Made by a program: the position numbers and the translations under genes. Shown piece by piece: positions 1 to 64,000 of a DNA stretch of 64,000 nt. The DNA is from a virus. The notes under the pieces were generated by a model, which worked only from the letters and a program-made list of their open reading frames with translations, had not been told where the DNA came from and made no database searches. The stretch lies in the IMG/VR virus record IMGVR_UViG_3300031758_000042, positions 1-64,000 of that record, one strand, 5' to 3'. How positions within the stretch are numbered: position 1 is the stretch's first letter; every line of letters begins with the position of its first letter.

Positions 1-495
1 ATGTCTTCGAGGATGAAGTATGGAGCCAACGTCAATTCTTATACCTATATCAAAGCAATCGCAGAAGAGTTACGAGGACTTGCCGTGGAGTTCAATGTAC
101 CTATCGTCAGTGCGACTCAAACAACTCGAGGTGGATATTCGAGCAGCGACTTGGGATTGGAAGATACATCAGAATCCTTTGGACTCCCGGCCACAGCTGA
201 TTTTATGTTTGGACTCCAAACAAACGAAGAAATGGAATCACGAAATCAAATCTTGGTTAAGCAACTCAAGAATCGCTATAATGATCCAGGGTCTAATCGT
301 AGGTTTTTCCTTGGCATTGATCGCAGTAAAATGCGGCTTTATGACGTAGAACAATCAGCACAGGAAGATCTTTTGGATGGTCCAAAGAATAAGTCTGTGT
401 TTGACAATTCCAAGTTTGGTTCGGAAGATACAGAAAGAAATCTTCCAAAGCCAAAGTTTAACTTTAGTAAAGAAGCATTTGTGGGGTTTAAATAA
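1..495 (+). CDS. 41: Replicative DNA helicase gp41, C-terminal part
   Basis: This is the end of the T4 gp41-type hexameric helicase that unwinds DNA ahead of the phage replisome together with primase gp61. The segment holds the late RecA-fold motifs: KAIAEELRGLAVE, the sensor-like SATQTTRG stretch, and SFGLPATADFMFGLQ followed by a VKQLKNRYND segment, all close to T4 gp41. The reading frame is open at base 1 and the first Met is almost certainly internal, so the 5' part with Walker A lies outside the window. The stop overlaps the next start (TAATG). Confidence 0.9.
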   Translation: MSSRMKYGANVNSYTYIKAIAEELRGLAVEFNVPIVSATQTTRGGYSSSDLGLEDTSESFGLPATADFMFGLQTNEEMESRNQILVKQLKNRYNDPGSNRRFFLGIDRSKMRLYDVEQSAQEDLLDGPKNKSVFDNSKFGSEDTERNLPKPKFNFSKEAFVGFK

Positions 496-701
496 TGAAC
501 TATAAGATTAAGATGAATGAAAATGGTGTTGGAGTCGTAGAAACTGCTACGAACCAGATTATTCGTAACTATGACGGGTTGGAACCAGCAAGAAAACTTC
601 TTCGTCATCTAAACTTAGGCGGCGCTTTTGATGGTTGGACGCCATCATTTATGCTAAAAAAAATTAATATCCCTCAGGAAAAACTGCTGCCTGAAGTATA
701 A
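495..701 (+). CDS. Small conserved-type phage protein
   Basis: This 68-residue ORF starts in the TAATG overlap with gene 41, so it is probably translationally coupled to the helicase. The sequence is a compact mixed alpha/beta protein (GVGVVETATNQIIRNYDGLEPARKLLRHLN) with no motif I can assign. No function is proposed. It is the last gene before a structured non-coding stretch and a terminator. Confidence 0.7.
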   Translation: MNYKIKMNENGVGVVETATNQIIRNYDGLEPARKLLRHLNLGGAFDGWTPSFMLKKINIPQEKLLPEV

Positions 702-710
702 ATAATAACA

Positions 711-834
711 GTTCCGCTTCAATAGAGCGGCAATGCAACACGTTTGTGTCTGCAGCACAAGTGGCAAGCTGATAAATCAGGATTGGAATTGACGGGATAA
801 ATGGTGGGGTTCCACCCGTCCATGTTGCACATTG
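711..834 (+). ncRNA. Candidate structured RNA upstream of a terminator
   Basis: This gene-free stretch folds by eye into a nested structure. There is a hairpin CCGCT/AGCGG (714-718 with 726-730), then a closing helix TGCAACA/TGTTGCA (734-740 with 823-829). That helix encloses three hairpins: TTGTG/CACAA (744-748, 756-760), CTGA/TCAG (769-772, 777-780), and GACG plus GGTGG with CCACC plus CGTC (791-794, 803-807, 812-816, 817-820). It is followed at once by a rho-independent terminator. It is not a tRNA: no anticodon arm or CCA. The identity is unknown, and no obvious promoter of its own was seen. Confidence 0.4.
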
Positions 835-861
835 GGGCGAGTCGAAAGGCTCGCCCTTTTC
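835..861 (+). terminator. Rho-independent terminator
   Basis: A perfect 7-bp GC-rich stem GGGCGAG/CTCGCCC (835-841 with 850-856) has an 8-nt loop and is followed by TTTTC. It ends transcription from gene 41 and the structured RNA before the late promoter at 866. Confidence 0.8.
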
Positions 862-865
862 ACTT

Positions 866-873
866 TATAAATA
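866..873 (+). promoter_or_regulatory. T4-type late promoter TATAAATA
   Basis: Exact match to the T4 late -10 octamer. If it occupies -13 to -6, transcription starts near 879, giving an 18-nt leader with an AAGGTGAAG ribosome site before the ATG at 897. Confidence 0.7.
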
Positions 874-896
874 TCTATAAAAAATAAGGTGAAGTA

Positions 897-1910
897 ATGG
901 CAAGTAAAAATATAGAAGTATTAAAAAATCTTATACAAGAGAAGTTTAAAAATGACGCTGTAGTATTACTACAGAAGAATGATATCTATGTTAAGTCAAA
1001 GAATAGAGAAGATACAAAGAAAGAAGTTGAGAAGCTTTTAGGAAGCAGTAAAGTTGACTTCACGAGTGTCTTTAAAAGGAGTAAATCTGGATCAATAGAT
1101 GTCTTAACAGTTCCTGATTTTAAAACAGATATCATCTTTAAACCTATCATTGCTAAAGGTCAGGGCGGTATAGCTTTCGAATCAGAGATAGAAAAAGATC
1201 TCAATAATTATTTTGCTGGTGCTGATATGACAGATATCAAACATCCAGATGTTATTAATGAATTGCAGAAAAAGTTAGACTTAACTCAAAGTAATGCGTA
1301 CAGTGCAACGAGAGAAGGTTATAAGAATCAAAAAAGAGAAGTTGTGTTCACTGGAACCCGTTTAGATATTAGCAAGTCTGATGGAAAAACACTAACAGAC
1401 GTAACTATACAAAAAAATGGCAAAGATTTACATTTTCTTTCTCTTAAGATGTCGCAAACATATTATGTTCTAAATGCTGCATTAGAAAAGTATTTTTTAA
1501 ATAAAAATACACAGGTTGATATAAACGAGTTTTTTGGTTTCGAAGGTTTAAAGATGGTTGGATTTGGTGAAGGATATGCATGCCAAACACAAACACCAAA
1601 TTATGCAACAGTTGCTAAAAACTTAGCAGATGTACTAGAACAGGCTATAGGTACAAATGTAGTCTTCGTTCATAAAAAAAGAACTGGTGATGTATTAGTT
1701 AAAGATATAGGCGGCAGCAATCAAGTAACCGTAAATAATTTAAGTGAATCTTCTTATTCTTATCCGGAACTTGGAAAAAGAAAAGGTGGATCTATAAAAG
1801 TTTCAGCTAACATTAATGGCGCAAAGTATAAAGTCGACTTTCAATTTAGAGGCACGACTGCTACTGACACAGGCGCTAAGTATCTAAGAGTCTTGTTAGA
1901 AAGACTATAA
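897..1910 (+). CDS. Phage protein of unknown function (337 aa)
   Basis: First gene of a late-promoter-driven group, with a good ribosome site (AAGGTGAAGTA before ATG). The protein is soluble and lysine-rich, with no signal peptide. Around residues 160-185 it has TDVTIQKNGKDLHFLSLKMS, where an acidic residue, a beta strand and LSLK resemble the D...(D/E)XK core of PD-(D/E)XK nucleases. An upstream acidic helix (ESEIEKDLNNYF) could supply a further ligand. That reading is a guess from pattern only. No family was firmly recognised. Confidence 0.6.
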   Translation: MASKNIEVLKNLIQEKFKNDAVVLLQKNDIYVKSKNREDTKKEVEKLLGSSKVDFTSVFKRSKSGSIDVLTVPDFKTDIIFKPIIAKGQGGIAFESEIEKDLNNYFAGADMTDIKHPDVINELQKKLDLTQSNAYSATREGYKNQKREVVFTGTRLDISKSDGKTLTDVTIQKNGKDLHFLSLKMSQTYYVLNAALEKYFLNKNTQVDINEFFGFEGLKMVGFGEGYACQTQTPNYATVAKNLADVLEQAIGTNVVFVHKKRTGDVLVKDIGGSNQVTVNNLSESSYSYPELGKRKGGSIKVSANINGAKYKVDFQFRGTTATDTGAKYLRVLLERL

Positions 1911-1913
1911 ATA
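1906..1913 (+). promoter_or_regulatory. T4-type late promoter TATAAATA
   Basis: Exact octamer overlapping the stop codon of the preceding gene. The predicted start near 1919 leaves a 14-nt leader containing AGGA before the ATG at 1933. Confidence 0.65.
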
Positions 1914-1932
1914 TAATAAAACAGGATTTAAA

Positions 1933-3147
1933 ATGGTATTATCTTTCAACATATTCTTGACAGAAGAAACAGATGAATCTGGTTCTGGTAAGAAACTAAA
2001 ACATCTCACACACCTTGAAGACATGCCAATACATGGTGGTCATGAAGGTGTATCTGCAGCTGGTGAGATGCTGGATAATGCGCATAAAGCTTTGCTTGGT
2101 AAAAAGACAGACACACATATCTCAACTAAATATGATGGTGCACCATCTATTGTTTTTGGTTATCATCCAAAGAATGGTCGTTTCTTTGTTGCATCTAAGT
2201 CTGCTTTCAATAAGAATCCTAAAATAAATTACACTGATAAAGACATCGATGATAATCATGGTCATGCACCCGGATTAGCAGAGAAGCTAAAACATGCTTT
2301 GCAACATCTCCCTAAGATAGCACCTAAAAATGGTGTATATCAAGGTGATGTCATGCACTCTGGAAAAAAAGATGTGACTAGTGATAAAGGTCAATTTCAT
2401 TTCCAGCCAAACACAGTAAAGTATTCAGTAGATCGTGATACTCATCATGGTCAGGCAATCAGACATGCAAAGTTTGGTTTAGTAGTACATACAAAGTACA
2501 AGGGTAAACAACTAGAGGATATGGAAGCTACACCTCATGTTGATCGTGAAAACTTCTCCCATCACCCTGATGTACATAATATTGATCCAGCAGTTAAGTT
2601 TGATTCTTCTAAGTACACTCCAGATAAACAAAAAGAATTCATGAATCATATGGAGAATGCTAAGAAGACTTATTCAAAAATGAAGCCAGAAGCTTTTGAT
2701 GCTATTAAGGGTCACGAGGCAGATTTAGAAGGCCATGTTAACGACATGGTTCGTAAAGATGGAAAGCCTTCGCATGAAGGCTACATGGATCATCTTACTG
2801 CTAAACATCAAAAAGAGATTGATAAACTAAAGTCAGATGCTGGTAAAGAAAAAAAGAGGCAGGCTCTCGCAAAAAAACTTCAACATGTTCAAGATAATAA
2901 AGAACATATTAATAAAGTATTAGAGCTTCATCATCATCTTCAAAAAGCAAAAGATACATTAACTAGTGTCATGTCACAACACTCTGACTTTGAACACAGT
3001 ATAGCTGGTCAAAAGACTGGACCAGAAGGATTCGTCGCACATAATAAAGGTAGCATGGCAAAGTTCGTGAACCGTTCTGAGTTCTCGAAGATGAACTTGC
3101 TTGGTTATGGTGCCATAGCCGGAAAGAAGAAAGATGAAGAAGTTTAA
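1933..3147 (+). CDS. Ligase/nucleotidyltransferase-like protein (DUF6267-type)
   Basis: The N-terminal half resembles a family of uncharacterised proteins in T4-like marine phages. HISTKYDGAPSIVFG contains K66-x-D68-G69, the KxDG motif I of ATP-dependent ligases and capping enzymes, where Lys is adenylated. GVYQGDVMH (134-142) fits motif III, and FGLVVHTKYKG looks like motif IV. The C-terminal part (about 230-370) is a charged, helical, possibly coiled-coil segment. The start overlaps a late-promoter leader. The 3' end overlaps the next gene by 14 nt, so the two enzymes are probably co-translated. Nucleic acid or small-molecule adenylation is inferred, not shown. Confidence 0.6.
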   Translation: MVLSFNIFLTEETDESGSGKKLKHLTHLEDMPIHGGHEGVSAAGEMLDNAHKALLGKKTDTHISTKYDGAPSIVFGYHPKNGRFFVASKSAFNKNPKINYTDKDIDDNHGHAPGLAEKLKHALQHLPKIAPKNGVYQGDVMHSGKKDVTSDKGQFHFQPNTVKYSVDRDTHHGQAIRHAKFGLVVHTKYKGKQLEDMEATPHVDRENFSHHPDVHNIDPAVKFDSSKYTPDKQKEFMNHMENAKKTYSKMKPEAFDAIKGHEADLEGHVNDMVRKDGKPSHEGYMDHLTAKHQKEIDKLKSDAGKEKKRQALAKKLQHVQDNKEHINKVLELHHHLQKAKDTLTSVMSQHSDFEHSIAGQKTGPEGFVAHNKGSMAKFVNRSEFSKMNLLGYGAIAGKKKDEEV

Positions 3148-3769
3148 AGATTTTATAGTAGAAGAAGATCAACCAAAACCGAAGAAACCTGTCGTGTTTT
3201 CTTTTGGTCGTATGAACCCTCCTACAACTGGACATGAAGTATTAGTTAATAAAGTTCATGAACTTGCTGATAAACATAAAGCACACCATGAAGTAGTGCT
3301 ATCTGCTACGCATGATAATGATAAGAACCCACTGACACCAGAACAAAAATTGATGCATGCTAAGAGGTTCTTTCCAAATACTAATATTAAAGCTGCATCT
3401 AAAGCTGAACCTACACTCATACACCATGCGCAGCGTTTAAACAAAGCAGGTCATGATCATCTTATCATGGTAGCAGGTGAAGACAGAGTACAAGAATATA
3501 AAGATCTTCTTCATCGTTATAATGGTAAACCTAATAAGTCTGGTCAGATACCATTTAGTTTTCATAAGATCGATGTCGTATCTGCTGGTGCAAGAGATCC
3601 TGATGCAGAGGGTACTGAAGGCATGTCTGCTTCTAAGATGAGAGAGCATGCTCGTTCTAATAAATTTAAAGAGTTTAAAAAGGGAATACCTTCTCATGTA
3701 AGTCAAGAACATGCTAAAGAGTTATTCAATCATGTCAAAGATTCACTAAAGAAGCCTCAAGCAGATTAA
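3134..3769 (+). CDS. Cytidylyltransferase-like nucleotidyltransferase
   Basis: A 211-residue HxGH-superfamily nucleotidyltransferase (NMN adenylyltransferase/cytidylyltransferase fold). FSFGRMNPPTTGHEVLV (23-38) carries the TxGH nucleotide-binding motif with H34, and GMSASKMREHA near residue 175 matches the C-terminal ISSTxxR-like motif. Such enzymes join NTPs to small phosphorylated substrates, for example in NAD, FAD or lipid-head-group synthesis. The substrate cannot be told here. It overlaps the ligase-like gene upstream, which suggests a paired function. Confidence 0.75.
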   Translation: MKKFKDFIVEEDQPKPKKPVVFSFGRMNPPTTGHEVLVNKVHELADKHKAHHEVVLSATHDNDKNPLTPEQKLMHAKRFFPNTNIKAASKAEPTLIHHAQRLNKAGHDHLIMVAGEDRVQEYKDLLHRYNGKPNKSGQIPFSFHKIDVVSAGARDPDAEGTEGMSASKMREHARSNKFKEFKKGIPSHVSQEHAKELFNHVKDSLKKPQAD

Positions 3770-3771
3770 TT

Positions 3772-3779
3772 TATAAATA
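3772..3779 (+). promoter_or_regulatory. T4-type late promoter TATAAATA
   Basis: Exact octamer; predicted start near 3785, with a leader containing TTAGGAGC before the ATG at 3808. Confidence 0.65.
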
Positions 3780-3807
3780 CTAATAAATTAAAAGTTAGGA
3801 GCTTAAT

Positions 3808-4266
3808 ATGGCTAGAAAATTAAGAGAAATCCTTGAAGGCGTAAAAGAACCAACAGGCAATCTTAAAAATGCATGTTGGAAAGGCTATACGGCCGTTGGC
3901 ATGAAGATGAAAAATGGTCGTAAAGTTCCTAATTGTGTTCCAGTAAAAGAAGAAGAAATCCAAGAGTGTAATGGAAACTGTTCTTGTGGGTGTAACAATG
4001 TAGGTGAAGATTCTAAGGGTCATAAGAGTCCATCTGGTGGATTAACACAAAAGGGTAGAGACTATTATAATAGAACAACAGGCAGTAACTTAAAAGCTCC
4101 TGTTACTACTAAACCTTCTAAATTAAAGAAGGGAAGTAAAGCAGCCAATCGTCGTAAATCTTTCTGTGCGCGCATGGGTGGTATGAAGAAGAGATTAACA
4201 TCAGCTAAAACAGCTAATGATCCAGATTCAAGAATCAACAAAGCGTTGAGAAAGTGGAATTGCTAA
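3808..4266 (+). CDS. Phage protein, DUF6321-type
   Basis: The 152-residue protein has a basic C-terminal half with GGLTQKGRDYYNRTTGSNLK and SFCARMGGMKK, ending DPDSRINKALRKWNC. This block recurs in proteins of many T4-like and other large phages. The N-terminal part has a Cys-rich insert (ECNGNCSCGCN, about 53-63) that could bind metal. Function is unknown. It sits at the head of a group of probable virion genes under a late promoter. Confidence 0.65.
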   Translation: MARKLREILEGVKEPTGNLKNACWKGYTAVGMKMKNGRKVPNCVPVKEEEIQECNGNCSCGCNNVGEDSKGHKSPSGGLTQKGRDYYNRTTGSNLKAPVTTKPSKLKKGSKAANRRKSFCARMGGMKKRLTSAKTANDPDSRINKALRKWNC

Positions 4267-5580
4267 ATGGCACAATTTAGAAAAGATACTCATCAGTATC
4301 TAGGTGATGGAAAAACTATATTTGAAGTAGTCATGCTTTCCGATCAATATGGAAACTTGGTTGGACCAGCAAATCCTTCTGGTGTTGCTGTTGATGCGTT
4401 TGGTCGTTCTAGAGTATCAATGCCATTAACTTTATTTGATTCTTCACATCGTTATAAAGACAATGGTTTATGGTCTACATCTAATACTTCCGGAACTACA
4501 TATTCTTTTAATGCAAATGCCGGTTTAATTCAATTAAATCTTGGAACTACTGCTGATCAAGAAATTATTAGAGAGACAACGAAAGTATTTTCTTATCAAC
4601 CCGGCAAATCTTTACAAATTTTAAATACTGTTGTTATGTCTGCGCCTAAAGCAAATCTTCGTCAGCGTGTTGGTTATTTTGGTGCAAATAATGGTGTTTA
4701 TCTTGAAGCTAATGGAACCAATATTGCATGGGTAGAGCGTTCATGGTCAAATGGTTCATTGGTTGAAACAAGAGCAGAACAAGCTAATTGGAATATCGAT
4801 ACACTTTTAGGTAGTGTTGAATCTAGTCCATCACAAAAAACTTTGGACATGTCAAAAGCACAGATCGTATTTCACGATGTTGAGTGGCTAGGTCTTGGAA
4901 CAGTTAGATGTGGTTTTGTAATTGATGGTCAGTTAATTCATTGCCACTCATTCCATCATGCCAATTATATTGATTCTACATATATGACAACTGCTTCTCT
5001 TCCTTTACGTTATGAAATTAAAAATACCGGAACGACTGCAAGCAATTCTACAATGAAGCAAGTTTGTTCTACTGTTATTAGTGAGGGTGGATATGAACTA
5101 CGCGGTGATCAAAGATCTATCGGTACGCCTGTTCAAACACCCAAAACATTAACAACTGCAGGAACGTATTATCCTATCGTTTCTATACGACTTAAATCTG
5201 ATCATCTAGATGGGATTGCTATCTTAACAGCTTTGTCTATTTTAGGACTTAACTCAAATCCATGTAGTGTTGCTTGGAGAGTCTATAGAGGGACAACCCT
5301 AACATCTCCGTCTTGGACACCGGGTGAAGCCGATAGTTCTGTTGAGTATGATACAGCAGCCACTGGTTTAAGTGGCGGTCAGGTACTAGCGCAAGGATAT
5401 ATTGGTATCACTAACCAAGCTTCACAAACAATTGACATTCTTAAAGAAGCGTTGTTTAAGTTCCAGTTGCAAAGAAATAGTTTAACAGGTATTCCAGAGC
5501 CAATAACAATCGCTGTGGCAGCTTCTGTTAACACAGTCAGTTGTCTTGCTTCAATGGACTGGGAAGAAATTTCAAGATAA
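4267..5580 (+). CDS. Probable virion structural protein (437 aa)
   Basis: Starts directly after the previous stop (TAAATG). The protein is beta-strand-rich, low in charge and rich in Ser, Thr, Asn and Gly, and has no signal peptide. It resembles the virion or appendage proteins found in marine T4-like phages. Phrases such as AVDAFGRSRVSMPLTLFDSSHRYKDN near the N terminus, followed by a long beta domain, suit a head or tail adornment protein. No enzymatic motif was seen. The exact location on the particle is not determined. Confidence 0.55.
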   Translation: MAQFRKDTHQYLGDGKTIFEVVMLSDQYGNLVGPANPSGVAVDAFGRSRVSMPLTLFDSSHRYKDNGLWSTSNTSGTTYSFNANAGLIQLNLGTTADQEIIRETTKVFSYQPGKSLQILNTVVMSAPKANLRQRVGYFGANNGVYLEANGTNIAWVERSWSNGSLVETRAEQANWNIDTLLGSVESSPSQKTLDMSKAQIVFHDVEWLGLGTVRCGFVIDGQLIHCHSFHHANYIDSTYMTTASLPLRYEIKNTGTTASNSTMKQVCSTVISEGGYELRGDQRSIGTPVQTPKTLTTAGTYYPIVSIRLKSDHLDGIAILTALSILGLNSNPCSVAWRVYRGTTLTSPSWTPGEADSSVEYDTAATGLSGGQVLAQGYIGITNQASQTIDILKEALFKFQLQRNSLTGIPEPITIAVAASVNTVSCLASMDWEEISR

Positions 5581-5617
5581 ATATAATATAACTCAAATAT
5601 AATGAAGGAGTAATAAA

Positions 5618-5890
5618 ATGGATAATATCATTTGGTTCGGATTAATTGCAATTGCTGGTTTTGCTCTTTGGTACTATGTTTGGCCAAAGGCCGACGTAAA
5701 CAAGGATGGTAAGGTAGATTCTGCTGATGCTGCTGCAGCAGTAACTAAAGTTGCTGATGTAAATCAAGATGGCAAGGTTGATACTGCTGATGCTGTTGAA
5801 GTCGTGAAGAAGACAACAAGAAAGACAAAAGCTGTAGCTACTAAGGTTGCTGCAAAAGTAAAAAAGCCAAGGGTAACAAAGAATGGATGA
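5618..5890 (+). CDS. Membrane-anchored dockerin-like calcium-binding protein
   Basis: A 90-residue protein with an N-terminal membrane helix (residues 4-22, IIWFGLIAIAGFALWYYVW) and two tandem dockerin/EF-hand loops, DVNKDGKVDSADA and DVNQDGKVDTADA. The D-x-N/D-x-D-G-x-V/I-D spacing is the calcium-binding loop of type I dockerins. The tail is very basic (KKTTRKTKAVATKV). A strong ribosome site (GGAG) precedes the ATG. It overlaps the Dps gene by 8 nt. Known dockerins pair with cohesins, but no cohesin was recognised in the window. Confidence 0.75.
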   Translation: MDNIIWFGLIAIAGFALWYYVWPKADVNKDGKVDSADAAAAVTKVADVNQDGKVDTADAVEVVKKTTRKTKAVATKVAAKVKKPRVTKNG

Positions 5891-6320
5891 GTTAGAACAA
5901 GCTTTAAAAGAAGCACAAGCTGATACTTTTGCTTTCTATTTAAAAGCTCATTATTTTCATTGGAATGTTGAGGGAGTAGACTTCTCTCAACATCATTCTT
6001 TTTTAAAAGATCTTTATGAAGAAGTCTTTGCAGCTGTAGATAATATAGCCGAAGGCATTCGTACACTTGACATATATGTTCCTGGTTCATTCTCAAGATT
6101 CAAAGAACTAACATCTATTCAAGATGAGACAACTATACCTAGTGCTGTATCAATGATGACTAGACTAAAAGATGACAATGAAAAAGTCTTAGATTCATTA
6201 AATAAAGCTTATGAACTAGCTGAAGAAGCTAAAAAGTTTGGTATTTCAAATATTATTCAAGCTCGTATTGAAGCACATGAGAAGCATGGTTGGATGCTTC
6301 GTTCAATCATAAAGGCATAA
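5883..6320 (+). CDS. dps: Dps-like ferritin
   Basis: At 145 residues it has the length and motif order of a Dps mini-ferritin, which oxidises iron with peroxide and protects DNA. The ferroxidase ligands are present with Dps spacing: H26 and H38 from one subunit and D53 and E57 from its neighbour, in KAHYFHWNVEG ... HHSF ... DNIAEGIRTLD. The start overlaps the dockerin-like gene by 8 nt. A phage copy could protect DNA or sequester iron during late infection. It could also be a virion component, since its neighbours are structural-type genes. Confidence 0.85.
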   Translation: MDELEQALKEAQADTFAFYLKAHYFHWNVEGVDFSQHHSFLKDLYEEVFAAVDNIAEGIRTLDIYVPGSFSRFKELTSIQDETTIPSAVSMMTRLKDDNEKVLDSLNKAYELAEEAKKFGISNIIQARIEAHEKHGWMLRSIIKA

Positions 6321-6322
6321 AA

Positions 6323-7663
6323 ATGGCAGACTATAGAACTTTAGAAAATAAGATTAGAGATATAGTCGCTAGACCTTGGACTAAAGATCCAAAAACAGTT
6401 CATCATAAACAACAACAGATTCAAAAGAAAATTATCGATGAGGAACCAGACATGTTAAACAATAAAGCAATTGGAATCCCTGATTCCGTTATCGAAGCTG
6501 CAAAATCAATTGCTAAAGGCAAGACTGAAGTTGATGTAAATCCACAGTACAAGCCTGATATTAAAGATCCAGATGATGATGACGATAAAAAAGTTAAAAA
6601 AGAAGAGCTAAAAGGCAAACAGCATAAGATCGATAAGAACAAGAATGGTAAGATCGATGCTCATGATTTCAAACTCCTTCGCAAAGAAGATGTAGAACTT
6701 GATGAAGCAGACTCTTATTCTATTAGAAATACAGAATCTGATACTGATAAAATCTATCATATTTCAAAATATCCAATTACTTCTAATCATTCGATATACA
6801 AGAAAATTAAAGCTAAAGATCCTAAAGCTCAAATTCATAAAAATGGACAACCAGTAAAAGAAGAAGTAGAGCAGATTGATGAGAAAGAAGTAATCTTCAC
6901 TGGTTCTCCACAGCATACTGCAAAGAAAGCTGCAGAGCACAAGAAGATGGGTTATAAAGTTGTCAGCATGAAGAAACACACAAGCGGCAGTTTTGGTGAT
7001 AACTCAGAGAAGCACACATATAAGATGGCAAAAGAAGAAGTAGAGCAGGTTGACGAGATCTCTGATACGACTCTTAAGAGCTATCGTACAAAAGCTATGC
7101 AGCATAGAATGGGCCATGAGCCAGGTGATTCTGCAGAAGTGAAAGCTGATAGAAACAGAAAGACAAGAAATCGCAGTCAAGGTGTTCGCACTTCTTATAA
7201 CAAGATAATTGGAAGATATGTTAAAGTTGGTGGCAGCGGTAAGCAAACTTATGAAGAAGTAAGTATTTCTGATGAAGAACAAGCCAAACTCGATGCTATT
7301 GCTGCTACATTTGCAGAAGATGCAGTCCAGTCAGCGCAAAAATCTGCACAGCAGAAGATGAAAGCTGCTTCTATTACAGCAAAAGCAACTGTTCAGGCAG
7401 ATAAGATCAAAGATCAAGCTCGTAAGCAAGCACAGAACAATTCATATGAGCCAGAAGGTGATATGGTAGAAAGTAATCTTGCTGCACAGATCAGAGATGC
7501 TAAGCCATCCGTTACTGGTCATATTGAAGTAAGCGTCGGTGATAAGAAAGTAAAGATCCCACATAGAAAGGCTCAAGGGTTTTTAGATAGTTATCATTCA
7601 AAGAGAACACCTGCTGAAAAAGATGATCATGAAAAAGCTTTTAGAAAAGAGATTGGTGGTTAA
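6323..7663 (+). CDS. Phage protein with EF-hand-like loop and acidic EEVEQIDE repeats
   Basis: The start is set at ATG 6323 (MADYRTLEN), just after the dps stop, because the longer frame reads back into dps without a ribosome site. The 446-residue protein is hydrophilic and modular. An EF-hand-like loop DKNKNGKIDAHDF lies near residues 105-117. Recurring acidic connectors (EDVELDEA, EEVEQIDEK, EEVEQVDEIS) separate short basic modules. LDE-A matches the T4 prohead protease cleavage rule (L/I-x-E before A/G/S), so a scaffold or internal head protein is possible. That is inference. Confidence 0.6.
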   Translation: MADYRTLENKIRDIVARPWTKDPKTVHHKQQQIQKKIIDEEPDMLNNKAIGIPDSVIEAAKSIAKGKTEVDVNPQYKPDIKDPDDDDDKKVKKEELKGKQHKIDKNKNGKIDAHDFKLLRKEDVELDEADSYSIRNTESDTDKIYHISKYPITSNHSIYKKIKAKDPKAQIHKNGQPVKEEVEQIDEKEVIFTGSPQHTAKKAAEHKKMGYKVVSMKKHTSGSFGDNSEKHTYKMAKEEVEQVDEISDTTLKSYRTKAMQHRMGHEPGDSAEVKADRNRKTRNRSQGVRTSYNKIIGRYVKVGGSGKQTYEEVSISDEEQAKLDAIAATFAEDAVQSAQKSAQQKMKAASITAKATVQADKIKDQARKQAQNNSYEPEGDMVESNLAAQIRDAKPSVTGHIEVSVGDKKVKIPHRKAQGFLDSYHSKRTPAEKDDHEKAFRKEIGG

Positions 7664-7869
7664 TGCCTCTAATAATAGCTAACCAGCAGCAAGCTTCTAA
7701 CGAGCAACAGGAAGAAATTCCTGTTGCACCTGTAAATAAACCTTTGCGTGAACGTGCTGTCGTCCAAAGAAGAAATCCTTCTGATCCAGTCCTTATTGTT
7801 AATGGTAAAGAAAAGAAGATTGGTAAGAAGTCACAATATCTCTTAGACATGATGATTATAGAAGAATAA
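7663..7869 (+). CDS. Small hypothetical phage protein
   Basis: This 68-residue ORF overlaps the preceding stop codon (TAATG). It has a Gln-rich, Pro-rich N-terminal half and a basic middle (GKEKKIGKKSQYLLDMM). It has no recognised domain and is probably expressed with its upstream neighbour. Confidence 0.6.
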   Translation: MPLIIANQQQASNEQQEEIPVAPVNKPLRERAVVQRRNPSDPVLIVNGKEKKIGKKSQYLLDMMIIEE

Positions 7870-7902
7870 TAAATAATAAAAACATTTTAGGAGGATATCT
7901 AA

Positions 7903-8532
7903 ATGTCACAATGGAAAAACGACGATAGCGCAGCAAACTCAGTTCTTTGGGGCGTTAGCGGTTATAAAGTAGTAGCAAACGCTGCAAATAGAAATGCATT
8001 TTTTGGCAACACAACTGCTGATGCTCTAATCACAGGCATCACTGTTGGCCAGTATGGTGTTGATACATCAGAAATTAGAGCAACTCGCCAGAACGGTGAA
8101 AATCGTGCAGCTCATGCAGGCTGGGTAAACAGAATTGAAGGTTCTGGTGGTCGTGCAGGTCGTATCCAGCACGAAGTTCTTGTAGCTATGGGTTCAATGT
8201 CTGGAGACGCAGAAGATGCTGCATTCCCAGACTATGCAATCACAATTACTACACAGCCACTTGGAAATACAGCTAACACATCTGCTGCTGGAATGGCAAC
8301 GTTTAGAGTTGTTGCTGCATCAGTTCCTGCAGGTGCAACACTTGCTTATCAGTGGACATATGCAAATGGCGATTCGCTCGGCGCCGGCGCCAACGTTGGT
8401 GTAACAACTGCAGCAAACTTAGTTGTAAACTCAGGTGTTGTAACAACAAATACAAGTTTCAAGGTTACAGTTTCTGCAACAGGTGCAGACAACAAGGTAT
8501 CTTCAAACGCAGTATTGACAATCACAACTTAA
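7903..8532 (+). CDS. Virion protein with C-terminal Ig-like domain
   Basis: A strong Shine-Dalgarno (TTTTAGGAGGATATCTAA) precedes the ATG. The N-terminal 105 residues (NDDSAANSVLWGV ... WVNRIEGSGGRAGRIQHEVL ... DAEDAAFPD) match a short virion protein that recurs in T4-like marine phages. The C-terminal 100 residues are an Ig-like domain: PADATFRV-type strands, LAYQWTYANGDSL, and SNAVLTITT at the end. Ig-like domains on phage particles usually bind weakly to carbohydrate surfaces. High expression is likely from the ribosome site. Confidence 0.7.
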   Translation: MSQWKNDDSAANSVLWGVSGYKVVANAANRNAFFGNTTADALITGITVGQYGVDTSEIRATRQNGENRAAHAGWVNRIEGSGGRAGRIQHEVLVAMGSMSGDAEDAAFPDYAITITTQPLGNTANTSAAGMATFRVVAASVPAGATLAYQWTYANGDSLGAGANVGVTTAANLVVNSGVVTTNTSFKVTVSATGADNKVSSNAVLTITT

Positions 8533-8544
8533 TAACGGTTTAAC

Positions 8545-8832
8545 ATGACAGATAATGCCAAGAAGACTTCAGAGTTAGCTACGACAAATAATGCCGTAGC
8601 AAATGATAGAATCATTATATTGAAAGACCCCGATGGGACTCCTTCAACAAAAACTATTAAAGTCTCTAATCTTCTTGGCAATTCTTCTGCCAATATTGTT
8701 ATACAGACAACAACACCTGCAAATAGTACCTCTCTTACAGTAAAGGCCGGTACTTTATTTTTTGATAATACGTACTTGTATGTAGCTACATCTAATAATA
8801 ATATAAAGAGAGTTGCATTAAGTACATTTTAA
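8545..8832 (+). CDS. Small virion/tail-type protein
   Basis: The 95-residue protein has the pattern NAVANDRIIILKDPDG ... NSTSLTVKAGTLFFDNTYLYVATSNNNIKRVAL, a short beta domain found in structural proteins of marine T4-like phages. No catalytic motif. It follows the Ig-like virion gene closely and is probably in the same transcript. Confidence 0.6.
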   Translation: MTDNAKKTSELATTNNAVANDRIIILKDPDGTPSTKTIKVSNLLGNSSANIVIQTTTPANSTSLTVKAGTLFFDNTYLYVATSNNNIKRVALSTF

Positions 8833-8837
8833 ATTAG

Positions 8838-9233
8838 ATGATAATGAATATTGAAAAAATAACTGATGATAATTTCTTTGTATTTTGTGCCAGGCATTAT
8901 GATAAACAATGTCATAGTACTGAAGAATTTATAGAAGATTTGCAAAGAATAAAGTATATTAAAAAGTTAGTAACTAGGTATGAAGAGACCGGTGAATTAA
9001 AAGAAAGATTGATCTTAAATCATTTAATTATATTATCTAATGTTTTTGGTCCTGAGATTGCATGTAAGATAATATTCTTAAAGATGAGAGAGCAACTAAA
9101 GTGTTTAAAACCTTTTATGATATTATTAAATATATTACCTAGTAGATTATATAATGTAGGTGAAGAAAAAATAATTAATACAGATGTTGTCCCAATGGAT
9201 AATAAGATTGTAGAAGCATTAAGGAAGATCTGA
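8838..9233 (+). CDS. Conserved small phage protein (131 aa)
   Basis: A helical protein with the phrase LVTRYEETGELKERLILNHLIILSNVFGPEIACKIIFLKM, a pattern repeated in short proteins beside virion genes of T4-like marine phages. Either of two nearby ATGs (8838 or 8844) could be the start. Function unknown. Confidence 0.65.
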   Translation: MIMNIEKITDDNFFVFCARHYDKQCHSTEEFIEDLQRIKYIKKLVTRYEETGELKERLILNHLIILSNVFGPEIACKIIFLKMREQLKCLKPFMILLNILPSRLYNVGEEKIINTDVVPMDNKIVEALRKI

Positions 9234-9511
9234 TGATAAACGAGATTTCTGCAGAATTAGTTGGTAAAGTAAATAAAGCTCGTGCGCTTGAAGGTAAGCC
9301 ATCGAAGACTGCTGCAGCTCAGAAGACTCTCGATAAAGCTGTCAAGAAAGCTTGGTTAAAATCATCAGTAGGAAAGATTAAAGAAGATTCGCCAGTTCCA
9401 GCAAATGTTACTGGTCCAAGTGTTCCCGGTACAGGTGATGATCCTGCTACATGGGTCAAAGGAAAGAAAAAGCTTAGAGCTATTCTAACTCGTAAAGAAT
9501 TAGAAAAGTGA
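9233..9511 (+). CDS. Small hypothetical phage protein (92 aa)
   Basis: Starts in the TGATGA overlap with the preceding gene. The N-terminal half is a basic helix (SAELVGKVNKARALEGKPSK); the middle is Pro/Gly-rich. It overlaps the next ORF by 4 nt, so it is within a tightly packed operon. No domain was recognised. Confidence 0.6.
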   Translation: MINEISAELVGKVNKARALEGKPSKTAAAQKTLDKAVKKAWLKSSVGKIKEDSPVPANVTGPSVPGTGDDPATWVKGKKKLRAILTRKELEK

Positions 9512-9894
9512 TAGAAGAAAAAAGGCTCGATAGGATAGAGCAAACATTAGAAAAACTAGCAGATGTACAGATAGATCTCACTAAGATGCTGGCTGTGCAT
9601 GAACAAAGAATTCAAAGCTCAGAGAAACACGTGTCATCTATCGAAGATATACTTGAAAGACGTCGCGAAGAATCAGATATCAAATTGAAAGATGTGTATG
9701 ATACGATGAGAAGTGAAGATAAGAATATCATAACAGAAATACATAAACTTAGAGAAGAATCTACAAAACAACACGAGATACTAACTAACAAGATTACTTC
9801 ACTCGAGAAGTATATCTGGATGTACATCGGTGGATTCACCGTAATTACATTTGTTATCACACATAGTGATAAAATCCTACGTATCTTAAAATAA
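9508..9894 (+). CDS. Coiled-coil protein with C-terminal membrane anchor
   Basis: Residues 1-95 form a continuous heptad-type coiled coil (RLDRIEQTLEKLADVQIDL ... EIHKLREESTKQHEIL). Residues 104-122 are a single transmembrane helix (MYIGGFTVITFVITHSD). This layout is seen in phage spanin-like or holin-associated proteins, but no lysis gene is adjacent, so function is open. Last gene before the primase promoter. Confidence 0.65.
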   Translation: MIEEKRLDRIEQTLEKLADVQIDLTKMLAVHEQRIQSSEKHVSSIEDILERRREESDIKLKDVYDTMRSEDKNIITEIHKLREESTKQHEILTNKITSLEKYIWMYIGGFTVITFVITHSDKILRILK

Positions 9895-9897
9895 GCA

Positions 9898-9926
9898 TTT
9901 ACTTAGCTTCTTAAATTAGTTATAAT
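9898..9926 (+). promoter_or_regulatory. Sigma70-type promoter for primase
   Basis: A -35 TTTACT (9898-9903), a 17-bp spacer and a perfect -10 TATAAT (9921-9926) lie in the only gap before gene 61. Predicted start is near 9933, giving a very short leader to the ATG at 9947. Confidence 0.6.
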
Positions 9927-9946
9927 CTTATCCATGCACACTGATA

Positions 9947-10987
9947 ATGGATAATGTAATGCAAGCTACGTATTGGCTAGATCAAAAATATATCAATCTA
10001 ATTGCTTTCAGACTTGAAAGGTTTAAACATAGAAACAACGGATACAATTTCCGGTGTCCACTGTGTGGTGACTCTGTTCGTAGTAGATCAAAGAGTCGTG
10101 GCTGGATCTATCAAGAGTCTGGTAAGTATAAGTTTCACTGTTTCAACTGTAATGCTCATTCTGATTTTCCTATCTTTCTTAAGAAGATAGATGCTCAGCT
10201 TTTCTCTGAGTATAAGATGGAATGTCTCTCAAATAATAAAACACCTGAACAAGTAGAACTTGAAACGTTTGTAGATAAGATGAAGAAGCCTATCTTTACA
10301 AAGATGGGTCCACTTAAAGGCTTAAAGAAAGTATCTCAACTTTCTCCAGATCATAGAATTAAAAAGTTTGTTGAGAGTCGTAAGATACCTAACCCGTTTC
10401 ATGCTATACTTTTTTCATGTCCTAACTTTAAAAACTTTACTAACAACTTAATTCCTAATAAGTTTGATGAAGATTCTTTAGCGCGAGATGAGACAAGACT
10501 CCTCATACCTTTTATAGATACTAATAAGAACGTTCATGCTTATCAGGGTAGAGCATTAGGCAATTCAAACGTTAAGTACATCACTATCATCCTTGATGAT
10601 TCAGTACCAAAAGTCTATGGTCTTGAGCGTGCTAAGTTTGATAAAGATGTATACGTATTTGAAGGTCCAATTGATAGTATGTTTGTTAATAATTCAATTG
10701 CTACGGCTGGTGGTGACTTAGTATCTGCTCTTCGTACTTTTGATAAAGATAAACTAGTTATCGTCTATGACAATGAACCACGCTCTAAGGAGACTGTTAA
10801 GAAGATAGATAAGGCTATCATGCAGGGTTATAGAGTATGTATATGGCCTGAAAACTTAGAACATAAAGATATTAACGATATGATCCTTGCAGGCATGTCA
10901 TCTGAATTTATTGAGTATATAATAAAACAGAATACACATCGTGATTTGGCAGCTAAACTAGCTTTGCAACGTTGGAGTAAAATATAA
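9947..10987 (+). CDS. 61: DNA primase gp61
   Basis: T4 gp61-type primase, which makes RNA primers on the lagging strand with helicase gp41. The zinc ribbon is CPLCGD (C37, C40) with CFNC (C65, C68). The Toprim catalytic region follows at about 225-300: VYVFEGPIDSMF with the conserved Glu, then VIVYDNEPRSKETV and an HKDINDMIL motif. Length (346 aa) fits the family. Alternative Met starts lie 3 codons in. It is transcribed from the promoter at 9898 and overlaps the next gene (TAATG). Confidence 0.92.
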   Translation: MDNVMQATYWLDQKYINLIAFRLERFKHRNNGYNFRCPLCGDSVRSRSKSRGWIYQESGKYKFHCFNCNAHSDFPIFLKKIDAQLFSEYKMECLSNNKTPEQVELETFVDKMKKPIFTKMGPLKGLKKVSQLSPDHRIKKFVESRKIPNPFHAILFSCPNFKNFTNNLIPNKFDEDSLARDETRLLIPFIDTNKNVHAYQGRALGNSNVKYITIILDDSVPKVYGLERAKFDKDVYVFEGPIDSMFVNNSIATAGGDLVSALRTFDKDKLVIVYDNEPRSKETVKKIDKAIMQGYRVCIWPENLEHKDINDMILAGMSSEFIEYIIKQNTHRDLAAKLALQRWSKI

Positions 10988-11250
10988 TGCTAAATAAAGC
11001 TGAGATGGAAGATATCTGGAATAACAAGCCAGTTGGTTATTTAAAAGACTTGTTAAAGAAAAATAAAAATACTTCTCTCTATAAAGTAACTATTCAACCA
11101 TATGAACGAATGTTATATGATCTACATGAAGTAGAAGTTCGCGCTAAAAATAGAGATGATGCCATTGCTTTAGCTCAGCAACATGTTAAAAGGCTAAGTA
11201 ATGATTATAAAATTGATGGATGGATTATTAAAGGAGCTACTAAAATATGA
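10987..11250 (+). CDS. Small hypothetical phage protein (87 aa)
   Basis: Coupled to primase by a TAATG overlap and to ThyX by a 4-nt overlap. The compact alpha/beta sequence (HEVEVRAKNRDDAIALAQQHVKRL) resembles short domains that process modified or repeated side chains, but no family is recognised. Confidence 0.6.
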   Translation: MLNKAEMEDIWNNKPVGYLKDLLKKNKNTSLYKVTIQPYERMLYDLHEVEVRAKNRDDAIALAQQHVKRLSNDYKIDGWIIKGATKI

Positions 11251-11939
11251 ATACTGCTAAGATTATTGCCGTTACTCAGCCTACTATTTGTACCTCTGAT
11301 GACCCCGAAGCACCATATATTACTGTTGATGAGTTCATTGCATACGTTGCTCGAGTGAGTAACCCATCAAATCAAAATAACACTTTGACTGCACCAAAGC
11401 TGTTGAAGTATCTTGCAAAGCATAAACATTGGTCGCCATTTGAGATGGTTGATGTAGTGATGGAGATCAATACAACTCGCGATATTGGACGCCAAGTTAT
11501 TCGTCATCGTTCATTCTCGTTTCAAGAGTTCAGTCAGCGTTATGCTGATCCTACTAAAGATATGGGTTTCGTTACTCGTGAAGCTCGTTTGCAGGATGAA
11601 AAGAACCGTCAGAACAGCATTGACATGGATCAGAAAACAACTGTTGCTGAAAGATGGCGTGAAGTGCAGCAGAAGGCTATTGACGCTGCTCAAGAAGCTT
11701 ACAACTGGGCATCATGGAATAATATCGCTAAGGAACAGGCTCGTGCCGTGCTTCCTGAGGGTCTTACTATGTCGCGCATGTACATGAAGGGTTCTCTTCG
11801 TAGCTGGATTCATTACTGTCAAGTTCGTATGGACCCTTCGACTCAGAAGGAACATCGTGAACTTGCTACTGATGCTTGGTATCAAATTACAGAAGTGTTT
11901 CCGTCGTTGAAGGATGCTCTTGATCTTGGAGATAAGTGA
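11247..11939 (+). CDS. thyX: Flavin-dependent thymidylate synthase ThyX
   Basis: ThyX methylates dUMP to dTMP using FAD and methylene-tetrahydrofolate, supplying thymidine for phage DNA. The signature RHRSFSFQEFSQRY lies at residues 86-99, with the FAD/dUMP-binding RHRxxS core intact, and SPFEMVDVVMEI precedes it. The C-terminal helix region (PEGLTMSRMYMKGSLRSWIHYCQVR) supplies the other dUMP contacts. The 230-residue length is normal. It sits in a short operon with primase, upstream of a radical SAM gene. Confidence 0.95.
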   Translation: MNTAKIIAVTQPTICTSDDPEAPYITVDEFIAYVARVSNPSNQNNTLTAPKLLKYLAKHKHWSPFEMVDVVMEINTTRDIGRQVIRHRSFSFQEFSQRYADPTKDMGFVTREARLQDEKNRQNSIDMDQKTTVAERWREVQQKAIDAAQEAYNWASWNNIAKEQARAVLPEGLTMSRMYMKGSLRSWIHYCQVRMDPSTQKEHRELATDAWYQITEVFPSLKDALDLGDK

Positions 11940-12205
11940 TGCCATTTTATTTGAAGAAGCCTATTCCCATTGAAGCTAGACAAATAACACTAGAAAGTAT
12001 TGATGATCTTATTGAATGGTCTAATGCTTCAGTGTCGCGAAGACCTGATGGCACAGCATCCGGTATGATGGTATGGACTCTTGAAGGTACTATGACTGGA
12101 AAGATGGGTGACTATCTTTGCAAAGGAATTAGAGGTGAGTTTTATTTTTGTGATAGAGAAATATTTCAAGAGTCGTATGTTGAAGTAGAAGTATCGGAGC
12201 GATAA
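11936..12205 (+). CDS. Small phage protein (KGEFYPC-type family)
   Basis: The pattern YLKKPIPIEARQIT ... GDYLCKGIRGEFYFCDREIFQESYVEVE is that of a short protein found in many phages and prophages. Its role is not known. It overlaps both neighbours by 1-4 nt and so is co-translated with ThyX and the radical SAM gene. Confidence 0.7.
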   Translation: MMPFYLKKPIPIEARQITLESIDDLIEWSNASVSRRPDGTASGMMVWTLEGTMTGKMGDYLCKGIRGEFYFCDREIFQESYVEVEVSER

Positions 12206-13869
12206 TGCAAGAACAACTCTTGACAGCCATTGACTATAATGAAAAGTCTGGCTATAATATGATGATTGTATGGGATCTCGGTCGTAGATGCAACTACGAC
12301 TGTACCTATTGTACACTATACATGCATAATTCATGGTCAGCTCATGCAGAGATGGAAGAACTTAAGAAGACCATGAAGCATATTGACGAATACTATTCAA
12401 TCTATAAATCATTTCATAAGATTGATATGGCATGTACTATTAGCTTCACTGGTGGTGAGCCGACTGTTAATCCAAATTTCTTTAAGTTTGTAGAATGGAT
12501 TAGAGACACTTATCCTAAGAAGTATCGTCTTAGCATGACGACTAATGCTACTTGGCCAACAGATACTAGTGAGAAGATCCTTAAACTCTTCAACATGATT
12601 ACTGTTAGCTACCATACTGAAGCACACCCAACATTGAAAGAAAAAGTTGTAAAGAATATCCTTCATCTACAGGATATTGGTCAACGTTTTAAAGTAAATG
12701 TCATGATGCATGCCAATGATCAATACTTTAATGAGTGTGTTGATCTTATGGAGAATGTTCTTACACCACGTAAGATTAATTTTATTCCTAGAATTATTGG
12801 TGAAAGACTAGAAGAACAAAAGAAAGATGAAGTAGATCTTAAGAAGCAGAAAGTAATTACAAGAAGTAAAGTGCATGCCTATACACATGATCAGGCTGCA
12901 TACATTACAATGTACTGGAATAAGAAAAACTTAGAACTTACTGAACATGCTTTCTCTAATATCAAAGTTAGTGGTCTAAGTGTAGAAGATTCAGTGAATG
13001 GTTTCTTTGATAGACTAATTGGTTCTAAAGAAGTCGAAGTAGAATCTGTAGAAGAATTTTTGTCTAAAGAACCGGTTGAAGTACAAAAGCAAATTAAAAA
13101 GATTGAAATTAAACAACAGCAAGTTGCTGATATTTCAATGAAAGGTAAAAAGAAAGAAGAAGTTCCTGCAGTATTGATTGAACAGGGTGAACATTCAAAA
13201 AAAACATATACTCTTATCGATAATGTTAATAAACCTGCAAAGCAAAGTATCGAAGCAGCCAACTTTGATTTTCAAGAAAAACTTGATAAGATAAGAGAGT
13301 CACGCAAGAACTTTGAAGATCCACTCAACATTGTTAAATCCGTGGATACTCTAAAGAAATCTAAGTTTGAAGAAGGTAAAGTAGTCGGCCGTTCTATTGG
13401 TAGGATGTGTTGTGGTGGCAGAGACTTGTCTTGTCAAACAGTTCATTCTGAAAAAGACCAGTGGGATGAAATCAAGTTTGCTAAGAACACAAACTTTAAG
13501 GGCTGGAAGTGTATGATTAATTGGTTCTTCTTGCATATTGAGCAAGAGAAGGATATTGTCTTCCATCATCAGACATGTAGGACAAGCCTTAATAGTGTTG
13601 AGGAACCTATCGGTAAAGTTAGTGAGTTCTCAAAGATCATATCAAAATTAAAAGATCATCTTTATGGTAACATGGAGATCCCCTACATAACATGCCCACA
13701 TGACCTTTGTGGTTGTGGTATGTGTGTTCCAAAGGCAAAAGATGAAGAGACTGCTAAGATGCTTTTCCATAAGTACGTAAAATCTTCAGTTGAACCTATT
13801 ATGGAACCAGCATTAATAGGTGATCCTGAGCTACAGCAACATATGAAAGAGATGAGGGATTATAAATAA
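12205..13869 (+). CDS. Radical SAM protein with C-terminal Cys-rich domain
   Basis: A 554-residue radical SAM enzyme. The 4Fe-4S site is CNYDCTYC (C29, C33, C36), and SFTGGEPTVNP (G83-P86) is the SAM-binding GGE motif. A Lys/Glu-rich linker (about 270-380) leads to a C-terminal region with many Cys: GRMCCGGRDLSC, FHHQTC and TCPHDLCGCGMC. These probably hold auxiliary clusters, as in SPASM-type peptide-modifying enzymes. Substrate unknown; no small precursor peptide is obvious next to it. It is the first of three radical SAM genes in the window. Confidence 0.85.
   Translation: MQEQLLTAIDYNEKSGYNMMIVWDLGRRCNYDCTYCTLYMHNSWSAHAEMEELKKTMKHIDEYYSIYKSFHKIDMACTISFTGGEPTVNPNFFKFVEWIRDTYPKKYRLSMTTNATWPTDTSEKILKLFNMITVSYHTEAHPTLKEKVVKNILHLQDIGQRFKVNVMMHANDQYFNECVDLMENVLTPRKINFIPRIIGERLEEQKKDEVDLKKQKVITRSKVHAYTHDQAAYITMYWNKKNLELTEHAFSNIKVSGLSVEDSVNGFFDRLIGSKEVEVESVEEFLSKEPVEVQKQIKKIEIKQQQVADISMKGKKKEEVPAVLIEQGEHSKKTYTLIDNVNKPAKQSIEAANFDFQEKLDKIRESRKNFEDPLNIVKSVDTLKKSKFEEGKVVGRSIGRMCCGGRDLSCQTVHSEKDQWDEIKFAKNTNFKGWKCMINWFFLHIEQEKDIVFHHQTCRTSLNSVEEPIGKVSEFSKIISKLKDHLYGNMEIPYITCPHDLCGCGMCVPKAKDEETAKMLFHKYVKSSVEPIMEPALIGDPELQQHMKEMRDYK
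13861..13868 (+). promoter_or_regulatory. T4-type late promoter TATAAATA for the curli-type operon
   Basis: Exact octamer overlapping the stop of the radical SAM gene. The predicted start near 13874 gives a 16-nt leader holding an AACAGGAGTAA ribosome site before csgF. Confidence 0.7.
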
Positions 13870-13889
13870 ACCAGTAACAGGAGTAAAAC

Positions 13890-14327
13890 ATGAAGAAGAT
13901 AGCATTACTAGTGTGCTTATTTTCTTCTGCTTCTTATGCAAGTGAAGTGAGCTTTGGGTTTAAAAACCCATCTTTTTCTGGCGTCGGCTATTCGTCTCAT
14001 GTCTTAACTATTGATAACCTTGAACAAACAAGGAAGCAGAAGATTATAGAAGACAAGAAGACGGATGCAGCTAAAGCTGCAGCTGATGCTAAGAACACAA
14101 ACTTAGCTAAATTCTTGAATAATCTAGAGAGTAGAATCTATGCAACGATATCACAAAATATCGCTGCTGAATTATTTAAAGAAGGCGGAGCATCTTCAGG
14201 ATCTTTTGATATCGGTGGAAATAACTTACAGTGGACGTCTGACGGTAGTACTATAACATTAAGAATTACAGATCCCGGTGGTAGTGTTACGCAAGTGGTA
14301 GTACCATACGGGAGCTTAGCATGGTAA
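13890..14327 (+). CDS. csgF: CsgF-like curli assembly protein
   Basis: Has a signal peptide (1-17, cleavage after SASYA) and then VSFGFKNPSFSG, the conserved CsgF N terminus that inserts into the CsgG pore in the curli system. A helical middle (EQTRKQKIIEDKK ... FLNNLESRIYATIS) is followed by a beta C-terminal part. Known CsgF is about 138 aa, and this is 145. First gene of the operon, overlapping csgG by 7 nt. Family assignment rests on the N-terminal motif, the length and the CsgG neighbour. Confidence 0.8.
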   Translation: MKKIALLVCLFSSASYASEVSFGFKNPSFSGVGYSSHVLTIDNLEQTRKQKIIEDKKTDAAKAAADAKNTNLAKFLNNLESRIYATISQNIAAELFKEGGASSGSFDIGGNNLQWTSDGSTITLRITDPGGSVTQVVVPYGSLAW

Positions 14328-15148
14328 GATATGCATTTTTAATGGTCTGTGCTTTGGCTTTGGCTGGATGTACAGGCAGTAAGATAACATCTAGTAAAGA
14401 TTTAGAGAATCAAGTAGATAAAGCAGAAATAATTACTGCTAAAAGATTCAATGAGCTCATAAATATACCAGCCGTAAATGGCGACCCTATACCAGTGGCA
14501 GTGTATAAATTCTCTGATATGAGTGGACAAAGAAAACCAACCAGCAATTATGCTAGTTTAAGTTCTGCTGTCACACAAGGTGGAGAAGTCATACTAATAA
14601 AAGCTTTACAGGATGCTTCAAAAGGTAAGTTCTTTAAACCTATCGAGAGAGTAAGTCTTGATAATCTTGTTAAAGAAAGACAACTTATTAGAAGTCAACG
14701 TGAAGTATATGAAAAAGAACAAGCCAAACCCTTAACACCACTTATAGTAGCTGGTATAATGATAGAGGGTGGTATAGTTGGTTATGATAGTAATATTGCA
14801 ACTGGTGGTATTGGTGCACGTTATCTTGGCCTTGGAGCACAGCAAGAATATCGTAAAGACGAAGTAACTATTATGTTGAGATTAATATCAATTAGCACAG
14901 GTGAGATATTAATTTCTAGCGGTGTGACAAAGACTATCTATAGCACTGGTGTAAGTGCTAATGTATTTAAGTTTGTTGATGCTGGAACAAGATCAGTAGA
15001 GTTAGAAGCAGGTACTTCTATAAATGAACCTACAACTTATGCTGTAAGGATAGCTATAGAAGCAGCAGTAGTTGACATGATAAAACAAGGTTCTCAAAAG
15101 AAGTTATGGAAGTATAAAGAGACAACTAAAAAGGAAAACAAAAAATGA
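14321..15148 (+). CDS. csgG: CsgG-like outer-membrane secretion channel
   Basis: A lipoprotein of 275 aa (lipobox LAGC with C17) with clear similarity to CsgG, the nonameric outer-membrane pore that exports curlin subunits. Recognisable segments in order: PVAVYKFSDMSGQRKP, AVTQGGEVILIKALQD, FKPIERVSLDNLVKERQLIRSQRE, PLTPLIVAGIMIEGGIVGYDSN, ATGGIGARYLGLGAQQEYRKDEV and STGEILISSGVTKTIYS. Length fits E. coli CsgG (277). It is followed at a 4-nt overlap by a curlin-like gene. CsgG homologues have been reported in marine phages and viromes; their role in infection is not settled. Confidence 0.93.
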   Translation: MVRYAFLMVCALALAGCTGSKITSSKDLENQVDKAEIITAKRFNELINIPAVNGDPIPVAVYKFSDMSGQRKPTSNYASLSSAVTQGGEVILIKALQDASKGKFFKPIERVSLDNLVKERQLIRSQREVYEKEQAKPLTPLIVAGIMIEGGIVGYDSNIATGGIGARYLGLGAQQEYRKDEVTIMLRLISISTGEILISSGVTKTIYSTGVSANVFKFVDAGTRSVELEAGTSINEPTTYAVRIAIEAAVVDMIKQGSQKKLWKYKETTKKENKK

Positions 15149-15828
15149 AAACAATCACAAGAATGATGATGTTTATATCATTCTTGGTCATGTCAGGTTA
15201 TGTAAATGCGGCAAACTTAATTTATATGGATCAGATCGGCGATGGTTCTACTATAAACATCACACAGTCTGGTTCTGGAAACGCAATTGGAACACCTAGT
15301 GTTAAATCAACATTTAATGGTGATAATAACACTGTAAATATTGAGCAGATTGGCAATAATAACGTAACGAATATGGCGGTTATGGGAGATGGTGCGACTA
15401 TATCATCTGTCATTACTGGCAGTTCTAATATACTAAATTTAGAGTGTGGTGCTAATGGAGGTTCTTGTGGACCATCAACAATCACTAATTCTGTAACTGG
15501 TGATGGTAACTCACTAACACAGAGTACAAACTCTCTAACTAATACTACAGTAAACATACAATCAGATAATAACCAAGTTAATATGACAAATACTTCATCT
15601 GCTGTAGCTGGTACAAAGAATCTTGTTGATATCGTTGGTGGTAGTGGTAATATAGTTGATGTTGTTCAGGCAGGAACTGCAGGAACTACTGGTCATGAAG
15701 TAGATTTATCAATAAATGGTGCATTAAACACCGTTGACTTTAGACAGGGTGGAGCAATTGATTCAAAGATCGTTACAACTATTACCGGTTCTAGCAACGC
15801 TGTTACTATTAAGTCCAACCACAACTAA
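15145..15828 (+). CDS. Curlin-repeat protein (CsgA/CsgB-like)
   Basis: Signal peptide 1-22 (ending YVNA) followed by about 200 residues rich in Asn, Ser, Gly, Thr, Gln and Ile, with curlin-style repeats: MDQIGDGSTINITQSGSGN, NNTVNIEQIGNNN, NTVDFRQGG and others with the N-x-(V/I)-x-(I/V)-x-Q-x-G-x-x-N spacing. Two Cys (LECGANGGSCG) sit in mid-chain, unusual for curlin. It is probably the amyloid-type substrate of the CsgG/CsgF pore encoded upstream. Its last 71 nt also encode the signal peptide of the FecR gene in another frame. Confidence 0.8.
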   Translation: MKTITRMMMFISFLVMSGYVNAANLIYMDQIGDGSTINITQSGSGNAIGTPSVKSTFNGDNNTVNIEQIGNNNVTNMAVMGDGATISSVITGSSNILNLECGANGGSCGPSTITNSVTGDGNSLTQSTNSLTNTTVNIQSDNNQVNMTNTSSAVAGTKNLVDIVGGSGNIVDVVQAGTAGTTGHEVDLSINGALNTVDFRQGGAIDSKIVTTITGSSNAVTIKSNHN

Positions 15829-16867
15829 TGCTTCAGTTGGACAAGTAACAGAACAAACTGGACCTACAGAGATAAAGAGGCAATCTGAGGTTATTCCTAG
15901 TGCATTGCAATTTGGTGTCGAGATGCAAGATGTCATCACAACAGCAAATTCAAAAGCTGGAATAACCTTTAAAGATGATACTAGAGTCCAGATAACTGAA
16001 CATAGTAAATTAGTCATTGATAACTTCGTTTATGATGGTGATAAGAAAACAGGAAAACTTGGTATCAAGATGGCGCTTGGTACTATTAAATATGCATCAG
16101 GTCAAATAGCTAAGAATGATCCACAACAAGTTGTAGTTACTACACCAACTGCTACTATAGGTGTCAGAGGTACAGACTTTTCAAGTACGGTCGATGAACT
16201 TGGAAGATCACAAATAATACTATTACCATCTTGTCCCGAAGGTTGGAAAGATATACAAAGAGATTGTGTTATCGGTAAGATCTTAGTATCATCTGTCATG
16301 GGTACAGTATTACTAACAAAACCATTTGAAACTACGACTGTTGATACTAGCTTTTCAAGGCCGACAGCTTCTGCAATATTAAACTTAGATTTGAATCAAG
16401 TTAATAATTTAATCATTGTAACACCACCTAAAATTGTAGAACAAACTGAAAGAACTATTGAAAGAAGAGGATATAATTTCTTAGATGAAGACTTTCTTAA
16501 GAAAGATTATTTAAAATATACTGAATTAGATAAAGATTTTTTAAAAGAGTTTAATAAGCTAAACAGAGATTTTCTTAGTGCTGATTATCTTTATAACTTC
16601 TTAGATGTGGCTTCGTCACAATTATTATCAGATGAACTCAGTGAGTTTAATTCTCTACTGCCTAAATTTAATCCAACCAGTGGTCTTAAGTTTTTTGTTG
16701 AAAATGAAATGCTAACATTGTATAGAGAAACAGTAAATAGCTACGCCGAGCTAACTATGTCTCAATATAAAGCTGGTACTCTTAAGATAACTCAAGAGGG
16801 TTTAGAGGTTAAACAAATAATAAACAATACTGGAACAACCATAATTACCATAAAGCAATCAGAATGA
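15758..16867 (+). CDS. FecR-domain secreted protein
   Basis: The frame is open from a TTG at 15734. The TTG at 15758 gives a textbook signal peptide (IQRSLQLLPVLATLLLL, cleavage after TNA) behind an AGGGTGGAG ribosome site, so I chose it. The start overlaps the curlin gene by 71 nt in a different frame. After cleavage, SVGQVTEQTGPTEIKR and ANSKAGITFKDDTRVQITEHSKLVIDNF, then TPTATIGVRGTDF, are the FecR domain (about 30-150). The C-terminal half is helical with repeated DFL motifs (DEDFLKKDYLK, DKDFLKEFNKLNRDFL). FecR-domain proteins sit next to CHASE2 cyclases in many bacteria, as here. Confidence 0.8.
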   Translation: MIQRSLQLLPVLATLLLLSPTTTNASVGQVTEQTGPTEIKRQSEVIPSALQFGVEMQDVITTANSKAGITFKDDTRVQITEHSKLVIDNFVYDGDKKTGKLGIKMALGTIKYASGQIAKNDPQQVVVTTPTATIGVRGTDFSSTVDELGRSQIILLPSCPEGWKDIQRDCVIGKILVSSVMGTVLLTKPFETTTVDTSFSRPTASAILNLDLNQVNNLIIVTPPKIVEQTERTIERRGYNFLDEDFLKKDYLKYTELDKDFLKEFNKLNRDFLSADYLYNFLDVASSQLLSDELSEFNSLLPKFNPTSGLKFFVENEMLTLYRETVNSYAELTMSQYKAGTLKITQEGLEVKQIINNTGTTIITIKQSE

Positions 16868-17145
16868 AAACACTATTAGCACTTCTATTCATGACATCAA
16901 CTGCATTTTCACAGACACTACCATCACCTGTTATGAATACTGCTACAGTAAACTTAACAGGGAACTTTAATAATGTCATTATTAATCAATCTGGTATTGG
17001 CTTTCACACTGCTATTATTAATAGTACTGGTGATAACGTCCCCATCAATATCACACAATCCGGCAATACCAATAAGTCTATATCGCTTGATATTCATTGT
17101 ACTAGTAATTGCGCAACTAATCCTTATATTATCAATCAATATTGA
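16864..17145 (+). CDS. Short curlin-repeat protein
   Basis: A 93-residue secreted protein (signal peptide 1-16, TSTAFS) with about two curlin-like repeats: TVNLTGNFNNVIINQSGIG and NVPINITQSGNTN. A Cys pair (HCTSNC) lies near the C terminus, which ends YIINQY. It could act as a nucleator or minor subunit, as CsgB does, but that is inferred from size and context. It overlaps both the FecR gene and the cyclase gene by 4 nt. Confidence 0.7.
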   Translation: MKTLLALLFMTSTAFSQTLPSPVMNTATVNLTGNFNNVIINQSGIGFHTAIINSTGDNVPINITQSGNTNKSISLDIHCTSNCATNPYIINQY

Positions 17146-19205
17146 ACATGGAAATATTAGGAAAGCTTTTAACCAGCGTTTGGGCAGTTGTTATCTCAGC
17201 GATAATGCTATTGGTCGTATATGTGTACAACCCTAGTCCAGTACAGGTACTTCAACTAAAGACTTTTGATTATCTAATAAATTCTATCGAAGAGAAAAAA
17301 TCAGAAGAATTAGTAATAGTTGATTTTGGTGAGAAGTCAGTAAAACAATTTGGCCAGTGGCCGTTTGATAGAAGAGATATAGCTAAGACTGTTAATAAAT
17401 TAAAAGAGAACGGCGCAGCACTTATAGTTATGCCTATACTTTTCTCAGAAAAAGATAGAGCTGGAGGCGACAATGAACTTACAAAATCTCTGGATGGTGT
17501 CGTCATCGCTCAGACACCTACTACTCAAGATATACCGCCAGACGCTGTACGTCGTGGGTTTGCTGCTATCGGGCCTGTTAACCCTACTGAGTATGTCTTT
17601 CGTTGGAGGGGCGGCCTACGTCCTTTACGTGAGCATGCCGAAGTGGCCGGAGGTGTTGGAGTGGTCGCCACCATTGGTGAGGTGGACGGTGTGGTTCGTC
17701 GTATCCCTCTACTTGTCAATATTGCTGGGAGTCTTTATCCTTCTATTCCTTTGGAAACGATTCGAGTGGCTGCTGGAGATCCTAGCTATCAAATTAAAAC
17801 AAGTGAGATTGGACCAGAATTCGTCCGTGTACCTGCATTCGCGCCGATACAGACTGATGAAAGAGGAAGAATCTGGACGACATGGAACACAAAGTTCGAA
17901 AGAATAGAAGCTACCGAGATCGATAAGCGTGTCGATGGAAAGATAGTGATATTAGGCATTTCAATTGAGGGTGTCGGTGGTATAATAGCTACACCAGTAG
18001 GTGAGAAGTGGGCGCATGATGTACAGGCAAGTGCTCTGCAAACTATCATTGACGGTTCTTCGATATCGCGTCCAGGATATAGTAACTTAATAGAAAAACT
18101 AATACTGATATCAGTATTATTATCGCTACTTTTTCTAGTGCCGAGAACATCTGTTAAGTGGACCGTTCCTGTTTATATAGTGATCGTATCTTCTTGTGTT
18201 GCTTTTTCTGTCTATATGTTTAAAGAGCATTCACAGTTATGGGATACAAGTTATTTACTTTTTGCTTCTACGATGACTTTTGGTCATCTTGTATTCAATA
18301 ATTTTGCAAGAGAGTTTAGACTAAAACAACAAATCAAGAAACAGTTTGGAACTTATCTATCTCCAGCTCTGGTAGAGAAGCTTCAAAAGAACCCGGAGTT
18401 ACTACAACTTGGTGGAGATACTCGAGAATTATCAATCATGTTTACTGATGTTCGTGGCTTTACTACTATTAGTGAGCATTACGGAAGCGACGTTCAGGGT
18501 TTAACTAAAATCATGAACCGTTATATGACGGCCATGACTGCTAAGATACTTGAGAATAATGGAACACTAGACAAATATATTGGCGATGCACAGATGGCAT
18601 TTTGGAATGCACCACTCGATGATGCAGATCATGCCAAACACGCTGTTAAGACAGCACTGGAGATGTTAGATGATTTGGCCAGATTCAACGACGAAATCTC
18701 TGTTGAAGGCGTACCACCTTTCGGCATGGGGCTCGGTATTAATACTGGCTCCGTTGTTGTTGGTAACATGGGCAGTAGTCAGCGTTTTGATTATACATGC
18801 CTTGGTGACTCAGTAAACCTTGCTTCAAGATTAGAGGGTCAATCAAAACCATATCATGTTAAACTTGTAATTGGTCAGAGAACATATGAACTAGTAAAAG
18901 ATGAATATCTATGCTTAGAACTTGATTGTTTAGCAGTTAAAGGCAAATCACAGGGTGTCAATATATACACTATTGTACCAAAGACTGGAATCAATAGAGC
19001 TTATTCAAAAACACATGCTGACTTTGTTAAATTTTATAGAGAGCAGAACTGGGTTTCATTGGAAAATTATTATAAGACTCTTAGATCTGCGTTTAACGGA
19101 GAAATGACTGAGTATTATGATATGATGATGGAAAGAGTAGAGGAATTTAAGAAAAATCCTCTACCCTCTGATTGGGATGGTGTTTATCGTGCAACTTCTA
19201 AGTAA
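17142..19205 (+). CDS. CHASE2-domain class III adenylate/guanylate cyclase
   Basis: A 687-residue membrane protein. The first membrane helix is at 11-29. A periplasmic CHASE2 sensor (about 35-315) has the typical VDFGEKSVKQFGQWPFDRRDIA and DGVVRRIPLLVNIAGSLYPSIPLE. Three membrane helices follow (about 318-333, 341-358, 368-386), then a cytoplasmic class III cyclase (about 425-615). Catalytic residues look intact: metal Asp436 (FTDVRGF) and Asp482 (DKYIGDAQMAFW), Lys478 in the adenine-selecting position, then FDYTCLGDSVNLASRLEG with Asn559 and Arg563. It should make cAMP (Lys478 favours ATP) in response to a periplasmic signal. It ends the curli-type operon. Confidence 0.93.
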   Translation: MNMEILGKLLTSVWAVVISAIMLLVVYVYNPSPVQVLQLKTFDYLINSIEEKKSEELVIVDFGEKSVKQFGQWPFDRRDIAKTVNKLKENGAALIVMPILFSEKDRAGGDNELTKSLDGVVIAQTPTTQDIPPDAVRRGFAAIGPVNPTEYVFRWRGGLRPLREHAEVAGGVGVVATIGEVDGVVRRIPLLVNIAGSLYPSIPLETIRVAAGDPSYQIKTSEIGPEFVRVPAFAPIQTDERGRIWTTWNTKFERIEATEIDKRVDGKIVILGISIEGVGGIIATPVGEKWAHDVQASALQTIIDGSSISRPGYSNLIEKLILISVLLSLLFLVPRTSVKWTVPVYIVIVSSCVAFSVYMFKEHSQLWDTSYLLFASTMTFGHLVFNNFAREFRLKQQIKKQFGTYLSPALVEKLQKNPELLQLGGDTRELSIMFTDVRGFTTISEHYGSDVQGLTKIMNRYMTAMTAKILENNGTLDKYIGDAQMAFWNAPLDDADHAKHAVKTALEMLDDLARFNDEISVEGVPPFGMGLGINTGSVVVGNMGSSQRFDYTCLGDSVNLASRLEGQSKPYHVKLVIGQRTYELVKDEYLCLELDCLAVKGKSQGVNIYTIVPKTGINRAYSKTHADFVKFYREQNWVSLENYYKTLRSAFNGEMTEYYDMMMERVEEFKKNPLPSDWDGVYRATSK

Positions 19206-19206
19206 T

Positions 19207-19560
19207 TTACTTTACTTTTGTGGGTTTTGTGTTTGGATCACTTTCGGGCTCTTTTTGTGGTATAGATTTGGACCCGATTTGTTCCTCAACAATAAACTCA
19301 TGAGCTTGCTTTGTTAGTTCATCATGGTCCATCTTACGAAGTTGTAAGACTATATTAACTTTCTGATTCAAGCGAATAAGGTCATTATCAAGCATGCGAA
19401 TACGATCAATCAAAGCAATCAAAACTTTATTAGCTTCTGATAACACAGGTTTAACTTCCTGCGTTGCCCATGTCCATACATAGAATATCATATAACCCAT
19501 ACCTGCAGCTGCAACGATAGGGAAACCATACTTTGAGATTAATTGAGCAATATCACCCAT
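19207..19560 (-). CDS. Holin-like membrane/coiled-coil protein, paralogue 1
   Basis: A 117-residue protein with one N-terminal membrane helix (YGFPIVAAAGMGYMIFYVWTW, about 11-31), then a coiled coil (ANKVLIALIDRIRMLDNDLIRLNQKVN) and a charged tail. Its N-terminal 75 residues resemble the protein at 20099-20380 (GFPI-AAA-MGY-IF). Such short one-helix proteins in phages are often holin- or antiholin-like; that is inference. Its ATG follows the stop of the upstream NUMOD3 gene by 3 nt. Confidence 0.65.
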   Translation of the reverse strand: MGDIAQLISKYGFPIVAAAGMGYMIFYVWTWATQEVKPVLSEANKVLIALIDRIRMLDNDLIRLNQKVNIVLQLRKMDHDELTKQAHEFIVEEQIGSKSIPQKEPESDPNTKPTKVK

Positions 19561-19563
19561 TTT

Positions 19564-20031
19564 TTAATCCTTGTGTGTTTTCATATGAGAATGAAGAGCA
19601 TTTGAAGAATACTTTAAACCACAAATTTCACATGGAATTTTAGGATATTGCTTACCTTTTTGCCCAATACTCATATTAATTTTTCCTTTTTCAGATTTTG
19701 GTTTTCTGAATGCTTTTTTAGTTTCTTCACTATATTTTACCATAGAGCGTGATATGGAATTTTTCAAAACTCTAGGATCATACTTATCAAGACCTTTGTT
19801 CCAAACTTTTCGACCTTTGGCGGCTTTAGAAATGTTATTTTTATGCTCTTCAGAAAATGGACCTATAGGAATCCCTTTGAAAGCTTCAGAAATAGCTTTT
19901 TTAGTTTCTTCAGTATGCGCGCATCCTTTGAAAAAACTAGGTATTGGTTCCGATATATATTCTGACATGTCAAAATCGACAATACATTCAGACAAACCGA
20001 GAGCTTTACCAATTGAATCTTTTACTTTCAT
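19564..20031 (-). CDS. NUMOD3-repeat protein with C2H2-type zinc finger (homing-endonuclease relative)
   Basis: Contains repeated NUMOD3 DNA-binding motifs, HTEETKKAISEAFKG (about 38-52), FSEEHKNNISKAAKGRKVWNKG (about 59-80) and a weaker SEETKKAFRKPKSEKGK. It ends in a zinc finger, CEICGLKYSSNALHSHMKTH. NUMOD3 modules normally form the DNA-binding tail of GIY-YIG or HNH homing endonucleases. No nuclease domain is present in these 155 residues, so it may be a truncated or domesticated homing gene. A strong AAGGAG ribosome site and its own late promoter argue for expression. Confidence 0.7.
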   Translation of the reverse strand: MKVKDSIGKALGLSECIVDFDMSEYISEPIPSFFKGCAHTEETKKAISEAFKGIPIGPFSEEHKNNISKAAKGRKVWNKGLDKYDPRVLKNSISRSMVKYSEETKKAFRKPKSEKGKINMSIGQKGKQYPKIPCEICGLKYSSNALHSHMKTHKD

Positions 20032-20088
20032 GCTGTATCTCCTTAATAGATATAGAGTAGGTGGGATGGCAGTCCGTGACCTACAATG

Positions 20089-20096
20089 TATTTATA
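20089..20096 (-). promoter_or_regulatory. T4-type late promoter TATAAATA (minus strand)
   Basis: Exact octamer read on the minus strand, 58 nt upstream of the NUMOD3 gene start; predicted start near 20083. Confidence 0.6.
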
Positions 20097-20098
20097 AA

Positions 20099-20380
20099 TT
20101 AATCGCGTCTAGCATCGTTTTTGCCGTCCGCACGGGCGATACGGTCAATGTCAGGTTTAACACCCATGGCGTTGGAGACGAGAGTGTCGATTCTTATGAC
20201 GTCGTGGTTCATCGTCTTAACTCTGTTATCCAAAGCAGTAATGATTCCACTGAGACCTTGCACGCTGCTCATGACACCGGCGAGGATAAATTTAATAGTT
20301 AGAAAAATAAAGTATCCCATAGCGCAGGCGGCAGCAATTGGAAAGCCGACGTCTGCAATTAATTTAAACCATGTATCCAT
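20099..20380 (-). CDS. Holin-like membrane protein, paralogue 2
   Basis: A 93-residue protein with a membrane helix at about 11-35 (DVGFPIAAACAMGYFIFLTIKF), then a short helical region (ITALDNRVKTMNHDVIRIDTLV) and a charged tail. Same order and similar sequence as the protein at 19207-19560. A GGAGGAAAATC ribosome site and a late promoter lie upstream. The two paralogues flank the NUMOD3 gene, as if that gene had inserted between tandem copies. Confidence 0.65.
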   Translation of the reverse strand: MDTWFKLIADVGFPIAAACAMGYFIFLTIKFILAGVMSSVQGLSGIITALDNRVKTMNHDVIRIDTLVSNAMGVKPDIDRIARADGKNDARRD

Positions 20381-20405
20381 GATTTTCCTCCTTTACTGAC
20401 AGGAA

Positions 20406-20413
20406 TATTTATA
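20406..20413 (-). promoter_or_regulatory. T4-type late promoter TATAAATA (minus strand)
   Basis: Exact octamer on the minus strand; predicted start near 20400 leaves a 20-nt leader to the ATG at 20380. It lies in the divergent gap before nrdA. Confidence 0.65.
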
Positions 20414-20469
20414 GTGGTGTACAACGCAATCAATATATAGTAATATTAAAAGAACAAAAGAGGTATTGA

Positions 20470-22761
20470 ATGATGTCGCAAATACTTGTAACTAAGCGTA
20501 ATGGTAATAAAGAACCACTTGATCTCAACAAGTTTCATAAAGTTGTATCGTGGGCATGTGAAGGTCTAAATGGTGTGTCTGAGTCTGAAGTAGAGATCAA
20601 ATCACACATCCAATTTTATAATGGCATTAAAACAAGCGACATTCAAGAGACTCTTATCAAGGCTGCTGCAGATCTAATTAGTGAAGAATTTCCATCATAT
20701 CAATATGTAGCAGGAAGACTCATTAATTATCATCTAAGAAAGCAGGTCTATGGCGATTACAACATCCCTCATCTTCGCGATCATATTCGTAGCGTTATTG
20801 ATGCTGGATATTACGACAAAGATATTAAAGAATGGTATTCTCCTGCTGATCTTGATTATCTTAATTCTGTACTTATTCACGAACGAGATTTTTCTATCGC
20901 TTATGTTGGCATGGAGCAGTTCAGGGGTAAGTATTTAATTAAGAATCGCTCCACTGGCTACATCTATGAAACGCCGCAGATGGCGTATATGCTTATAGCT
21001 ATGGTCTTATTTAGAAACTATCCATCAGAAACAAGACTTAAATGGGTAAAGGAACTATATGATGCAACAAGCACTTTTGAGATTTCGTTGCCGACTCCTA
21101 TTATGGCGGGTCTCCGTAGTCCTCAAAAGCAGTTTAGCTCGTGTGTACTTATCGAGACTGATGACTCATTGGATTCAATCAATGCCACATCTTCTTCAAT
21201 CGTTAAGTACGTCTCTCAAAAAGCTGGTATTGGTATTGGTGCTGGTAATATTCGTGCTCTCGGCTCTCCCATTCGCCGTGGTGACGCTACTCACACTGGT
21301 GTTATCCCCTTCTACAAGCTTTTTCAAGCGGCGGTTAAGAGTTGCTCTCAGGGAGGTGTACGAGGTGGTGCGGCAACACTTTATTATCCTATCTGGCACT
21401 TGGAAGTAGAAGATCTTCTTGTTCTTAAGAATAACAAGGGTACAGAAGATAATCGTATTAGAGGATTAGATTATGGTGTCCAATTTAATAAAGTTATGTA
21501 CGAGCGACTCCTTTCTGGTGGGAACATTACTCTGTTTAGCCCTAACGATGTCCCTGACTTATATAATGCATACTTCACCAATACTGAACAATTCAGGGTA
21601 TTGTACGAAAAGTATGAACGTTCTACCAAAATCAGAAAGAAACAAATACCCGCTGTTGATTTGTTCTCTGCATTCATGCAGGAACGTAAGGATACAGGAC
21701 GTATCTATCTTATGAATGTTGATCACGCAAATGATCATGGTGCTTTTATTAAAGAAGTTGCACCAATTAAACAATCAAATCTTTGTTGTGAAATCGATCT
21801 TCCTACAAAGCCACTGACCGATATTAATGATCCTAATGGAGAAATCTCACTATGTACATTAGCTGCTATCAATTGGGGAAAGATTCGTGATCCTTCTGAT
21901 TTTGAACGTCCTTGTACTCTTGCTGTGCGTGCATTGGATGAGCTACTTGATTATCAAGACTATCCAGTACTCGCAGCAAGAAACTCGACAATGGCTCGTC
22001 GCCCTCTTGGGGTTGGAATTATCAATCTTGCTTACTGGCTCGCTCGCAACGATCTCAGTTATCAAAATATTGACTCATTAGGTTTACAAAAGCTTCATGA
22101 ATATACTGAAGCATGGTCTTATTATCTAATTAAAGCATCAATTGATCTAGCAAAGGAGAAGGGCGCTTGCCCTAAATCAAATGAAACAAAATATGGACAA
22201 GGTATCTTCCCGATTGACACTTACAAGCGAGATGTTGACGAACTTGCTGCGGGGGTGTACACGTGCAGATGGGATGCACTACGTGAGGATGTACTTAAAT
22301 CAGGCATCCGTAACTCCACGCTTATGGCTCTCATGCCATCCGAAACTTCAGCTCAAATTAGCAACGCTACTAACGGCATCGAGCCACCGCGCTCTCTCGT
22401 TTCAGTTAAGCAATCAAAAGATGGTGTATTGAAGCAAGTTGTACCAGAAGTTCGTAAACTCAAAAAGAAATATGACTTGCTCTGGGATCAAAAGTCACCA
22501 GAGGGTTATCTTAAAATCTGCGCCATCCTTCAAAAGTTCATCGATCAAGGTATCAGCGTTAACACCTCGTACAACCCACGATTTTATGAAGACGAAAAGA
22601 TCCCAATGTCTGAGATGATTGGTCATCTTCTGATGTTTTATAAGTATGGTGGAAAACAACTATATTATTTTAATACTAATGATGGTGCTGGTGAATATGA
22701 AGAAAAGCCGCTGCCAGCTGGTGAAGTAAATGAAGAGGATTGTGAGTCATGCAAAATCTAA
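20470..22761 (+). CDS. nrdA: Class Ia ribonucleotide reductase, alpha subunit
   Basis: The 763-residue catalytic subunit reduces ribonucleoside diphosphates to deoxy forms. It has an N-terminal ATP-cone (ILVTKRNGNKEPLDLNKFHKVVSWA). The redox and radical residues lie in FSSCVLIETDDS (redox Cys), SNLCCEID (the N-x-C-x-E radical centre) and EISLCTLAAIN (second redox Cys). GKQLYYFNT carries the Tyr pair of the radical path. The C-terminal CESC is the thioredoxin/glutaredoxin-reducible tail. A glutaredoxin gene at 42446 could serve as reductant. nrdB follows after three small ORFs. Confidence 0.96.
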   Translation: MMSQILVTKRNGNKEPLDLNKFHKVVSWACEGLNGVSESEVEIKSHIQFYNGIKTSDIQETLIKAAADLISEEFPSYQYVAGRLINYHLRKQVYGDYNIPHLRDHIRSVIDAGYYDKDIKEWYSPADLDYLNSVLIHERDFSIAYVGMEQFRGKYLIKNRSTGYIYETPQMAYMLIAMVLFRNYPSETRLKWVKELYDATSTFEISLPTPIMAGLRSPQKQFSSCVLIETDDSLDSINATSSSIVKYVSQKAGIGIGAGNIRALGSPIRRGDATHTGVIPFYKLFQAAVKSCSQGGVRGGAATLYYPIWHLEVEDLLVLKNNKGTEDNRIRGLDYGVQFNKVMYERLLSGGNITLFSPNDVPDLYNAYFTNTEQFRVLYEKYERSTKIRKKQIPAVDLFSAFMQERKDTGRIYLMNVDHANDHGAFIKEVAPIKQSNLCCEIDLPTKPLTDINDPNGEISLCTLAAINWGKIRDPSDFERPCTLAVRALDELLDYQDYPVLAARNSTMARRPLGVGIINLAYWLARNDLSYQNIDSLGLQKLHEYTEAWSYYLIKASIDLAKEKGACPKSNETKYGQGIFPIDTYKRDVDELAAGVYTCRWDALREDVLKSGIRNSTLMALMPSETSAQISNATNGIEPPRSLVSVKQSKDGVLKQVVPEVRKLKKKYDLLWDQKSPEGYLKICAILQKFIDQGISVNTSYNPRFYEDEKIPMSEMIGHLLMFYKYGGKQLYYFNTNDGAGEYEEKPLPAGEVNEEDCESCKI

Positions 22762-22949
22762 TCTTTGAAGAAGGAAAGATCTACGTCGATAGAGAAGGTA
22801 CAAAGTATGTCTTTATTGAACGTAGAGCCGGTGTAACTATCTTTAAAGCATATGATGGTGGTAAGAATCATGTTAAAAATTTAAATGGTCAATATAGATG
22901 GGATAATAAAGAAGATCCTCGTGATATTATAGGAGTTTATGATGAGTAA
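22749..22949 (+). CDS. Small hypothetical protein between nrdA and nrdB
   Basis: A 66-residue beta-type ORF (GKIYVDREGTKYVFIERRAGVTIFKAYDGG) overlapping nrdA by 13 nt and the next ORF by 11 nt. Small ORFs between nrdA and nrdB are common in T4-like phages. No function assigned. Confidence 0.65.
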   Translation: MQNLIFEEGKIYVDREGTKYVFIERRAGVTIFKAYDGGKNHVKNLNGQYRWDNKEDPRDIIGVYDE

Positions 22950-23163
22950 TATTGTTAGGATTGATCCACCAATTCCAGTTATGACACCAAAAGGAAGAGC
23001 TGTTGCTCATTTCTTGATTGATAGTGGTATAGAAAATGATTTGCAATGGGTTTGTTTTCAAGATGATGATGGTGAATGCTGGACTTGGGAAAATGCTAAT
23101 ATCAGAGCAAGAGTAAATAAGACCGCTGGTAGAAAAAAGATAAGTGCTATAAAATATGATTGA
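22939..23163 (+). CDS. Conserved small phage protein in the nrd operon
   Basis: The pattern VRIDPPIPVMTPKGRAVAHFLIDSG ... DLQWVCFQDDDGECWTWENANIRAR recurs in phages next to ribonucleotide reductase genes. 74 residues, no catalytic motif. Overlaps both neighbours. Confidence 0.7.
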   Translation: MMSNIVRIDPPIPVMTPKGRAVAHFLIDSGIENDLQWVCFQDDDGECWTWENANIRARVNKTAGRKKISAIKYD

Positions 23164-23350
23164 ACCAAACGAAACAAATTATCATTTATTCTTAAGTTAT
23201 CATGGAATGTCTGTAGATGTAGCAACAAGTGTAGTTGCTACATTTGATAACACAGAAGCATACCATACAAATGGATCAGTAAGAGTATGGGTAGAAGCAT
23301 CAAAATACGTAATAAAGGAAAGTTATAAAAATGGCTTACTCAGTCTTTGA
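23156..23350 (+). CDS. Small hypothetical protein upstream of nrdB
   Basis: A 64-residue ORF overlapping the preceding gene by 8 nt and nrdB by 20 nt. Mixed beta sequence with no recognised motif. Kept because it fits the packed operon, though the 20-nt overlap with nrdB is long. Confidence 0.5.
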   Translation: MIEPNETNYHLFLSYHGMSVDVATSVVATFDNTEAYHTNGSVRVWVEASKYVIKESYKNGLLSL

Positions 23351-24440
23351 TTCAAACAATAAAAAAGATCATACACAAGTAAAGGCTTTTTTCGATGATG
23401 CACCCACTATTGCAAGATATGATAGACAGAAGTATTCCTGGATCGAGAAGCTCACAGACAAACAATTGGGTTTCTTTTGGAGACCTGAAGAAGTGGATAT
23501 CTATAAAGATGCAAAAGATTTTAAAGATCTAACGCCACATGAGCAACATATTTTTACATCCAATCTCAAACGTCAGATTCTCCTTGACTCCGTCCAAGGA
23601 CGAGCGCCTATTATTGCGTTTGGACCGATATGCTCATTACCGGAACTCGAAACGTGGATTACAACCTGGACATTCTCAGAAACAATCCACTCCCGCAGTT
23701 ATACTCACATTATCAGAAACATCTATCCAAATCCATCGAAAGTCTTTGATGAAATAATGGATATTAAAGAAATCGTCGATTGCGCCGGCGATATTAGTAA
23801 GTACTATGATGAATTAATCTGGATGAATAATTTATCTCCACGAGCGCGCGATAATGTATTTGATGAACCAACTAACTATGGTCATAAAAAAGCTCTTTGG
23901 CTTGCTTTGATGTCTGTAAATATTCTTGAAGGAGTTCGCTTCTATGTCTCGTTTGCATGTTCGTGGGCGTTTGCTGAAGTCAAAAAAATGGAGGGCAATG
24001 CTAAGATCATCAAGTTTATCGCACGTGACGAAAACTTACACCTTGCTGGAACCCAACAACTCCTCAAGGCTTTACAGAAAGAAGATGAAGACTTCGCTAA
24101 GATTGCAGAAGAAACCAAAGATGAATCCATTAAGTTGTTTGTTGCCGCGGTTGAACAAGAAAAAGCGTGGGCATCTTTTCTATTTAAAGACGGTTCGATG
24201 GTTGGCCTCAACGAAGCATTGCTGGGTGAATATATAGAGTGGATAGCAAATAAAAGAATGACTGCTGTTGGTTTACCTACACCATATAAGGGTGGAAGTA
24301 ATCCGCTTCCGTGGACACAGAAATGGATCTCTGGTTCTGAGGTGCAAGTAGCTCCACAGGAAACCGAAATTACTTCTTATATCAATGGCGGTGTGAAGAA
24401 AGATATTAATAACGATACATTTAAAGGATTTAGTCTATGA
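23331..24440 (+). CDS. nrdB: Class Ia ribonucleotide reductase, beta subunit
   Basis: The 369-residue radical-generating subunit. The di-iron ligands are D86 (ILLDSVQ), E117 and H120 (SETIHSRSYTHI), E200 (ILEGVRFYVSF), and E234 and H237 (RDENLHLAG). The tyrosyl radical residue is Y124. All key residues are therefore present and the enzyme should be active with NrdA. A GGAAAG ribosome site precedes the ATG. It overlaps the next small Cys-rich gene by 4 nt. Confidence 0.96.
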   Translation: MAYSVFDSNNKKDHTQVKAFFDDAPTIARYDRQKYSWIEKLTDKQLGFFWRPEEVDIYKDAKDFKDLTPHEQHIFTSNLKRQILLDSVQGRAPIIAFGPICSLPELETWITTWTFSETIHSRSYTHIIRNIYPNPSKVFDEIMDIKEIVDCAGDISKYYDELIWMNNLSPRARDNVFDEPTNYGHKKALWLALMSVNILEGVRFYVSFACSWAFAEVKKMEGNAKIIKFIARDENLHLAGTQQLLKALQKEDEDFAKIAEETKDESIKLFVAAVEQEKAWASFLFKDGSMVGLNEALLGEYIEWIANKRMTAVGLPTPYKGGSNPLPWTQKWISGSEVQVAPQETEITSYINGGVKKDINNDTFKGFSL

Positions 24441-24706
24441 GCTGTGGTGAAGATTGTACTTGTAAAGGAACTAAAGATGTGCATGATACCGATTACTACA
24501 GAAACATGCTCGAGCATTATCGCAAGGGGTTTAAAGACGGCGTGGAATTTGCAAGAAGCAATCCTTATCTATCAGCTCCAGTTGTACCGAATGATGGGCT
24601 TACCCAAGATATGACTGGTTGCAGAGTTTGTGGAATGAATTTTGGAACAGGGGTTTGGGGTTATGTTTGTAATAATCCAAAATGCCCAACGCGAGTAACT
24701 TGTTAA
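24437..24706 (+). CDS. Small Cys-rich protein downstream of nrdB
   Basis: 89 residues with an N-terminal CGEDCTCKG cluster and a C-terminal zinc-ribbon-like CRVCG ... CNNPKCP ... C. Metal binding is likely from these Cys pairs. A helical middle (YYRNMLEHYRKGFKDGVEFAR) separates them. Translationally coupled to nrdB. Role unknown. Confidence 0.7.
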   Translation: MSCGEDCTCKGTKDVHDTDYYRNMLEHYRKGFKDGVEFARSNPYLSAPVVPNDGLTQDMTGCRVCGMNFGTGVWGYVCNNPKCPTRVTC

Positions 24707-24721
24707 TTAAAGGAGAAAGAA

Positions 24722-24889
24722 TTGAGTGATAAGGAAATAGTTTGTACAAATTGTGAAGCAGAATTTCAAGTAGTGCATGATGAAGTAGATTCACCAGAAT
24801 TTTGTCCGTTTTGCGGTGACAAGATGAGGTATGATGATTCTAGTCTTGATGAAGACTTAGATTTGGAAAATTGGGAAGAAGATGTGTGA
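24722..24889 (+). CDS. Small zinc-ribbon protein with TTG start
   Basis: A 55-residue ORF starting at TTG behind a strong AAGGAGAAAGAA ribosome site. The protein reads SDKEIVCTNCEAEFQ ... SPEFCPFCGDKM, a C-x2-C ... C-x2-C zinc ribbon, and then a very acidic tail (DEDLDLENWEED). Similar short zinc ribbons occur in T4-like marine phages. Confidence 0.7.
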   Translation: MSDKEIVCTNCEAEFQVVHDEVDSPEFCPFCGDKMRYDDSSLDEDLDLENWEEDV

Positions 24890-24914
24890 TAAATAGAGGG
24901 AAAGGTATCCCTCT

Positions 24915-25328
24915 ATGTCTTATGAAAATCCGTGGTATTATAATAACGAAATAGTAGAATCAGATAAAATAGAAGAGTTCTACGGTTTCGTTTACCGAAT
25001 CACAAATACTCTCAATAATAAGCAGTATATCGGCAAGAAGTTTTTCTGGTCAATGAAGACACGCGTGATCAAGAAAAAGAAAAAGCGTTATAAATCTGAA
25101 TCTGACTGGAAAAAATATTATGGTTCCAATAAAGATTTGGTGTACGATGTTGAAAATTGTGGTATTATAAATTTTAGGAGAGAAATTCTTCGCTTATGCA
25201 AGACCAAGGGTGAATGCGGATACTTTGAAGCTAAGTATCAGTTCGCAGAGGAAGTCTTAGAAAAAGAAGATTATTACAACTCTTGGATCATGTGTAAGAT
25301 ACATAAAAAACACGTGAAGGTAAAATAG
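24915..25328 (+). CDS. GIY-YIG-type endonuclease-like protein
   Basis: The segment YGFVYRITNTLNNKQYIGKKFFW (about 23-45) fits the GIY-YIG nuclease core (G-F/I-V-Y ... Q-Y-I-G-K), followed by a basic stretch (VIKKKKKRYK) and WKKYYGSN. The 137-residue length is that of the free-standing GIY-YIG-like proteins common in T4-like phages. Family members include homing and repair nucleases. Whether this one is active is unknown. Confidence 0.7.
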   Translation: MSYENPWYYNNEIVESDKIEEFYGFVYRITNTLNNKQYIGKKFFWSMKTRVIKKKKKRYKSESDWKKYYGSNKDLVYDVENCGIINFRREILRLCKTKGECGYFEAKYQFAEEVLEKEDYYNSWIMCKIHKKHVKVK

Positions 25329-25366
25329 CTCAAAATTTTCCGGAAATATTTTTTTCAGATTATGGG

Positions 25367-25394
25367 TTGACATTTTTTCACAGTTTTATACTAT
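25367..25394 (+). promoter_or_regulatory. Sigma70-type promoter before the tRNA block
   Basis: A perfect -35 TTGACA (25367-25372) is followed by TATACT at 14 bp or TACTAT at 16 bp. The flank TTGACATTTTTTC is identical to that of the promoter at 44037. Just upstream, a TTTCCGGAAA palindrome followed by seven T (about 25335-25356) may end transcription of the preceding gene. Confidence 0.65.
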
Positions 25395-25411
25395 ATAGAT
25401 ATACAGTTAAT

Positions 25412-25488
25412 GCCCACGTAGCCCAACAGGCAGAGGCAAGAGACTTAAAATCTCTCAAGTGTCAGTTCGAACCTGACCGTGGGTACCA
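25412..25488 (+). tRNA. tRNA-Leu (anticodon UAA), short variable arm
   Basis: A full cloverleaf with encoded CCA: acceptor GCCCACG/CGTGGGT, anticodon stem AGAGA/TCTCT around loop CTTAAAA (anticodon 25446-25448), T arm GTCAG/CTGAC with loop TTCGAAC. The variable region is only 5 nt (CAAGT), whereas leucine tRNAs normally have a long class II arm. It would read UUA codons, which are frequent in this AT-rich genome. Confidence 0.85.
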
Positions 25489-25504
25489 ATCTAACTAGGA
25501 GTAT

Positions 25505-25612
25505 ATGATGGCGCATCCGCATAAGAATAGACCTCGAAAAGGTCGTCGCAAGATCGGTAGCAAGAAGCGCAAGGCTCGTCGCTTGAAGGGCAAGCGTAAG
25601 GGCAAGAAGTAA
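25505..25612 (+). CDS. 35-residue highly basic peptide
   Basis: An ATG-ATG start behind a CTAGGAGTAT ribosome site opens a 35-codon frame, too short for ordinary gene calling. The product is MMAHPHKNRPRKGRRKIG followed by alternating Lys/Arg to KRKGKK; roughly 60% of residues are Lys or Arg. It lies between tRNA-Leu and tRNA-Gly. A nucleic-acid-binding or RNA-chaperone role is inferred from charge only. The GC-rich Arg codons (CGT, CGC) differ from the AT-rich neighbours. Confidence 0.65.
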   Translation: MMAHPHKNRPRKGRRKIGSKKRKARRLKGKRKGKK

Positions 25613-25623
25613 ATACTAATAAT

Positions 25624-25698
25624 GCGGGTATGGCATAATGGTGGTGCATCAGCCTTCCAAGCTGACTAGGACCGGTTCGATTCCGGCTACCCGCTCCA
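25624..25698 (+). tRNA. tRNA-Gly (anticodon UCC)
   Basis: Cloverleaf with acceptor GCGGGTA/TACCCGC, anticodon stem TCAGC/GCTGA around loop CTTCCAA, T loop TTCGATT, and encoded CCA. It reads GGA codons. Confidence 0.92.
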
Positions 25699-25715
25699 TT
25701 GAAATAGGAGTTATC

Positions 25716-26192
25716 GTGTCACGTGAATTTAATCTCGATGAAGTTATTCAATACATCAACAATTCTTCGCCTACCACCTCCGTCTATATTGGAGCAGATA
25801 GTGAACGCTACCGTGGTAGGGATGACAAATGGTATGCTGACTACACAGTTGCTATTGTTGTACACATGGATTCATCTAGAGGCTGTCGTGTCTTCGGAAA
25901 AGTAGATACAGAACGTGACTACGATAAGCGTCATGATAGACCAGCTGTTCGTCTGATGAACGAAGTATATCGTGCATCTCAGATGTATATTGATCTATTA
26001 GAAGCAATCGGTGATCGTCATTGTGAAGTTCATCTTGATATTAATCCTGATGAAATGCACGGATCTTCTTGTGTTATTCAGCAAGCAACTGGCTATATTC
26101 GTGGTATGTGTGGCTTTGCACCTAAAGTAAAGCCTGAAGCTTTTGCCGCATCATATGCGGCAGATCGTCTAAAAGAAATCATCGCTGCTTAA
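25716..26192 (+). CDS. RNase H-like protein, YkuK/DUF458-type
   Basis: The start is set at GTG 25716, after a GGAG ribosome site, because the longer frame would run into tRNA-Gly. The 158-residue protein has the RNase H-fold pattern of the YkuK family: VYIGADSERYR (strand with acidic residues), YTVAIVVHM, CRVFGKV, a helix LMNEVYRASQMYIDLLEAI and VHLDINPDEMHGSS. Family function is unproven; a nuclease or structural RNase H fold is expected. It lies between tRNA genes and so is transcribed with them. Confidence 0.75.
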   Translation: MSREFNLDEVIQYINNSSPTTSVYIGADSERYRGRDDKWYADYTVAIVVHMDSSRGCRVFGKVDTERDYDKRHDRPAVRLMNEVYRASQMYIDLLEAIGDRHCEVHLDINPDEMHGSSCVIQQATGYIRGMCGFAPKVKPEAFAASYAADRLKEIIAA

Positions 26193-26202
26193 GGAGAAAA
26201 CA

Positions 26203-26901
26203 ATGCAACCATCTATTTCAGAAGTCAGAAGTCAACTCATCTATGATGAGGGTCTACGTAACTTCATGCTTAGTGTCTATAACTATATGACGTTTGCTCT
26301 TGCTGTCAGTGGTCTTGTATCGCTTGGTATTAGCATGAGTCCAGATCTTCTTAAGTTGATTTGGGGTACAAGCTTTAAGTGGATTGCTATCTTCTCACCA
26401 CTTTTAATGAGTCTTGCTTTTGCTTTCATGGTCCAGAACATGAGTGCTTATACTGCTCGTGTCTTCTTGGTAGCATTCGCTGCCGTCATGGGTCTTAGCA
26501 TGAGTTCAATCTTCTTGATCTTTAAGCTTGGAAGTATTGCTCAGGTATTCTTCATTACTGCTGCTACTTTTGGTGCTACGTCGTTGTATGGTTATACAAC
26601 CAAGCGAGATCTGACCGGCCTTGGTAGCTTCCTAATGATGGGCGTGATTGGTCTTGTTATTGCTGGTCTAATCAATGTATTCCTGCAGAGTTCAATGATG
26701 TCATTGATTATTAGTTGTATCTCTGTAATTGTATTTGTTGGTCTTACTGCTTATGATACACAGAACCTCAAGAATACATACGATGAACTTGATGAAAGTG
26801 AAAGAGATAAGGCAGGTGCTATCGGTGCTTTTAATCTCTACATTAACTTCATCAACATCTTCATGGCTCTCATGAATATCTTGGGTGAGAAGAAAGAATA
26901 A
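26203..26901 (+). CDS. Bax inhibitor-1/YbhL-family membrane protein
   Basis: A 232-residue protein with about seven membrane helices (first near 24-44) and the family signature near the C terminus: GLTAYDTQNLKNTYDEL, then GAIGAFNLYINFINIFMALMNILG. Bacterial members (YbhL/YccA type) are inner-membrane proteins linked to proton/calcium leak or FtsH control. It has an AAGGAG ribosome site. It is unusual cargo for a phage, probably acquired from a host, and may alter membrane physiology or delay lysis. Confidence 0.88.
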   Translation: MQPSISEVRSQLIYDEGLRNFMLSVYNYMTFALAVSGLVSLGISMSPDLLKLIWGTSFKWIAIFSPLLMSLAFAFMVQNMSAYTARVFLVAFAAVMGLSMSSIFLIFKLGSIAQVFFITAATFGATSLYGYTTKRDLTGLGSFLMMGVIGLVIAGLINVFLQSSMMSLIISCISVIVFVGLTAYDTQNLKNTYDELDESERDKAGAIGAFNLYINFINIFMALMNILGEKKE

Positions 26902-26907
26902 AGGAAT

Positions 26908-26983
26908 TGCGCGAGTAGCTTAAAGGTGAAGCCGGCCGCTCATAACGGTCTGAGTGTAGGTTCGAGTCCTACCTCGCGCACCA
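26908..26983 (+). tRNA. tRNA with CAU anticodon (Met or lysidine-Ile)
   Basis: Cloverleaf with acceptor TGCGCGA/TCGCGCA, anticodon stem GGCCG/CGGTC around loop CTCATAA, T arm GTAGG/CCTAC and encoded CCA. The U1-A72 pair and the absence of three G-C pairs in the anticodon stem argue against an initiator. Elongator Met and AUA-reading Ile2 cannot be separated by eye. Confidence 0.85.
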
Positions 26984-27002
26984 TTCTATTTAAGGAAAAT
27001 AA

Positions 27003-28265
27003 GTGAAACAAAATTTATGGAATAAACAACTTAATATTAGTGAACCAGCTTGCTTGCAAAAATGGGAATGGTCTACAATATATCTTATGCAACAAAATTC
27101 AAGCAGTTGTCATAGAGTAGATAAAGAACCTTTTGATATAAAAACTTTTAATTTTCACAATACTCCAGGTGTATTAGAAGCACGAACAAAAATGCTCAAT
27201 GGTATTTGGCCAGGTAAAGGATGCGAATACTGTAAAGATCTTGAAGATGCTGGTGGTTTAAGTGATCGTCAGCATGTTAATAATAGTGATAAGCTTTCAT
27301 ATTTAACACCTAAAGAATTAAAACAAGATAATACTAGTATTAATGTAACTCCATCAACATTAGAAGTTTATTTTTCAAATCTATGTAATCAAGCTTGTTT
27401 ATATTGTTATCCAAGATATAGTTCTAAGATAGAATCAGAATATAAAAGATTTAATCCACAAAACAATGAATTAGAATTTATCAATAAACAAAAAAAGAAT
27501 TATCAACAAGCTAAAAATAATTTTTGGCTATGGATGCAGGATAATTGTATTAACCTAAAAAGATATAGAATCTTAGGTGGTGAACCTTTTTATCAAGATG
27601 AAATATGGGAAAATATAAATTTCTTTAAAAATAATCCATGTCCTGAATTGGATATTCAAATATTCACAAATTTTAATGTAGATACTCAACGTGTTAGAAC
27701 TATATTACAGGCATTCAAAGATCTTATAGATAACAAACATATAAAAAGTTTAAGATTAATACTTAGTATTGATGCGTGGAGTCCAGCTGGTGAATATGTT
27801 AGAAGTGGATTAAATAATAAACTTTGGAAACAAAACTTTGATATGCTTGATACAGAGTTTATTAAAGATTTTTCTGTTTTATTGCACTCGACTTTATGCA
27901 ATTTAAATATAAAAACAACAATGCATCTTACTAGACTATTCAATGAATCTAATCTATCAAAATTAAGTTCTAATTTTCATGATTTTGCTTTGGCTGGAGG
28001 TCATGAACATCTATACATTGGTAATTTTCCAACTGGTTTTTTTGATGATGATTTTGACTCACTTATTAATGAAGTACAAGATTCTTATAACTCAAAAGAA
28101 CAACTAACTGGTTTTAAAAATTTAGCTAATTCTAAACCATATAGACCAGATTTAATTTATAAACTTAAAGACTATTTAGATAGCAATGATATTAAAAGAA
28201 ATACTAATTGGAAACAAACATTTCCTTGGTTAGAAAGTTTTAATCCAGAAGATTATAAAGAATGA
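27003..28265 (+). CDS. Twitch-type radical SAM protein
   Basis: GTG start behind AAGGAAAATAA. The radical SAM cluster site is CNQACLYC (C128, C132, C135), and [11 protein letters not shown] carries the GGE motif near residue 197. An N-terminal Cys pair (GCEYC, C74 and C77) may bind another metal or cluster, as in twitch radical SAM proteins of phages and bacteria. 420 residues, low GC. The substrate is unknown. The gene overlaps the RlpA-like gene by 4 nt. Confidence 0.8.
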
Positions 28266-28642
28266 AAAAAATAATATTAATTACTACATTTAGTCTTCTT
28301 TGTGGATGCGGTACTACATCTAGTAGTGCCGCTCTTTTAGAAAAAACTGATGTTATAAATAAAAAGTACCTCGTGAATGCTACGTGGTATAAAGCGGGTC
28401 GTAAGACTGCTAATGGGGAAAAGTTTGATCCTCATGGTATGACTGCGGCTCATAAAAAGTTACCATTTAATACTATGGTAAGGGTAACAAACCCTAGTAA
28501 TGGTAAGAGCATTTTGGTTAGGATTAATGATCGTGGCCCCTTTACAAAAGGAAGAGATTTAGATCTAGCTATGGGGGCTGCAAAGGCTATAGATATGAAG
28601 GGAACTTCCAAGTTAGTTATGGAGATCATGCCAAACCAATAA
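28262..28642 (+). CDS. RlpA-like lipoprotein (double-psi barrel, lytic transglycosylase type)
   Basis: A 126-residue lipoprotein (lipobox ending CGC at C16) with one RlpA domain: [45 protein letters not shown] and [15 protein letters not shown]90 in NDRGPF and H64 match the catalytic residues of RlpA enzymes that cut denuded peptidoglycan. No SPOR domain is present. Together with the CHAP protein just downstream it forms a likely cell-wall-degrading pair for lysis. Confidence 0.85.
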
Positions 28643-28657
28643 CAAAAAGGAAAATGC

Positions 28658-29473
28658 ATGAAAAAGATTATTTTAATTGTGTCACTGATGCTGGCACCAT
28701 TTGCGTTAGCAAATCTTGCAGAAGCTAGGCCAAACAATGAAAATACTCAGGTCTCGCAGCAGGTAAAGAAAAAGAAGAAACAGGTTAAGAAAAAACCTGT
28801 AAAGAAAGTGCAACAAGCACAAGCACCAAGACCACAAACTGTTATCAATGATCTCGTGTTTGAAACTAGTGAAGAGACTTCTTCTCAGTACTGGGCTAGA
28901 GAGCGTGCAAGAGCAGAACAGCAAAGACAGCAACAACAAGTTGCTTCTTCTCTTGGTATTAAAAAGAACGAGAGTCTTCCAAAGAAAACAGCACTCGAAG
29001 TTCGTAAAGATTGTTTTTGGTTTATTTGCAAAGAAGAACATGTTGCAAAACCAGTCTATGCTGAAGCGAAGAAGTGGGAAGGCAAGAACGCCAAAAAGAA
29101 TCGTGGCGAACTTAAAAACTTGATGGCTGCAGGTAACAATAATCAGCCTGTAGATCCTGTTAGAATTCCTTGGTGTGCAGGATTTGTGAATGCTATATTA
29201 GCACGTTCTGGTTATGAAACATCTGGAAGCTTAATGGCCCGTAGCTTCTTACACTACGGTGTGGTAACAAAAGAACCAGAGATTGGTGATATAGTTGTCA
29301 CTAAAAGAGGAAGTAATCAAATGGCAGGCCATGTAGGTTTCTTTGAAGGCTACGAATGGTTTGAAGGTGTTAAATACATAAAAGTTTATGGTGGTAACAC
29401 AGCAAAATCAGTGCAAGTTGGTTATTTTCCTGTGAATAAAATATTAGGATATCGTAAACCAGTAGTAGCGTGA
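28658..29473 (+). CDS. Secreted CHAP-type peptidoglycan hydrolase
   Basis: Signal peptide 1-23 (PFALANLAEA), a basic Lys/Gln linker (37-60, 80-95), then a C-terminal hydrolase domain: IPWCAGFVNAILARSGYETSGSLMARSFLHYG (C173), GDIVVTKRGSNQMAGHVGFFEG (H225) and YGGN (N247). These make the Cys-His-Asn set of NlpC/P60-CHAP endopeptidases. It probably acts as a Sec-exported endolysin with the RlpA-like protein upstream. 271 aa. Confidence 0.82.
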   Translation: MKKIILIVSLMLAPFALANLAEARPNNENTQVSQQVKKKKKQVKKKPVKKVQQAQAPRPQTVINDLVFETSEETSSQYWARERARAEQQRQQQQVASSLGIKKNESLPKKTALEVRKDCFWFICKEEHVAKPVYAEAKKWEGKNAKKNRGELKNLMAAGNNNQPVDPVRIPWCAGFVNAILARSGYETSGSLMARSFLHYGVVTKEPEIGDIVVTKRGSNQMAGHVGFFEGYEWFEGVKYIKVYGGNTAKSVQVGYFPVNKILGYRKPVVA

Positions 29474-29499
29474 GATACGTACTTATACAGCGATATAGC

Positions 29500-29566
29500 T
29501 ATAATATAATATTAGACACAGAGAAAGATCAAATAGTTTTTTTATCTAAAGATCTTTGTCTGTGTC
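29500..29566 (+). promoter_or_regulatory. Promoter-like box with a 16-bp 5' hairpin
   Basis: Two overlapping TATAAT boxes (29500-29505, 29505-29510; no clear -35) precede a long inverted repeat, GACACAGAGAAAGATC (29515-29530) with GATCTTTGTCTGTGTC (29551-29566), one mismatch. The 20-nt loop holds seven T. A transcript starting near 29512-29517 would begin with this hairpin. It could stabilise the mRNA or act as an attenuator for the short ORF and clpP downstream. Confidence 0.45.
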
Positions 29567-29587
29567 GAAAACAACTGGAGTTATATA

Positions 29588-29749
29588 ATGCCACATGTGG
29601 ATCTTCTAACAGTTGAAATAAATTGGCTTAGACAAATCTTAGAACATATAGATAGAGTTATTAAATCAGAGACAATGACTGACTCTGAAAAAGTTGTTGC
29701 TATTGCTTGGTTAGTTCATCAAACAAAGAGTGTAAGTCGCGATGAGTGA
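29588..29749 (+). CDS. Small hypothetical protein upstream of clpP
   Basis: A 53-residue ORF starting at ATG behind CTGGAGTTATATA and overlapping clpP by 8 nt. The product is helical (VDLLTVEINWLRQILEHIDRVIK ... EKVVAIAWLVHQ) with no known motif. Tight overlap and ribosome site support it. Confidence 0.6.
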   Translation: MPHVDLLTVEINWLRQILEHIDRVIKSETMTDSEKVVAIAWLVHQTKSVSRDE

Positions 29750-30305
29750 TAAAGAAGATAAGATTACAAGTATTCCAAGTATAGAAGATCATCACTATCT
29801 ATTGTTCAATAAAGATTTTGATCCTAGTTCATGCGGTGATGCAATGGAATTCATCATAGCAAGAAACTTGATGAGGAAAGATCGTCCTAAACATATTAAG
29901 ATGATAATCAATTCACCGGGTGGCGAAGTTGGTTCAGCATTTGCACTTATCGACACTATCAAGGGATCTAAGATTCCAGTATTTACGTATGGTCTTGGTG
30001 AGATTGCTAGTTGTGGTCTTATGACATTCATTGCTGGCGAAAAGGGTCATAGATATGTTACAAGAAATACTGCCATTCTTTCACACCAGTATTCATGGGG
30101 TAGTTATGGTAAAGAACACGAGTTGATGGCTCGTGTCAAAGAATTTAATAATACACATGCTAGAATTGTTGAACACTATAAACGCTGTACTGGTTTAGAT
30201 GAAAAATCAATCAAGAAATACCTTCTCCCGGCAGAAGATGTTTGGCTTACAGCAAAAGAAGCTGTAAAGTATGGCATAGCAGATGAGATAGTAGAGTTCT
30301 ATTGA
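29742..30305 (+). CDS. clpP: ClpP-like serine protease
   Basis: A 187-residue ClpP/crotonase-fold protease. MIINSPGGEVGSAFALIDTI contains the oxyanion-hole region, GEIASCGLM holds the nucleophile S90, SHQYSWG supplies H115, and AEDVWLTAKEAVKYGIADEI holds D166, so the triad looks complete. ClpP needs a ClpA/X partner from the host. No propeptide is obvious. Phage copies may reshape host proteolysis or process virion proteins. Given the phage tmRNA with a ClpX-style tag, a link is conceivable but unproven. Confidence 0.85.
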   Translation: MSDKEDKITSIPSIEDHHYLLFNKDFDPSSCGDAMEFIIARNLMRKDRPKHIKMIINSPGGEVGSAFALIDTIKGSKIPVFTYGLGEIASCGLMTFIAGEKGHRYVTRNTAILSHQYSWGSYGKEHELMARVKEFNNTHARIVEHYKRCTGLDEKSIKKYLLPAEDVWLTAKEAVKYGIADEIVEFY

Positions 30306-30454
30306 TGTGGAGACTCTGGGCAAAATCGCTAGGAGAAAAAGCAAGTAATGATGATAAAGAAGCAGACTTAATTGCTATCATTAGGACTGCCATAGTACTA
30401 TGCTATATCATAACTAATATTTTTATTGTAGCGGGAGTGATTAGACATTGGTGA
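30305..30454 (+). CDS. Small membrane protein (49 aa)
   Basis: Short ORF from ATG 30305, just after the clpP stop, to TGA 30454. The protein begins MWRLWAKSLGEKASNDD and has one membrane helix (LIAIIRTAIVLCYIITNIFIVAGV). It overlaps the next membrane protein through GTGA, a common coupling arrangement. Confidence 0.6.
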   Translation: MWRLWAKSLGEKASNDDKEADLIAIIRTAIVLCYIITNIFIVAGVIRHW

Positions 30455-30672
30455 AGTCTTTTGAATGGTGGATGGAGTGGACTGCTACAGCAATTTTAAT
30501 GATTGGTGTGGCGCTGACTGCTTGGAACATATATCCTCTTAATATTTATTTTAGTTTAGCTGGTAACTTAGGCTGGCTTATAGTTGGTTACATGTGGAAA
30601 AAATGGTCTCTAATCATAATCCAACTTGTCGTGTCAGCACTTTATATAGCAGGCCTCATTATAAATACTTAA
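30451..30672 (+). CDS. Small three-helix membrane protein
   Basis: The start is set at GTG 30451, overlapping the preceding TGA (GTGA), in preference to the TTG one codon upstream. About 73 residues with hydrophobic segments around 10-26, 32-47 and 54-70 (TATAILMIGVALTAW, SLAGNLGWLIVGYMW, LIIIQLVVSALYIAG). Short membrane proteins of this kind occur in many T4-like phages. Function unknown. Confidence 0.65.
   Translation: MKSFEWWMEWTATAILMIGVALTAWNIYPLNIYFSLAGNLGWLIVGYMWKKWSLIIIQLVVSALYIAGLIINT
30660..30667 (+). promoter_or_regulatory. T4-type late promoter TATAAATA
   Basis: Exact octamer at the end of the preceding ORF; predicted start near 30673, with CGAGGGTGCT before the ATG at 30685. 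Confidence 0.65.
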
Positions 30673-30684
30673 AACGAGGGTGCT

Positions 30685-31401
30685 ATGAAACCATTTTATT
30701 CATATCTAGAAGAATTAAAGATAAGCCTTCAGTATCATGATGAGCTTAATCCTAAACTGTGGAACGGCAATAAGCTTAAGCCAGAAGTAAGAGCAAAACT
30801 GTTGAAGTTTGCTGATACGTGGGCAGACTATGCTAGTATCCCAAAGAATCTTATCCAAGATATCATCATGGTTGGTGGTAATGTAAATTATAATTACACC
30901 GAAAAGTCTGATATTGATGTTCATCTAATCATAGATAGAAATAAGCTTGGTGAAAGAAAACTAGTTGATGACTACCTGCAGAGTAAGAAAGTTTTATGGA
31001 CACTAACACATGACGTTAAAGTCTATGGCTACTCGCTCGAACCATACGCACAAGATCCTGTAACATCCTATCCGAAAGGACAGGGTGTTTTTTCTTTGAA
31101 GAATAACAAGTGGGTAGTTCAACCTACAAAAGGTTCTTACAACTTTAATACAGATAAGAATCTTAAGAAAAAAGTTTCAGACTATATGCATCTTATAGAT
31201 CATATGATTAAGAGTAAGATGGACGCAGAGGCATTTCAATCTCTTAAGGCAAAGATAAGAGACATGAGAGGAGCAGCCATTGCTAAGGGTGGTGAGTTCA
31301 GTCAAGAGAATCTTGTATTCAAAGAACTTCGTAACAGGGGTTACCTTGACAAGATGGATAAATATGAAAAGAGCTTGAAGGATAAAGAACTGTCATTATA
31401 A
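30685..31401 (+). CDS. Nucleotidyltransferase-fold protein
   Basis: The core IIMVGGNVNYNYTEKSDIDVHLIID (about 61-85) fits the nucleotidyltransferase signature of a G-G/S motif followed by D-x-D, as in MNT and kanamycin-nucleotidyltransferase-like enzymes. LNPKLWNGNKLKPEVRAKLLKFADTW at the N terminus recurs in phage members. 238 residues, with a helical C-terminal half. Substrate unknown. TctA starts directly after the stop codon. Confidence 0.75.
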   Translation: MKPFYSYLEELKISLQYHDELNPKLWNGNKLKPEVRAKLLKFADTWADYASIPKNLIQDIIMVGGNVNYNYTEKSDIDVHLIIDRNKLGERKLVDDYLQSKKVLWTLTHDVKVYGYSLEPYAQDPVTSYPKGQGVFSLKNNKWVVQPTKGSYNFNTDKNLKKKVSDYMHLIDHMIKSKMDAEAFQSLKAKIRDMRGAAIAKGGEFSQENLVFKELRNRGYLDKMDKYEKSLKDKELSL

Positions 31402-32853
31402 ATGTTTGATTATATATTATGGTTGCTGTTTGGTACAGCATATGGATTTTTAATTGGTTTGATACCAGTCGCCGGTGCTAGCACTGCGCTAATTACCATT
31501 TACGGCTTTTTAGATTTCTTTAGAGCAGATCCATACACACTAGTAGTTTTCACGACAGCTATAGTTGTAGCAAGCACCATAGGTGATAGCTTTGCAAGTA
31601 TTGTTCTCAATATACCCGGAGCATCCGGATCTGCAGCAACCATCGTTGATGGCTTTCCTTTGGCTAAAAAGGGTCAAGCGGCTCGTGCATTAAGTGCTGC
31701 TATTACTACATCAACTTTGAATGGTTTTATATTCGGAATCATCGCTCTTGTTTTTTTGCCGTTCTATTCTAAAGCAGTATTAGCTTTTGGTATTCCTGAA
31801 CTATTATGTTTTCTGATATTAGCTTTCACTTGCGTTACATTTATAACAAGTGATAAGTGGGTGAGAGGAATATTTGGTCTATGTCTTGGTATATTTCTTG
31901 GAATGGTTGGTCAACATCCAACTACTAATGCAGCTAGATGGACATTAGATTGGGAATACATAAAAGCTGGTATTCAAATCATGCCGGTTCTCGCAGGAGT
32001 CTTAGCATTTCCTGAACTAATTGAAGCATATAGAACAGGATATAATGCTACGACTACAAAGATAGTTGATGCAAAGAATCAAACTATACAAGGAATAAAA
32101 GATACTTTCATACATTGGAAAGATAGCATTCGTGGAGGTGCTATCGGTGCATTTATTGGTGTATTGCCTGGTGTTGGTGGTGCAGTCGCAGACTGGGTAG
32201 CGTATAGCCAGACTGTAGCAATAAATAAAAATGAAAAGATACCGTTTGGTGAAGGTAATATCAAGGGTGTTATTGGTTGTGAGGGTGCTAATAACTCTCA
32301 GAAAGCAACTGGATATATACCAACAGTTTTGTTTGGTATACCAGCAGCACCATTTGAAGCTATCATCTTAAGTTTGTTTATCTTAGTTGGTATTGAACTA
32401 GGAACACCAAACTTATTAAAAGATATGACTTTCTTTAAAGCTCTGAACTATAGTTATATGGCTTCATTAGTTTTAACATTTGCTGTATCTATGGTCATGA
32501 TTAAATATATCACTTATATATTTAAGATACCATTCTCTATATGGTTCTATGTTTTATCTGCGCTATTGGTGTGGAGCTGTGTGCAGTATACTGGTTATTG
32601 GGAAGACTATTTTATCTTAGCAGTCTTCATAGTTTTAGGTTTCTTATTAAAACACTTTAGTATAAGTAGAGCTGCATTTATTATTGGGTTTGTTTTATCA
32701 GATCAGATAGAAAAAATGTACTATCAATATACAACTTTATTTGATTGGTACACAGTCTTTACAAGACCAATATCATTGACTTTAATAATAGTATCTATTA
32801 TGCTAGCAATCTATGGAATATTCTTTAACAAGACAAGGATAACATATACATGA
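31402..32853 (+). CDS. tctA: TctA-family membrane subunit of a tricarboxylate-type transporter
   Basis: A 483-residue integral membrane protein with about 12 helices. Two inverted signature regions are present: FLIGLIPVAGASTALIT near the N terminus and GAFIGVLPGVGGAVADWVAYSQTVA near 250-275. NIPGASGSAATIVDGFPLAKKGQAARAL and GYIPTVLFGIPAAPFEAIIL are also typical. TctA is the sodium- or proton-driven permease of the TctABC system that takes up organic acids delivered by the TctC binding protein. TctC is encoded at 34450. No TctB was found between them. Host-derived auxiliary gene. Confidence 0.92.
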   Translation: MFDYILWLLFGTAYGFLIGLIPVAGASTALITIYGFLDFFRADPYTLVVFTTAIVVASTIGDSFASIVLNIPGASGSAATIVDGFPLAKKGQAARALSAAITTSTLNGFIFGIIALVFLPFYSKAVLAFGIPELLCFLILAFTCVTFITSDKWVRGIFGLCLGIFLGMVGQHPTTNAARWTLDWEYIKAGIQIMPVLAGVLAFPELIEAYRTGYNATTTKIVDAKNQTIQGIKDTFIHWKDSIRGGAIGAFIGVLPGVGGAVADWVAYSQTVAINKNEKIPFGEGNIKGVIGCEGANNSQKATGYIPTVLFGIPAAPFEAIILSLFILVGIELGTPNLLKDMTFFKALNYSYMASLVLTFAVSMVMIKYITYIFKIPFSIWFYVLSALLVWSCVQYTGYWEDYFILAVFIVLGFLLKHFSISRAAFIIGFVLSDQIEKMYYQYTTLFDWYTVFTRPISLTLIIVSIMLAIYGIFFNKTRITYT

Positions 32854-33605
32854 CAAATTATCAAGATTGGAATGGAAGTCGTTGGGAATATATGAAGAGT
32901 CAAAGTAAATGGCACTTTGATAATATGAGAGATCCTGAGCACGGTAAAGATAGCTATACATTTGTTGGTAACTTTCATTTTTATTTTAAAAATGTTATTG
33001 AAAAATATATTCCAGTTGCACAGGCAAGCACATGGGCAACTCGAAACAATTTTAATCCAAAGATTGCACAAGAAGGATTATATTCTGCTTCTGCAGAACA
33101 ACAAGATTTGATCAGAGCAGGTGCTGATCCAAATCAAGAAATATTTTTAAGAGCTGCAGCAGATGATGAACCAGTATTTAAATACATTGCTGAATATCTT
33201 GGTATAGAAAATCCTGCTATCAAGTTTCATAACCAAAAGACTGGTCAGATGCTTCATCTACATATCGATAACTTTGCTGCTAGACCTGAAAGAGATAATA
33301 GTTTTAAAAATACCGAGATGGATGAGAACCCAGATATCATGCGTAGGTTTGCTATCATGCTAGATGACTGGAAGCCAGGACAAATATTTCAACTTGGTAA
33401 TGCCATGTATTGGCAGTGGTTAGCAGGTGATTGCATCACATGGGAATGGAAAGATATTCCACATTGTACAGCAAACATGGGTTGGGATGATAGACCGATG
33501 TTGCAAATTACCGGTTACACAACTACAAAAACTAATGAACTATTAAATAAAGCTAGAGACTTGGGTCCATTTTATCATGTTATTTCACCTTTATCTTTTA
33601 AATGA
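32850..33605 (+). CDS. 2-oxoglutarate/Fe(II)-dependent oxygenase-like protein
   Basis: A 251-residue double-stranded beta-helix protein. HLHIDNFAARPE supplies the H138-x-D140 iron ligands, IPHCTANMGWDDRP supplies H205, and R215 lies where 2-oxoglutarate is bound; MLQITGYTT closes the barrel. Such enzymes hydroxylate amino acids, nucleobases or small molecules. It overlaps tctA by 4 nt, suggesting that it acts on the imported substrate or on a shared product. That link is inference from gene order. Confidence 0.75.
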   Translation: MTNYQDWNGSRWEYMKSQSKWHFDNMRDPEHGKDSYTFVGNFHFYFKNVIEKYIPVAQASTWATRNNFNPKIAQEGLYSASAEQQDLIRAGADPNQEIFLRAAADDEPVFKYIAEYLGIENPAIKFHNQKTGQMLHLHIDNFAARPERDNSFKNTEMDENPDIMRRFAIMLDDWKPGQIFQLGNAMYWQWLAGDCITWEWKDIPHCTANMGWDDRPMLQITGYTTTKTNELLNKARDLGPFYHVISPLSFK

Positions 33606-33610
33606 AAAAA

Positions 33611-33643
33611 CAGGTTCTATGCATAAAATTGACATAGAACCTG
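33611..33643 (+). promoter_or_regulatory. Perfect 11-bp hairpin over a start codon
   Basis: CAGGTTCTATG (33611-33621) and CATAGAACCTG (33633-33643) are perfect inverted repeats with an 11-nt loop. The stem covers the AGG ribosome site and the ATG at 33619. It could hide that start in the mRNA or favour an upstream start at 33577. Confidence 0.5.
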
Positions 33644-34446
33644 CAAATAATATTCTTGGTCAATCATGGGCAGCTTTACTTAAAGAAGCAATCTTAAGTA
33701 AAAATTGTTGGTTAGTTGAGACAGATAGGATATATCATCTCAATGACGAGTGGTCACCAGAAAATACTATAATAAAAATGAATGAGTGCATTGACGTAGT
33801 TAATTCATATGATAATATTATTAATTATAAATTGGATTTAAATCCTGATCAAGAAGCTATGAATTATCTTCATACATTTTTTGAGCAATTAAGAGGTAAA
33901 GATGAAAGTCCACCAGAGTGGTATATTAATTCTCCAAGAGAAGTAAAAGATGCTGTAACGTTGTTCAATGTATTGATTCATAGATACGAAGGATTCATTG
34001 CTAAAAGACACACAGCAAAAATTACTGTAAGCTATAAAAATAGACCTACTAGAGAAATGACTTTAGAAGAAAAGAAAGCTTTTTATCCTAGAGTAAAAGC
34101 AGGTGATGTATATTTAAAATATTGTCATAAAGGTAAAGATCTTTTTGATGTATTTAAAGATCAAGACGATTATGTTGGTGATGAAAATATTTTACCACAA
34201 CATAAGATAAGTTCAGATTTTAATATAGTTTTAGATGATTTTATAGGTAAAAATACTGCAAAAAATTTATTCATGTGGTTAAGAGAAAAAAAAGATTATC
34301 TTAAATCTATTGATATAGATATAAATAATCTAGAAACAACAATAGGTAAAGGTGTTGTTGGTAAAGTTATTACTAATGATATTGAACAACTTAAAAAAGA
34401 ATTATTTGGTATAACTAAAATTCATGTTATAACATACACGGAGTGA
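33619..34446 (+). CDS. Unknown protein in the tct/oxygenase cluster
   Basis: The start is placed at ATG 33619 (AGG four bases upstream); the frame is open from ATG 33577, which would overlap the oxygenase gene by 29 nt. The 275-residue product is soluble and charged, with TFFEQLRGKDESPPEWYINSPREVKDAV and a second half rich in Asp/Lys. A FNVLIHRYEGFIAKRH segment could be enzymatic, but no family was recognised. Its position between the oxygenase and TctC suggests a shared pathway. Confidence 0.6.
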   Translation: MHKIDIEPANNILGQSWAALLKEAILSKNCWLVETDRIYHLNDEWSPENTIIKMNECIDVVNSYDNIINYKLDLNPDQEAMNYLHTFFEQLRGKDESPPEWYINSPREVKDAVTLFNVLIHRYEGFIAKRHTAKITVSYKNRPTREMTLEEKKAFYPRVKAGDVYLKYCHKGKDLFDVFKDQDDYVGDENILPQHKISSDFNIVLDDFIGKNTAKNLFMWLREKKDYLKSIDIDINNLETTIGKGVVGKVITNDIEQLKKELFGITKIHVITYTE

Positions 34447-34449
34447 ACT

Positions 34450-35514
34450 ATGCATAGATTATTAGCGTTTTTCATGGCACTATTGTTTTCAACAACAGTT
34501 TATGCACAACAATCATATAGACTAATCGTTCCACAAGAACCGGGCGGTGGCACATCAGTTTGGGCAAACATCATTGCTCAACATCTTGAAAAGTTTATTG
34601 GTACTAAAGTTATTGTAGAACATATTCCGGGTGCTAATGATATTCCTGGATTCAATAGATTTCATAATGAGTTGCAGAAAGATCCATATGCAATCATGGT
34701 TGCACACGGTGGAAATGCTGAGAGTTTCTTGACAGATAAAGTCGACTATGATTATAAGCACTATGAACCAATTGGTCTTGTTAACTTAAATATTGTAGTA
34801 AGTCATAGCACTAAGTTTGATCCTTATAAAGAAAAAGTAAAGTTTGGTTCTACATCAGGTAGAAGACCAGATGTTATGGCAATTGTTATGATGATCTGTG
34901 GGCCACAACCAAACATGGATGCATACATCAAGTGTTATAATGATAAGATGATTTTTGTTAAGGGAATGAAACCAGCAGAGGCAAGACTTGCTGCTCTTCG
35001 TGGTGAACTTAATACAGTGCGTGAGACGTATTCATCTCATCTTAAGTTTATTAATCCAATGATCGAGAAAGGTGATTACAAGCTTTGGTTCTCTCATGGT
35101 GTTCTTGATCTTAAGACCGGTAAGATCGTAAAAGACAAAAACTACAATACCAATCACTTCGAAGATCTCTATAAAGAAAAGTGGGGAGTAGCACCATCAG
35201 GTGAATTCTATGATGCTTATGTTCTTGTAAAGAACTTTAGAGATGTTCTACAGAAGAGCCTATGGGTTGGTAAGTCAAATCCAAATGCAGAACATATTAG
35301 AGCATCAATTAAAAAGATGCTAGCTGATCCTGCTGCAAAGAAAGCTTTAGATGATGATAGTGGTGATTACGAATGGTTTATTGGTGATGATATGACTAAA
35401 GCATACGCTATCATTAAGAAGCAAATCAATGAAAAGAGTTTAAAGAATCTTGTAAAGTTTACACAAGATGGTATTAAATTAGAAAGCTTTTATAAAGAAG
35501 AGTTATTAAAATAG
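34450..35514 (+). CDS. tctC: TctC-family periplasmic solute-binding protein
   Basis: Signal peptide 1-19 (FSTTVYA), then YRLIVPQEPGGGTSVWANIIAQHLEKFIG and VIVEHIPGANDIPGFNRF, the hallmark start of TctC/Bug-family receptors (PGGG(T/S)D ... NRPGAGG). The mature 335 residues would bind an organic acid or similar ligand in the periplasm and deliver it to TctA. The ATG follows the preceding stop by 3 nt. The Bug family binds very varied ligands, so the substrate is not predictable. Confidence 0.87.
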   Translation: MHRLLAFFMALLFSTTVYAQQSYRLIVPQEPGGGTSVWANIIAQHLEKFIGTKVIVEHIPGANDIPGFNRFHNELQKDPYAIMVAHGGNAESFLTDKVDYDYKHYEPIGLVNLNIVVSHSTKFDPYKEKVKFGSTSGRRPDVMAIVMMICGPQPNMDAYIKCYNDKMIFVKGMKPAEARLAALRGELNTVRETYSSHLKFINPMIEKGDYKLWFSHGVLDLKTGKIVKDKNYNTNHFEDLYKEKWGVAPSGEFYDAYVLVKNFRDVLQKSLWVGKSNPNAEHIRASIKKMLADPAAKKALDDDSGDYEWFIGDDMTKAYAIIKKQINEKSLKNLVKFTQDGIKLESFYKEELLK

Positions 35515-36648
35515 ATGACATCTTATTGTAAGTTACAGTGTAAGCAAGTAGCTATAACACATATGTCAGGTCTTAATGGTGGCGTTGTTAAACCATGTTG
35601 TTCTTTTAGAAATGGAAAAGACGTAAATTGGAATAATAATAAGATACAAACTATTAATAGTTTTAATGAAGCATTAAATACAGATGAATGGAAAATCTTA
35701 AGAGAATCTATACAACCGGATAATTGCAATCATTGTGTAGAAGGCGAAAAACAAAATTCACATTCTCTTAGATTATTTTGGAATGAAATAATAGAAGACA
35801 CAGATATTCAATTAGAAATACTACATATAAGTGTAGATAGTATATGCAATATGAGTTGCTTATCATGCAGTCCTGTACAAAGTTCTTCATGGAATAAAAA
35901 AACTAATTTAAAAGAACTAAGTGAAAATGGTTTTTCATTCAAAAGAAATAATGAATTAACTAGTTATGTAGATAATTTTAAAAGAGTTGCTGCTAATACA
36001 GATTACAGTAAATTAAAAATATTAAAGATGGGTGGTGGTGAACCATTTTATAGTGATAATGTTTTTTGGTTTCTAAATTTATTAGATTCAAAAATAGATA
36101 TATCAAATGTAGAATTATGGCTTAATACTAATGCCAGTATTATACCTAAAGATAATATTTGGCAACTAATTAAAAAATTTAAAGCAGTTCATATTGATAT
36201 GAGTATAGATGCTATTGGTGATTATCATGAATATGTTAGATATGGTAGTAAGTGGTCTGATATATTATCTTTTGTTAAATTTATAAAAGAAAATAAAACA
36301 GATAATATGTATCTAAGAACTCATAGTGTTTATAGTATATTAAACTTTAATGTATTTGAAGAAGTAGTAGATTTTTGTGAAAAACAAGAAATAACTTTTA
36401 CATGCACAGTTTTACAATATCCAAAATATATGTCTATTTTAAATTTGCCTAAAAACTTTAGAGCTATGTATCAGATAAAAAAATATGATCTAATGTCTAA
36501 GATTAACAATGCTCTTAAATGCGATATTGAATATGAAACGAATGGATATCTTAAAAAATATTTAAGCTTAATGGAAAAAGAAAATAATAATAATCTTAAA
36601 GATTATAATTCTGAACTAGTTAAGATCATAGATAAATTTAATTTATGA
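35515..36648 (+). CDS. Twitch-type radical SAM protein
   Basis: Radical SAM cluster site CNMSCLSC (C111, C115, C118) and KMGGGEPFYSDN with the GGE motif. N-terminal Cys (C5, C9, CC at 28-29) and the pair C71/C74 (CNHC) suggest an additional metal site. 377 residues, starting directly after the tctC stop (TAGATG). It resembles the radical SAM protein at 27003 in layout. Substrate unknown; it may work with the oxygenase in the same cluster. Confidence 0.8.
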   Translation: MTSYCKLQCKQVAITHMSGLNGGVVKPCCSFRNGKDVNWNNNKIQTINSFNEALNTDEWKILRESIQPDNCNHCVEGEKQNSHSLRLFWNEIIEDTDIQLEILHISVDSICNMSCLSCSPVQSSSWNKKTNLKELSENGFSFKRNNELTSYVDNFKRVAANTDYSKLKILKMGGGEPFYSDNVFWFLNLLDSKIDISNVELWLNTNASIIPKDNIWQLIKKFKAVHIDMSIDAIGDYHEYVRYGSKWSDILSFVKFIKENKTDNMYLRTHSVYSILNFNVFEEVVDFCEKQEITFTCTVLQYPKYMSILNLPKNFRAMYQIKKYDLMSKINNALKCDIEYETNGYLKKYLSLMEKENNNNLKDYNSELVKIIDKFNL

Positions 36649-37113
36649 TCCTCTAAAGTATCTCATAAACTTTCTCGTTAAAGTTTTTTCTAAACGATAT
36701 GCTTCTTTTTCCCAAGGAGCATTCCAATAAGATGCATCAATATGATCATATCCATATTCATTAATATGGATATCTCCCTTCCATCTAATTTTCTTAGAAG
36801 TATTATAGTCTCTTAGTTGACCTGTTGCGTATTGTTTAACATGGACAAGTTCATGTGCTAGTACACTAAGAGTCTGTTTAAAGGTTAGATCAGCATCTAT
36901 CTCTATATCAAAATCCCTCGGCCTGTTAAGGTCGAGGGCGTCACATACACCGTAAAAATCTTCTTTCTTAAATAGATTCTTTTTGAATCTAACAGTTACA
37001 TATACGTTACTTGATAGTCGATTAGACATCAAGCAGGATGCATAATAGTGTGCAGCTTTTCTTATGATCTTTCTCTGACACTTACTCGGCTTACCGTAGA
37101 TTGTAACATCCAT
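36643..37113 (-). CDS. SprT-like zinc metalloprotease
   Basis: The motif LAHELVHVKQY provides HExxH (H87, E88, H91) of a zincin, with a third ligand probably in the C-terminal WEKEAYRLE helix. 156 residues, the usual size of SprT-like proteins in T4-like phages. Predicted zinc peptidase; target unknown. Its 3' end overlaps the convergent radical SAM gene by 6 nt. Confidence 0.75.
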   Translation of the reverse strand: MDVTIYGKPSKCQRKIIRKAAHYYASCLMSNRLSSNVYVTVRFKKNLFKKEDFYGVCDALDLNRPRDFDIEIDADLTFKQTLSVLAHELVHVKQYATGQLRDYNTSKKIRWKGDIHINEYGYDHIDASYWNAPWEKEAYRLEKTLTRKFMRYFRGS

Positions 37114-37124
37114 GATCGTCTCCC

Positions 37125-37835
37125 CTAGCCAAAGATTTTTAAGACTTTCTCTACGTAAAGATATTTATCTTTGACAAAAACTTGGGGTTCGGGCTGACCA
37201 TCAACTGCTATGATAATAGCTATCTGAGGGATCTCGAGGTTACGAAGATCTTCTGCCATAATACTATAACATGTGGCTTGCAGAAAGTAGTCTTCGATCC
37301 ATTCTTCTTTCTTTGGCTTAAGCGAAGTCTTAAAATCGACGATGCTTACAACACCATCGAACTCTGCAATGCAGTCTGTTCTGCCTGCTGTATTAAGTCT
37401 CTTAGAATAGAGTGGAGCTTCGATAGCATATATCAAACCAATCCTCTTATCAAGTACTGGTTTGATGCTCGAGAAAGTCATGACATTTGCAGGCATGACA
37501 CCTTCTGGATAATACTCTTTATTGAGTAGATAGTCTTCACATATAGAATGGATAGCAGTACCGCGGTTACCAGCCTGTACTTTAATCTGTTCTGCTCTTT
37601 CTTGGCCAATGTTATTGATCCAATTCTGCAGATGAGTCTTATCTTTATGCTGACCTAATACCGTAGTAACAGATGGGTATTGACCACCATCTGGTGCGAA
37701 GTAATATCTTTTACCGTCGATGATACGAGCTTCAAAGTCTTCGAACTCTGTAAAAAAATGTTCGAAGACTTTGCCTCTATTATAAACTGGTCTTGTGGCG
37801 CTAAGCCGCGATTTGAAGTCTGTCTTTAACAACAA
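37125..37835 (-). CDS. PD-(D/E)XK exonuclease (RecB/Cas4-like)
   Basis: The core AGRTDCIAEFDGVVSIVDFKTS (about 164-185) holds the Asp ... D-F-K motif of RecB-type nucleases, and FLQATCYSIMAEDL follows as the conserved QxxxY-like helix. The N-terminal YPSVTTVLGQHKDKTHLQNWIN and GNRGTAIHSICEDYL are also typical of phage exonucleases of this type. The frame opens at TTG 37835, overlapping phoH by 35 nt, and the exact start is uncertain. Confidence 0.8.
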   Translation of the reverse strand: MLLKTDFKSRLSATRPVYNRGKVFEHFFTEFEDFEARIIDGKRYYFAPDGGQYPSVTTVLGQHKDKTHLQNWINNIGQERAEQIKVQAGNRGTAIHSICEDYLLNKEYYPEGVMPANVMTFSSIKPVLDKRIGLIYAIEAPLYSKRLNTAGRTDCIAEFDGVVSIVDFKTSLKPKKEEWIEDYFLQATCYSIMAEDLRNLEIPQIAIIIAVDGQPEPQVFVKDKYLYVEKVLKIFG

Positions 37836-38553
37836 TATATTCTTTCACTAGTGATGACCTAACGATGTCATCTATATCAAAATCAATGAAACTAAAAGCT
37901 TTCATGTTCTGTAAGATCTTCATGAAATCAATAAGACCCTTCTTATCTTTATCAAAAGTAAAGTCTGACTGTCTGAAGTCTCCACAGAAGATGATCCTGC
38001 AGTTTCTACCAATACGTGTGATGATAGAGTCTAACTCATGAAGAGTCATGTTAGCCACTTCATCAACAATAACAATACAATCATTGAGTGTGATGCCACG
38101 TACAAATGATGTACTAATGAATTCTACATAATCTTTTGTCTTAAGTACATCATAAGCATCACCCCTATTAAACAATTCTGAACAAATTGCATAATACGGT
38201 GCTTCGTACACTTTTGCTTTTTCTTTTTGATTACCAGGAAGGAAACCCATGTCGCGTGTTGGTACTACACTTCTAATAATATAGACTTTTTTATATCCAC
38301 AATTACCATCAAACAATTCTTTAAGAGACAGATATAATGAGATGAAGCTCTTTCCTGTACCAGCAATTCCATGAAGCATGAGATTCTTTTTTGATGAGAA
38401 TGCTTCAAATGTTTTTTGTTGGTTAGCTGTTAGAGGTTTTATCTCTCTGAGATTAAAATTAACTCTAAAGTTTGCTTCGTTGTTTACTCTTACTCCTTGT
38501 TCTCTTAATGCTCTTCTCTGTTTCTTGTTGAGTCTTGTTTGTTGTTGAGTCAT
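37801..38553 (-). CDS. phoH: PhoH-like ATPase
   Basis: Walker A is GIAGTGKS (62-69) and Walker B is CIVIVDEVANMT. VYIIRSVVPTRDMGFLPGNQKEK and GNCRIIFCGDFRQSDF are characteristic of the PhoH family (RecD-like helicase fold). 250 residues. PhoH-like genes are very common in marine phages; their proposed roles in RNA or phosphate metabolism are unproven. It lies directly upstream of the exonuclease on the minus strand. Confidence 0.93.
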   Translation of the reverse strand: MTQQQTRLNKKQRRALREQGVRVNNEANFRVNFNLREIKPLTANQQKTFEAFSSKKNLMLHGIAGTGKSFISLYLSLKELFDGNCGYKKVYIIRSVVPTRDMGFLPGNQKEKAKVYEAPYYAICSELFNRGDAYDVLKTKDYVEFISTSFVRGITLNDCIVIVDEVANMTLHELDSIITRIGRNCRIIFCGDFRQSDFTFDKDKKGLIDFMKILQNMKAFSFIDFDIDDIVRSSLVKEYIVVKDRLQIAA

Positions 38554-38573
38554 TGTTTCTCTTATTGTTATGA

Positions 38574-38822
38574 TTAGAATGTATTAACAGTAGACCTAGT
38601 CAATCCTTTCGAATGTTCTTTCTTCACATTTTTCAAAATATCTCTGAATGAACTATCTGGTTTCTTAAGACCAAGTCTAATACTATCTCCAATTGCAGGA
38701 GCTCCGTTTACGAGTTGAGTTACATTTTTATTCTCCTCCAAATAAACATCAAGAGCAGAGATGCTCATGAAATCTTCATACTCTTCACCGGTGTCATTGT
38801 TACGGAACTTATATGTCGGCAT
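38574..38822 (-). CDS. Conserved small phage protein (FmdB-like pattern)
   Basis: MPTYKFRNNDTGEEYEDFMSIS ... SIRLGLKKPDSSFRDILKN ... STVNTF is a recurrent 80-residue protein of T4-like marine phages. The N terminus resembles FmdB-type regulators, but the zinc-binding Cys are absent. Function unknown. Confidence 0.7.
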   Translation of the reverse strand: MPTYKFRNNDTGEEYEDFMSISALDVYLEENKNVTQLVNGAPAIGDSIRLGLKKPDSSFRDILKNVKKEHSKGLTRSTVNTF

Positions 38823-39025
38823 TACTTCCTCTCATAATAATGCTCTTCATCTTCAAAATCTTCTTCTTCAATTAGAGCATTAATATCTTTTGTTTTAAGA
38901 GCTCTCTCGAGTCTCTTAGTTTCTTTTTTATTTACTCTATTACGAGGGTTATCGTAATATTCATCATCTTCATCTTCATAAGAATAATCGTTCTTCTTGA
39001 ACTTCTTAAACGTTGACTTGCTCAT
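38822..39025 (-). CDS. Small highly charged phage protein
   Basis: 67 residues dominated by Lys, Glu, Asp and Tyr (NDYSYEDEDDEYYDNPRNR, KKETKRLERALK). It overlaps the next gene upstream by 20 nt and abuts the FmdB-like gene. Disordered by appearance; no function assigned. Confidence 0.6.
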   Translation of the reverse strand: MSKSTFKKFKKNDYSYEDEDDEYYDNPRNRVNKKETKRLERALKTKDINALIEEEDFEDEEHYYERK

Positions 39026-39434
39026 CGATTAGTCCTGGATATGCCTCTGTTACTAAAGCTGCGGTAATCCCCTTATATGGAAGCTTCTTATCTTTCATTG
39101 CTATGAGAAGCTCAGCATCTTTGGGGTCGACTGACTCAAGCATAGTTATAAAAAGAGATTCACGCTTGAGATTTGAAAGGCCTGGATGACCACCCTTAAC
39201 AAATAAGTAAATCTTTCTTGCCTCAGAATATAACATTCCCTGACTTTCGATATGATCGCTAGGTCTATAGGGCGGCGCACCTTCTGGCAAATCAAATACG
39301 ATATTCTTATCTAGAGTATGTTTAAGAATTGATCTTAGAGTAGGATTATCATATTGTCTAAATGTTTCCAACTTTTCTGATTTAGTTTTTGCTTTAGAAA
39401 CCCTGTCTAAGATCTCTGAAATACTCAGTCTCAT
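39006..39434 (-). CDS. Conserved T4-like marine-phage protein, DUF6433-type
   Basis: A 142-residue protein: SISEILDRVSKAKTKSEKLETFRQYDN at the N terminus, NIVFDLPEGAPPYRPSD, and LITAMKDKKLPYKGIT-type text near the end. It is found beside RNase H in related phages and is assumed to be conserved core content. It abuts RNase H with a 1-nt overlap. Confidence 0.7.
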   Translation of the reverse strand: MRLSISEILDRVSKAKTKSEKLETFRQYDNPTLRSILKHTLDKNIVFDLPEGAPPYRPSDHIESQGMLYSEARKIYLFVKGGHPGLSNLKRESLFITMLESVDPKDAELLIAMKDKKLPYKGITAALVTEAYPGLIDEQVNV

Positions 39435-40300
39435 TAAAATTCTCCAATACTTTCCATAAGAGTTTTCAATCTATTTGTTATAAAGTAATTAAGCATCTTA
39501 CTACGATCACGCTTATCTTGTTGTTCATACTGTTGCATGATTATTTCTTGCAAATTTTCTGGTGTATGTTTAAGATCAATCAAACGCTTGTTACGGATAT
39601 AATTACGATATAGCGGATGATCAAACTTACCATCTAATCCGAACTCTAAGATTCCTTCGATCTTTTTAGCAGTCATTGGTTTTTGACGTGTACCGACAAC
39701 AAAGCAATCATCGTTAGACAAAATATTAGGAACACCATCACCAGAGTCGCCTTTAAGAACATGTTCTTGAAGATAACGTTCAGGGTCATTGTGCTCTATA
39801 AACTTCTTACGAACTGGATCGTACTGACGAACGTTGGAATACACATGAAGCTGGATGAAATCTTTATCACCAGACAAGATTAAGATCTTCTCATCATTCT
39901 CCGATGAAACTACTTTACCATATGTATGTACAAGAGTAGCGATGATATCATCTGCCTCAGCAGAGACAACATCAATCACACGATAAGGAAAATAATCTTT
40001 AAGTTCTTGACGAATCTTGCCAAGACAATCAAAGATGCCTTTCCAATCGAGTTCTGATTTTTCTTGATTCTTTTTGCGATTAGCTTTATAGTAAGGAAAC
40101 TCTACTTTACGCCAGTTATTTGTGTTATCACATGCGATGATGATTTCACCGTATTCACGTGAGAACCTTTGGTTGAAAGACCTAATAGCATTGAGAACCA
40201 TATGGCGAACCATATTCTCTTCTAGCTGAGCGTTCGTGTGGTTGCCAAGCTGCATCATTAGGTTTGAGATCATTACTTGGTTAAGATCAATGATGATCAT
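39434..40300 (-). CDS. rnh: RNase H / 5'-3' exonuclease (T4 Rnh-like)
   Basis: A FEN-1-family nuclease that removes RNA primers from Okazaki fragments. Acidic metal sites are visible in IIIDLNQVM, IIIACDNTNNWRK, VVSAEADDIIATLVH and ILILSGDKDFIQL. The helical-arch region is RKVEFPYYKANRKKN, and GDSGDGVPNIL is the helix-hairpin-helix DNA-binding loop. 288 residues; T4 RNase H is 305. It works with gp32, which is encoded at 47248. Confidence 0.9.
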   Translation of the reverse strand: MIIIDLNQVMISNLMMQLGNHTNAQLEENMVRHMVLNAIRSFNQRFSREYGEIIIACDNTNNWRKVEFPYYKANRKKNQEKSELDWKGIFDCLGKIRQELKDYFPYRVIDVVSAEADDIIATLVHTYGKVVSSENDEKILILSGDKDFIQLHVYSNVRQYDPVRKKFIEHNDPERYLQEHVLKGDSGDGVPNILSNDDCFVVGTRQKPMTAKKIEGILEFGLDGKFDHPLYRNYIRNKRLIDLKHTPENLQEIIMQQYEQQDKRDRSKMLNYFITNRLKTLMESIGEF

Positions 40301-40314
40301 GATGTATATAGAGC

Positions 40315-40722
40315 TTAGCTCTTCTCCTGTTGAATTTCAAACATAGATGATATTACATCATGTCTAAGAATAAGTACACCGCTATCTCTATCTTCATTAA
40401 ATAAATTCTCGGCAAGTGTTTGCATTGGGTGATCTATACCGTAGTGCTTAAGCATAATAGATCTTAAAGCTTCAACCAAGAAAGCGCCATCCTTTACATT
40501 ATTAACTTCACCTGTTTCTTCATCATCAATAAAATCGAAACCAGCTGTAGCCATTTGATTGAAGATTATAGGCACCATCGTAGATAATACTTCTTGTATA
40601 TGAAGGTGTTTAATATTATCTACTCTTTGTGTAACTTCTTCTTGATTTTTTGGTACTTCCCTAGTACTGCCGGGAAATTGTATAATATTATCACTATTCT
40701 TTAACTCTATTACATTTGCCAT
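40315..40722 (-). CDS. Hypothetical phage protein (135 aa)
   Basis: Soluble, with a disordered N-terminal third and a helical remainder (IQEVLSTMVPIIFNQMATAGFDF, KDGAFLVEALRSIMLKHYGI). It lies 14 nt upstream of rnh in the same direction and has its own late promoter. No motif recognised. Confidence 0.65.
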   Translation of the reverse strand: MANVIELKNSDNIIQFPGSTREVPKNQEEVTQRVDNIKHLHIQEVLSTMVPIIFNQMATAGFDFIDDEETGEVNNVKDGAFLVEALRSIMLKHYGIDHPMQTLAENLFNEDRDSGVLILRHDVISSMFEIQQEKS

Positions 40723-40751
40723 ATGTTTTCCTTGAAAAGGATATCATTGGA

Positions 40752-40759
40752 TATTTATA
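40752..40759 (-). promoter_or_regulatory. T4-type late promoter TATAAATA (minus strand)
   Basis: Exact octamer on the minus strand; predicted start near 40746, 24 nt before the ATG at 40722, with an AAGGAAAA ribosome site in between. Confidence 0.65.
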
Positions 40760-40761
40760 TT

Positions 40762-41727
40762 TCAAGTAGTTCTATATACCCATGTAGGCTTAGGAAACTC
40801 TCTTGGTTCATCCAATAGGCTTCTAATAAGTGCTGCCCATTGGTGTTTACGTCCTTCCCAATTATAGAAACCGTTTATATAAGACTTCTGAAAATCAAGC
40901 TTATTCTGTACATTGTTGTCATCAATGCTCTTGATAGCATCAGAAAGGATCATATGAAATGTTCCAGCATGTGCTGATGGATTTTCATTCCACTGGTACA
41001 TGTATGACCAGTTTGAAGCAGTCTCTGAAAGAGCAGCAAAATTAGGATGAACACATATCAAACCAGCGCTCATAGCTTCTAGCAAACAAAGACATGACGT
41101 CTCTGGCCAGATAGAAGGATAAGCAAAGATATGTGCAGACTTGAGAGCTTCTCTCAGTTCTTCATTGCTAACTGTGCCATGATAGTTAATCTTAGGATGT
41201 GACTTACAACGATCAAACAACTCTTTGAAAGGTTCATCTCTCTGTTCCCAACCATACAGTTTAAAAGAAGAATATACATCAAGCTCGATGTTATCAAACT
41301 CTTCACATAGCTTTTCAAATACAGGCACAAGGATCTGCAACCCACGATGTGGTGTAGGTGTATAGATCAATTTAATCTTATCTTTAGGCTTTTCATGTGG
41401 TTCAATTGGCATGATAGCATTTTGCATGACCACACACTTTGACCAAGGAATATTATAATGATTAATATATTGTTGCATCTGCCAGTTAGAGACGAACACA
41501 ATCTTATGAAAACGATCGTGTCCGCCGTTCTTTAAATGCTCTGATTCAGGATCACCAGGAAGATCATGCTGCCAAAGAATCCTAACCTTTGTCTCATCTA
41601 AATCTCTTACACGAGACGGGATGATCTGACACTGTTCTAGTAGATCTTTATCAAGACTCTGATAAAGTCTTTCCATCATGAGTTCAGTGCCACCCTTGGC
41701 ATTAACAGATAGTTCATTCACTTCCAT
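40762..41727 (-). CDS. Family 4-type glycosyltransferase
   Basis: A GT-B fold glycosyltransferase of 321 aa. NAKGGTELMMERLYQSL near the N terminus resembles the acceptor-side glycine loop. KLIYTPTPHRGLQILVPVFEKL begins the donor domain. HGTVSNEELREALKSAHIFAYPSIWPETSCLCLLEAMSAGL contains the E-x7-E motif that binds the sugar nucleotide. It may decorate phage DNA, virion proteins or host surface. Similar genes occur in other T4-like marine phages. Confidence 0.82.
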   Translation of the reverse strand: MEVNELSVNAKGGTELMMERLYQSLDKDLLEQCQIIPSRVRDLDETKVRILWQHDLPGDPESEHLKNGGHDRFHKIVFVSNWQMQQYINHYNIPWSKCVVMQNAIMPIEPHEKPKDKIKLIYTPTPHRGLQILVPVFEKLCEEFDNIELDVYSSFKLYGWEQRDEPFKELFDRCKSHPKINYHGTVSNEELREALKSAHIFAYPSIWPETSCLCLLEAMSAGLICVHPNFAALSETASNWSYMYQWNENPSAHAGTFHMILSDAIKSIDDNNVQNKLDFQKSYINGFYNWEGRKHQWAALIRSLLDEPREFPKPTWVYRTT

Positions 41728-41745
41728 AATATAGTCATCCTTTAA

Positions 41746-42111
41746 TTAAGCTTGGCGTGTCAAGAAAGAGGGTCTAATTGACTTTGCTTTGAAGTATTGC
41801 TTTACGAGATCAATAACGATCTGATTATCGTATGGCTTACAAGAAAATACATCGAGGTACATTGCGTTGCCACCATCGAGATCATCAGGAACAAAATGAG
41901 CACAGATGTTTGAAGTCTCAATCAACTGTACAAGAGTGTAACCGGCTTTGTTTCCACTACCGAAGCTAACGATCTGTGGCTCACCATAAGCAACCATATC
42001 TATATCATTAACCAATTGCTTTGTAAATCTATAAATTGTATCGTAATCATTGATAGCGTGTGCATCAAGATCGGCGCAGTCTAATACGAGATGATAACCC
42101 CAATATGCCAT
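41746..42111 (-). CDS. speD: AdoMet decarboxylase-like protein (SpeD)
   Basis: The 121-residue protein matches bacterial SpeD in size and layout: GYHLVLDCADLD at the start, then KAGYTLVQLIETSNICAHFVPD and NAMYLDVFSCKPYD. SpeD is a self-cleaving pyruvoyl enzyme of spermidine synthesis. The usual cleavage motif E-S-H is replaced by T66-S67-N68: the serine is kept but the flanking Glu and His are not. C91 in DVFSC is kept. Activity is therefore uncertain. SpeD homologues are known in marine phages. Confidence 0.75.
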   Translation of the reverse strand: MAYWGYHLVLDCADLDAHAINDYDTIYRFTKQLVNDIDMVAYGEPQIVSFGSGNKAGYTLVQLIETSNICAHFVPDDLDGGNAMYLDVFSCKPYDNQIVIDLVKQYFKAKSIRPSFLTRQA

Positions 42112-42170
42112 GTCATTTGAACTCCTATAATTAGAAAAAAGAAAGCTCTTCTTTCGAAGAGCCTTGTTAT

Positions 42171-42446
42171 TTATTCATATCCCTCGATGTACTGTGCACT
42201 TAGGATATTATCAAGACGAAATGATCTCCATCCGAGATCATTGATCGACCAAACTGGAAGAACATCAGGATTTTCCTTTCGATGTGTCTCAGCAGCTTCG
42301 AGATCTTCGTTCTTCATCTGCGGTGGCATATGATTAGGATTAAGGGTAGCACGCAATGTACGAAGTGAACCATCAACCTTTGTAAATGTAATATCAACAG
42401 CTCCTCGCTTGAGGAGCTTCACCATTTCTTCACGATCTGTAATCAT
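42171..42446 (-). CDS. Small SH3-barrel-like phage protein
   Basis: 91 residues with EEMVKLLKRGAVDITFTKVDGSLRTLRATL and LPVWSINDLGWRSFRLDNIL, a pattern of short beta-barrel proteins common in phages that resemble WYL/SH3-like folds. Overlaps the glutaredoxin gene by 1 nt. Role unknown. Confidence 0.7.
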   Translation of the reverse strand: MITDREEMVKLLKRGAVDITFTKVDGSLRTLRATLNPNHMPPQMKNEDLEAAETHRKENPDVLPVWSINDLGWRSFRLDNILSAQYIEGYE

Positions 42447-42706
42447 TATTTTTCCTCGTTCAATAGCCTGCGCGGATCTTGTGATTCTTCAGTCAAGATT
42501 TTACTCAACTCAATATATCCACCGATGTGATATCCATCGATAACAACTACCGGAAAAGACCTAGCATTAGGAAACTTTTCCAGTATTTGTTCTCTGGTAT
42601 AATCTACACCAAGTTTATATTCTGTAAACTGTTTATTTCTAGTAGTCAAAAGACTAGCAGCTGATACACAGTAAACGCAGTTATCTTTGCTATAAATTTC
42701 AATCAA
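42446..42706 (-). CDS. Glutaredoxin
   Basis: The start is set at TTG 42706 because a perfect GGAGGG lies six bases upstream, although the frame is open to 42754. The 86-residue product begins with IEIYSKDNCVYC, the redox motif C10-x-x-C13, and continues ARSFPVVVIDGYHIGGYIEL, the cis-Pro and GSH-binding G-G-Y region. It probably reduces the phage NrdA, whose C-terminal CESC is of the glutaredoxin-reducible kind. The start overlaps the stop of a 35-residue ORF. Confidence 0.85.
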   Translation of the reverse strand: MIEIYSKDNCVYCVSAASLLTTRNKQFTEYKLGVDYTREQILEKFPNARSFPVVVIDGYHIGGYIELSKILTEESQDPRRLLNEEK

Positions 42707-42806
42707 GGTATTCCCTCCAATATTCCAAAACGTCAGCCCATATGGTAGGATCATATCCAGCCATGATCATGTCTTCTTCAACGAGGATTTCGAGTTCGCT
42801 CTTCAT
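42699..42806 (-). CDS. 35-residue leader-type peptide upstream of glutaredoxin
   Basis: ATG 42806 behind GGAGATATATA opens a 35-codon frame, MKSELEILVEEDMIMAG to YWREYLD, whose last codons overlap the TTG start of glutaredoxin (CTTGATTGA). The ribosome site for glutaredoxin lies inside it. Acidic helical peptide; function unknown, possibly translational coupling. Confidence 0.55.
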   Translation of the reverse strand: MKSELEILVEEDMIMAGYDPTIWADVLEYWREYLD

Positions 42807-42861
42807 TATATATCTCCTAGAGGTTTCTACTTTAGCTTCTACCAGATATAGAATTTATAGA

Positions 42862-42895
42862 GAGGACGGTAGTTGGTATTGGGGCCACCGTCCTC
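42862..42895. terminator. Hairpin downstream of the DUF932 gene
   Basis: GAGGACGGT (42862-42870) and ACCGTCCTC (42887-42895) form a perfect 9-bp stem with a 16-nt loop, extended by partly pairing TATAGA flanks. It directly follows the stop of the minus-strand gene. The T-tract is weak, so it is a terminator or an RNA 3'-end stabiliser. Confidence 0.5.
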
Positions 42896-42902
42896 TATAA
42901 TT

Positions 42903-43862
42903 TTAGGCTACTTCTGCCATTTCGATTGCAGTCTCGAGAGCCTGAGTCTTGAGGTTGCGGTTAGTGCCGAACCAAGAAGAGGCAAGGCGCGTATCCTGAT
43001 TACGACCCATGACATGATCAGTCATGAAGGTAACCGTATTGAAAGCCTGCCACCAAGTACCCTGAGCATACTCTGCACCGGGCTGCTGGTCGAGCAATTC
43101 AAGAGCGATGCCAGCATTCTTTGACATCTCTTTCTTGGTGTTCTCAGTAGCACCAGTCACAGGGAAGATACGCTTGAAGTAGTCGACGATGGTCTCGTCG
43201 TTGAACTTCTTGGAGCCAAGGAAGCCAGCCATTTCTTTGTACTGTGCAAGCTTGTCAGCAGCAATGCCAAGCATCAGCTTCACATTGTCCGGATCGAACT
43301 TGGTGCGATGCGAGATCTTTGCCATCCGCTCGACTGCAGAGTTAAGCGAAAGGGTCAGAGTGTTGTTGCACACCACACGAATTGGAGTGAAGCGCACGTC
43401 GGTGGAGAAGCCATACTTATGGAAATTCGAGAACAAGAGGTAGGACTCAACAACGTCACCCTTGAAGAGCTCGAAAGATTCCTTGACTTTGGCCAAACCC
43501 CACACGATCTGGCCATCGCGAAGAGAGCCAGCCGTATGCATCTCCATGTCACCAGAGAGGACGAAGTCATTGAAGAAGTCGAAAGCTTCTTGGTTCTGGA
43601 CCTCGTTCCAGTCATCAGAGACGACGTCGATGATCTTGTCGTCAACGCTACGGACCAGCGCAGAGCGGCCAACCGGAACTTTCTTGCCAGCAACCTCAGC
43701 GAAGGCCGGAACCTTCGTAACGGTCCAGTCAAGACCGGCTGCCTCTAGCATCTGGGCAGGGGTCAGGTCGGCAGGAACCTTAGTACCAAGGCCGTGCCAA
43801 GGGGTCTCACCAGCGTAGGCCATCTGAGCCTTGCCATTGAGCATCTCAATCATGTGTGCCAT
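42903..43862 (-). CDS. DUF932-family phage/plasmid-like protein
   Basis: A 319-residue protein with the family pattern GETPWHGLGTKVPADLTPAQMLEAAGLDWTV, SDDWNEVQNQEAFDFFNDFV, DVRFTPIRVVCNNTLTLSL and GTWWQAFNTVTFMTDH. Members are widespread in phages and plasmids, and their function is not established. Base composition is far more GC-rich (about half G+C) than the surrounding AT-rich genes. It has its own near-consensus promoter. This suggests high early expression or recent transfer. Confidence 0.8.
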   Translation of the reverse strand: MAHMIEMLNGKAQMAYAGETPWHGLGTKVPADLTPAQMLEAAGLDWTVTKVPAFAEVAGKKVPVGRSALVRSVDDKIIDVVSDDWNEVQNQEAFDFFNDFVLSGDMEMHTAGSLRDGQIVWGLAKVKESFELFKGDVVESYLLFSNFHKYGFSTDVRFTPIRVVCNNTLTLSLNSAVERMAKISHRTKFDPDNVKLMLGIAADKLAQYKEMAGFLGSKKFNDETIVDYFKRIFPVTGATENTKKEMSKNAGIALELLDQQPGAEYAQGTWWQAFNTVTFMTDHVMGRNQDTRLASSWFGTNRNLKTQALETAIEMAEVA

Positions 43863-43913
43863 GCTATATACTCCTGTGTGATTGGTTAGTGTCTGTATTC
43901 AGCTTACTTTTTG

Positions 43914-43941
43914 ATAATACCAAGTCCTCATCATTTGTAAA
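43914..43941 (-). promoter_or_regulatory. Sigma70-type promoter for the DUF932 gene (minus strand)
   Basis: Read on the minus strand: TTTACA (43941-43936), a 16-bp spacer ending TGG, and TATTAT (43919-43914). The predicted leader is about 45 nt with an ACAGGAG ribosome site before the ATG at 43862. Confidence 0.7.
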
Positions 43942-43974
43942 CAGCCAAAATCACTTTTTTCGAAAAAAAATCGG

Positions 43975-44002
43975 TTTACTTTGCCGGTCTCTATGGTAGT
44001 AT
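43975..44002 (+). promoter_or_regulatory. Upstream sigma70-type promoter P1 for the 44 kb gene
   Basis: TTTACT (43975-43980), a 16-bp spacer ending TGG, then TAGTAT (43997-44002). Same spacing and TGG end as its two neighbours. Confidence 0.55.
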
Positions 44003-44036
44003 ATACATATGGTCAATGAGGCAGCGAAAATACCAG

Positions 44037-44064
44037 TTGACATTTTTTCCTGCTTTGGTATAAT
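44037..44064 (+). promoter_or_regulatory. Consensus sigma70 promoter P2 for the 44 kb gene
   Basis: Perfect TTGACA (44037-44042), a 16-bp spacer ending TTTGG, and perfect TATAAT (44059-44064). One of the strongest host-type promoters in the window. The start codon at 44087 is about 15 nt after the predicted start, with AGAGGTG as ribosome site. Confidence 0.85.
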
Positions 44065-44086
44065 AATCTTATAAGAGGTGATAATC

Positions 44087-45220
44087 ATGGCTAAAGCATC
44101 ACGTAGACCGGCACTCACATCGCGTACTAAGATCAAGAAGCCCAGGGTCACACGATCTGAGGCATACTTGGTTAATCTCAAGTACATGGGCGAAGAGCCT
44201 GAATTCAAGGGGTTGCTGACCGACAGCCAGCTTGGTAAAGCGCTTAACTGGTATAATGCTATGACCAGTGTCAGCGAATGTAAAGAGTACACGCGTGATT
44301 ATCTTAAGTCAGTCAAGCGTGATATCGAAGCCAAGCAGATCATGAAAGTCTCTGATCAAACTTTTCCGTCTACTATAGGATCTCTCTCGCGACTCATGTC
44401 TCGTGGTTGTAAGTTGTCAGATAGCAGCATGTCTTTCTTTGAGTCTAAGCTCAAGGAATCTCTTTCGCGTATTGTTGAGACTGATAAACCTGAAGTCGCT
44501 GTTGAAAAAGTCTCTATTCAAGATCGTATGAAAGAACGTACAAACGATATCATCGGCGACATTGAAGAGATCATTGACTCTGGTACTGAGTTTTCTCTCT
44601 ATGAACATCTCCAGAAAAACCAGATACCAGCTATGTATGCTTCCAAGATTGTTGAACATTATCGTCCTTGGCTCGAAGAGCTATGCGAAGCTCATGAGGG
44701 TAAGTGCGACCAGCTTAAAGAAGCATACAAGCATCTCACCAAGAAACAACTTGAAGCACGCGTGCTGTTCATCAATTCGTTGATCGAAGATGCTGAGCGT
44801 TATGGCGATGTCACCAAGAAGCTGCGAGCGCCTCGCAAACCGCGAGCTGTCTCTGCTGAGAAGAAGCTTAAGAACTTTATCTACATGAAAGAAAGCAATG
44901 AGTACAAGATTGCTTCTATCTCTCCGGATAAAGTGATTGGCGCTCAGGAACTTTGGACTTTCAATACGAAGTATAAGTTGCTTACAGTGTTCCGCGCACG
45001 TGGACATGCTGGTCTTGATGTTAAGCGTACCACTATCATTGGTTACGATGAGTCTACCACGATGACTAAGCGGTGTGGTCGTAAACCAGAATATTTTGTT
45101 GACAAAGTTCTCAATGGTGGTAAGCTTGTTCTAAGAAAGATTATGGATGAAGCTAAGGGAGATGCACCTCTGGCTGCTCGTATTAATGAACACACGATCC
45201 TTTTGAAGGTGGTATCATGA
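44087..45220 (+). CDS. Hypothetical early protein (377 aa)
   Basis: The start is set at ATG 44087, six bases after AGAGGTG; a GTG three codons earlier is less likely because it lies inside that ribosome site. The protein is basic at the N terminus (AKASRRPALTSRTKIKKPR), helical through the middle (DIEEIIDSGTEFSLYEHL, KKLRAPRKPRAVSAEKKL) and beta-type at the end. Strong consensus promoters precede it, so it is probably an abundant early product. GC content is above the window norm. No family recognised. Confidence 0.7.
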   Translation: MAKASRRPALTSRTKIKKPRVTRSEAYLVNLKYMGEEPEFKGLLTDSQLGKALNWYNAMTSVSECKEYTRDYLKSVKRDIEAKQIMKVSDQTFPSTIGSLSRLMSRGCKLSDSSMSFFESKLKESLSRIVETDKPEVAVEKVSIQDRMKERTNDIIGDIEEIIDSGTEFSLYEHLQKNQIPAMYASKIVEHYRPWLEELCEAHEGKCDQLKEAYKHLTKKQLEARVLFINSLIEDAERYGDVTKKLRAPRKPRAVSAEKKLKNFIYMKESNEYKIASISPDKVIGAQELWTFNTKYKLLTVFRARGHAGLDVKRTTIIGYDESTTMTKRCGRKPEYFVDKVLNGGKLVLRKIMDEAKGDAPLAARINEHTILLKVVS

Positions 45221-45651
45221 AGATCATCAATGAATGTAGCATGTTTACTCATGCACAACTAGAACTTATCGAAAAGAAATACAACGGTAAGTTTGTGTTT
45301 GAGAGTTGTCTTAAAAATAAGAAAGGCGACTGGTGTAATTTTCCTGTCTCTATCTTTTATACAGAAGAACCACATCCAGAAGGCTCGAACTATTTTGCTA
45401 TCTGGTTCGACGATATCGGTCATGTCATGATCTCTAATGGTATTAGTGCTACTGAACCATTCTATGGTATCATCGTAGATGATACTGCATATTACTCCCG
45501 TTATCGTCATGACTATAAAGACTACGGTGATTTCTTTGTAGATGGTGGACGTGACTACTCACGCTTCGGTGGATCGCGTTTTAAAGATATTAAAAGTTGT
45601 ACATTAAAAGTAGAAAAAGACAAATTAACTGTTTACAACATTAGACAGTAG
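45217..45651 (+). CDS. Hypothetical phage protein (144 aa)
   Basis: Overlaps the preceding gene by 4 nt (ATGA). A beta-rich, aromatic-rich protein (PVSIFYTEEPHPEGSNYFAIWFDDIGHVMIS, YYSRYRHDYKDYGDFFVDGGRDYSRFGG). No motif recognised. Last gene before the tmRNA locus. Confidence 0.65.
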   Translation: MKIINECSMFTHAQLELIEKKYNGKFVFESCLKNKKGDWCNFPVSIFYTEEPHPEGSNYFAIWFDDIGHVMISNGISATEPFYGIIVDDTAYYSRYRHDYKDYGDFFVDGGRDYSRFGGSRFKDIKSCTLKVEKDKLTVYNIRQ

Positions 45652-45654
45652 TGG

Positions 45655-45662
45655 TATAAATA
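45655..45662 (+). promoter_or_regulatory. T4-type late promoter TATAAATA for the tmRNA
   Basis: Exact octamer. With the T4 spacing, transcription would start at about 45668, which coincides with the likely 5' end of the tmRNA acceptor piece. Confidence 0.7.
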
Positions 45663-45667
45663 ACTAT

Positions 45668-45734
45668 GCTGAGGTCGTTGAGGCGTTCAGAATAAACGTT
45701 TCGGACGCGGGGGCAGTACCCGCCGCCTCCACCA
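45668..45734 (+). ncRNA. ssrA: tmRNA (permuted), acceptor piece
   Basis: Contains the conserved TTTCGGACGCGGG of tmRNA 3' halves, a T arm GCGGG/CCCGC (45707-45711, 45719-45723), acceptor strand CGCCTCC (45724-45730), then A and CCA (45732-45734). Acceptor pairing is with GGGGGCG at 45867, giving G3-U70, the alanine identity pair. The T loop is GGCAGTA rather than the usual TTC-containing loop. The 5' end is a guess from the late promoter. The acceptor piece precedes the coding piece, as in the circularly permuted two-piece tmRNAs of alphaproteobacteria. Confidence 0.85.
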
Positions 45735-45752
45735 TAAACACAGGATACTACA

Positions 45753-45854
45753 ATGATTTGGCTTGTTTGGAATTGGTTTACAAATGCACCATACTATGGT
45801 GATCTTGCTAGACATCGCAAGCACACTTCTTTGTATGAAGATCTTTGTATGTAA
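45753..45854 (+). CDS. Trp-rich mini-ORF inside the tmRNA intervening segment
   Basis: A 33-residue frame from ATG 45753 begins MIWLVWNWFTNAPYYGDLA and ends TAA 45854, within the 132-nt spacer between the two tmRNA pieces. AGGA lies seven bases upstream of the ATG. The similarity in style to the Trp-rich ORF at 46120 suggests a real short peptide, but it may also be chance. Confidence 0.4.
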   Translation: MIWLVWNWFTNAPYYGDLARHRKHTSLYEDLCM

Positions 45855-45866
45855 TGTGTTTATGTT

Positions 45867-46014
45867 GGGGGCGAAATAGGATCGACGTGCGTAGTAAAAG
45901 TACGAAGAGACCAAAAGCAACGTATAGATGCAAACGATAATGCACCTTTCGCTATGGCAGTAGCTGCCTAAGCATGAGCTCGGTGGGGAGCTTGGAAACA
46001 GAATCCCCACCACA
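45867..46014 (+). ncRNA. ssrA: tmRNA (permuted), coding piece
   Basis: Begins GGGGGCG (acceptor 5' strand) and GGATCGACG, matching tmRNA 5' ends. The tag frame starts at GCA 45930 and reads ANDNAPFAMAVAA then TAA (45969-45971); the VAA end is the ClpX-type degron seen in bacterial tags. A 3' pseudoknot-like stem GGTGGGG/CCCCACC (45982-45988, 46005-46011) follows. The RNA would rescue stalled ribosomes and tag proteins for proteolysis. The alphaproteobacterial-style tag and permutation point to the host group. Confidence 0.9.
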
Positions 46015-46021
46015 GTTTATT

Positions 46022-46098
46022 GGTCACTTAGCTCAGCAGGATAGAGCAACAGCCTTCTAAGCTGTGGGTCGATGGTTCGAATCCATCAGTGATCGCCA
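46022..46098 (+). tRNA. tRNA-Arg (anticodon UCU)
   Basis: Cloverleaf with acceptor GGTCACT/AGTGATC, anticodon stem ACAGC/GCTGT around loop CTTCTAA, T arm GATGG/CCATC, and encoded CCA. Reads AGA, the main Arg codon in this genome's AT-rich genes. It starts 8 nt after the tmRNA. Confidence 0.93.
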
Positions 46099-46119
46099 TT
46101 ACAAAGTTGGGAGTTGAAT

Positions 46120-46230
46120 ATGGGTAGATATAACCATTGGTTTTGGAATAGCAATTTTCTTGATTGGATTGGTCATAAGACGACACAGTTCAACTCTTGG
46201 CTTTGGCGTAAGCAATATAACAATCATTAA
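46120..46230 (+). CDS. Trp-rich 36-residue peptide between tRNAs
   Basis: ATG 46120 after TGGGAGTTGAAT opens a 36-codon frame that reads MGRYNHWFWNSNFLDWIG then ends SWLWRKQYNNH. Five Trp in 36 residues and aromatic amphipathic character resemble a small membrane-active or RNA-associated peptide. It lies between tRNA-Arg and a tRNA-like gene, 7 nt from the latter. Function unknown. Confidence 0.5.
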   Translation: MGRYNHWFWNSNFLDWIGHKTTQFNSWLWRKQYNNH

Positions 46231-46237
46231 AGTTTAT

Positions 46238-46329
46238 GGGGGTGGGTGTTGGTACACGGGAGGGCCTTATAATCCCTTTAGCGCCCGATTAGCGTTCTTG
46301 ACTCGGTTCGAATCCGGGCACCCCTACCA
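46238..46329 (+). tRNA. Atypical class II tRNA-like gene (anticodon probably UAU)
   Basis: Acceptor GGGGGTG/CACCCCT with encoded CCA, T arm CTCGG/CCGGG around TTCGAAT and a 24-nt variable region with a CGC/GCG stem are clear. The anticodon stem AGGGC/TCCCT has a C-U mismatch next to loop CTTATAA, giving UAU (Ile, AUA codons); with a larger loop other readings are possible. The D arm is minimal (GTG/CAC). A long variable arm does not fit Ile. Identity is therefore uncertain. Confidence 0.6.
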
Positions 46330-46345
46330 ATTTAGAAAGTAATCA

Positions 46346-46573
46346 ATGAAAGATCTTATTTTTAATGTGAACTATGTGCAAGAGATCGAGAACTTAGTGA
46401 GAGATAAAAACATAGAGTATATCGATGCGATCGTGCACTACTGTGAGAAGTCAGGACTAGAGATTGAGTTCTTGGCTAGCATTATTAAGAAAGATCCAGT
46501 GATGAAATCAAAGCTTCAATACGAAGCAGAGAATCTTAATTTCATGAAGAAGAGTGCAAGACTTCCAATTTAA
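46346..46573 (+). CDS. 33: Late transcription coactivator gp33
   Basis: A 75-residue protein in the place and order (33-59-32) of the T4 late-transcription accessory gp33. YIDAIVHYCEKSGLEIEFLASIIKKDP and KSKLQYEAENLNFMKKSARLPI match gp33 of T4-like marine phages. gp33 links RNA polymerase to the sliding clamp for late promoters, consistent with the TATAAATA boxes in the window. The following gene starts right after its stop. Confidence 0.82.
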   Translation: MKDLIFNVNYVQEIENLVRDKNIEYIDAIVHYCEKSGLEIEFLASIIKKDPVMKSKLQYEAENLNFMKKSARLPI

Positions 46574-47167
46574 ATGGATACAGATCGTAAGATGACTGCT
46601 TTTGATTGTTATAAAGAGTATGTGGCTTTAAAGAACCACTTTACTCAGAAGAGTTATGACTACATAAAATATAATGGTAAGACTAGTGTTAGAGCAGATT
46701 CATTTAACACTCGTAAAGATAGGATCTTCTTCGAAAAATTAGCTAAGCATAAAGATCCTAAGGGTTTCTTGATCGCTAATTTCGTTGAAGATCAAAAAGT
46801 ATGGATTAAAGACCTAGCATATAATGAAGTCGCTCAGACTAGATACAATGATTGGATCAAGAGGATCGAGTCACTGTCTTATATGTTTAAGTCAGAACTA
46901 TCAAAGCTCAAAGAAAACTTTGATGAAAACTTCTTGGTAGAAGAGTATGATCATCCACATCTTCTAAAACTTTACCTTCGAAAAGAGATTTCAATAGAGA
47001 CACTTGTCATCTTAGTTGAAGTGACTGGTTGTTTCAAACATTGGAATAAGAAACTTAAAGACGATCCTATCTGGGATCAGGTTTCTTTTAAGATCAAGAA
47101 GTATAGAGCTTTCTTGAACTTTGATACAGCTAAAATAAAATCTATTATAGTTGACAAATTTAGCTGA
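46574..47167 (+). CDS. 59: Helicase loader gp59
   Basis: 197 residues; the N terminus TAFDCYKEYVALKNHFTQKSYDYIKYNGKT is the gp59 signature (YKxYxAxKNHFT...YDYxKYNGK). gp59 loads gp41 helicase onto gp32-coated forks. T4 gp59 is 217 aa. It follows gp33 with no gap (TAAATG), and gp32 follows downstream from its own promoter. Confidence 0.88.
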   Translation: MDTDRKMTAFDCYKEYVALKNHFTQKSYDYIKYNGKTSVRADSFNTRKDRIFFEKLAKHKDPKGFLIANFVEDQKVWIKDLAYNEVAQTRYNDWIKRIESLSYMFKSELSKLKENFDENFLVEEYDHPHLLKLYLRKEISIETLVILVEVTGCFKHWNKKLKDDPIWDQVSFKIKKYRAFLNFDTAKIKSIIVDKFS

Positions 47168-47181
47168 TGAGAATATAAATA
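47151..47181 (+). promoter_or_regulatory. Overlapping early-type and late promoters for gp32
   Basis: TTGACA (47151-47156), 17 bp, then TATAAA (47174-47179), which is also part of a late octamer TATAAATA (47174-47181). gp32 could thus be transcribed both early and late. Predicted leader is about 60 nt. Confidence 0.65.
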
Positions 47182-47247
47182 GATGTGCAGCTGTTGCTGT
47201 TACACACTGTTATACAACGCAATACAACGCTTATATGGAGAAATACA

Positions 47248-48150
47248 ATGGTAGACTTTTCACAACTTAAGAAAGCATCTTCGCAGTCACTCGATAAACT
47301 TACTGCTGAACTTAATAAGCTTTCAAATCCCCAAGAACAGAAGAAGGGTGATGATCGTTTCTGGTCACCTTCAGTAGATAAAGCTGGTAACGGTTACGCA
47401 GTAATTCGTTTCCTTCCTGCACCAGCGGGGGAAGATATTCCGTTCGTTCGTCTCTTTGATCATGGCTTTAAGGGACCATCGGGTAAATGGTACATCGAAA
47501 ACTCTCTTACTTCAATCGGACAGAAAGATCCTGTTAGCGAGTACAATAGCTATCTGTGGAATCTGTCATCAGATGATAATTCAGAGTCTCGTAAGCAAGC
47601 TCGTGCACAGAAGCGCCGCCTTCATTATATCTCTAACATCTATGTTGTTAAGGATCCTGCTAATCCTGAAAATGAAGGAAAGGTATTCTTGTTTAAGTAT
47701 GGCAAGAAGATCTTTGATAAGCTCAACGATCTAATGAATCCTCAGTTTCCTGATGAAGCTCCTATCAACCCGTTTGATTTCTGGCAAGGAGCTAACTTCA
47801 ACTTGAAGATTCGTAATGTTGAAGGCTATCGCAACTATGATAAGTCAGAGTTCAGCGCAACTTCTGCATTGCTTAGTGATGATGAAGAACTTGAAAAGTT
47901 GTGGAAGAAAGAGTATACTCTTCAGACTTTCCTTGCTCCTGAAAACTTCAAGAGTTATGATGATTTGAAGACTAAGCTCAACACAGTCCTTGATGTTGCT
48001 GCTGCGACTTCTCGTAAAGCTGAAGAAGAAGATGTGCCGTGGGCTCGTACTTCAGTTGCTCCTCAATTTAAATCTTCACCTTCTCCTAAGATTGAAGAAA
48101 GTGAAGAAGAGGAAGATGAGATGGAATTCTTCAAGAAGCTTAAGGCTTAA
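47248..48150 (+). CDS. 32: Single-stranded DNA-binding protein gp32
   Basis: The start is set at ATG 47248 behind GGAGAAATACA; the longer frame from 47185 is leader sequence. The 300-residue product matches gp32 of T4-like marine phages: FWSPSVDKAGNGYAVIRFLPAP, KWYIENSLTSIGQKDPVSEYNSYLW, GKVFLFKYGKKIFDKLNDLMNPQF and NPFDFWQGANFNLKIR. An acidic tail (EESEEEEDEMEFFKKLKA) binds partner proteins. The zinc-binding Cys of T4 gp32 are absent. It is followed by a strong terminator. Confidence 0.93.
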   Translation: MVDFSQLKKASSQSLDKLTAELNKLSNPQEQKKGDDRFWSPSVDKAGNGYAVIRFLPAPAGEDIPFVRLFDHGFKGPSGKWYIENSLTSIGQKDPVSEYNSYLWNLSSDDNSESRKQARAQKRRLHYISNIYVVKDPANPENEGKVFLFKYGKKIFDKLNDLMNPQFPDEAPINPFDFWQGANFNLKIRNVEGYRNYDKSEFSATSALLSDDEELEKLWKKEYTLQTFLAPENFKSYDDLKTKLNTVLDVAAATSRKAEEEDVPWARTSVAPQFKSSPSPKIEESEEEEDEMEFFKKLKA

Positions 48151-48157
48151 ACTTAAA

Positions 48158-48183
48158 GGGGGCGAAAGCCCCCTTCTTTTTTA
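48158..48183 (+). terminator. Strong rho-independent terminator after gp32
   Basis: GGGGGC, GAAA tetraloop, GCCCCC (48158-48173) followed by TTCTTTTTT. It ends gp32 transcription and, lying at the convergent end of the minus-strand tail operon, may work in both directions. Confidence 0.92.
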
Positions 48184-51100
48184 TGCAACCATAGATCCGC
48201 CAGCTGCTCTTCTATTCATACTCATGCTGTTACTGCCTGTACTCTCAACAAGAGATCCAGCAATTCCAGAAGCCAGTTGTTCAGCAAACCCGCCTTGTGG
48301 TACAGCTGACATTGCACCACCCTCAGCATTTCCACCACCATTCGGTACTGTATGACCAGCTTTTTCACCAGCTCCACCAGCAACAACAATCGGTGGCTGC
48401 GCTGAACTTTTTGATAGTTCGACATCTGTTGATCGTCTATTAAGATCTGCTCCAGTCTCTACTGGTGTTGTTGCAGGTCTAGCAGTATTTTCTGCTGGTG
48501 GACATGGAGCTCCACCGCCACCACCTGCTGGAGAAGCTGCAGCCATAGAACCACCACCTCCTGCACCACCACCGCTAGCACCTTCTGAAGGCATACCACT
48601 TCCACCACCGCCACCGCCTGCTCCTCCGGCAGGACTAGGTGCAGCAGTTGCACCACCACCCTCAGCACCTGCAGGTGCTGCATCTTTTTGGCCACCAGCT
48701 CCTGCTGCTGCCATTGCATCTGGGCTACCACCACCCTTGTATTCCCAATGCCACGGTTCGAATGGTTTTTGAAGTGGTCCTTTAAATCCAAACTTAGATG
48801 CGTTTTGGACCATCCACTTATAACCAGGGCTGTTTTGATTGCTACCAAAACTCATATCAAATGCAAGTCCCCAACCATGATTTGACTTGCCTGGAGTAGC
48901 AGCTAGATTTGGCTTTCTTCTCTTAACATCAACCTGCGCAGCATAAGATCTATAAGAGTCTGTTATGCCAAGATCTACTTTATCTTTTGCTGCAGCTGCT
49001 CTCATTGCTTTAAATGCATCAGCTGCTACTGGTTGAGCTTTATGACTTCCTACACCAACAGGTGCAAGAGATGATGGTGGCAACATACCGTTTTGACCTG
49101 ACTTATCACCAGCAGCAAGACCAGCTCCCTCAGTTGCTGGTCCAGTTGGTCCTGATCCTGGAGGAGCAAGTGCTGGTGGTCCTTCTGTAGCTCCAGGAGC
49201 GCCTCCAGCTCCGCCAGCAGGACCGGCACCTCCAGTACCTCCAGCACCGCCAGCCGATCCGCCAGCACCGCCTCCGGCTTGAGGAGCTCCTGGTGGCATA
49301 AAGCCTTCCATTGTACTACCTGGCGCAGAACCCGGAGCTGCAGGACCACCAGCACCACCAGCACTTGGTGATGGGGCGGATGTAGCACCACCACCTTCAG
49401 CTCCGGGTGCAGCAGATCCAGCAGCGCCACCGGCTGCTCCTAAATCTTTTTGTTCTTTATACTTCTTAAACTTTGCTTCTCTATCTGAGAGCCCGTTGAA
49501 ACCACCATTAATAAGTCTTGTTACTAATCTTGTATTTTCAAAGTCTCTTACTTTTGTCTTTACACGTGTATTCCAGTAAGCTATAGCAAGTTTTGCTGCT
49601 ATATCTGGTTGAGAAGCCAAGTCTGGATTATTCTCTAAGTCTACACCAATCTGTTGACCAAACGATCTATAGTTAGCACGACCAGTTAGTTGTACATACC
49701 CTCTACCTCTAAACTTATAACCATCACCTGGCTGTGTGTTACCTAAGTCTTTTCTTCCTTCATATCTTTTTTGTGTAGACGTTGGTCCCCAAATTTCTTG
49801 AAGATACTTGAAGTTACCACTTTCGTGCGCCATCTGTGCCATGAACTGAGCTAACTCAGTATCTTTTATACCAGCAGTTTTTGCAGCACTTAATAATGAT
49901 TGTTCAGAACCACTTCTAGGTGTAGCACCTTTATCACCACCGGCAGAAGGTGTAACAGCACTTGGAGGACCAGCCTGTGTCGCTCCACCAGCTACAGAAG
50001 GAGTAGTTGCACCGCCAGCCGCAGGAGGTGTTTCACTGCTGCCACCTGCTGGAGCAGGTGTTGATGGTGTTGCAGAGTCACCGCCAGCAGCAGGAGCAGG
50101 TGTCGATGGCATTTCTGCTGCTCCGGTCTGAGGTTCACCAGACATAGATTTTTTCATCTCTTCGGCTGCAGATTTTTCAAACTCTAGATTTGATGCATCT
50201 GGCGTACCGCCATATAATCTTATGAATGCTTCTACTAATTCTGGACCAGAGCCACTGGTTTGCCCGCCACGAGCTTTAGCAACTTGACCAAAAGCCCATG
50301 TTCTAAGTTTCGAGATCTCTATATCTCTGTTATCTTTAATACCAGCAGCAGATACCGCTGCTCTTAAACCTTCCATAAAACTATTAAAGTCTTTAATTTT
50401 ACCAGATTTAACTGCAGCTATAAGATGTTCTCTTGGATCTTTAGAACTGATAGCAGCGTCTCTCATTACGACTTCTGCTTCTCTAAAATCTGCACCAGTA
50501 TCATATCTTTCTTCTGGAAGCGGATTAGTTTTCTGATCAATAGCAGATTGCGCCATTGCAGCATCTTTAATATCAACAAATGTCTGTTGAACAGTATCAA
50601 TTTTTCTGCCATCTTTAAGCGAAATGATGTTGCCTCTTATACCAACAACATCATTTTGCGTTAGATTAAATTTCTTTAGAAGCTCAGTTGGTGAAAGCTT
50701 CTTTTCTGGTATTGGTTTATCTGCAAATTGCTGTCTCTCAGCTTCTGGACCTTGTATGACTTGTGATCTAGCACCACCAGTTTTAAGAGTCTGATCAAAT
50801 TTTTCTGCTTCTTCTGGTTTTTCTTTTCTAGATCTAGCAGCATTATATGCAAGATAACCAAGACCACCGACAGCAGTTGCACCTAATACATAAGGATTTG
50901 CCATCATAGCTAAACGACCTGCACCCATTGCAAGTCTTCCAGCAGAACCTAAAAAGCTACCTGCTCTTGAAGCTAAACCTGCTCCTCTTGCAGCCCCTCC
51001 TGCACCTCTAGGCGCAGGTCGACCTCTAGCTCCTCTACCTCTACGATTAATATCAATATCAATATTTGGTCCACCACCATTATCTGGTGGACCGTCATCT

Positions 51101-51687
51101 TGAGTTGGCACATATGATTGAGAAGTATCACCACTAAAAGCAGAAGCTTTTCTATCCATCATCATTCTATTAAGCATATTTTCCATTCTCTCTTGTGAGA
51201 ATAGAATATCTTCTAGCTTTTGATCTATAGCTCTAAGACTGCCTTTCATACTTCTAAGCATATTAGCATTATTTGCATTGCTATTTTTTATATCTGTTAA
51301 TTGTTTAGAGGTTTTTTCTGTAGCCGAATCTGATTTAGATTTGGTAGCATTACTTTCTTTTTTATCACCTCTATTCATCGTAGCTATCTTACCGAGAGGT
51401 CCAAACTTCTCAGCAATAGCTTCTTTACCAGCGGCTTTGGCCATCTGACCGATACTAGGACCGGTCTTACCTTTTATTTTATCGCTTGCTCTTTGTCCTA
51501 ATATACCAAACTTATCACCAATAGCTTCAGCAACAGAAGCTCTTGCCATTCCTCTGACTCTTTGACCGGTAGATAAGTTGGCTTCTGAATTATCCCAATT
51601 TCTGGCATTTCTAGTACTTTCCATGCGACTAGCACGAGATTCTACTTGTCTCTGTCTTTCTGGAGTACGCTGCTTTTTATCTGCCAT
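48181..51687 (-). CDS. Probable tape measure protein with GH19 lysozyme and M15 peptidase domains
   Basis: An 1168-residue protein in four parts. Residues 1-180 are basic and helical. Residues 240-285 form a hydrophobic Gly/Ala segment, and 330-515 are helical. Residues 596-745 are a GH19 chitinase-like lysozyme (MAHESGNFKYLQEIW with E622, FRGRGYVQLTGRANY). Residues 880-985 are an M15 D,D-peptidase with zinc ligands in SNHGWGLAFD (H937, D944) and EPWHWE (H980). Pro/Ala/Gly linkers separate them. It directly follows gp26 and the gp51-like frame on the minus strand, the place of a tape measure gene (T4 gp29). Local wall digestion during DNA entry is inferred. Confidence 0.7.
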   Translation of the reverse strand: MADKKQRTPERQRQVESRASRMESTRNARNWDNSEANLSTGQRVRGMARASVAEAIGDKFGILGQRASDKIKGKTGPSIGQMAKAAGKEAIAEKFGPLGKIATMNRGDKKESNATKSKSDSATEKTSKQLTDIKNSNANNANMLRSMKGSLRAIDQKLEDILFSQERMENMLNRMMMDRKASAFSGDTSQSYVPTQDDGPPDNGGGPNIDIDINRRGRGARGRPAPRGAGGAARGAGLASRAGSFLGSAGRLAMGAGRLAMMANPYVLGATAVGGLGYLAYNAARSRKEKPEEAEKFDQTLKTGGARSQVIQGPEAERQQFADKPIPEKKLSPTELLKKFNLTQNDVVGIRGNIISLKDGRKIDTVQQTFVDIKDAAMAQSAIDQKTNPLPEERYDTGADFREAEVVMRDAAISSKDPREHLIAAVKSGKIKDFNSFMEGLRAAVSAAGIKDNRDIEISKLRTWAFGQVAKARGGQTSGSGPELVEAFIRLYGGTPDASNLEFEKSAAEEMKKSMSGEPQTGAAEMPSTPAPAAGGDSATPSTPAPAGGSSETPPAAGGATTPSVAGGATQAGPPSAVTPSAGGDKGATPRSGSEQSLLSAAKTAGIKDTELAQFMAQMAHESGNFKYLQEIWGPTSTQKRYEGRKDLGNTQPGDGYKFRGRGYVQLTGRANYRSFGQQIGVDLENNPDLASQPDIAAKLAIAYWNTRVKTKVRDFENTRLVTRLINGGFNGLSDREAKFKKYKEQKDLGAAGGAAGSAAPGAEGGGATSAPSPSAGGAGGPAAPGSAPGSTMEGFMPPGAPQAGGGAGGSAGGAGGTGGAGPAGGAGGAPGATEGPPALAPPGSGPTGPATEGAGLAAGDKSGQNGMLPPSSLAPVGVGSHKAQPVAADAFKAMRAAAAKDKVDLGITDSYRSYAAQVDVKRRKPNLAATPGKSNHGWGLAFDMSFGSNQNSPGYKWMVQNASKFGFKGPLQKPFEPWHWEYKGGGSPDAMAAAGAGGQKDAAPAGAEGGGATAAPSPAGGAGGGGGGSGMPSEGASGGGAGGGGSMAAASPAGGGGGAPCPPAENTARPATTPVETGADLNRRSTDVELSKSSAQPPIVVAGGAGEKAGHTVPNGGGNAEGGAMSAVPQGGFAEQLASGIAGSLVESTGSNSMSMNRRAAGGSMVA

Positions 51688-51868
51688 TTTTCTTCGCTTT
51701 TTGTTCGTCTTCTAATCTTTTAAGATATTCATTTAGAAGTGTAACATAGATATCACGTTCGAATGGTATAATATTTTCAACTTCTTCTATCGAATATTTA
51801 TGATGCTGAGCCAAGCTAAATATTGTCTTATAGTAATTCTCAAGTGTATTATGGCTCAGCGAAACGTA
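51677..51868 (-). CDS. gp51-like hub/chaperone frame, probably reached by -1 frameshift
   Basis: A 63-codon open frame follows gene 26 in the -1 frame and has no ATG or GTG start; the only TTG lies inside the conserved text. It reads LENYYKTIFSLAQHHKYSIEEVENIIPFERDIYVTLL, a short protein repeatedly found after gene 26 in T4-like marine phages. The end of gene 26 holds T TTT TTT (51874-51868), a perfect -1 slippery heptamer, which would fuse it to gp26. Frameshifted chaperone pairs ahead of the tape measure gene are a known theme in phage tails. The stop overlaps the start of the tape measure gene. Confidence 0.65.
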   Translation of the reverse strand, partial: YVSLSHNTLENYYKTIFSLAQHHKYSIEEVENIIPFERDIYVTLLNEYLKRLEDEQKAKKNGR

Positions 51869-52572
51869 AAAAAATCGTTTAACGTAGAGAGCACAATCTT
51901 CCTGTCATTACCAAGAGAGTTCTTATAATTTATTTCATATCTCACTGATGGAACATTATTAAAGAAGTCTTTAATGCTATCATAGACTTTAACCGGAAGG
52001 CTTTCTAAAAACTCATTAAGTTCTTTATCAGTAGCATTTTTGATATCGTGTATTTCGTCTCCAACAAATATCTTTTCAATACATGATTTAATCACATAAT
52101 CTACAAGCTCGTTTAAATTGTCAGATTTTAAAAGCATTTCTTTATCATCATACATCTTTGCAGAAGGATGTCTTAATTGTATATTAATCTTATCATCAAC
52201 CTTGATCATGTTTGATACAGATTCTGGAAATACAACTTCAACTTTATCTAGATCTACAACAAAATCATAGATCTTTTCATCTTCATTATCAACATATGAA
52301 ACATTGCTAGAGTTGCTGATAGAAAATGCTCTTATCTTTAAGAAGACATATTCAAGATCAAAGATAGTAAAATCATTAACGTTTGCATTAGGTGTTACTA
52401 TGCAATTATTTACTACTTGTTTGATAGCCGTAAAGATATCGATATCTTCTTTACTTTCTTTAGCAAAGAGAAGTATCTTTTCTTCTTTAACTAGCATTGG
52501 TCTAAGACGAATCTTCTTCTTAGTAGATGGAATAGTCACGTCAATAGTTGGGTGTGTAAGCTTAGGTAACAT
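51856..52572 (-). CDS. 26: Baseplate hub/tail assembly protein gp26
   Basis: 238 residues; TIDVTIPSTKKKIRLRPMLVKEEKILLFAKES near the N terminus is the typical gp26 start in T4-like phages, followed by ENCIVTPNANVNDFTIFDLEYVFLKIRAFSISN-type text. In T4 gp26 helps build the baseplate hub. Here its last codons contain a T7 run that can slip into the gp51-like frame, so gp26 may exist in a short and an extended form. Confidence 0.82.
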   Translation of the reverse strand: MLPKLTHPTIDVTIPSTKKKIRLRPMLVKEEKILLFAKESKEDIDIFTAIKQVVNNCIVTPNANVNDFTIFDLEYVFLKIRAFSISNSSNVSYVDNEDEKIYDFVVDLDKVEVVFPESVSNMIKVDDKINIQLRHPSAKMYDDKEMLLKSDNLNELVDYVIKSCIEKIFVGDEIHDIKNATDKELNEFLESLPVKVYDSIKDFFNNVPSVRYEINYKNSLGNDRKIVLSTLNDFFTFR

Positions 52573-52595
52573 TATATTTCTCCATTATTAAACTA

Positions 52596-53477
52596 TTATC
52601 CAAATTGGCCTGATAACCAATATTCTAATTCCCAAAAACTTAGTTTTAAATTAACGCTTTCAGGTGCACCATTCTTAAAGAACGATGGTACACCAGAAGC
52701 AGTGTAGTTTACTGAGACATCTGTACATACACAAGGTTTAAATTTATAAAGATAATCAGTTCCAACAAATGATATATTAAATACTTTTGGAAATGTGAAA
52801 TAAGTTCCACTAAATGCTATACCTGGTGCTGACCAATTATTTATTTGATTAATCATTTTTTTTAATTCATCAGATTCTGTCTGTGATTTAGGTGCAAGTT
52901 TCCAATTCATTTCATGTTTTTTATATGAAGGACCTTTAAGCATGATAACTTGAAAATTGTTTTTAGCCATACCAAATATTTGACCAGCAGCCCCAGCTAC
53001 ATTAGAACCACCCGTCATTTTACTAAGAGCATTTCCAAAAGCAGAAGCAACAGCACCAGCACCTATGCCTGCTGCCATCGCACCAACATTTTTTTCAGTT
53101 GCTTCATCACTCTTTAAAGCTCCTGCTCCAGCAACCGCAGCTGCACCAAGATCACCAAGAGTATCAGGTGAATATTCAATATGATTAGCATCAGTTATTC
53201 CTGCAGGAATAGGTAATACTATTTGTCCTAATGTAGTCGTTTTTGATACTTCAAATGCATTAAGTCTTTCGAAAGAACCAACACCTATACTTACAAAAAA
53301 TCTAGGTTCATCTTCTAAAAAGTTATATCTTTGTGGTGAACCGGTTGCTTCTTTTTGTTTTTTACTAATATCATCTACTGGTGTTGTAGATGATACACCA
53401 ACAGCCGGTGTAGCTACACCCGGCGCTTCTGTTTTTTGTGTTGAATTAGACTGATTAGTCTGTAAATTAGATGCCAT
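52596..53477 (-). CDS. Baseplate tail-tube cap/initiator protein (gp48/gp54-type)
   Basis: 293 residues. EDEPRFFVSIGVGSFERLNAFEV is followed by an Ala/Gly-rich hydrophobic middle. The sequence ends with FQVIMLKGPSYKKHEMNWKLAPKSQTESDELKKMINQI and LKLSFWELEYWLSGQFG, a layout matching the tube-cap proteins of T4-like phages. gp48 and gp54 are related and cannot be separated by eye. It begins the minus-strand tail operon that continues to gp26, gp51 and the tape measure gene. Confidence 0.65.
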   Translation of the reverse strand: MASNLQTNQSNSTQKTEAPGVATPAVGVSSTTPVDDISKKQKEATGSPQRYNFLEDEPRFFVSIGVGSFERLNAFEVSKTTTLGQIVLPIPAGITDANHIEYSPDTLGDLGAAAVAGAGALKSDEATEKNVGAMAAGIGAGAVASAFGNALSKMTGGSNVAGAAGQIFGMAKNNFQVIMLKGPSYKKHEMNWKLAPKSQTESDELKKMINQINNWSAPGIAFSGTYFTFPKVFNISFVGTDYLYKFKPCVCTDVSVNYTASGVPSFFKNGAPESVNLKLSFWELEYWLSGQFG

Positions 53478-53486
53478 CTTTTTTCC

Positions 53487-53494
53487 TATAAATA
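53487..53494 (+). promoter_or_regulatory. T4-type late promoter TATAAATA for gene 4
   Basis: Exact octamer ending only 5 nt before the ATG at 53500. With standard spacing the transcript would start at the ATG itself, giving a leaderless message; no Shine-Dalgarno is present. Confidence 0.65.
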
Positions 53495-53499
53495 CTCAT

Positions 53500-53940
53500 A
53501 TGTTACATCAAGGCTACTTCAAACCAAAAAATCCTCAAAAATATAAAGGCGACCCGACTAATATTATTTATAGGTCAGGGTGGGAACTTAAATTCATGCT
53601 TTATGTAGATTCTCATCCAGAAATATTAGAATGGGGAAGTGAAGAGTTTTCAATACCATATAGATCACCGATAGATGGTAGAATACATCGCTATTTTCCA
53701 GATTTTTATATCAAGAAAAAAGTTAAAGATGGAAAATCACAAACTCTGGTTGTCGAGATTAAGCCTCTTAAACAAACTGTAGAACCAGAAAAGCAAAATA
53801 AGAAGACAAAGAGATATATTAATGAAGTCATGACTTGGGGAATAAATAGCTCTAAGTGGAAAGCTGCTCATGAGTTCTGTAAAGAACGTAATTGGCAGTT
53901 TCTTATTTTAACAGAAAAAGAGTTGAACATAAAATACTAA
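53500..53940 (+). CDS. 4: Head completion protein gp4
   Basis: 146 residues matching T4 gp4 (150 aa): GYFKPKNPQKYKGDPTNIIYRSGWELKFMLYVDSHPEILEWGSEEFSIPY, RIHRYFPDFYIK, and TLVVEIKPLKQT. The fold is nuclease-like (E ... D ... E-x-K), as noted for this family. gp4 closes or trims the packaged head before tail joining. The next gene starts in a TAATG overlap. Possible leaderless translation is discussed under the promoter. Confidence 0.92.
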   Translation: MLHQGYFKPKNPQKYKGDPTNIIYRSGWELKFMLYVDSHPEILEWGSEEFSIPYRSPIDGRIHRYFPDFYIKKKVKDGKSQTLVVEIKPLKQTVEPEKQNKKTKRYINEVMTWGINSSKWKAAHEFCKERNWQFLILTEKELNIKY

Positions 53941-54530
53941 TGGCATATATTTTTCAAAAATTATCCAAACAGGCAGGTAAAGCAAACATCTCTCAGAAAG
54001 ATGTAGCAGATGCTCGCGAGTGGTTCAGGACAGAAGCAGGTAATATAAAGAAAGTAAACACAAATAAACTGATGCAGACTGCTTTCGATAGTCCACAGAT
54101 GAGTCCAGCGTCTATTGGTCAGATGTTTATGTTTTTTTATGATCCAAAAACAAAAGATAGTTTGCCATACTATGATAGATTTCCATTAATATTTCCTATT
54201 AACTTTTATAAAGATGGATTCTTAGGAATTAATCTTCATTATATACCACCATATACAAGAGCCAAGTTAATGGACTCTTTGTATTCTACTATAAATAATA
54301 AGAAATATGATAATACAACTAAACTTAAGATTAGCTATGAACTCTTAAATGCTGCTGGTAGATTTAAAGAATTTAAACCTTGTATAAAGAGATATTTGTT
54401 CAGTCATGTTGTATCAAACTTTCAGTATGTAAGTCCTGAAGATTGGGACAAAGCAATAATGCTACCAACAGAAAGATTTGTTGGTAAGTCAAAAGATAAA
54501 GTTTGGGCAGACTCAATGAGTAAGATCTAA
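53940..54530 (+). CDS. Conserved T4-like marine-phage structural-region protein
   Basis: The start is set at ATG 53940 (MAYIFQKLSKQAGKANI) in a TAATG overlap with gene 4; the longer frame would overlap by 49 nt. 196 residues with FMFFYDPKTKDSLPYYDRFPLIFPINFYKDGFLGINLHYIPPYTRAKLMD and KPCIKRYLFSHVVSNF. Lies between gp4 and tail-tube-like and gp53 genes, so a virion or packaging role is likely. Specific function not recognised. Confidence 0.65.
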   Translation: MAYIFQKLSKQAGKANISQKDVADAREWFRTEAGNIKKVNTNKLMQTAFDSPQMSPASIGQMFMFFYDPKTKDSLPYYDRFPLIFPINFYKDGFLGINLHYIPPYTRAKLMDSLYSTINNKKYDNTTKLKISYELLNAAGRFKEFKPCIKRYLFSHVVSNFQYVSPEDWDKAIMLPTERFVGKSKDKVWADSMSKI

Positions 54531-55264
54531 TGTCATTTAATGTACAAAACTTCGTATCAAGAATAAATGAAGCTGGCGGCTTAGTTCAGAACAACAAGTT
54601 TCGTTTAACTATAACACCACCTACTATTTTAAGTAGTAGTCAAAAATATAACGAAGACACTAAAGCAAGTATAACAAGCGGTGCTAGGACTTTAGAATAT
54701 TTTTGTGCAAGTGCATCTATCCCTGGTGTTAATTTAAATACACATGAAATTAGAAGATATGGTTATGGTCCTATGGAAAAGAGACCATACTCCGTATCAT
54801 TTGCTGATGCCACATTTAACATTTATTTTGATGCAAAAAGAAAAAATTACGATTTCTTTCAAACATGGGTAAGTAGTATTATGGACTATGATGTCAATAA
54901 TAGTACTAATAGTAAATTTTTACTAGAATACAAGTCTGAATACAGATCAACTATTGATTTAGAAGTATTTGATAATTCAGGTTTTATAGTCGCTCATTAT
55001 GTTATGGATGAAGCTTTCCCAATATCTATTGGTGATATACCATTAAACTGGGGAGATACAAATAGCATCATAAAAATACCAGTTACATTTACATTCTTCA
55101 CTTGGAGAAATGAAAGCGTTCAAAATTCTTCTAGATTTGAAGAAGTATCTTCGAGAGTACCAAATATATTTGGTGAAGTAGTAAAACAAACACAGGTTAT
55201 TCCAGCTACAGGCAGTGTATTGAATGGTGATTCTAACGCTGTACAAAATTTTGGAGATTACTGA
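54530..55264 (+). CDS. Tail-tube-fold (gp19-like) protein
   Basis: 244 residues. The text TLEYFCASASIPGVNLNTHEIRRYGYGPMEKRPYSVSFADATFNIYFDAKRKNYDFFQTWVSSIM resembles the tail-tube protein fold (an SIPG segment, RYGxG, a beta strand, and a W-x-x-x-I helix). It may be a tube-related baseplate protein rather than the major tube gene, because it sits between gp4 and gp53. Overlaps the preceding stop by 1 nt. Confidence 0.65.
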   Translation: MSFNVQNFVSRINEAGGLVQNNKFRLTITPPTILSSSQKYNEDTKASITSGARTLEYFCASASIPGVNLNTHEIRRYGYGPMEKRPYSVSFADATFNIYFDAKRKNYDFFQTWVSSIMDYDVNNSTNSKFLLEYKSEYRSTIDLEVFDNSGFIVAHYVMDEAFPISIGDIPLNWGDTNSIIKIPVTFTFFTWRNESVQNSSRFEEVSSRVPNIFGEVVKQTQVIPATGSVLNGDSNAVQNFGDY

Positions 55265-55267
55265 GTA

Positions 55268-56155
55268 ATGGAAACATATTTTACTAAATTCCCAAATACT
55301 GTGTACAATGATACATCTTGTACAGATATAACAAAAAGAGTTTCTATCTCTCAAAAAATCTTGAGAAGAAAAAATCTGTTTTATCTATATGAGATTGAAA
55401 ATGATTTAAGACCAGATCAAGTTTCAAATTATTATTATAATGATCCTGCATATGAATGGCTAATATACTTACAAAATGAAATCATAGATCCATACTATGG
55501 ATGGTATATCTCTGAAAATGATTTTAATAATATGATAGTAGATACATATGGATCATATGAAAAAGCTTTACAAAAAATAAAATATTATCAACTTAATTGG
55601 TTTGGCGAACTTTCAGATATATCTGTATCTTTTTATAATAATAATTTACCGGATGTTTTAAAAAAATATTATGTACCAGACTATGGAGCTGGTGTTAAAA
55701 TCGTTTCTTATAAACTCAGGGAAGAAGATTGGATAGTTAATACGAATAAAATAATGAAATTAAATTTAAGTTCATTTATAACTTCAAATGTAAATGGCAA
55801 CTCATTTACAACCAGTGAGATTGTAAATATCAAACAGAACTATGCAACATCTGAAACTACAGCTAATGCAGAAGTCGTTGTTGCTAATAGCACGGTAGTA
55901 ACTATTAAAAATGTAGAAGGCAGTATAGCTAATAATTTTTACGTGGTACAACCTTCAACAAATACTATAGCTCAATATACTAACAGCGAAGTCATATCAC
56001 AAAACATACCAAGTGATGAAACGATATATTGGACTGCAATCTCTTGTTACGAATATGAAAGAAGAAAAAATGAAGCAAATAAGACTATTAGATTGCTTGA
56101 TTCAAACTTTGCATTAGAAGCCGCTGAAAACTTAAGAGTAAAGTTATTGGATTAA
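55268..56155 (+). CDS. 53: Baseplate wedge protein gp53
   Basis: The N-terminal 110 residues match T4 gp53: DITKRVSISQKIL, FYLYEIENDLRPDQVSNYYYNDPAYEWLIYLQNEIIDPYYGWYISENDF, with the typical NP/DPxYxW and DPYYGW motifs. The 295-residue length exceeds T4 gp53 (196), with an added beta domain (about 165-265). gp53 clamps wedges to the hub in the baseplate. Confidence 0.88.
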   Translation: METYFTKFPNTVYNDTSCTDITKRVSISQKILRRKNLFYLYEIENDLRPDQVSNYYYNDPAYEWLIYLQNEIIDPYYGWYISENDFNNMIVDTYGSYEKALQKIKYYQLNWFGELSDISVSFYNNNLPDVLKKYYVPDYGAGVKIVSYKLREEDWIVNTNKIMKLNLSSFITSNVNGNSFTTSEIVNIKQNYATSETTANAEVVVANSTVVTIKNVEGSIANNFYVVQPSTNTIAQYTNSEVISQNIPSDETIYWTAISCYEYERRKNEANKTIRLLDSNFALEAAENLRVKLLD

Positions 56156-56159
56156 CAAC

Positions 56160-57398
56160 ATGAGTATGCCAACACCTGGTGAAGTTACCATAAGACAATT
56201 ATCTGTAAATGGTACAGACTTATCACCTTACGTCTATGAACTATCGATTTATGAAAGTCTTTTTAAACCCTTTAGAGCTGCTGAAGTTACCATTACTGAT
56301 ACAAATAACGTAATGAAAAACTTAGAAATAAAAGGAAATGAAGACGTAGAGATGAGTATTGAATGTGCTGGTGAAATATACACAGGAAAGTTTAAAGTAT
56401 TATCACCAGAAAATGGTAACTCTTCTCAGAATATGAGAGTGCAAGGTGTAAAATTAAATCTAGTTAGTGAGATTTTTTTAAAGAATAAAACTACTACTGT
56501 ACAGAAATCATTTAAAAATATAACCGGTTCTGATGCTGTAAAAAAGATATTTGATGAACTTGGTGTTAAAGGTAACCTTGATGCATCTAGCAGTAAAGGT
56601 ATGATAGGTGAGAATGAGCCTTATATAGTTTCTAACTTAAATCCATTTGAAGCAATACATGGTATAAGAACTAGAATAACCGGTGACAAATATAAGACTG
56701 GAGCTTATTGTTTTTTTGAAGACAAAGAAGGAAACTATATCTTTAAACAATTAGAAGAGTTGTTTGATAACATGTCACCAGTAGCAAAGTTTACACATAA
56801 GTCTACGCAAGGTGGAAATATAAAAGACATGGAAGGTCAGAGTTATAATATAATTGGTTTTCAAGAAAAAACATCTTTTAGTCCTGGCGGCAGGTTTGAT
56901 ATTGGTGATGTCATGAACTCTAGAAAATCTGCACAGGTTAGCACCTATAGTACTTCAGAATCTAAGTTTAATAAAGGCCAAGTAAAAGATCCTGCTGAAG
57001 GAAAAAAAGGTGGTGAGTTTAAAGTTAATGATAATTATGGCAGTAGTGGTAAACCAAGATCTACAACTGTTATACCACATGATAAGAGATTAGAAAAAAA
57101 CTCAGTACAAGCAGAGAAGAGTGCAGAAGAACAAAGATATGTTCAAGAAGTAAAAAATGGTCCTCAATGTACTATACAAGTGTTGATGGACTCAGGTATA
57201 AAGTGCACAGTTGGTAAAGCTGTCTCAGCAGATATATCACAACCTATAGGTGATATGACTAATGCGCAATCCGGAAATCCTATTGGTGGTGATATGCTAG
57301 TAATAAACTTAAGACACCACATAAAGATGTATAATGCTAAACCTAAAGCTACTACTATATTAGAGTTAGCTAAGGGTGGGTATAACAAAGGAACTTAA
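56160..57398 (+). CDS. Baseplate hub protein gp27-like
   Basis: 412 residues with the order of a gp27/gpD-type hub: an N-terminal barrel (EVTIRQLSVNGTDLSPYVYELSIYESLFKPF), and a central FKNITGSDAVKKIFDELGVKGNLDASS and NLNPFEAIHGIRTRI segment in which the residues read a tube-like domain. The C-terminal barrel contains LVINLRHHIKMYNAKPKATTILEL. It should form the trimeric base under the spike. T4 gp27 is 391 aa. Confidence 0.78.
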   Translation: MSMPTPGEVTIRQLSVNGTDLSPYVYELSIYESLFKPFRAAEVTITDTNNVMKNLEIKGNEDVEMSIECAGEIYTGKFKVLSPENGNSSQNMRVQGVKLNLVSEIFLKNKTTTVQKSFKNITGSDAVKKIFDELGVKGNLDASSSKGMIGENEPYIVSNLNPFEAIHGIRTRITGDKYKTGAYCFFEDKEGNYIFKQLEELFDNMSPVAKFTHKSTQGGNIKDMEGQSYNIIGFQEKTSFSPGGRFDIGDVMNSRKSAQVSTYSTSESKFNKGQVKDPAEGKKGGEFKVNDNYGSSGKPRSTTVIPHDKRLEKNSVQAEKSAEEQRYVQEVKNGPQCTIQVLMDSGIKCTVGKAVSADISQPIGDMTNAQSGNPIGGDMLVINLRHHIKMYNAKPKATTILELAKGGYNKGT

Positions 57399-57401
57399 TT
57401 A

Positions 57402-58385
57402 ATGAATTTTTTCTGGGCAGAAATAGTTGATGTTGAGAATGATGATGAAAAATCTGGTCGTGCTAAGATTAGAATCATGGGTGATCAGACTGAGCTTAAA
57501 GACAGCGAATTAAGATATGCTCGTCCACTATTTCCAGTAACTAGTGCTTCTAAAGATGGAGCTGGTGCAACTCCAGCTTATCAAAAAGGTACACGTGTTC
57601 TTGGTATGTTTATTGATAACGATAAACAGATACCATATATTTTAGCTACTGCGCCAAGCGCTGGTAAACATGGCAGTTTAAGTCAAGAGAGTAGAGATAT
57701 CCCATCTGGTATATCTAAAGATCCTGGAAAATTTAATATTAAGACAGAAGATCTAAGATATATTGTATCTGCTACAGGAGAAAGAAAACTTGATACTAAA
57801 GGACTAACTTCTTTTGCTAAGAAAGAAGCAAATGGTCCATCTAAGTTTGGTGATCTAAAAACACTTGGAACACAAGTGCCTACTGGTGCAAATGCTATAG
57901 ATCAAATAAAAAAAGTTGATCCATCAAATGCAGCCGGAACACTCGGTGCTGGAGCTCTTAGCATGATGAAGGGTTTGCAGAATTCACCTGCAGGCAAAGC
58001 TTTGAATATGGTAGGTGCTGCAGCGTTTCAACAAGTTTTAAAACAAGTAACACAAAATAAAAAAGAAGATAATAATAATAATTTACTATTGCAACTAATC
58101 GCTCTGCTGGAATTAGTTAATCAAGTTATTAAAACAATCGATTCGATAAACCCCAAAGATGCGGCGACATATAGATCTAATTCTAGTAAGATCATAAAAT
58201 CTACTGAGACATTAAAGAATCAAATACTATATACACAACAATGTAATTTGATAGTAGATCTCGGCACTAAGATCGCAGATACTGGTTCAAGCAAATTGCC
58301 ATCTCACGTTGATTTAATTAAAACAAATAGCATAAAACTAAGAGAATCAATATCTGCACAGATACAAAGTTTAAAGAAGGTATAA
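57402..58385 (+). CDS. gp5-type spike base with OB fold
   Basis: The first 90 residues are the gp5/VgrG OB domain: FFWAEIVDVENDDEKSGRAKIRIMGDQ, ELRYARPLFPVTSAS, GTRVLGMFIDNDKQIPYIL. The rest is a linker and helical region (about 200-327). Unlike T4 gp5, there is no lysozyme domain and no beta-helix; these parts are encoded by other genes in the window. It starts 3 nt after the gp27 stop. Confidence 0.8.
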   Translation: MNFFWAEIVDVENDDEKSGRAKIRIMGDQTELKDSELRYARPLFPVTSASKDGAGATPAYQKGTRVLGMFIDNDKQIPYILATAPSAGKHGSLSQESRDIPSGISKDPGKFNIKTEDLRYIVSATGERKLDTKGLTSFAKKEANGPSKFGDLKTLGTQVPTGANAIDQIKKVDPSNAAGTLGAGALSMMKGLQNSPAGKALNMVGAAAFQQVLKQVTQNKKEDNNNNLLLQLIALLELVNQVIKTIDSINPKDAATYRSNSSKIIKSTETLKNQILYTQQCNLIVDLGTKIADTGSSKLPSHVDLIKTNSIKLRESISAQIQSLKKV

Positions 58386-58386
58386 T

Positions 58387-58914
58387 ATGGCTATTCAGAG
58401 AGACGATGAAAGATTACCAGAAACTACTTTTAATGCAAAGTATTCTAAAGTAAATGTAACAGAATCACCTGGTGGACATAGAATCACTATGGATGATACT
58501 GATGGTGCAAAAAGATATAGAGTTGAACACCCGTCTGGAACTTATACAGAGATATCAGATGATGGTAAATCAGTAGAAGTATGTGTTGGTAATAAACAAA
58601 ACTATTTAAAAGGTGGTCTAACACTAACAATTCAAGAAAATGGCGATATAAAGATAGGTGGTCATGCAAGATTAAGTGTTGGAGCAGGAGCACATGTTGA
58701 GATTGGTGGAGATGCATCTATCGCAGTCGGTGGTGATGCTCTGGTTCATGCTCATGGCAATTTAAAGATGGCAGGAGAAGACGTCTATATTGGAGCTCGT
58801 GGAAATATGGATCTCAATTGTTCTGGTAACTTTAATCTTCTTGTTGGTGGTAGTACAAACATTGCTTCCGATGGTAACATGACACAGACAGCTCCAAGGA
58901 TTGATCTGAACTAA
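58387..58914 (+). CDS. gp5 C-terminal-type beta-helical spike protein
   Basis: 175 residues. The N-terminal half has THE pattern GGHRITMDDTDGAKRYRVEHPSGTYTEISDDG and the second half a regular glycine-spaced repeat (VEIGGDASIAVGG ... YIGARGNMDLNCSGN ... LLVGGSTN) typical of triple beta-helix spikes such as gp5C. It should sit on the OB-fold base upstream and carry the PAAR tip encoded at 59111. Confidence 0.8.
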   Translation: MAIQRDDERLPETTFNAKYSKVNVTESPGGHRITMDDTDGAKRYRVEHPSGTYTEISDDGKSVEVCVGNKQNYLKGGLTLTIQENGDIKIGGHARLSVGAGAHVEIGGDASIAVGGDALVHAHGNLKMAGEDVYIGARGNMDLNCSGNFNLLVGGSTNIASDGNMTQTAPRIDLN

Positions 58915-59111
58915 TGGCACACTTATTCGTCATATTAAAAGATGGTATTCTTTTTGAATACGATAAATATGAAGATATACCTGATTCTTTTGATAATGTA
59001 ATAAAATTTATACCAGAAGTACCTGATGGTCCTCATACACATGAACAACACAATGAGATTGATAAGTGGAATCATAGATTACAAGAACTAATGAAGAGAG
59101 AAACAAAGTAA
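58914..59111 (+). CDS. Small conserved protein between spike genes
   Basis: 65 residues, AHLFVILKDGILFEYDKYEDIPDSFDNVIKFIPEVPDGPHTHEQHNEIDKW. It recurs between spike and PAAR genes in related phages, overlapping both by 1 nt (TAATGG and TAATGC). Role unknown; possibly a spike accessory protein. Confidence 0.7.
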   Translation: MAHLFVILKDGILFEYDKYEDIPDSFDNVIKFIPEVPDGPHTHEQHNEIDKWNHRLQELMKRETK

Positions 59112-59401
59112 TGCCAGCAGTAACTAGACAAGGCGATGCAGATGTTGCACACTGTTCCGGCATGGTAAGGAGTGGTTGTTCTGGTGATGTGTTTGTTAAT
59201 GGTATTGGTGTAAGTAGACAAGGTGATAATAATACATCACATCTTCTTCCGAGTGATGATCCTTGTCCTTCACATAGTGCGCCAATAACTACTGGTTCTA
59301 CAAAAGTGTTTATTAATGGTAAAGGTTGTGGTAGAGTTGGAGATGGAATTTCAGGCTGTACATCTGTAGCAGCTGGCTCAGGAAACGTATTCGCAGGATA
59401 A
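59111..59401 (+). CDS. PAAR-domain spike tip protein
   Basis: 96 residues with PAAR pattern: PAVTRQGDADVAHCSG near the start, VFVNGIGVSRQGD, HSAPITTGSTKVFINGKGCGRVGDGIS and GSGNVFAG at the end. Metal-binding His and Cys (AHC ... HSA ... CTS) fit a conical PAAR tip bound to the beta-helix spike. The counterpart of T4 gp5.4. Confidence 0.88.
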   Translation: MPAVTRQGDADVAHCSGMVRSGCSGDVFVNGIGVSRQGDNNTSHLLPSDDPCPSHSAPITTGSTKVFINGKGCGRVGDGISGCTSVAAGSGNVFAG

Positions 59402-59405
59402 TTAA

Positions 59406-59825
59406 ATGGCACGTTCAGACAGATACACCGGTTTATCAGATAAACCAATATTCTATGCAGACTTTACAAATAATCTAGATTTGAATCCTTTAACTGGGTA
59501 TCTGGCCAAAACTACTAACGAGAACGCAGTTAAGAATTCAGTTAAAAACTTAGTACTAACAGGTAATGGTGAAAGATTTTTTAATTCAACTATTGGTTCT
59601 AAGATGGCTACATTATTATTTGAGCCAATAGATCCAGTTACAGCAGAATTAGTAAGAACAACTATTGAAGAATCTATTGAGAACCATGAACCAAGAGCCA
59701 GACTTGTTAACATTGATGTTCAACCTAACGCCGAAAATAATGCTTACTATGTAAAAGTCGTATTTAAAATCATAAATATACCTGAAGAGATAACATTAAA
59801 TTTAATTTTAAATAGAGTAAGATAA
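59406..59825 (+). CDS. 25: Baseplate wedge protein gp25
   Basis: 139 residues in the gp25/lysozyme-like family (no catalytic function): KNSVKNLVLTGNGERFFNSTIGSKMATLLFEPIDPVTAELVRTTIEESIENHEPRARL. It nucleates the sheath and binds gp6 and gp53. T4 gp25 is 132 aa. Abuts gp6 with a 1-nt overlap. Confidence 0.92.
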   Translation: MARSDRYTGLSDKPIFYADFTNNLDLNPLTGYLAKTTNENAVKNSVKNLVLTGNGERFFNSTIGSKMATLLFEPIDPVTAELVRTTIEESIENHEPRARLVNIDVQPNAENNAYYVKVVFKIINIPEEITLNLILNRVR

Positions 59826-61618
59826 TGGCAAACAGCTCATTAAACCTAGTAGGTTTAGATTTTAATACATTAAAAAATGACTTTAAAAACTTCTTAAGAT
59901 CACAAGATACTTTTAAAGATTATGATTTCGAAGGTTCTAATATTTCGGTATTAATGGACCTACTTGCTTATAACTCTTATAAGAATGCTTTTTATCTTAA
60001 TATGGCTGTGTCAGAAGCTTTCTTAGATTCTTCCCAGCTTGAAGCTTCTGTGCTTTCACATGCTAAAGAATTGAATTATGTTCCTAGATCTGCTAGATCT
60101 TCAAGATGTAAAATACGAGTTGATTTTCAAGCTTCTGGAGATACACAGCCGTACTTAATTGAGAAGGGTTCTTCATTCACATCTATCATTAAAAATGATT
60201 CTGTTATCTTTACTATTCCAGAAAGTATTACGGTTTCTTCTCCTAATACATCTTTTAATTTCGAAACATATGTGTATGAAGGTATCTATTTAAAAGAATC
60301 TTTTATAGTAGATTATAATCAAGAAAATCAAAGATTTATAGCTACAAATAAAAATATCGATACAGAAAGTTTGACAGTTACTGTATATGAAGATGGCAAT
60401 GATGTAGGAGAAAACTACTCATTAGCTTCAACACTTTTAGGATTAAGCAATACATCTAAAGTGTTTTTCTTACAGGCTAGTGATCTAGGAAATTACGAAG
60501 TAATATTTGGTGATGGTATTATTGGTAAAAAGCCAAAAGATAGATCTACTATCATATTAGACTATAGAGTTTCTAGAGGAATTATAGGCAATGGAGCTAA
60601 AGATTTAAGTATAAACTTTGATCCAACTGGTGGAGATTTATTAGAAACTCCGAGTTTAACTGTATTAGAAGAATCTATTGGTGGATTAGAAAGAGAATCA
60701 ATTAATTCAGTTAAGTACTATGCTCCTAGGCACTTTCAAATACAAGAAAGAGCTGTAACACCTTCTGATTATGAGATCATATTAAAGACACAGTTTCCGG
60801 AAATCAATACTTTATCTGTTTATGGTGGCGAAGAAGTTGATCCTCCTAGATTTGGTAAAGTATTCATAGCTATCGATGTTTCTGATGTAGAAGGTATACC
60901 GGAAAATAGAAAGAACGAGTATTATTCTTTCATAAAAAGAAGATCACCACTGTCAATTGATCCGATCATAATCGAACCTATATTCACATATATTTCTGTC
61001 ACAAGTAAAGTCAGATACAATATCAATATATCTAAAGCTACACCTGAAAGATTAAAATCACTAGTAACTCAATCTATTACAAATTATAATACTGAATATT
61101 TAAATGATTTTAATACTACACTTAGATATAGTAAATTTAATTCTTCTATAGATAGTTCTGATACAAGTATTGTTAGTAACTTAACAGAGTTACAGATCTA
61201 TAAAAAGATTAAATTACAGCTGGGTGTAGGACAAAACTATGATATTAATTTCAACGTTCCTTTAATTAATGATCTTCCGGAATTACCAGATCAATATCTA
61301 GCAACAGATAGACACACTATAACTAGTTCAGTATTTACATTCAACGGTATTGAATGTTTAATAGAAGATAATAGCAGTGGAATATTAAAAATAGTTCAAC
61401 TAATAGGCGATGTGCATAAAAAAATAATTGATATTGGTACAGTTAATTATGATACTGGAACTCTTAAACTAATTAATTTTATACCAGATGCATTCCAGGG
61501 AAATGACTTCAAAATATATGCAAAACCAAAAGACAATGATATTAGTGTTGGTAAAAACACTATATTAACAATTGAATCTTCCGAGATTAAAGTAAGTATC
61601 GAGCCGGTTAGAGTATAA
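59825..61618 (+). CDS. 6: Baseplate wedge protein gp6
   Basis: 597 residues (T4 gp6: 660). NSYKNAFYLNMAVSEAFLDSSQLEASVLSHAKELNYVPRSARSSRCKIRV is the gp6 start; VIFGDGIIGKKPKD and YAPRHFQIQERAVTPSDYEIILKTQFPEINTLSVYGGEEVDPPRFGKVFIAI are the baseplate J-like core. gp6 forms the continuous ring of the baseplate with gp7. Overlaps the gp7-like gene by 1 nt. Confidence 0.93.
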   Translation: MANSSLNLVGLDFNTLKNDFKNFLRSQDTFKDYDFEGSNISVLMDLLAYNSYKNAFYLNMAVSEAFLDSSQLEASVLSHAKELNYVPRSARSSRCKIRVDFQASGDTQPYLIEKGSSFTSIIKNDSVIFTIPESITVSSPNTSFNFETYVYEGIYLKESFIVDYNQENQRFIATNKNIDTESLTVTVYEDGNDVGENYSLASTLLGLSNTSKVFFLQASDLGNYEVIFGDGIIGKKPKDRSTIILDYRVSRGIIGNGAKDLSINFDPTGGDLLETPSLTVLEESIGGLERESINSVKYYAPRHFQIQERAVTPSDYEIILKTQFPEINTLSVYGGEEVDPPRFGKVFIAIDVSDVEGIPENRKNEYYSFIKRRSPLSIDPIIIEPIFTYISVTSKVRYNINISKATPERLKSLVTQSITNYNTEYLNDFNTTLRYSKFNSSIDSSDTSIVSNLTELQIYKKIKLQLGVGQNYDINFNVPLINDLPELPDQYLATDRHTITSSVFTFNGIECLIEDNSSGILKIVQLIGDVHKKIIDIGTVNYDTGTLKLINFIPDAFQGNDFKIYAKPKDNDISVGKNTILTIESSEIKVSIEPVRV

Positions 61619-64000
61619 TGGAAGTTGTACAAAAAAAGATTTCAAACTTCATAGAAAGTCAATTTCCTTCTATCTATAGAGAAGAAGGACCAGTTTTTAT
61701 TGAGTTTGTTAAACAATATTATAGATGGTTAGAACAAGAAAACTCTTTAAAACATTCAAGAAATTTTTTCGAGTATAAAGATCTTGATGAAACTACAGAT
61801 CAATTCTTAGTTTATTTTAAAGAGAAATATTTAAAAAATATTCAATTCGAAACAACTACTAATACTAGACAACTCTTGAAGCATACACTAGATCTTTATA
61901 GATCTAAGGGTACCGAAAGAGCTATAGACTTAATGTTTAAACTAGTTTTCGGTGTTCCTGCTGAGATATATTATCCAGCTGAAGATGTATTTTCATTATC
62001 TTCTGGTGTTTGGAAAAAACAAAAATATTTAGAATTAAACTGCAGTCCACATAATTATAAGTTAACCGGAAAAACAATCACAGGTCAGACTAGCAAAGCT
62101 ACTGCATATGTAGATGCAATAGTCAGAAAACGTATTAAAAATGTATTGGTAGATATAGCTTATATTTCTTCATTAAATGGCAATTTTATAACAGATGAAG
62201 CAGTCAATACTGCAGAAAATATATTTGATAGTGAAAAAAAACCTCATATTATAGGTTCATTAAATGAAGTTTTAGTTAGCACATATGGTGTTGGCGCCGG
62301 ATACAATATTGGTGATATAGTAAATCTTGAATCTACCTTTGGAGCTGGTGCTAAAGCTAGAGTAAGTAATATTGCTAGTACTATTGGAACTGTAAATTTT
62401 GAACTAATAAATGGTGGATATGCGTATACAGCAAATGCAGAAGTATTAGTATCAGATAAAGTGTTAACATTAAGTAATGTTGTAACTTCAAATATAAGTA
62501 CCAATAATTATTTCGAAATATTTAATAGTGTTGTACAACCATTAGCTAATATAAATTTCTTAAACTGTACAGGTGTATTTACATCTGGAGATTATATCTA
62601 CACATATCACCCAAATAATGCAGTAAGGGGTGAAGGAAAAGTTATATCGTCTTCTACAAATACAGCTACAAATGGTCAAATATTCATTATTAAATATTCT
62701 GGCAACTTACAAGCAAATGCATTCTATACAACAGGAAATGCTGTATCTGCTAATCAATCAGTATCAAATGGTTATGCAGATAGAACAGCAACCGGAAATG
62801 TGATTGGTACTTCAAGTAATTTAATACTATACACTGTTAATAGCAATAATGTTTTTGTTGCTAACAATATTGTGTATCAGGTTGATCCTGGCTCTAACAC
62901 TGTCATAGCTAATGGTACAATAATAAAATATGTAACTACCGTTGGTTCTAATGGCATATTAACAGTATCTGACAGTCATGGTGTATTTAGAAGAACATTG
63001 CCACTTTATAGTAATAACTTAATTGCTAACATTGATTCTGTTGAAATAAAAATTGGCATAATAGATCCAGCTTTTTCTTTCTCTAGCTATAGCAATAATT
63101 ATTTCTATTCAAACACAGAAAATTATAATACTACTGCTGTAGTAAAAAGTATTAGTACCGGAAGCGGAGCTTCTTTTAGCATATCAAATGATTTAATCTA
63201 TACAGAATATGTTGATATAAACACAAATTATATTTCAAGTGTATCATCTAATGCTCTTAGTGGTGTTTATAACTTTACTGCTTTACCGACAGCAAATTTA
63301 ACTACAGTAATTGCGAATGCATTAACTTATACAAATAATCAGATTGGTAAAATAAACGCTCTTAGAGCAATTAATCCAGGATCTAATTATAGTGCTCCGC
63401 CTTTCGTACTTGTATATGAACCAAAAACATATCGTTATTTAAAACAAGATGCTATACTAAACATAGCAAACGTTACTTCCAGCTACGCAGTTGGAGAAGT
63501 TGTAACTCAAGATAATAATAGTTCCAGAGGCATAGTAAAATTTGCAAATACTACAACGTTGATTTTAGAAAGATTGAGATTTAAAGACACAAATAATTTT
63601 ACTATTACAACGAATAGTTCAACTAGAATATATGGTGAAACAGGTGGTTCATTTGCGAATGTTACAAACGTTCAAATACAATTTACTTCAGATTACTTAG
63701 GATTTAATGCAGTCATTAACGATGAAACACAGACTTCAATAGGTGCAATAAGTGAGTTACAGATACTAGACTCCGGATATGGTTATAAAAAATTAGAATC
63801 CGTTACCATCACATCAACAAATAATGATTCTATTGCTACTGGAACTGCTGTGTTAAAAACACATGGAGAAGCTAGTGGATTTTATAAACAAAATGATGGG
63901 TTCTTGAGTGATACTAAGAAGCTGTTTGATGGTTTATATTATCAAGATTATTCATATGAAATACAGTCTTCTGTAAAACTTAATAAATATGAAGAGATGC
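61618..64000 (+). CDS. 7: Baseplate wedge protein gp7-like, 5' part
   Basis: Open from ATG 61618 (overlapping the gp6 stop) to the window end with no stop, at least 794 codons. The start EVVQKKISNFIESQFPSIYREEGPVFIEFVKQYYRWLEQENS is the N-terminal pattern of gp7-type wedge proteins in T4-like marine phages, followed by TTTNTRQLLKHTLDLYRSKGTERAIDLMFKLVFG. The middle is long and beta-rich. Near the window end is FLSDTKKLFDGLYYQDYSYEIQSS, another conserved segment. The assignment rests on position after gp6 and these motifs. T4 gp7 is 1032 aa. Confidence 0.82.
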   Translation, partial: MEVVQKKISNFIESQFPSIYREEGPVFIEFVKQYYRWLEQENSLKHSRNFFEYKDLDETTDQFLVYFKEKYLKNIQFETTTNTRQLLKHTLDLYRSKGTERAIDLMFKLVFGVPAEIYYPAEDVFSLSSGVWKKQKYLELNCSPHNYKLTGKTITGQTSKATAYVDAIVRKRIKNVLVDIAYISSLNGNFITDEAVNTAENIFDSEKKPHIIGSLNEVLVSTYGVGAGYNIGDIVNLESTFGAGAKARVSNIASTIGTVNFELINGGYAYTANAEVLVSDKVLTLSNVVTSNISTNNYFEIFNSVVQPLANINFLNCTGVFTSGDYIYTYHPNNAVRGEGKVISSSTNTATNGQIFIIKYSGNLQANAFYTTGNAVSANQSVSNGYADRTATGNVIGTSSNLILYTVNSNNVFVANNIVYQVDPGSNTVIANGTIIKYVTTVGSNGILTVSDSHGVFRRTLPLYSNNLIANIDSVEIKIGIIDPAFSFSSYSNNYFYSNTENYNTTAVVKSISTGSGASFSISNDLIYTEYVDINTNYISSVSSNALSGVYNFTALPTANLTTVIANALTYTNNQIGKINALRAINPGSNYSAPPFVLVYEPKTYRYLKQDAILNIANVTSSYAVGEVVTQDNNSSRGIVKFANTTTLILERLRFKDTNNFTITTNSSTRIYGETGGSFANVTNVQIQFTSDYLGFNAVINDETQTSIGAISELQILDSGYGYKKLESVTITSTNNDSIATGTAVLKTHGEASGFYKQNDGFLSDTKKLFDGLYYQDYSYEIQSSVKLNKYEEM

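What the first reader, a model, noticed from the sequence alone, without database searches (positions are those of the whole stretch)
13890..19205. Phage-borne curli-type secretion operon fused to a FecR/CHASE2-cyclase signalling pair
Seen: CsgF-like, CsgG, two curlin-repeat proteins, a FecR protein and a CHASE2 class III cyclase, all overlapping or abutting and preceded by an exact late promoter. Known: CsgG/CsgF export curlin across the outer membrane; CsgG homologues occur in marine phages. CsgE, CsgD and CsgC were not found. Inference: late in infection the phage may build amyloid-like fibres or alter the cell surface while raising cAMP. A full operon with its own substrate genes and a cyclase is more than the lone CsgG usually noted.
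Basis: partly seen in the sequence, partly recalled or inferred. Interest (0 to 1): 0.8.

Follow-up and report, generated by a model that had tools for sequence, protein, structure and literature searches.

The report
Phage curli operon with signalling pair
A phage from an environmental sample carries a compact set of genes for exporting curli-like surface fibres together with a periplasmic sensor and a cyclic-nucleotide enzyme; the same gene set is already published in marine phages, but the sensor seems to end in a fibre-like tail and the signal has no obvious receiver.

Summary
The operon is real: 13890-19205 encodes CsgF, CsgG, a curlin-repeat protein, a FecR-domain protein, a short second curlin-like protein and a CHASE2-class III cyclase, tightly packed behind a T4-type late promoter motif. 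The genes are adjacent, not fused. The arrangement is already published in marine myo- and podophages (PMC9599517) and annotated in HTVC008M and Melnitz phages. Among the nearest viral relatives the cyclase follows CsgG in 28 of 29 loci with room, and CsgF-CsgG-curlin-FecR precedes the cyclase in 34 of 34.

Additions: (1) cyclase metal Asp, Lys and Arg residues are kept in 83 of 83 sequences; (2) 96 of 108 curli-linked phage FecR proteins end in a curlin-like IxIxQ strand, absent from 23 cellular FecR proteins of loci without curli; (3) a Caulobacteraceae contig carries the same genes followed by a PycTM effector gene, against the published statement that FecR and cyclase are not within bacterial curli operons; (4) a receiver was not found: cNMP_binding 0 of 13, PycTM 0 of 18 phage records. 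Fibres remain untested.

The parts
13861..13868 (+). T4-type late promoter motif TATAAATA (motif recalled)
   Evidence: exact match 21 bases before csgF; 16 in window against 8.6 expected
13890..14327 (+). CsgF-like protein, 145 aa, with conserved FxNPxFxG N-terminal segment
   Evidence: PF10614 8.2e-18; P27 and F29 in 77 of 77, G31 in 76 of 77 aligned CsgF
14321..15148 (+). CsgG-like outer-membrane pore lipoprotein, 275 aa
   Evidence: PF03783 1.7e-51; E. coli CsgG chains 1.3e-47
15145..15828 (+). First curlin-repeat protein, 227 aa
   Evidence: CsgA model 2.2e-5, below its cut-off; family support; repeat-strand model pLDDT 86.1, pTM 0.80
15758..16867 (+). FecR-domain periplasmic protein, about 369 aa, with IxIxQ C-terminus; start uncertain
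   Evidence: PF04773 5.9e-12; PupR signalling-domain fold Z 15.2; C-terminus
16864..17145 (+). Second, short curlin-like protein, 93 aa
   Evidence: CsgB model 2.7e-4, below its cut-off; same position as longer curlins in HTVC008M and Melnitz
17148..19205 (+). CHASE2-class III nucleotide cyclase, 685 aa (687 aa from TTG 17142)
   Evidence: PF05226 1.8e-36, PF00211 1.0e-20; D436, D482, K478, R563 in 83 of 83 (numbered from TTG 17142)

Best explanation
A self-contained curli-type secretion module expressed late in infection. CsgG with CsgF forms an outer-membrane pore (homology). The two curlin-repeat proteins are its substrates and make a small surface amyloid or solenoid layer (inferred from repeats and model). 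The FecR protein sits in the periplasm (signal-peptide-like start by eye, signalling-domain fold predicted) and, through its curlin-like C-terminal end, binds curlin subunits awaiting export; it reports this to the periplasmic CHASE2 domain of the membrane cyclase, which sets a cyclic-nucleotide level, most likely cAMP (both steps inferred). So FecR-CHASE2 would be a secretion or fibre-state sensor, not an iron regulator. What reads the nucleotide is unknown.
For: Among nearest relatives, FecR in 29 of 29 and cyclase downstream in 28 of 29 distinct CsgG-seeded loci with at least 7 kb downstream; CsgF-CsgG-curlin-FecR in 34 of 34 distinct cyclase-seeded loci with at least 7 kb upstream. CsgF N-terminal segment conserved. 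Curlin family above shuffled control. FecR C-terminus: hydrophobic-x-hydrophobic-x-Q end in 96 of 108 phage FecR against a mean of 9.0 for shuffled ends; 66 of 75 second curlins, 0 of 106 CsgG, 0 of 100 cyclases; present in the Caulobacteraceae FecR and, by reading the printed ends, in none of 23 FecR from cellular loci without curli. I363 and Q367 at least 90% conserved. A second-curlin profile hits 37 of 72 FecR C-termini against 0 of 360 shuffled at E<=0.01. FecR beside CHASE2 in cells: 13 of 20 Caulobacterales FecR loci have a CHASE2 cyclase within 2 kb; Burkholderia pairs FecR with a CHASE2 kinase in a biofilm operon (PMC5192318 passages). Cyclase residues kept. S. meliloti CHASE2 cyclases are reported to respond through the outer-membrane barrel NsrA (PMC13001267 passages).
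Against: No experiment. Curlin_rpt is not among the 25 of 27 Pfam families shown for 72 FecR proteins at E<=1, so at most 1 of 72 hits it. A first-curlin profile separates FecR ends only weakly from shuffles (9 of 72 against 4 of 360 at E<=0.01). The FecR C-terminal region had only weak structural matches (Z under 3), so it may be no solenoid. Sequences counted are related, not independent. From the cyclase side FecR was seen in only 3 of 20 cellular loci with this narrow profile. Catalytic Asn is Ser in 10 of 83 cyclases. No cNMP_binding domain in 13 phage records. No clumping with Melnitz (PMC9004378 passage).
Confidence: 0.45

Rival explanations
1. Lysis-timing or secretin-like pore: CsgG (with or without CsgF) is reused as a gated outer-membrane channel that helps time lysis; the curlins are accessory or relict. 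This is the proposal of PMC9004378.
For: Late promoter motif; no clumping and no CsgA/CsgB recognised in Melnitz by its authors (PMC9004378 passages); small membrane proteins of one family, one with a weak holin match, lie just after the operon.
Against: Curlin genes sit in the operon here and in relatives, and the Melnitz record itself annotates two curlin-repeat proteins. CsgF's N-terminal segment is conserved. It does not explain FecR and CHASE2 cyclase.
Confidence: 0.15
2. Uptake pore: an ungated CsgG channel lets larger nutrients or cofactors into the infected cell, as suggested in PMC7029224 and PMC9599517.
For: No CsgE gate recognised (partial test; PMC9599517 passages); FecR families elsewhere regulate iron uptake (recalled).
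Against: Does not explain conserved curlins or CsgF; the FecR protein lacks the cytoplasmic anti-sigma part.
Confidence: 0.1
3. Cyclic-nucleotide manipulation of the host: the cyclase is the selected function, altering host signalling or feeding or distracting a cyclic-nucleotide defence, with curli as its trigger.
For: Catalytic residues kept in 83 of 83; PycTM effector gene beside the cyclase in the Caulobacteraceae relative and near a FecR-cyclase pair in L261; PADLOC PycC models match the cyclase domain.
Against: PycC matches are expected for any class III cyclase; PycTM is absent from 18 phage records and from 99 genomes of a SAR11-type family, where cNMP_binding is also rare (5 of 99). 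PycTM was found near the cyclase in 2 of 41 cellular loci examined.
Confidence: 0.2

Closest known systems
Pelagiphage T8SS region, Wittmers et al. 2022 (PMC9599517; passages read)
   Same: CsgF-CsgG-CsgA/B-FecR-CsgA/B-AC order in marine myo- and podophages, with CsgC, CsgD and CsgE not reported
   Different: This phage's baseplate proteins are nearest Caulobacter phage Cr30 and Sinorhizobium phages; short second curlin; a radical SAM gene, not a histidine kinase, lies before csgF. The abstract says FecR, HK and AC are not within bacterial T8SS operons; L163 is a counter-example for FecR and AC
Pelagibacter phage HTVC008M gp014-gp019 and Methylophilales phage Melnitz operons
   Same: Same six genes, order and strand; CsgG 43-47%, cyclase 41-44%, FecR 38-39% identical
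   Different: Second curlin 338-441 aa there, 93 aa here; the Melnitz cyclase has Asp and Ser where this one has Thr552 and Asn559
Caulobacteraceae MAG contig CANGEH010000001.1 (L163)
   Same: csgF-csgG-curlin-curlin-FecR-CHASE2 cyclase on one strand
   Different: Lies among bacterial genes (S9 peptidase and TonB receptor by Pfam; glycosyltransferase-like genes by reading); both curlins precede FecR; PycTM gene after the cyclase. It nests inside the phage clade in three trees, so direction of transfer is open
Burkholderia BiofilmReg operon (PMC5192318; passages)
   Same: Periplasmic FecR protein next to a CHASE2 sensor, in an operon tied to biofilm
   Different: LysM-FecR protein with a CHASE2 histidine kinase and response regulator; no curli genes or cyclase in the passages seen

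Membership tests
Curli / type VIII secretion system | CsgG pore subunit | tested here: met
   PF03783 1.7e-51; E. coli CsgG chains 1.3e-47; below the NCBIfam equivalog cut-off
Curli / type VIII secretion system | CsgF | tested here: met
   PF10614 8.2e-18; NCBIfam equivalog only 0.0055
Curli / type VIII secretion system | Curlin-repeat substrate | tested here: met
   Met through the family: 40 of 75 relatives match Curlin_rpt at E<=0.001, 0 of 10 shuffled; the window copies alone stay below curated cut-offs
Curli / type VIII secretion system | CsgE, CsgC, CsgD | tested here: inconclusive
   Not among the 25 of 39 families shown for 40 window ORFs; rest of the genome not scanned
Curli / type VIII secretion system | Amyloid fibre on the cell surface | not testable with these tools
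   needs expression and staining
FecR anti-sigma regulators | FecR domain / cell-surface signalling fold | tested here: met
   PF04773 5.9e-12; 72 of 72 relatives; PupR Z 15.2, rmsd 2.6, 135 residues
FecR anti-sigma regulators | Cytoplasmic anti-sigma domain and membrane helix before the FecR domain | tested here: not met
   Only a signal-peptide-like stretch of about 25 residues precedes the first strand (judged by eye)
CHASE2 class III adenylate cyclases | CHASE2 domain plus cyclase domain with metal Asp pair, Lys, Asn, Arg | tested here: met
   (residue roles recalled)
CHASE2 class III adenylate cyclases | cAMP production | not testable with these tools
   needs an enzyme assay
Pycsar defence | Cyclase with a PycTM or other effector gene | tested here: not met
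   PycTM in 0 of 18 phage records, some of them fragments; found beside the cyclase in the Caulobacteraceae relative

The most novel reading that the evidence does not exclude
FecR-CHASE2-cyclase is a curlin-secretion sensor: a FecR protein with a curlin-like tail monitors export of amyloid subunits and drives a cyclic-nucleotide signal. In some Caulobacterales this signal is wired to a Pycsar-type membrane effector, so that tampering with fibre or envelope arrests the cell, while phages carry and trade the curli-sensor-cyclase block without that effector, feeding a receiver not yet recognised.
Probability: 0.2. Interest if true: 0.8.

Novelty: new member of a known kind. Interest (0 to 1): 0.42.

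Why it matters
It places a published marine-phage curli module in a phage whose baseplate resembles other alphaproteobacterial T4-superfamily phages and, through L150, in a record with a different set of head genes, so the block seems to travel between unlike phages. It offers a testable reason for the FecR and cyclase genes, gives a counter-example to the statement that they are not within bacterial curli operons, and exposes an open question: what reads the nucleotide.

Tried and rejected
Misassembly: rejected. Composition artefact for the curlins: rejected. FecR as an iron-citrate anti-sigma factor: rejected, nothing but a signal-peptide-like stretch before the domain. Phage receiver for the nucleotide: PF00027 in 0 of 13 phage records, several possibly fragments. 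Phage PycTM: 0 of 18 phage records; the 19th record was the Caulobacteraceae genome, which has one. Host receiver: in 99 genomes of one family PF00027 5 (three of the five in frames of 870-1002 aa), PF00211 3 (two over cut-off), PycTM 0. That family was taken as SAR11-type because a recalled 16S probe matched two of its genomes and the genomes are small; the window phage's host is unknown, so this does not settle its own case. Plasmids: 14 records match part of the Caulobacteraceae FecR, none over 80% of it. Other alphaproteobacterial CsgF: 7 of 385 genomes at E<=0.001, 6 over cut-off; five were re-fetched at 20 kb and show no FecR or CHASE2 cyclase by these profiles; G196, below cut-off, was not re-fetched. 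From 20 of the best cellular CHASE2 cyclases, FecR was seen in 3 loci (L266, L267, L270) with the phage-built profile, several contigs being short. Donor question: L163 nests within the phage clade, so neither direction is shown. Foldseek found no significant PDB match for the curlin model; the second-look aligner lists generic beta-solenoids. Curlin_rpt in FecR: not found, at most 1 of 72. Papers holding both Pycsar and CHASE2: 0 in the open library.
Full report
Observation. The window is part of a 78,875-base virus record. Six same-strand genes lie at 13890-19205, overlapping or a few bases apart. Pfam assigns CsgF, CsgG, FecR, CHASE2 and Guanylate_cyc above cut-off; the two curlin-like proteins are below cut-off in Pfam and match NCBIfam CsgA and CsgB models at 2.2e-5 and 2.7e-4, also below those models' cut-offs. 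PHROGs holds phage families for four of the six (35372, 20175, 37870, 35576), so this set was already in phage data. TATAAATA lies 21 bases before csgF; 16 copies in the window against 8.6 expected. The FecR start is uncertain (TTG 15758 preferred); the cyclase likeliest starts at ATG 17148.

Prior art. tblastn finds the cyclase and CsgG in HTVC008M (two records) and four Melnitz records; the annotated order is the same in the two that I opened. PMC7029224 (2020) reported CsgF, CsgG and unidentified companions; PMC9004378 (2022) proposed a lysis-timing pore; PMC9599517 (2022) named the curlins, FecR and adenylate cyclase in myo- and podophages (passages of each seen). The finding as given is therefore a further example of a published module. 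Searches listed no further primary phage paper; two reviews that they listed were not opened. The library holds open-licence papers only.

Conservation. Loci L002-L161 (160: the best 80 of 267 CsgG relatives, 78 further loci from the best 80 of 513 cyclase relatives, and two annotated phages) fall into 100 groups by shared 300-mers. Of 29 distinct CsgG-seeded loci with at least 7 kb downstream, 29 have FecR and 28 the cyclase downstream; in the 29th, L069, a cyclase match lies upstream instead. Of 34 distinct cyclase-seeded loci with at least 7 kb upstream, 34 have CsgF-CsgG-curlin-FecR. These are the nearest relatives, so the figures do not speak for all phage CsgG. The second curlin comes in short and long forms (70 to 495 aa, stop-to-stop frames).

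Curlins. 40 of 75 first-curlin relatives match Curlin_rpt at E<=0.001; 0 of 10 shuffled at E<=0.1. The predicted structure is a confident repeat of strands, pLDDT 86.1, pTM 0.80, which the second-look aligner sets on generic beta-solenoids; Foldseek gave nothing significant.

FecR. Residues 55-219 match the signalling domain of PupR (Z 15.2, rmsd 2.6, 135 residues). A low-confidence linker leads to a C-terminal region of six predicted strands, pLDDT 82-91 in ten-residue blocks. The C-terminus follows hydrophobic-x-hydrophobic-x-Q in 96 of 108 distinct phage FecR frames against a mean of 9.0 for shuffled ends, in 66 of 75 second curlins and 42 of 103 first curlins, in 6 of 97 CsgF, 0 of 106 CsgG and 0 of 100 cyclases. 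By reading, the Caulobacteraceae FecR has it and 23 FecR from cellular loci without curli matches do not. A second-curlin profile finds 37 of 72 FecR C-termini at E<=0.01 against 0 of 360 shuffled; a first-curlin profile 9 of 72 against 4 of 360. Against: Pfam's repeat model hits at most 1 of 72, and structural matches of this region are weak.

Cyclase. Across 83 aligned sequences the two metal aspartates, the Lys and the Arg are invariant; the Thr552 position is T 62, D 11, S 10; Asn559 is N 73, S 10 (roles recalled; alignment to solved adenylate cyclases). This fits an active adenylate-type cyclase here, with doubt for the ten Ser variants, Melnitz among them.

CsgF. P27 and F29 are in 77 of 77 and G31 in 76 of 77 aligned CsgF, resembling the FRNPNFGG start of E. 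coli CsgF (E 0.44, weak by itself), the segment that enters CsgG (recalled). This argues against the idea in PMC9004378 that phage CsgF no longer pairs with CsgG.

Cellular counterpart. A pattern-limited scan of the species-genome collection gave seven relatives of the cyclase. One, L163, is a Caulobacteraceae MAG contig with csgF-csgG-curlin-curlin-FecR-CHASE2 cyclase, S9 peptidase and TonB receptor genes downstream and glycosyltransferase-like genes upstream by reading. A PycTM gene (PF18967 8.8e-25, over cut-off) starts 441 bases after the cyclase. Three MAGs labelled Flavobacteriaceae (two) and Pirellulales also carry genes of this type; I suspect binned phage contigs and did not test it. 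The abstract of PMC9599517 says that FecR, histidine kinase and cyclase are not within bacterial T8SS operons; L163 contradicts this for FecR and cyclase. But in FastTree trees L163 nests inside the phage clade for cyclase (support 1.0, with 13 phage leaves), CsgG (0.999, with 4) and FecR (1.0, with 6), so phage-to-cell transfer is possible. One of those leaves, L150, has terminase-, portal- and capsid-like genes directly after the operon (by reading) and its 84,655-base record shows no T4 gp23, while the record of another, L145, does.

FecR-CHASE2 in cells. 39 of 299 genomes of that order matched the FecR profile; of 20 loci fetched, 13 have a CHASE2 cyclase within 2 kb. Starting from 20 of the best cellular cyclases, 3 loci showed FecR by this narrow profile. 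One FecR locus, L261, has PycTM about 1 kb from the cyclase. A FecR-CHASE2 kinase pair is part of a biofilm operon in Burkholderia, and S. meliloti CHASE2 cyclases are said to respond through the outer-membrane barrel NsrA.

Receiver. cNMP_binding: 0 of 13 phage records. PycTM: 0 of 18 phage records. In 99 genomes of a SAR11-type family: cNMP_binding 5, Guanylate_cyc 3, PycTM 0. The host of the window phage is unknown: two baseplate proteins are nearest Caulobacter phage Cr30 and Sinorhizobium phages, its ssDNA-binding protein nearest cyanophages.

Verdict. A real, conserved and already published phage module; this is a further member in another phage. The new parts are the FecR tail, the cellular counterpart with a Pycsar-type effector gene beside it, and the missing receiver.

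Noticed in passing
window 31402-32853 +: Full-length TctA, the large membrane subunit of a tripartite tricarboxylate transporter (PF01970 2.8e-88), in a phage; three of its same-strand neighbours and one gene before it gave no Pfam match at E<=0.001.
   Followed up: partly
window 26203-26901 +: BAX inhibitor-1 family membrane protein (PF01027 2.9e-55) between phage tRNA genes.
   Followed up: no
window 45628-46012 +: Alphaproteobacterial-type tmRNA gene (RF01849, 111 bits) followed by tRNA-Arg; a phage tmRNA is also reported for Melnitz.
   Followed up: no
window 12205-13869 +: Radical SAM protein directly before the operon; its core matches prokaryotic viperin profiles in part (2.3e-13), probably only the shared radical SAM core.
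   Followed up: partly
L163 12491-13084 + and L261 3361-3933 -: PycTM-type effector genes near CHASE2 cyclases of Caulobacterales-order genomes, so some CHASE2 cyclases may belong to Pycsar-like systems.
   Followed up: partly
L150 7504-20684: CsgG-curlin-FecR-cyclase genes directly followed by terminase-, portal- and capsid-like genes (by reading) in a record without T4 gp23.
   Followed up: partly
L162, L164, L165: Genes of the curli-FecR-cyclase set in MAGs labelled Flavobacteriaceae and Pirellulales; possibly phage contigs binned with bacteria.
   Followed up: no
window 19207-19560 - and 20099-20380 -: Two small proteins of one family (phrog_18771), the first with a weak holin match (1.4e-4), just after the operon on the other strand.
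   Followed up: no
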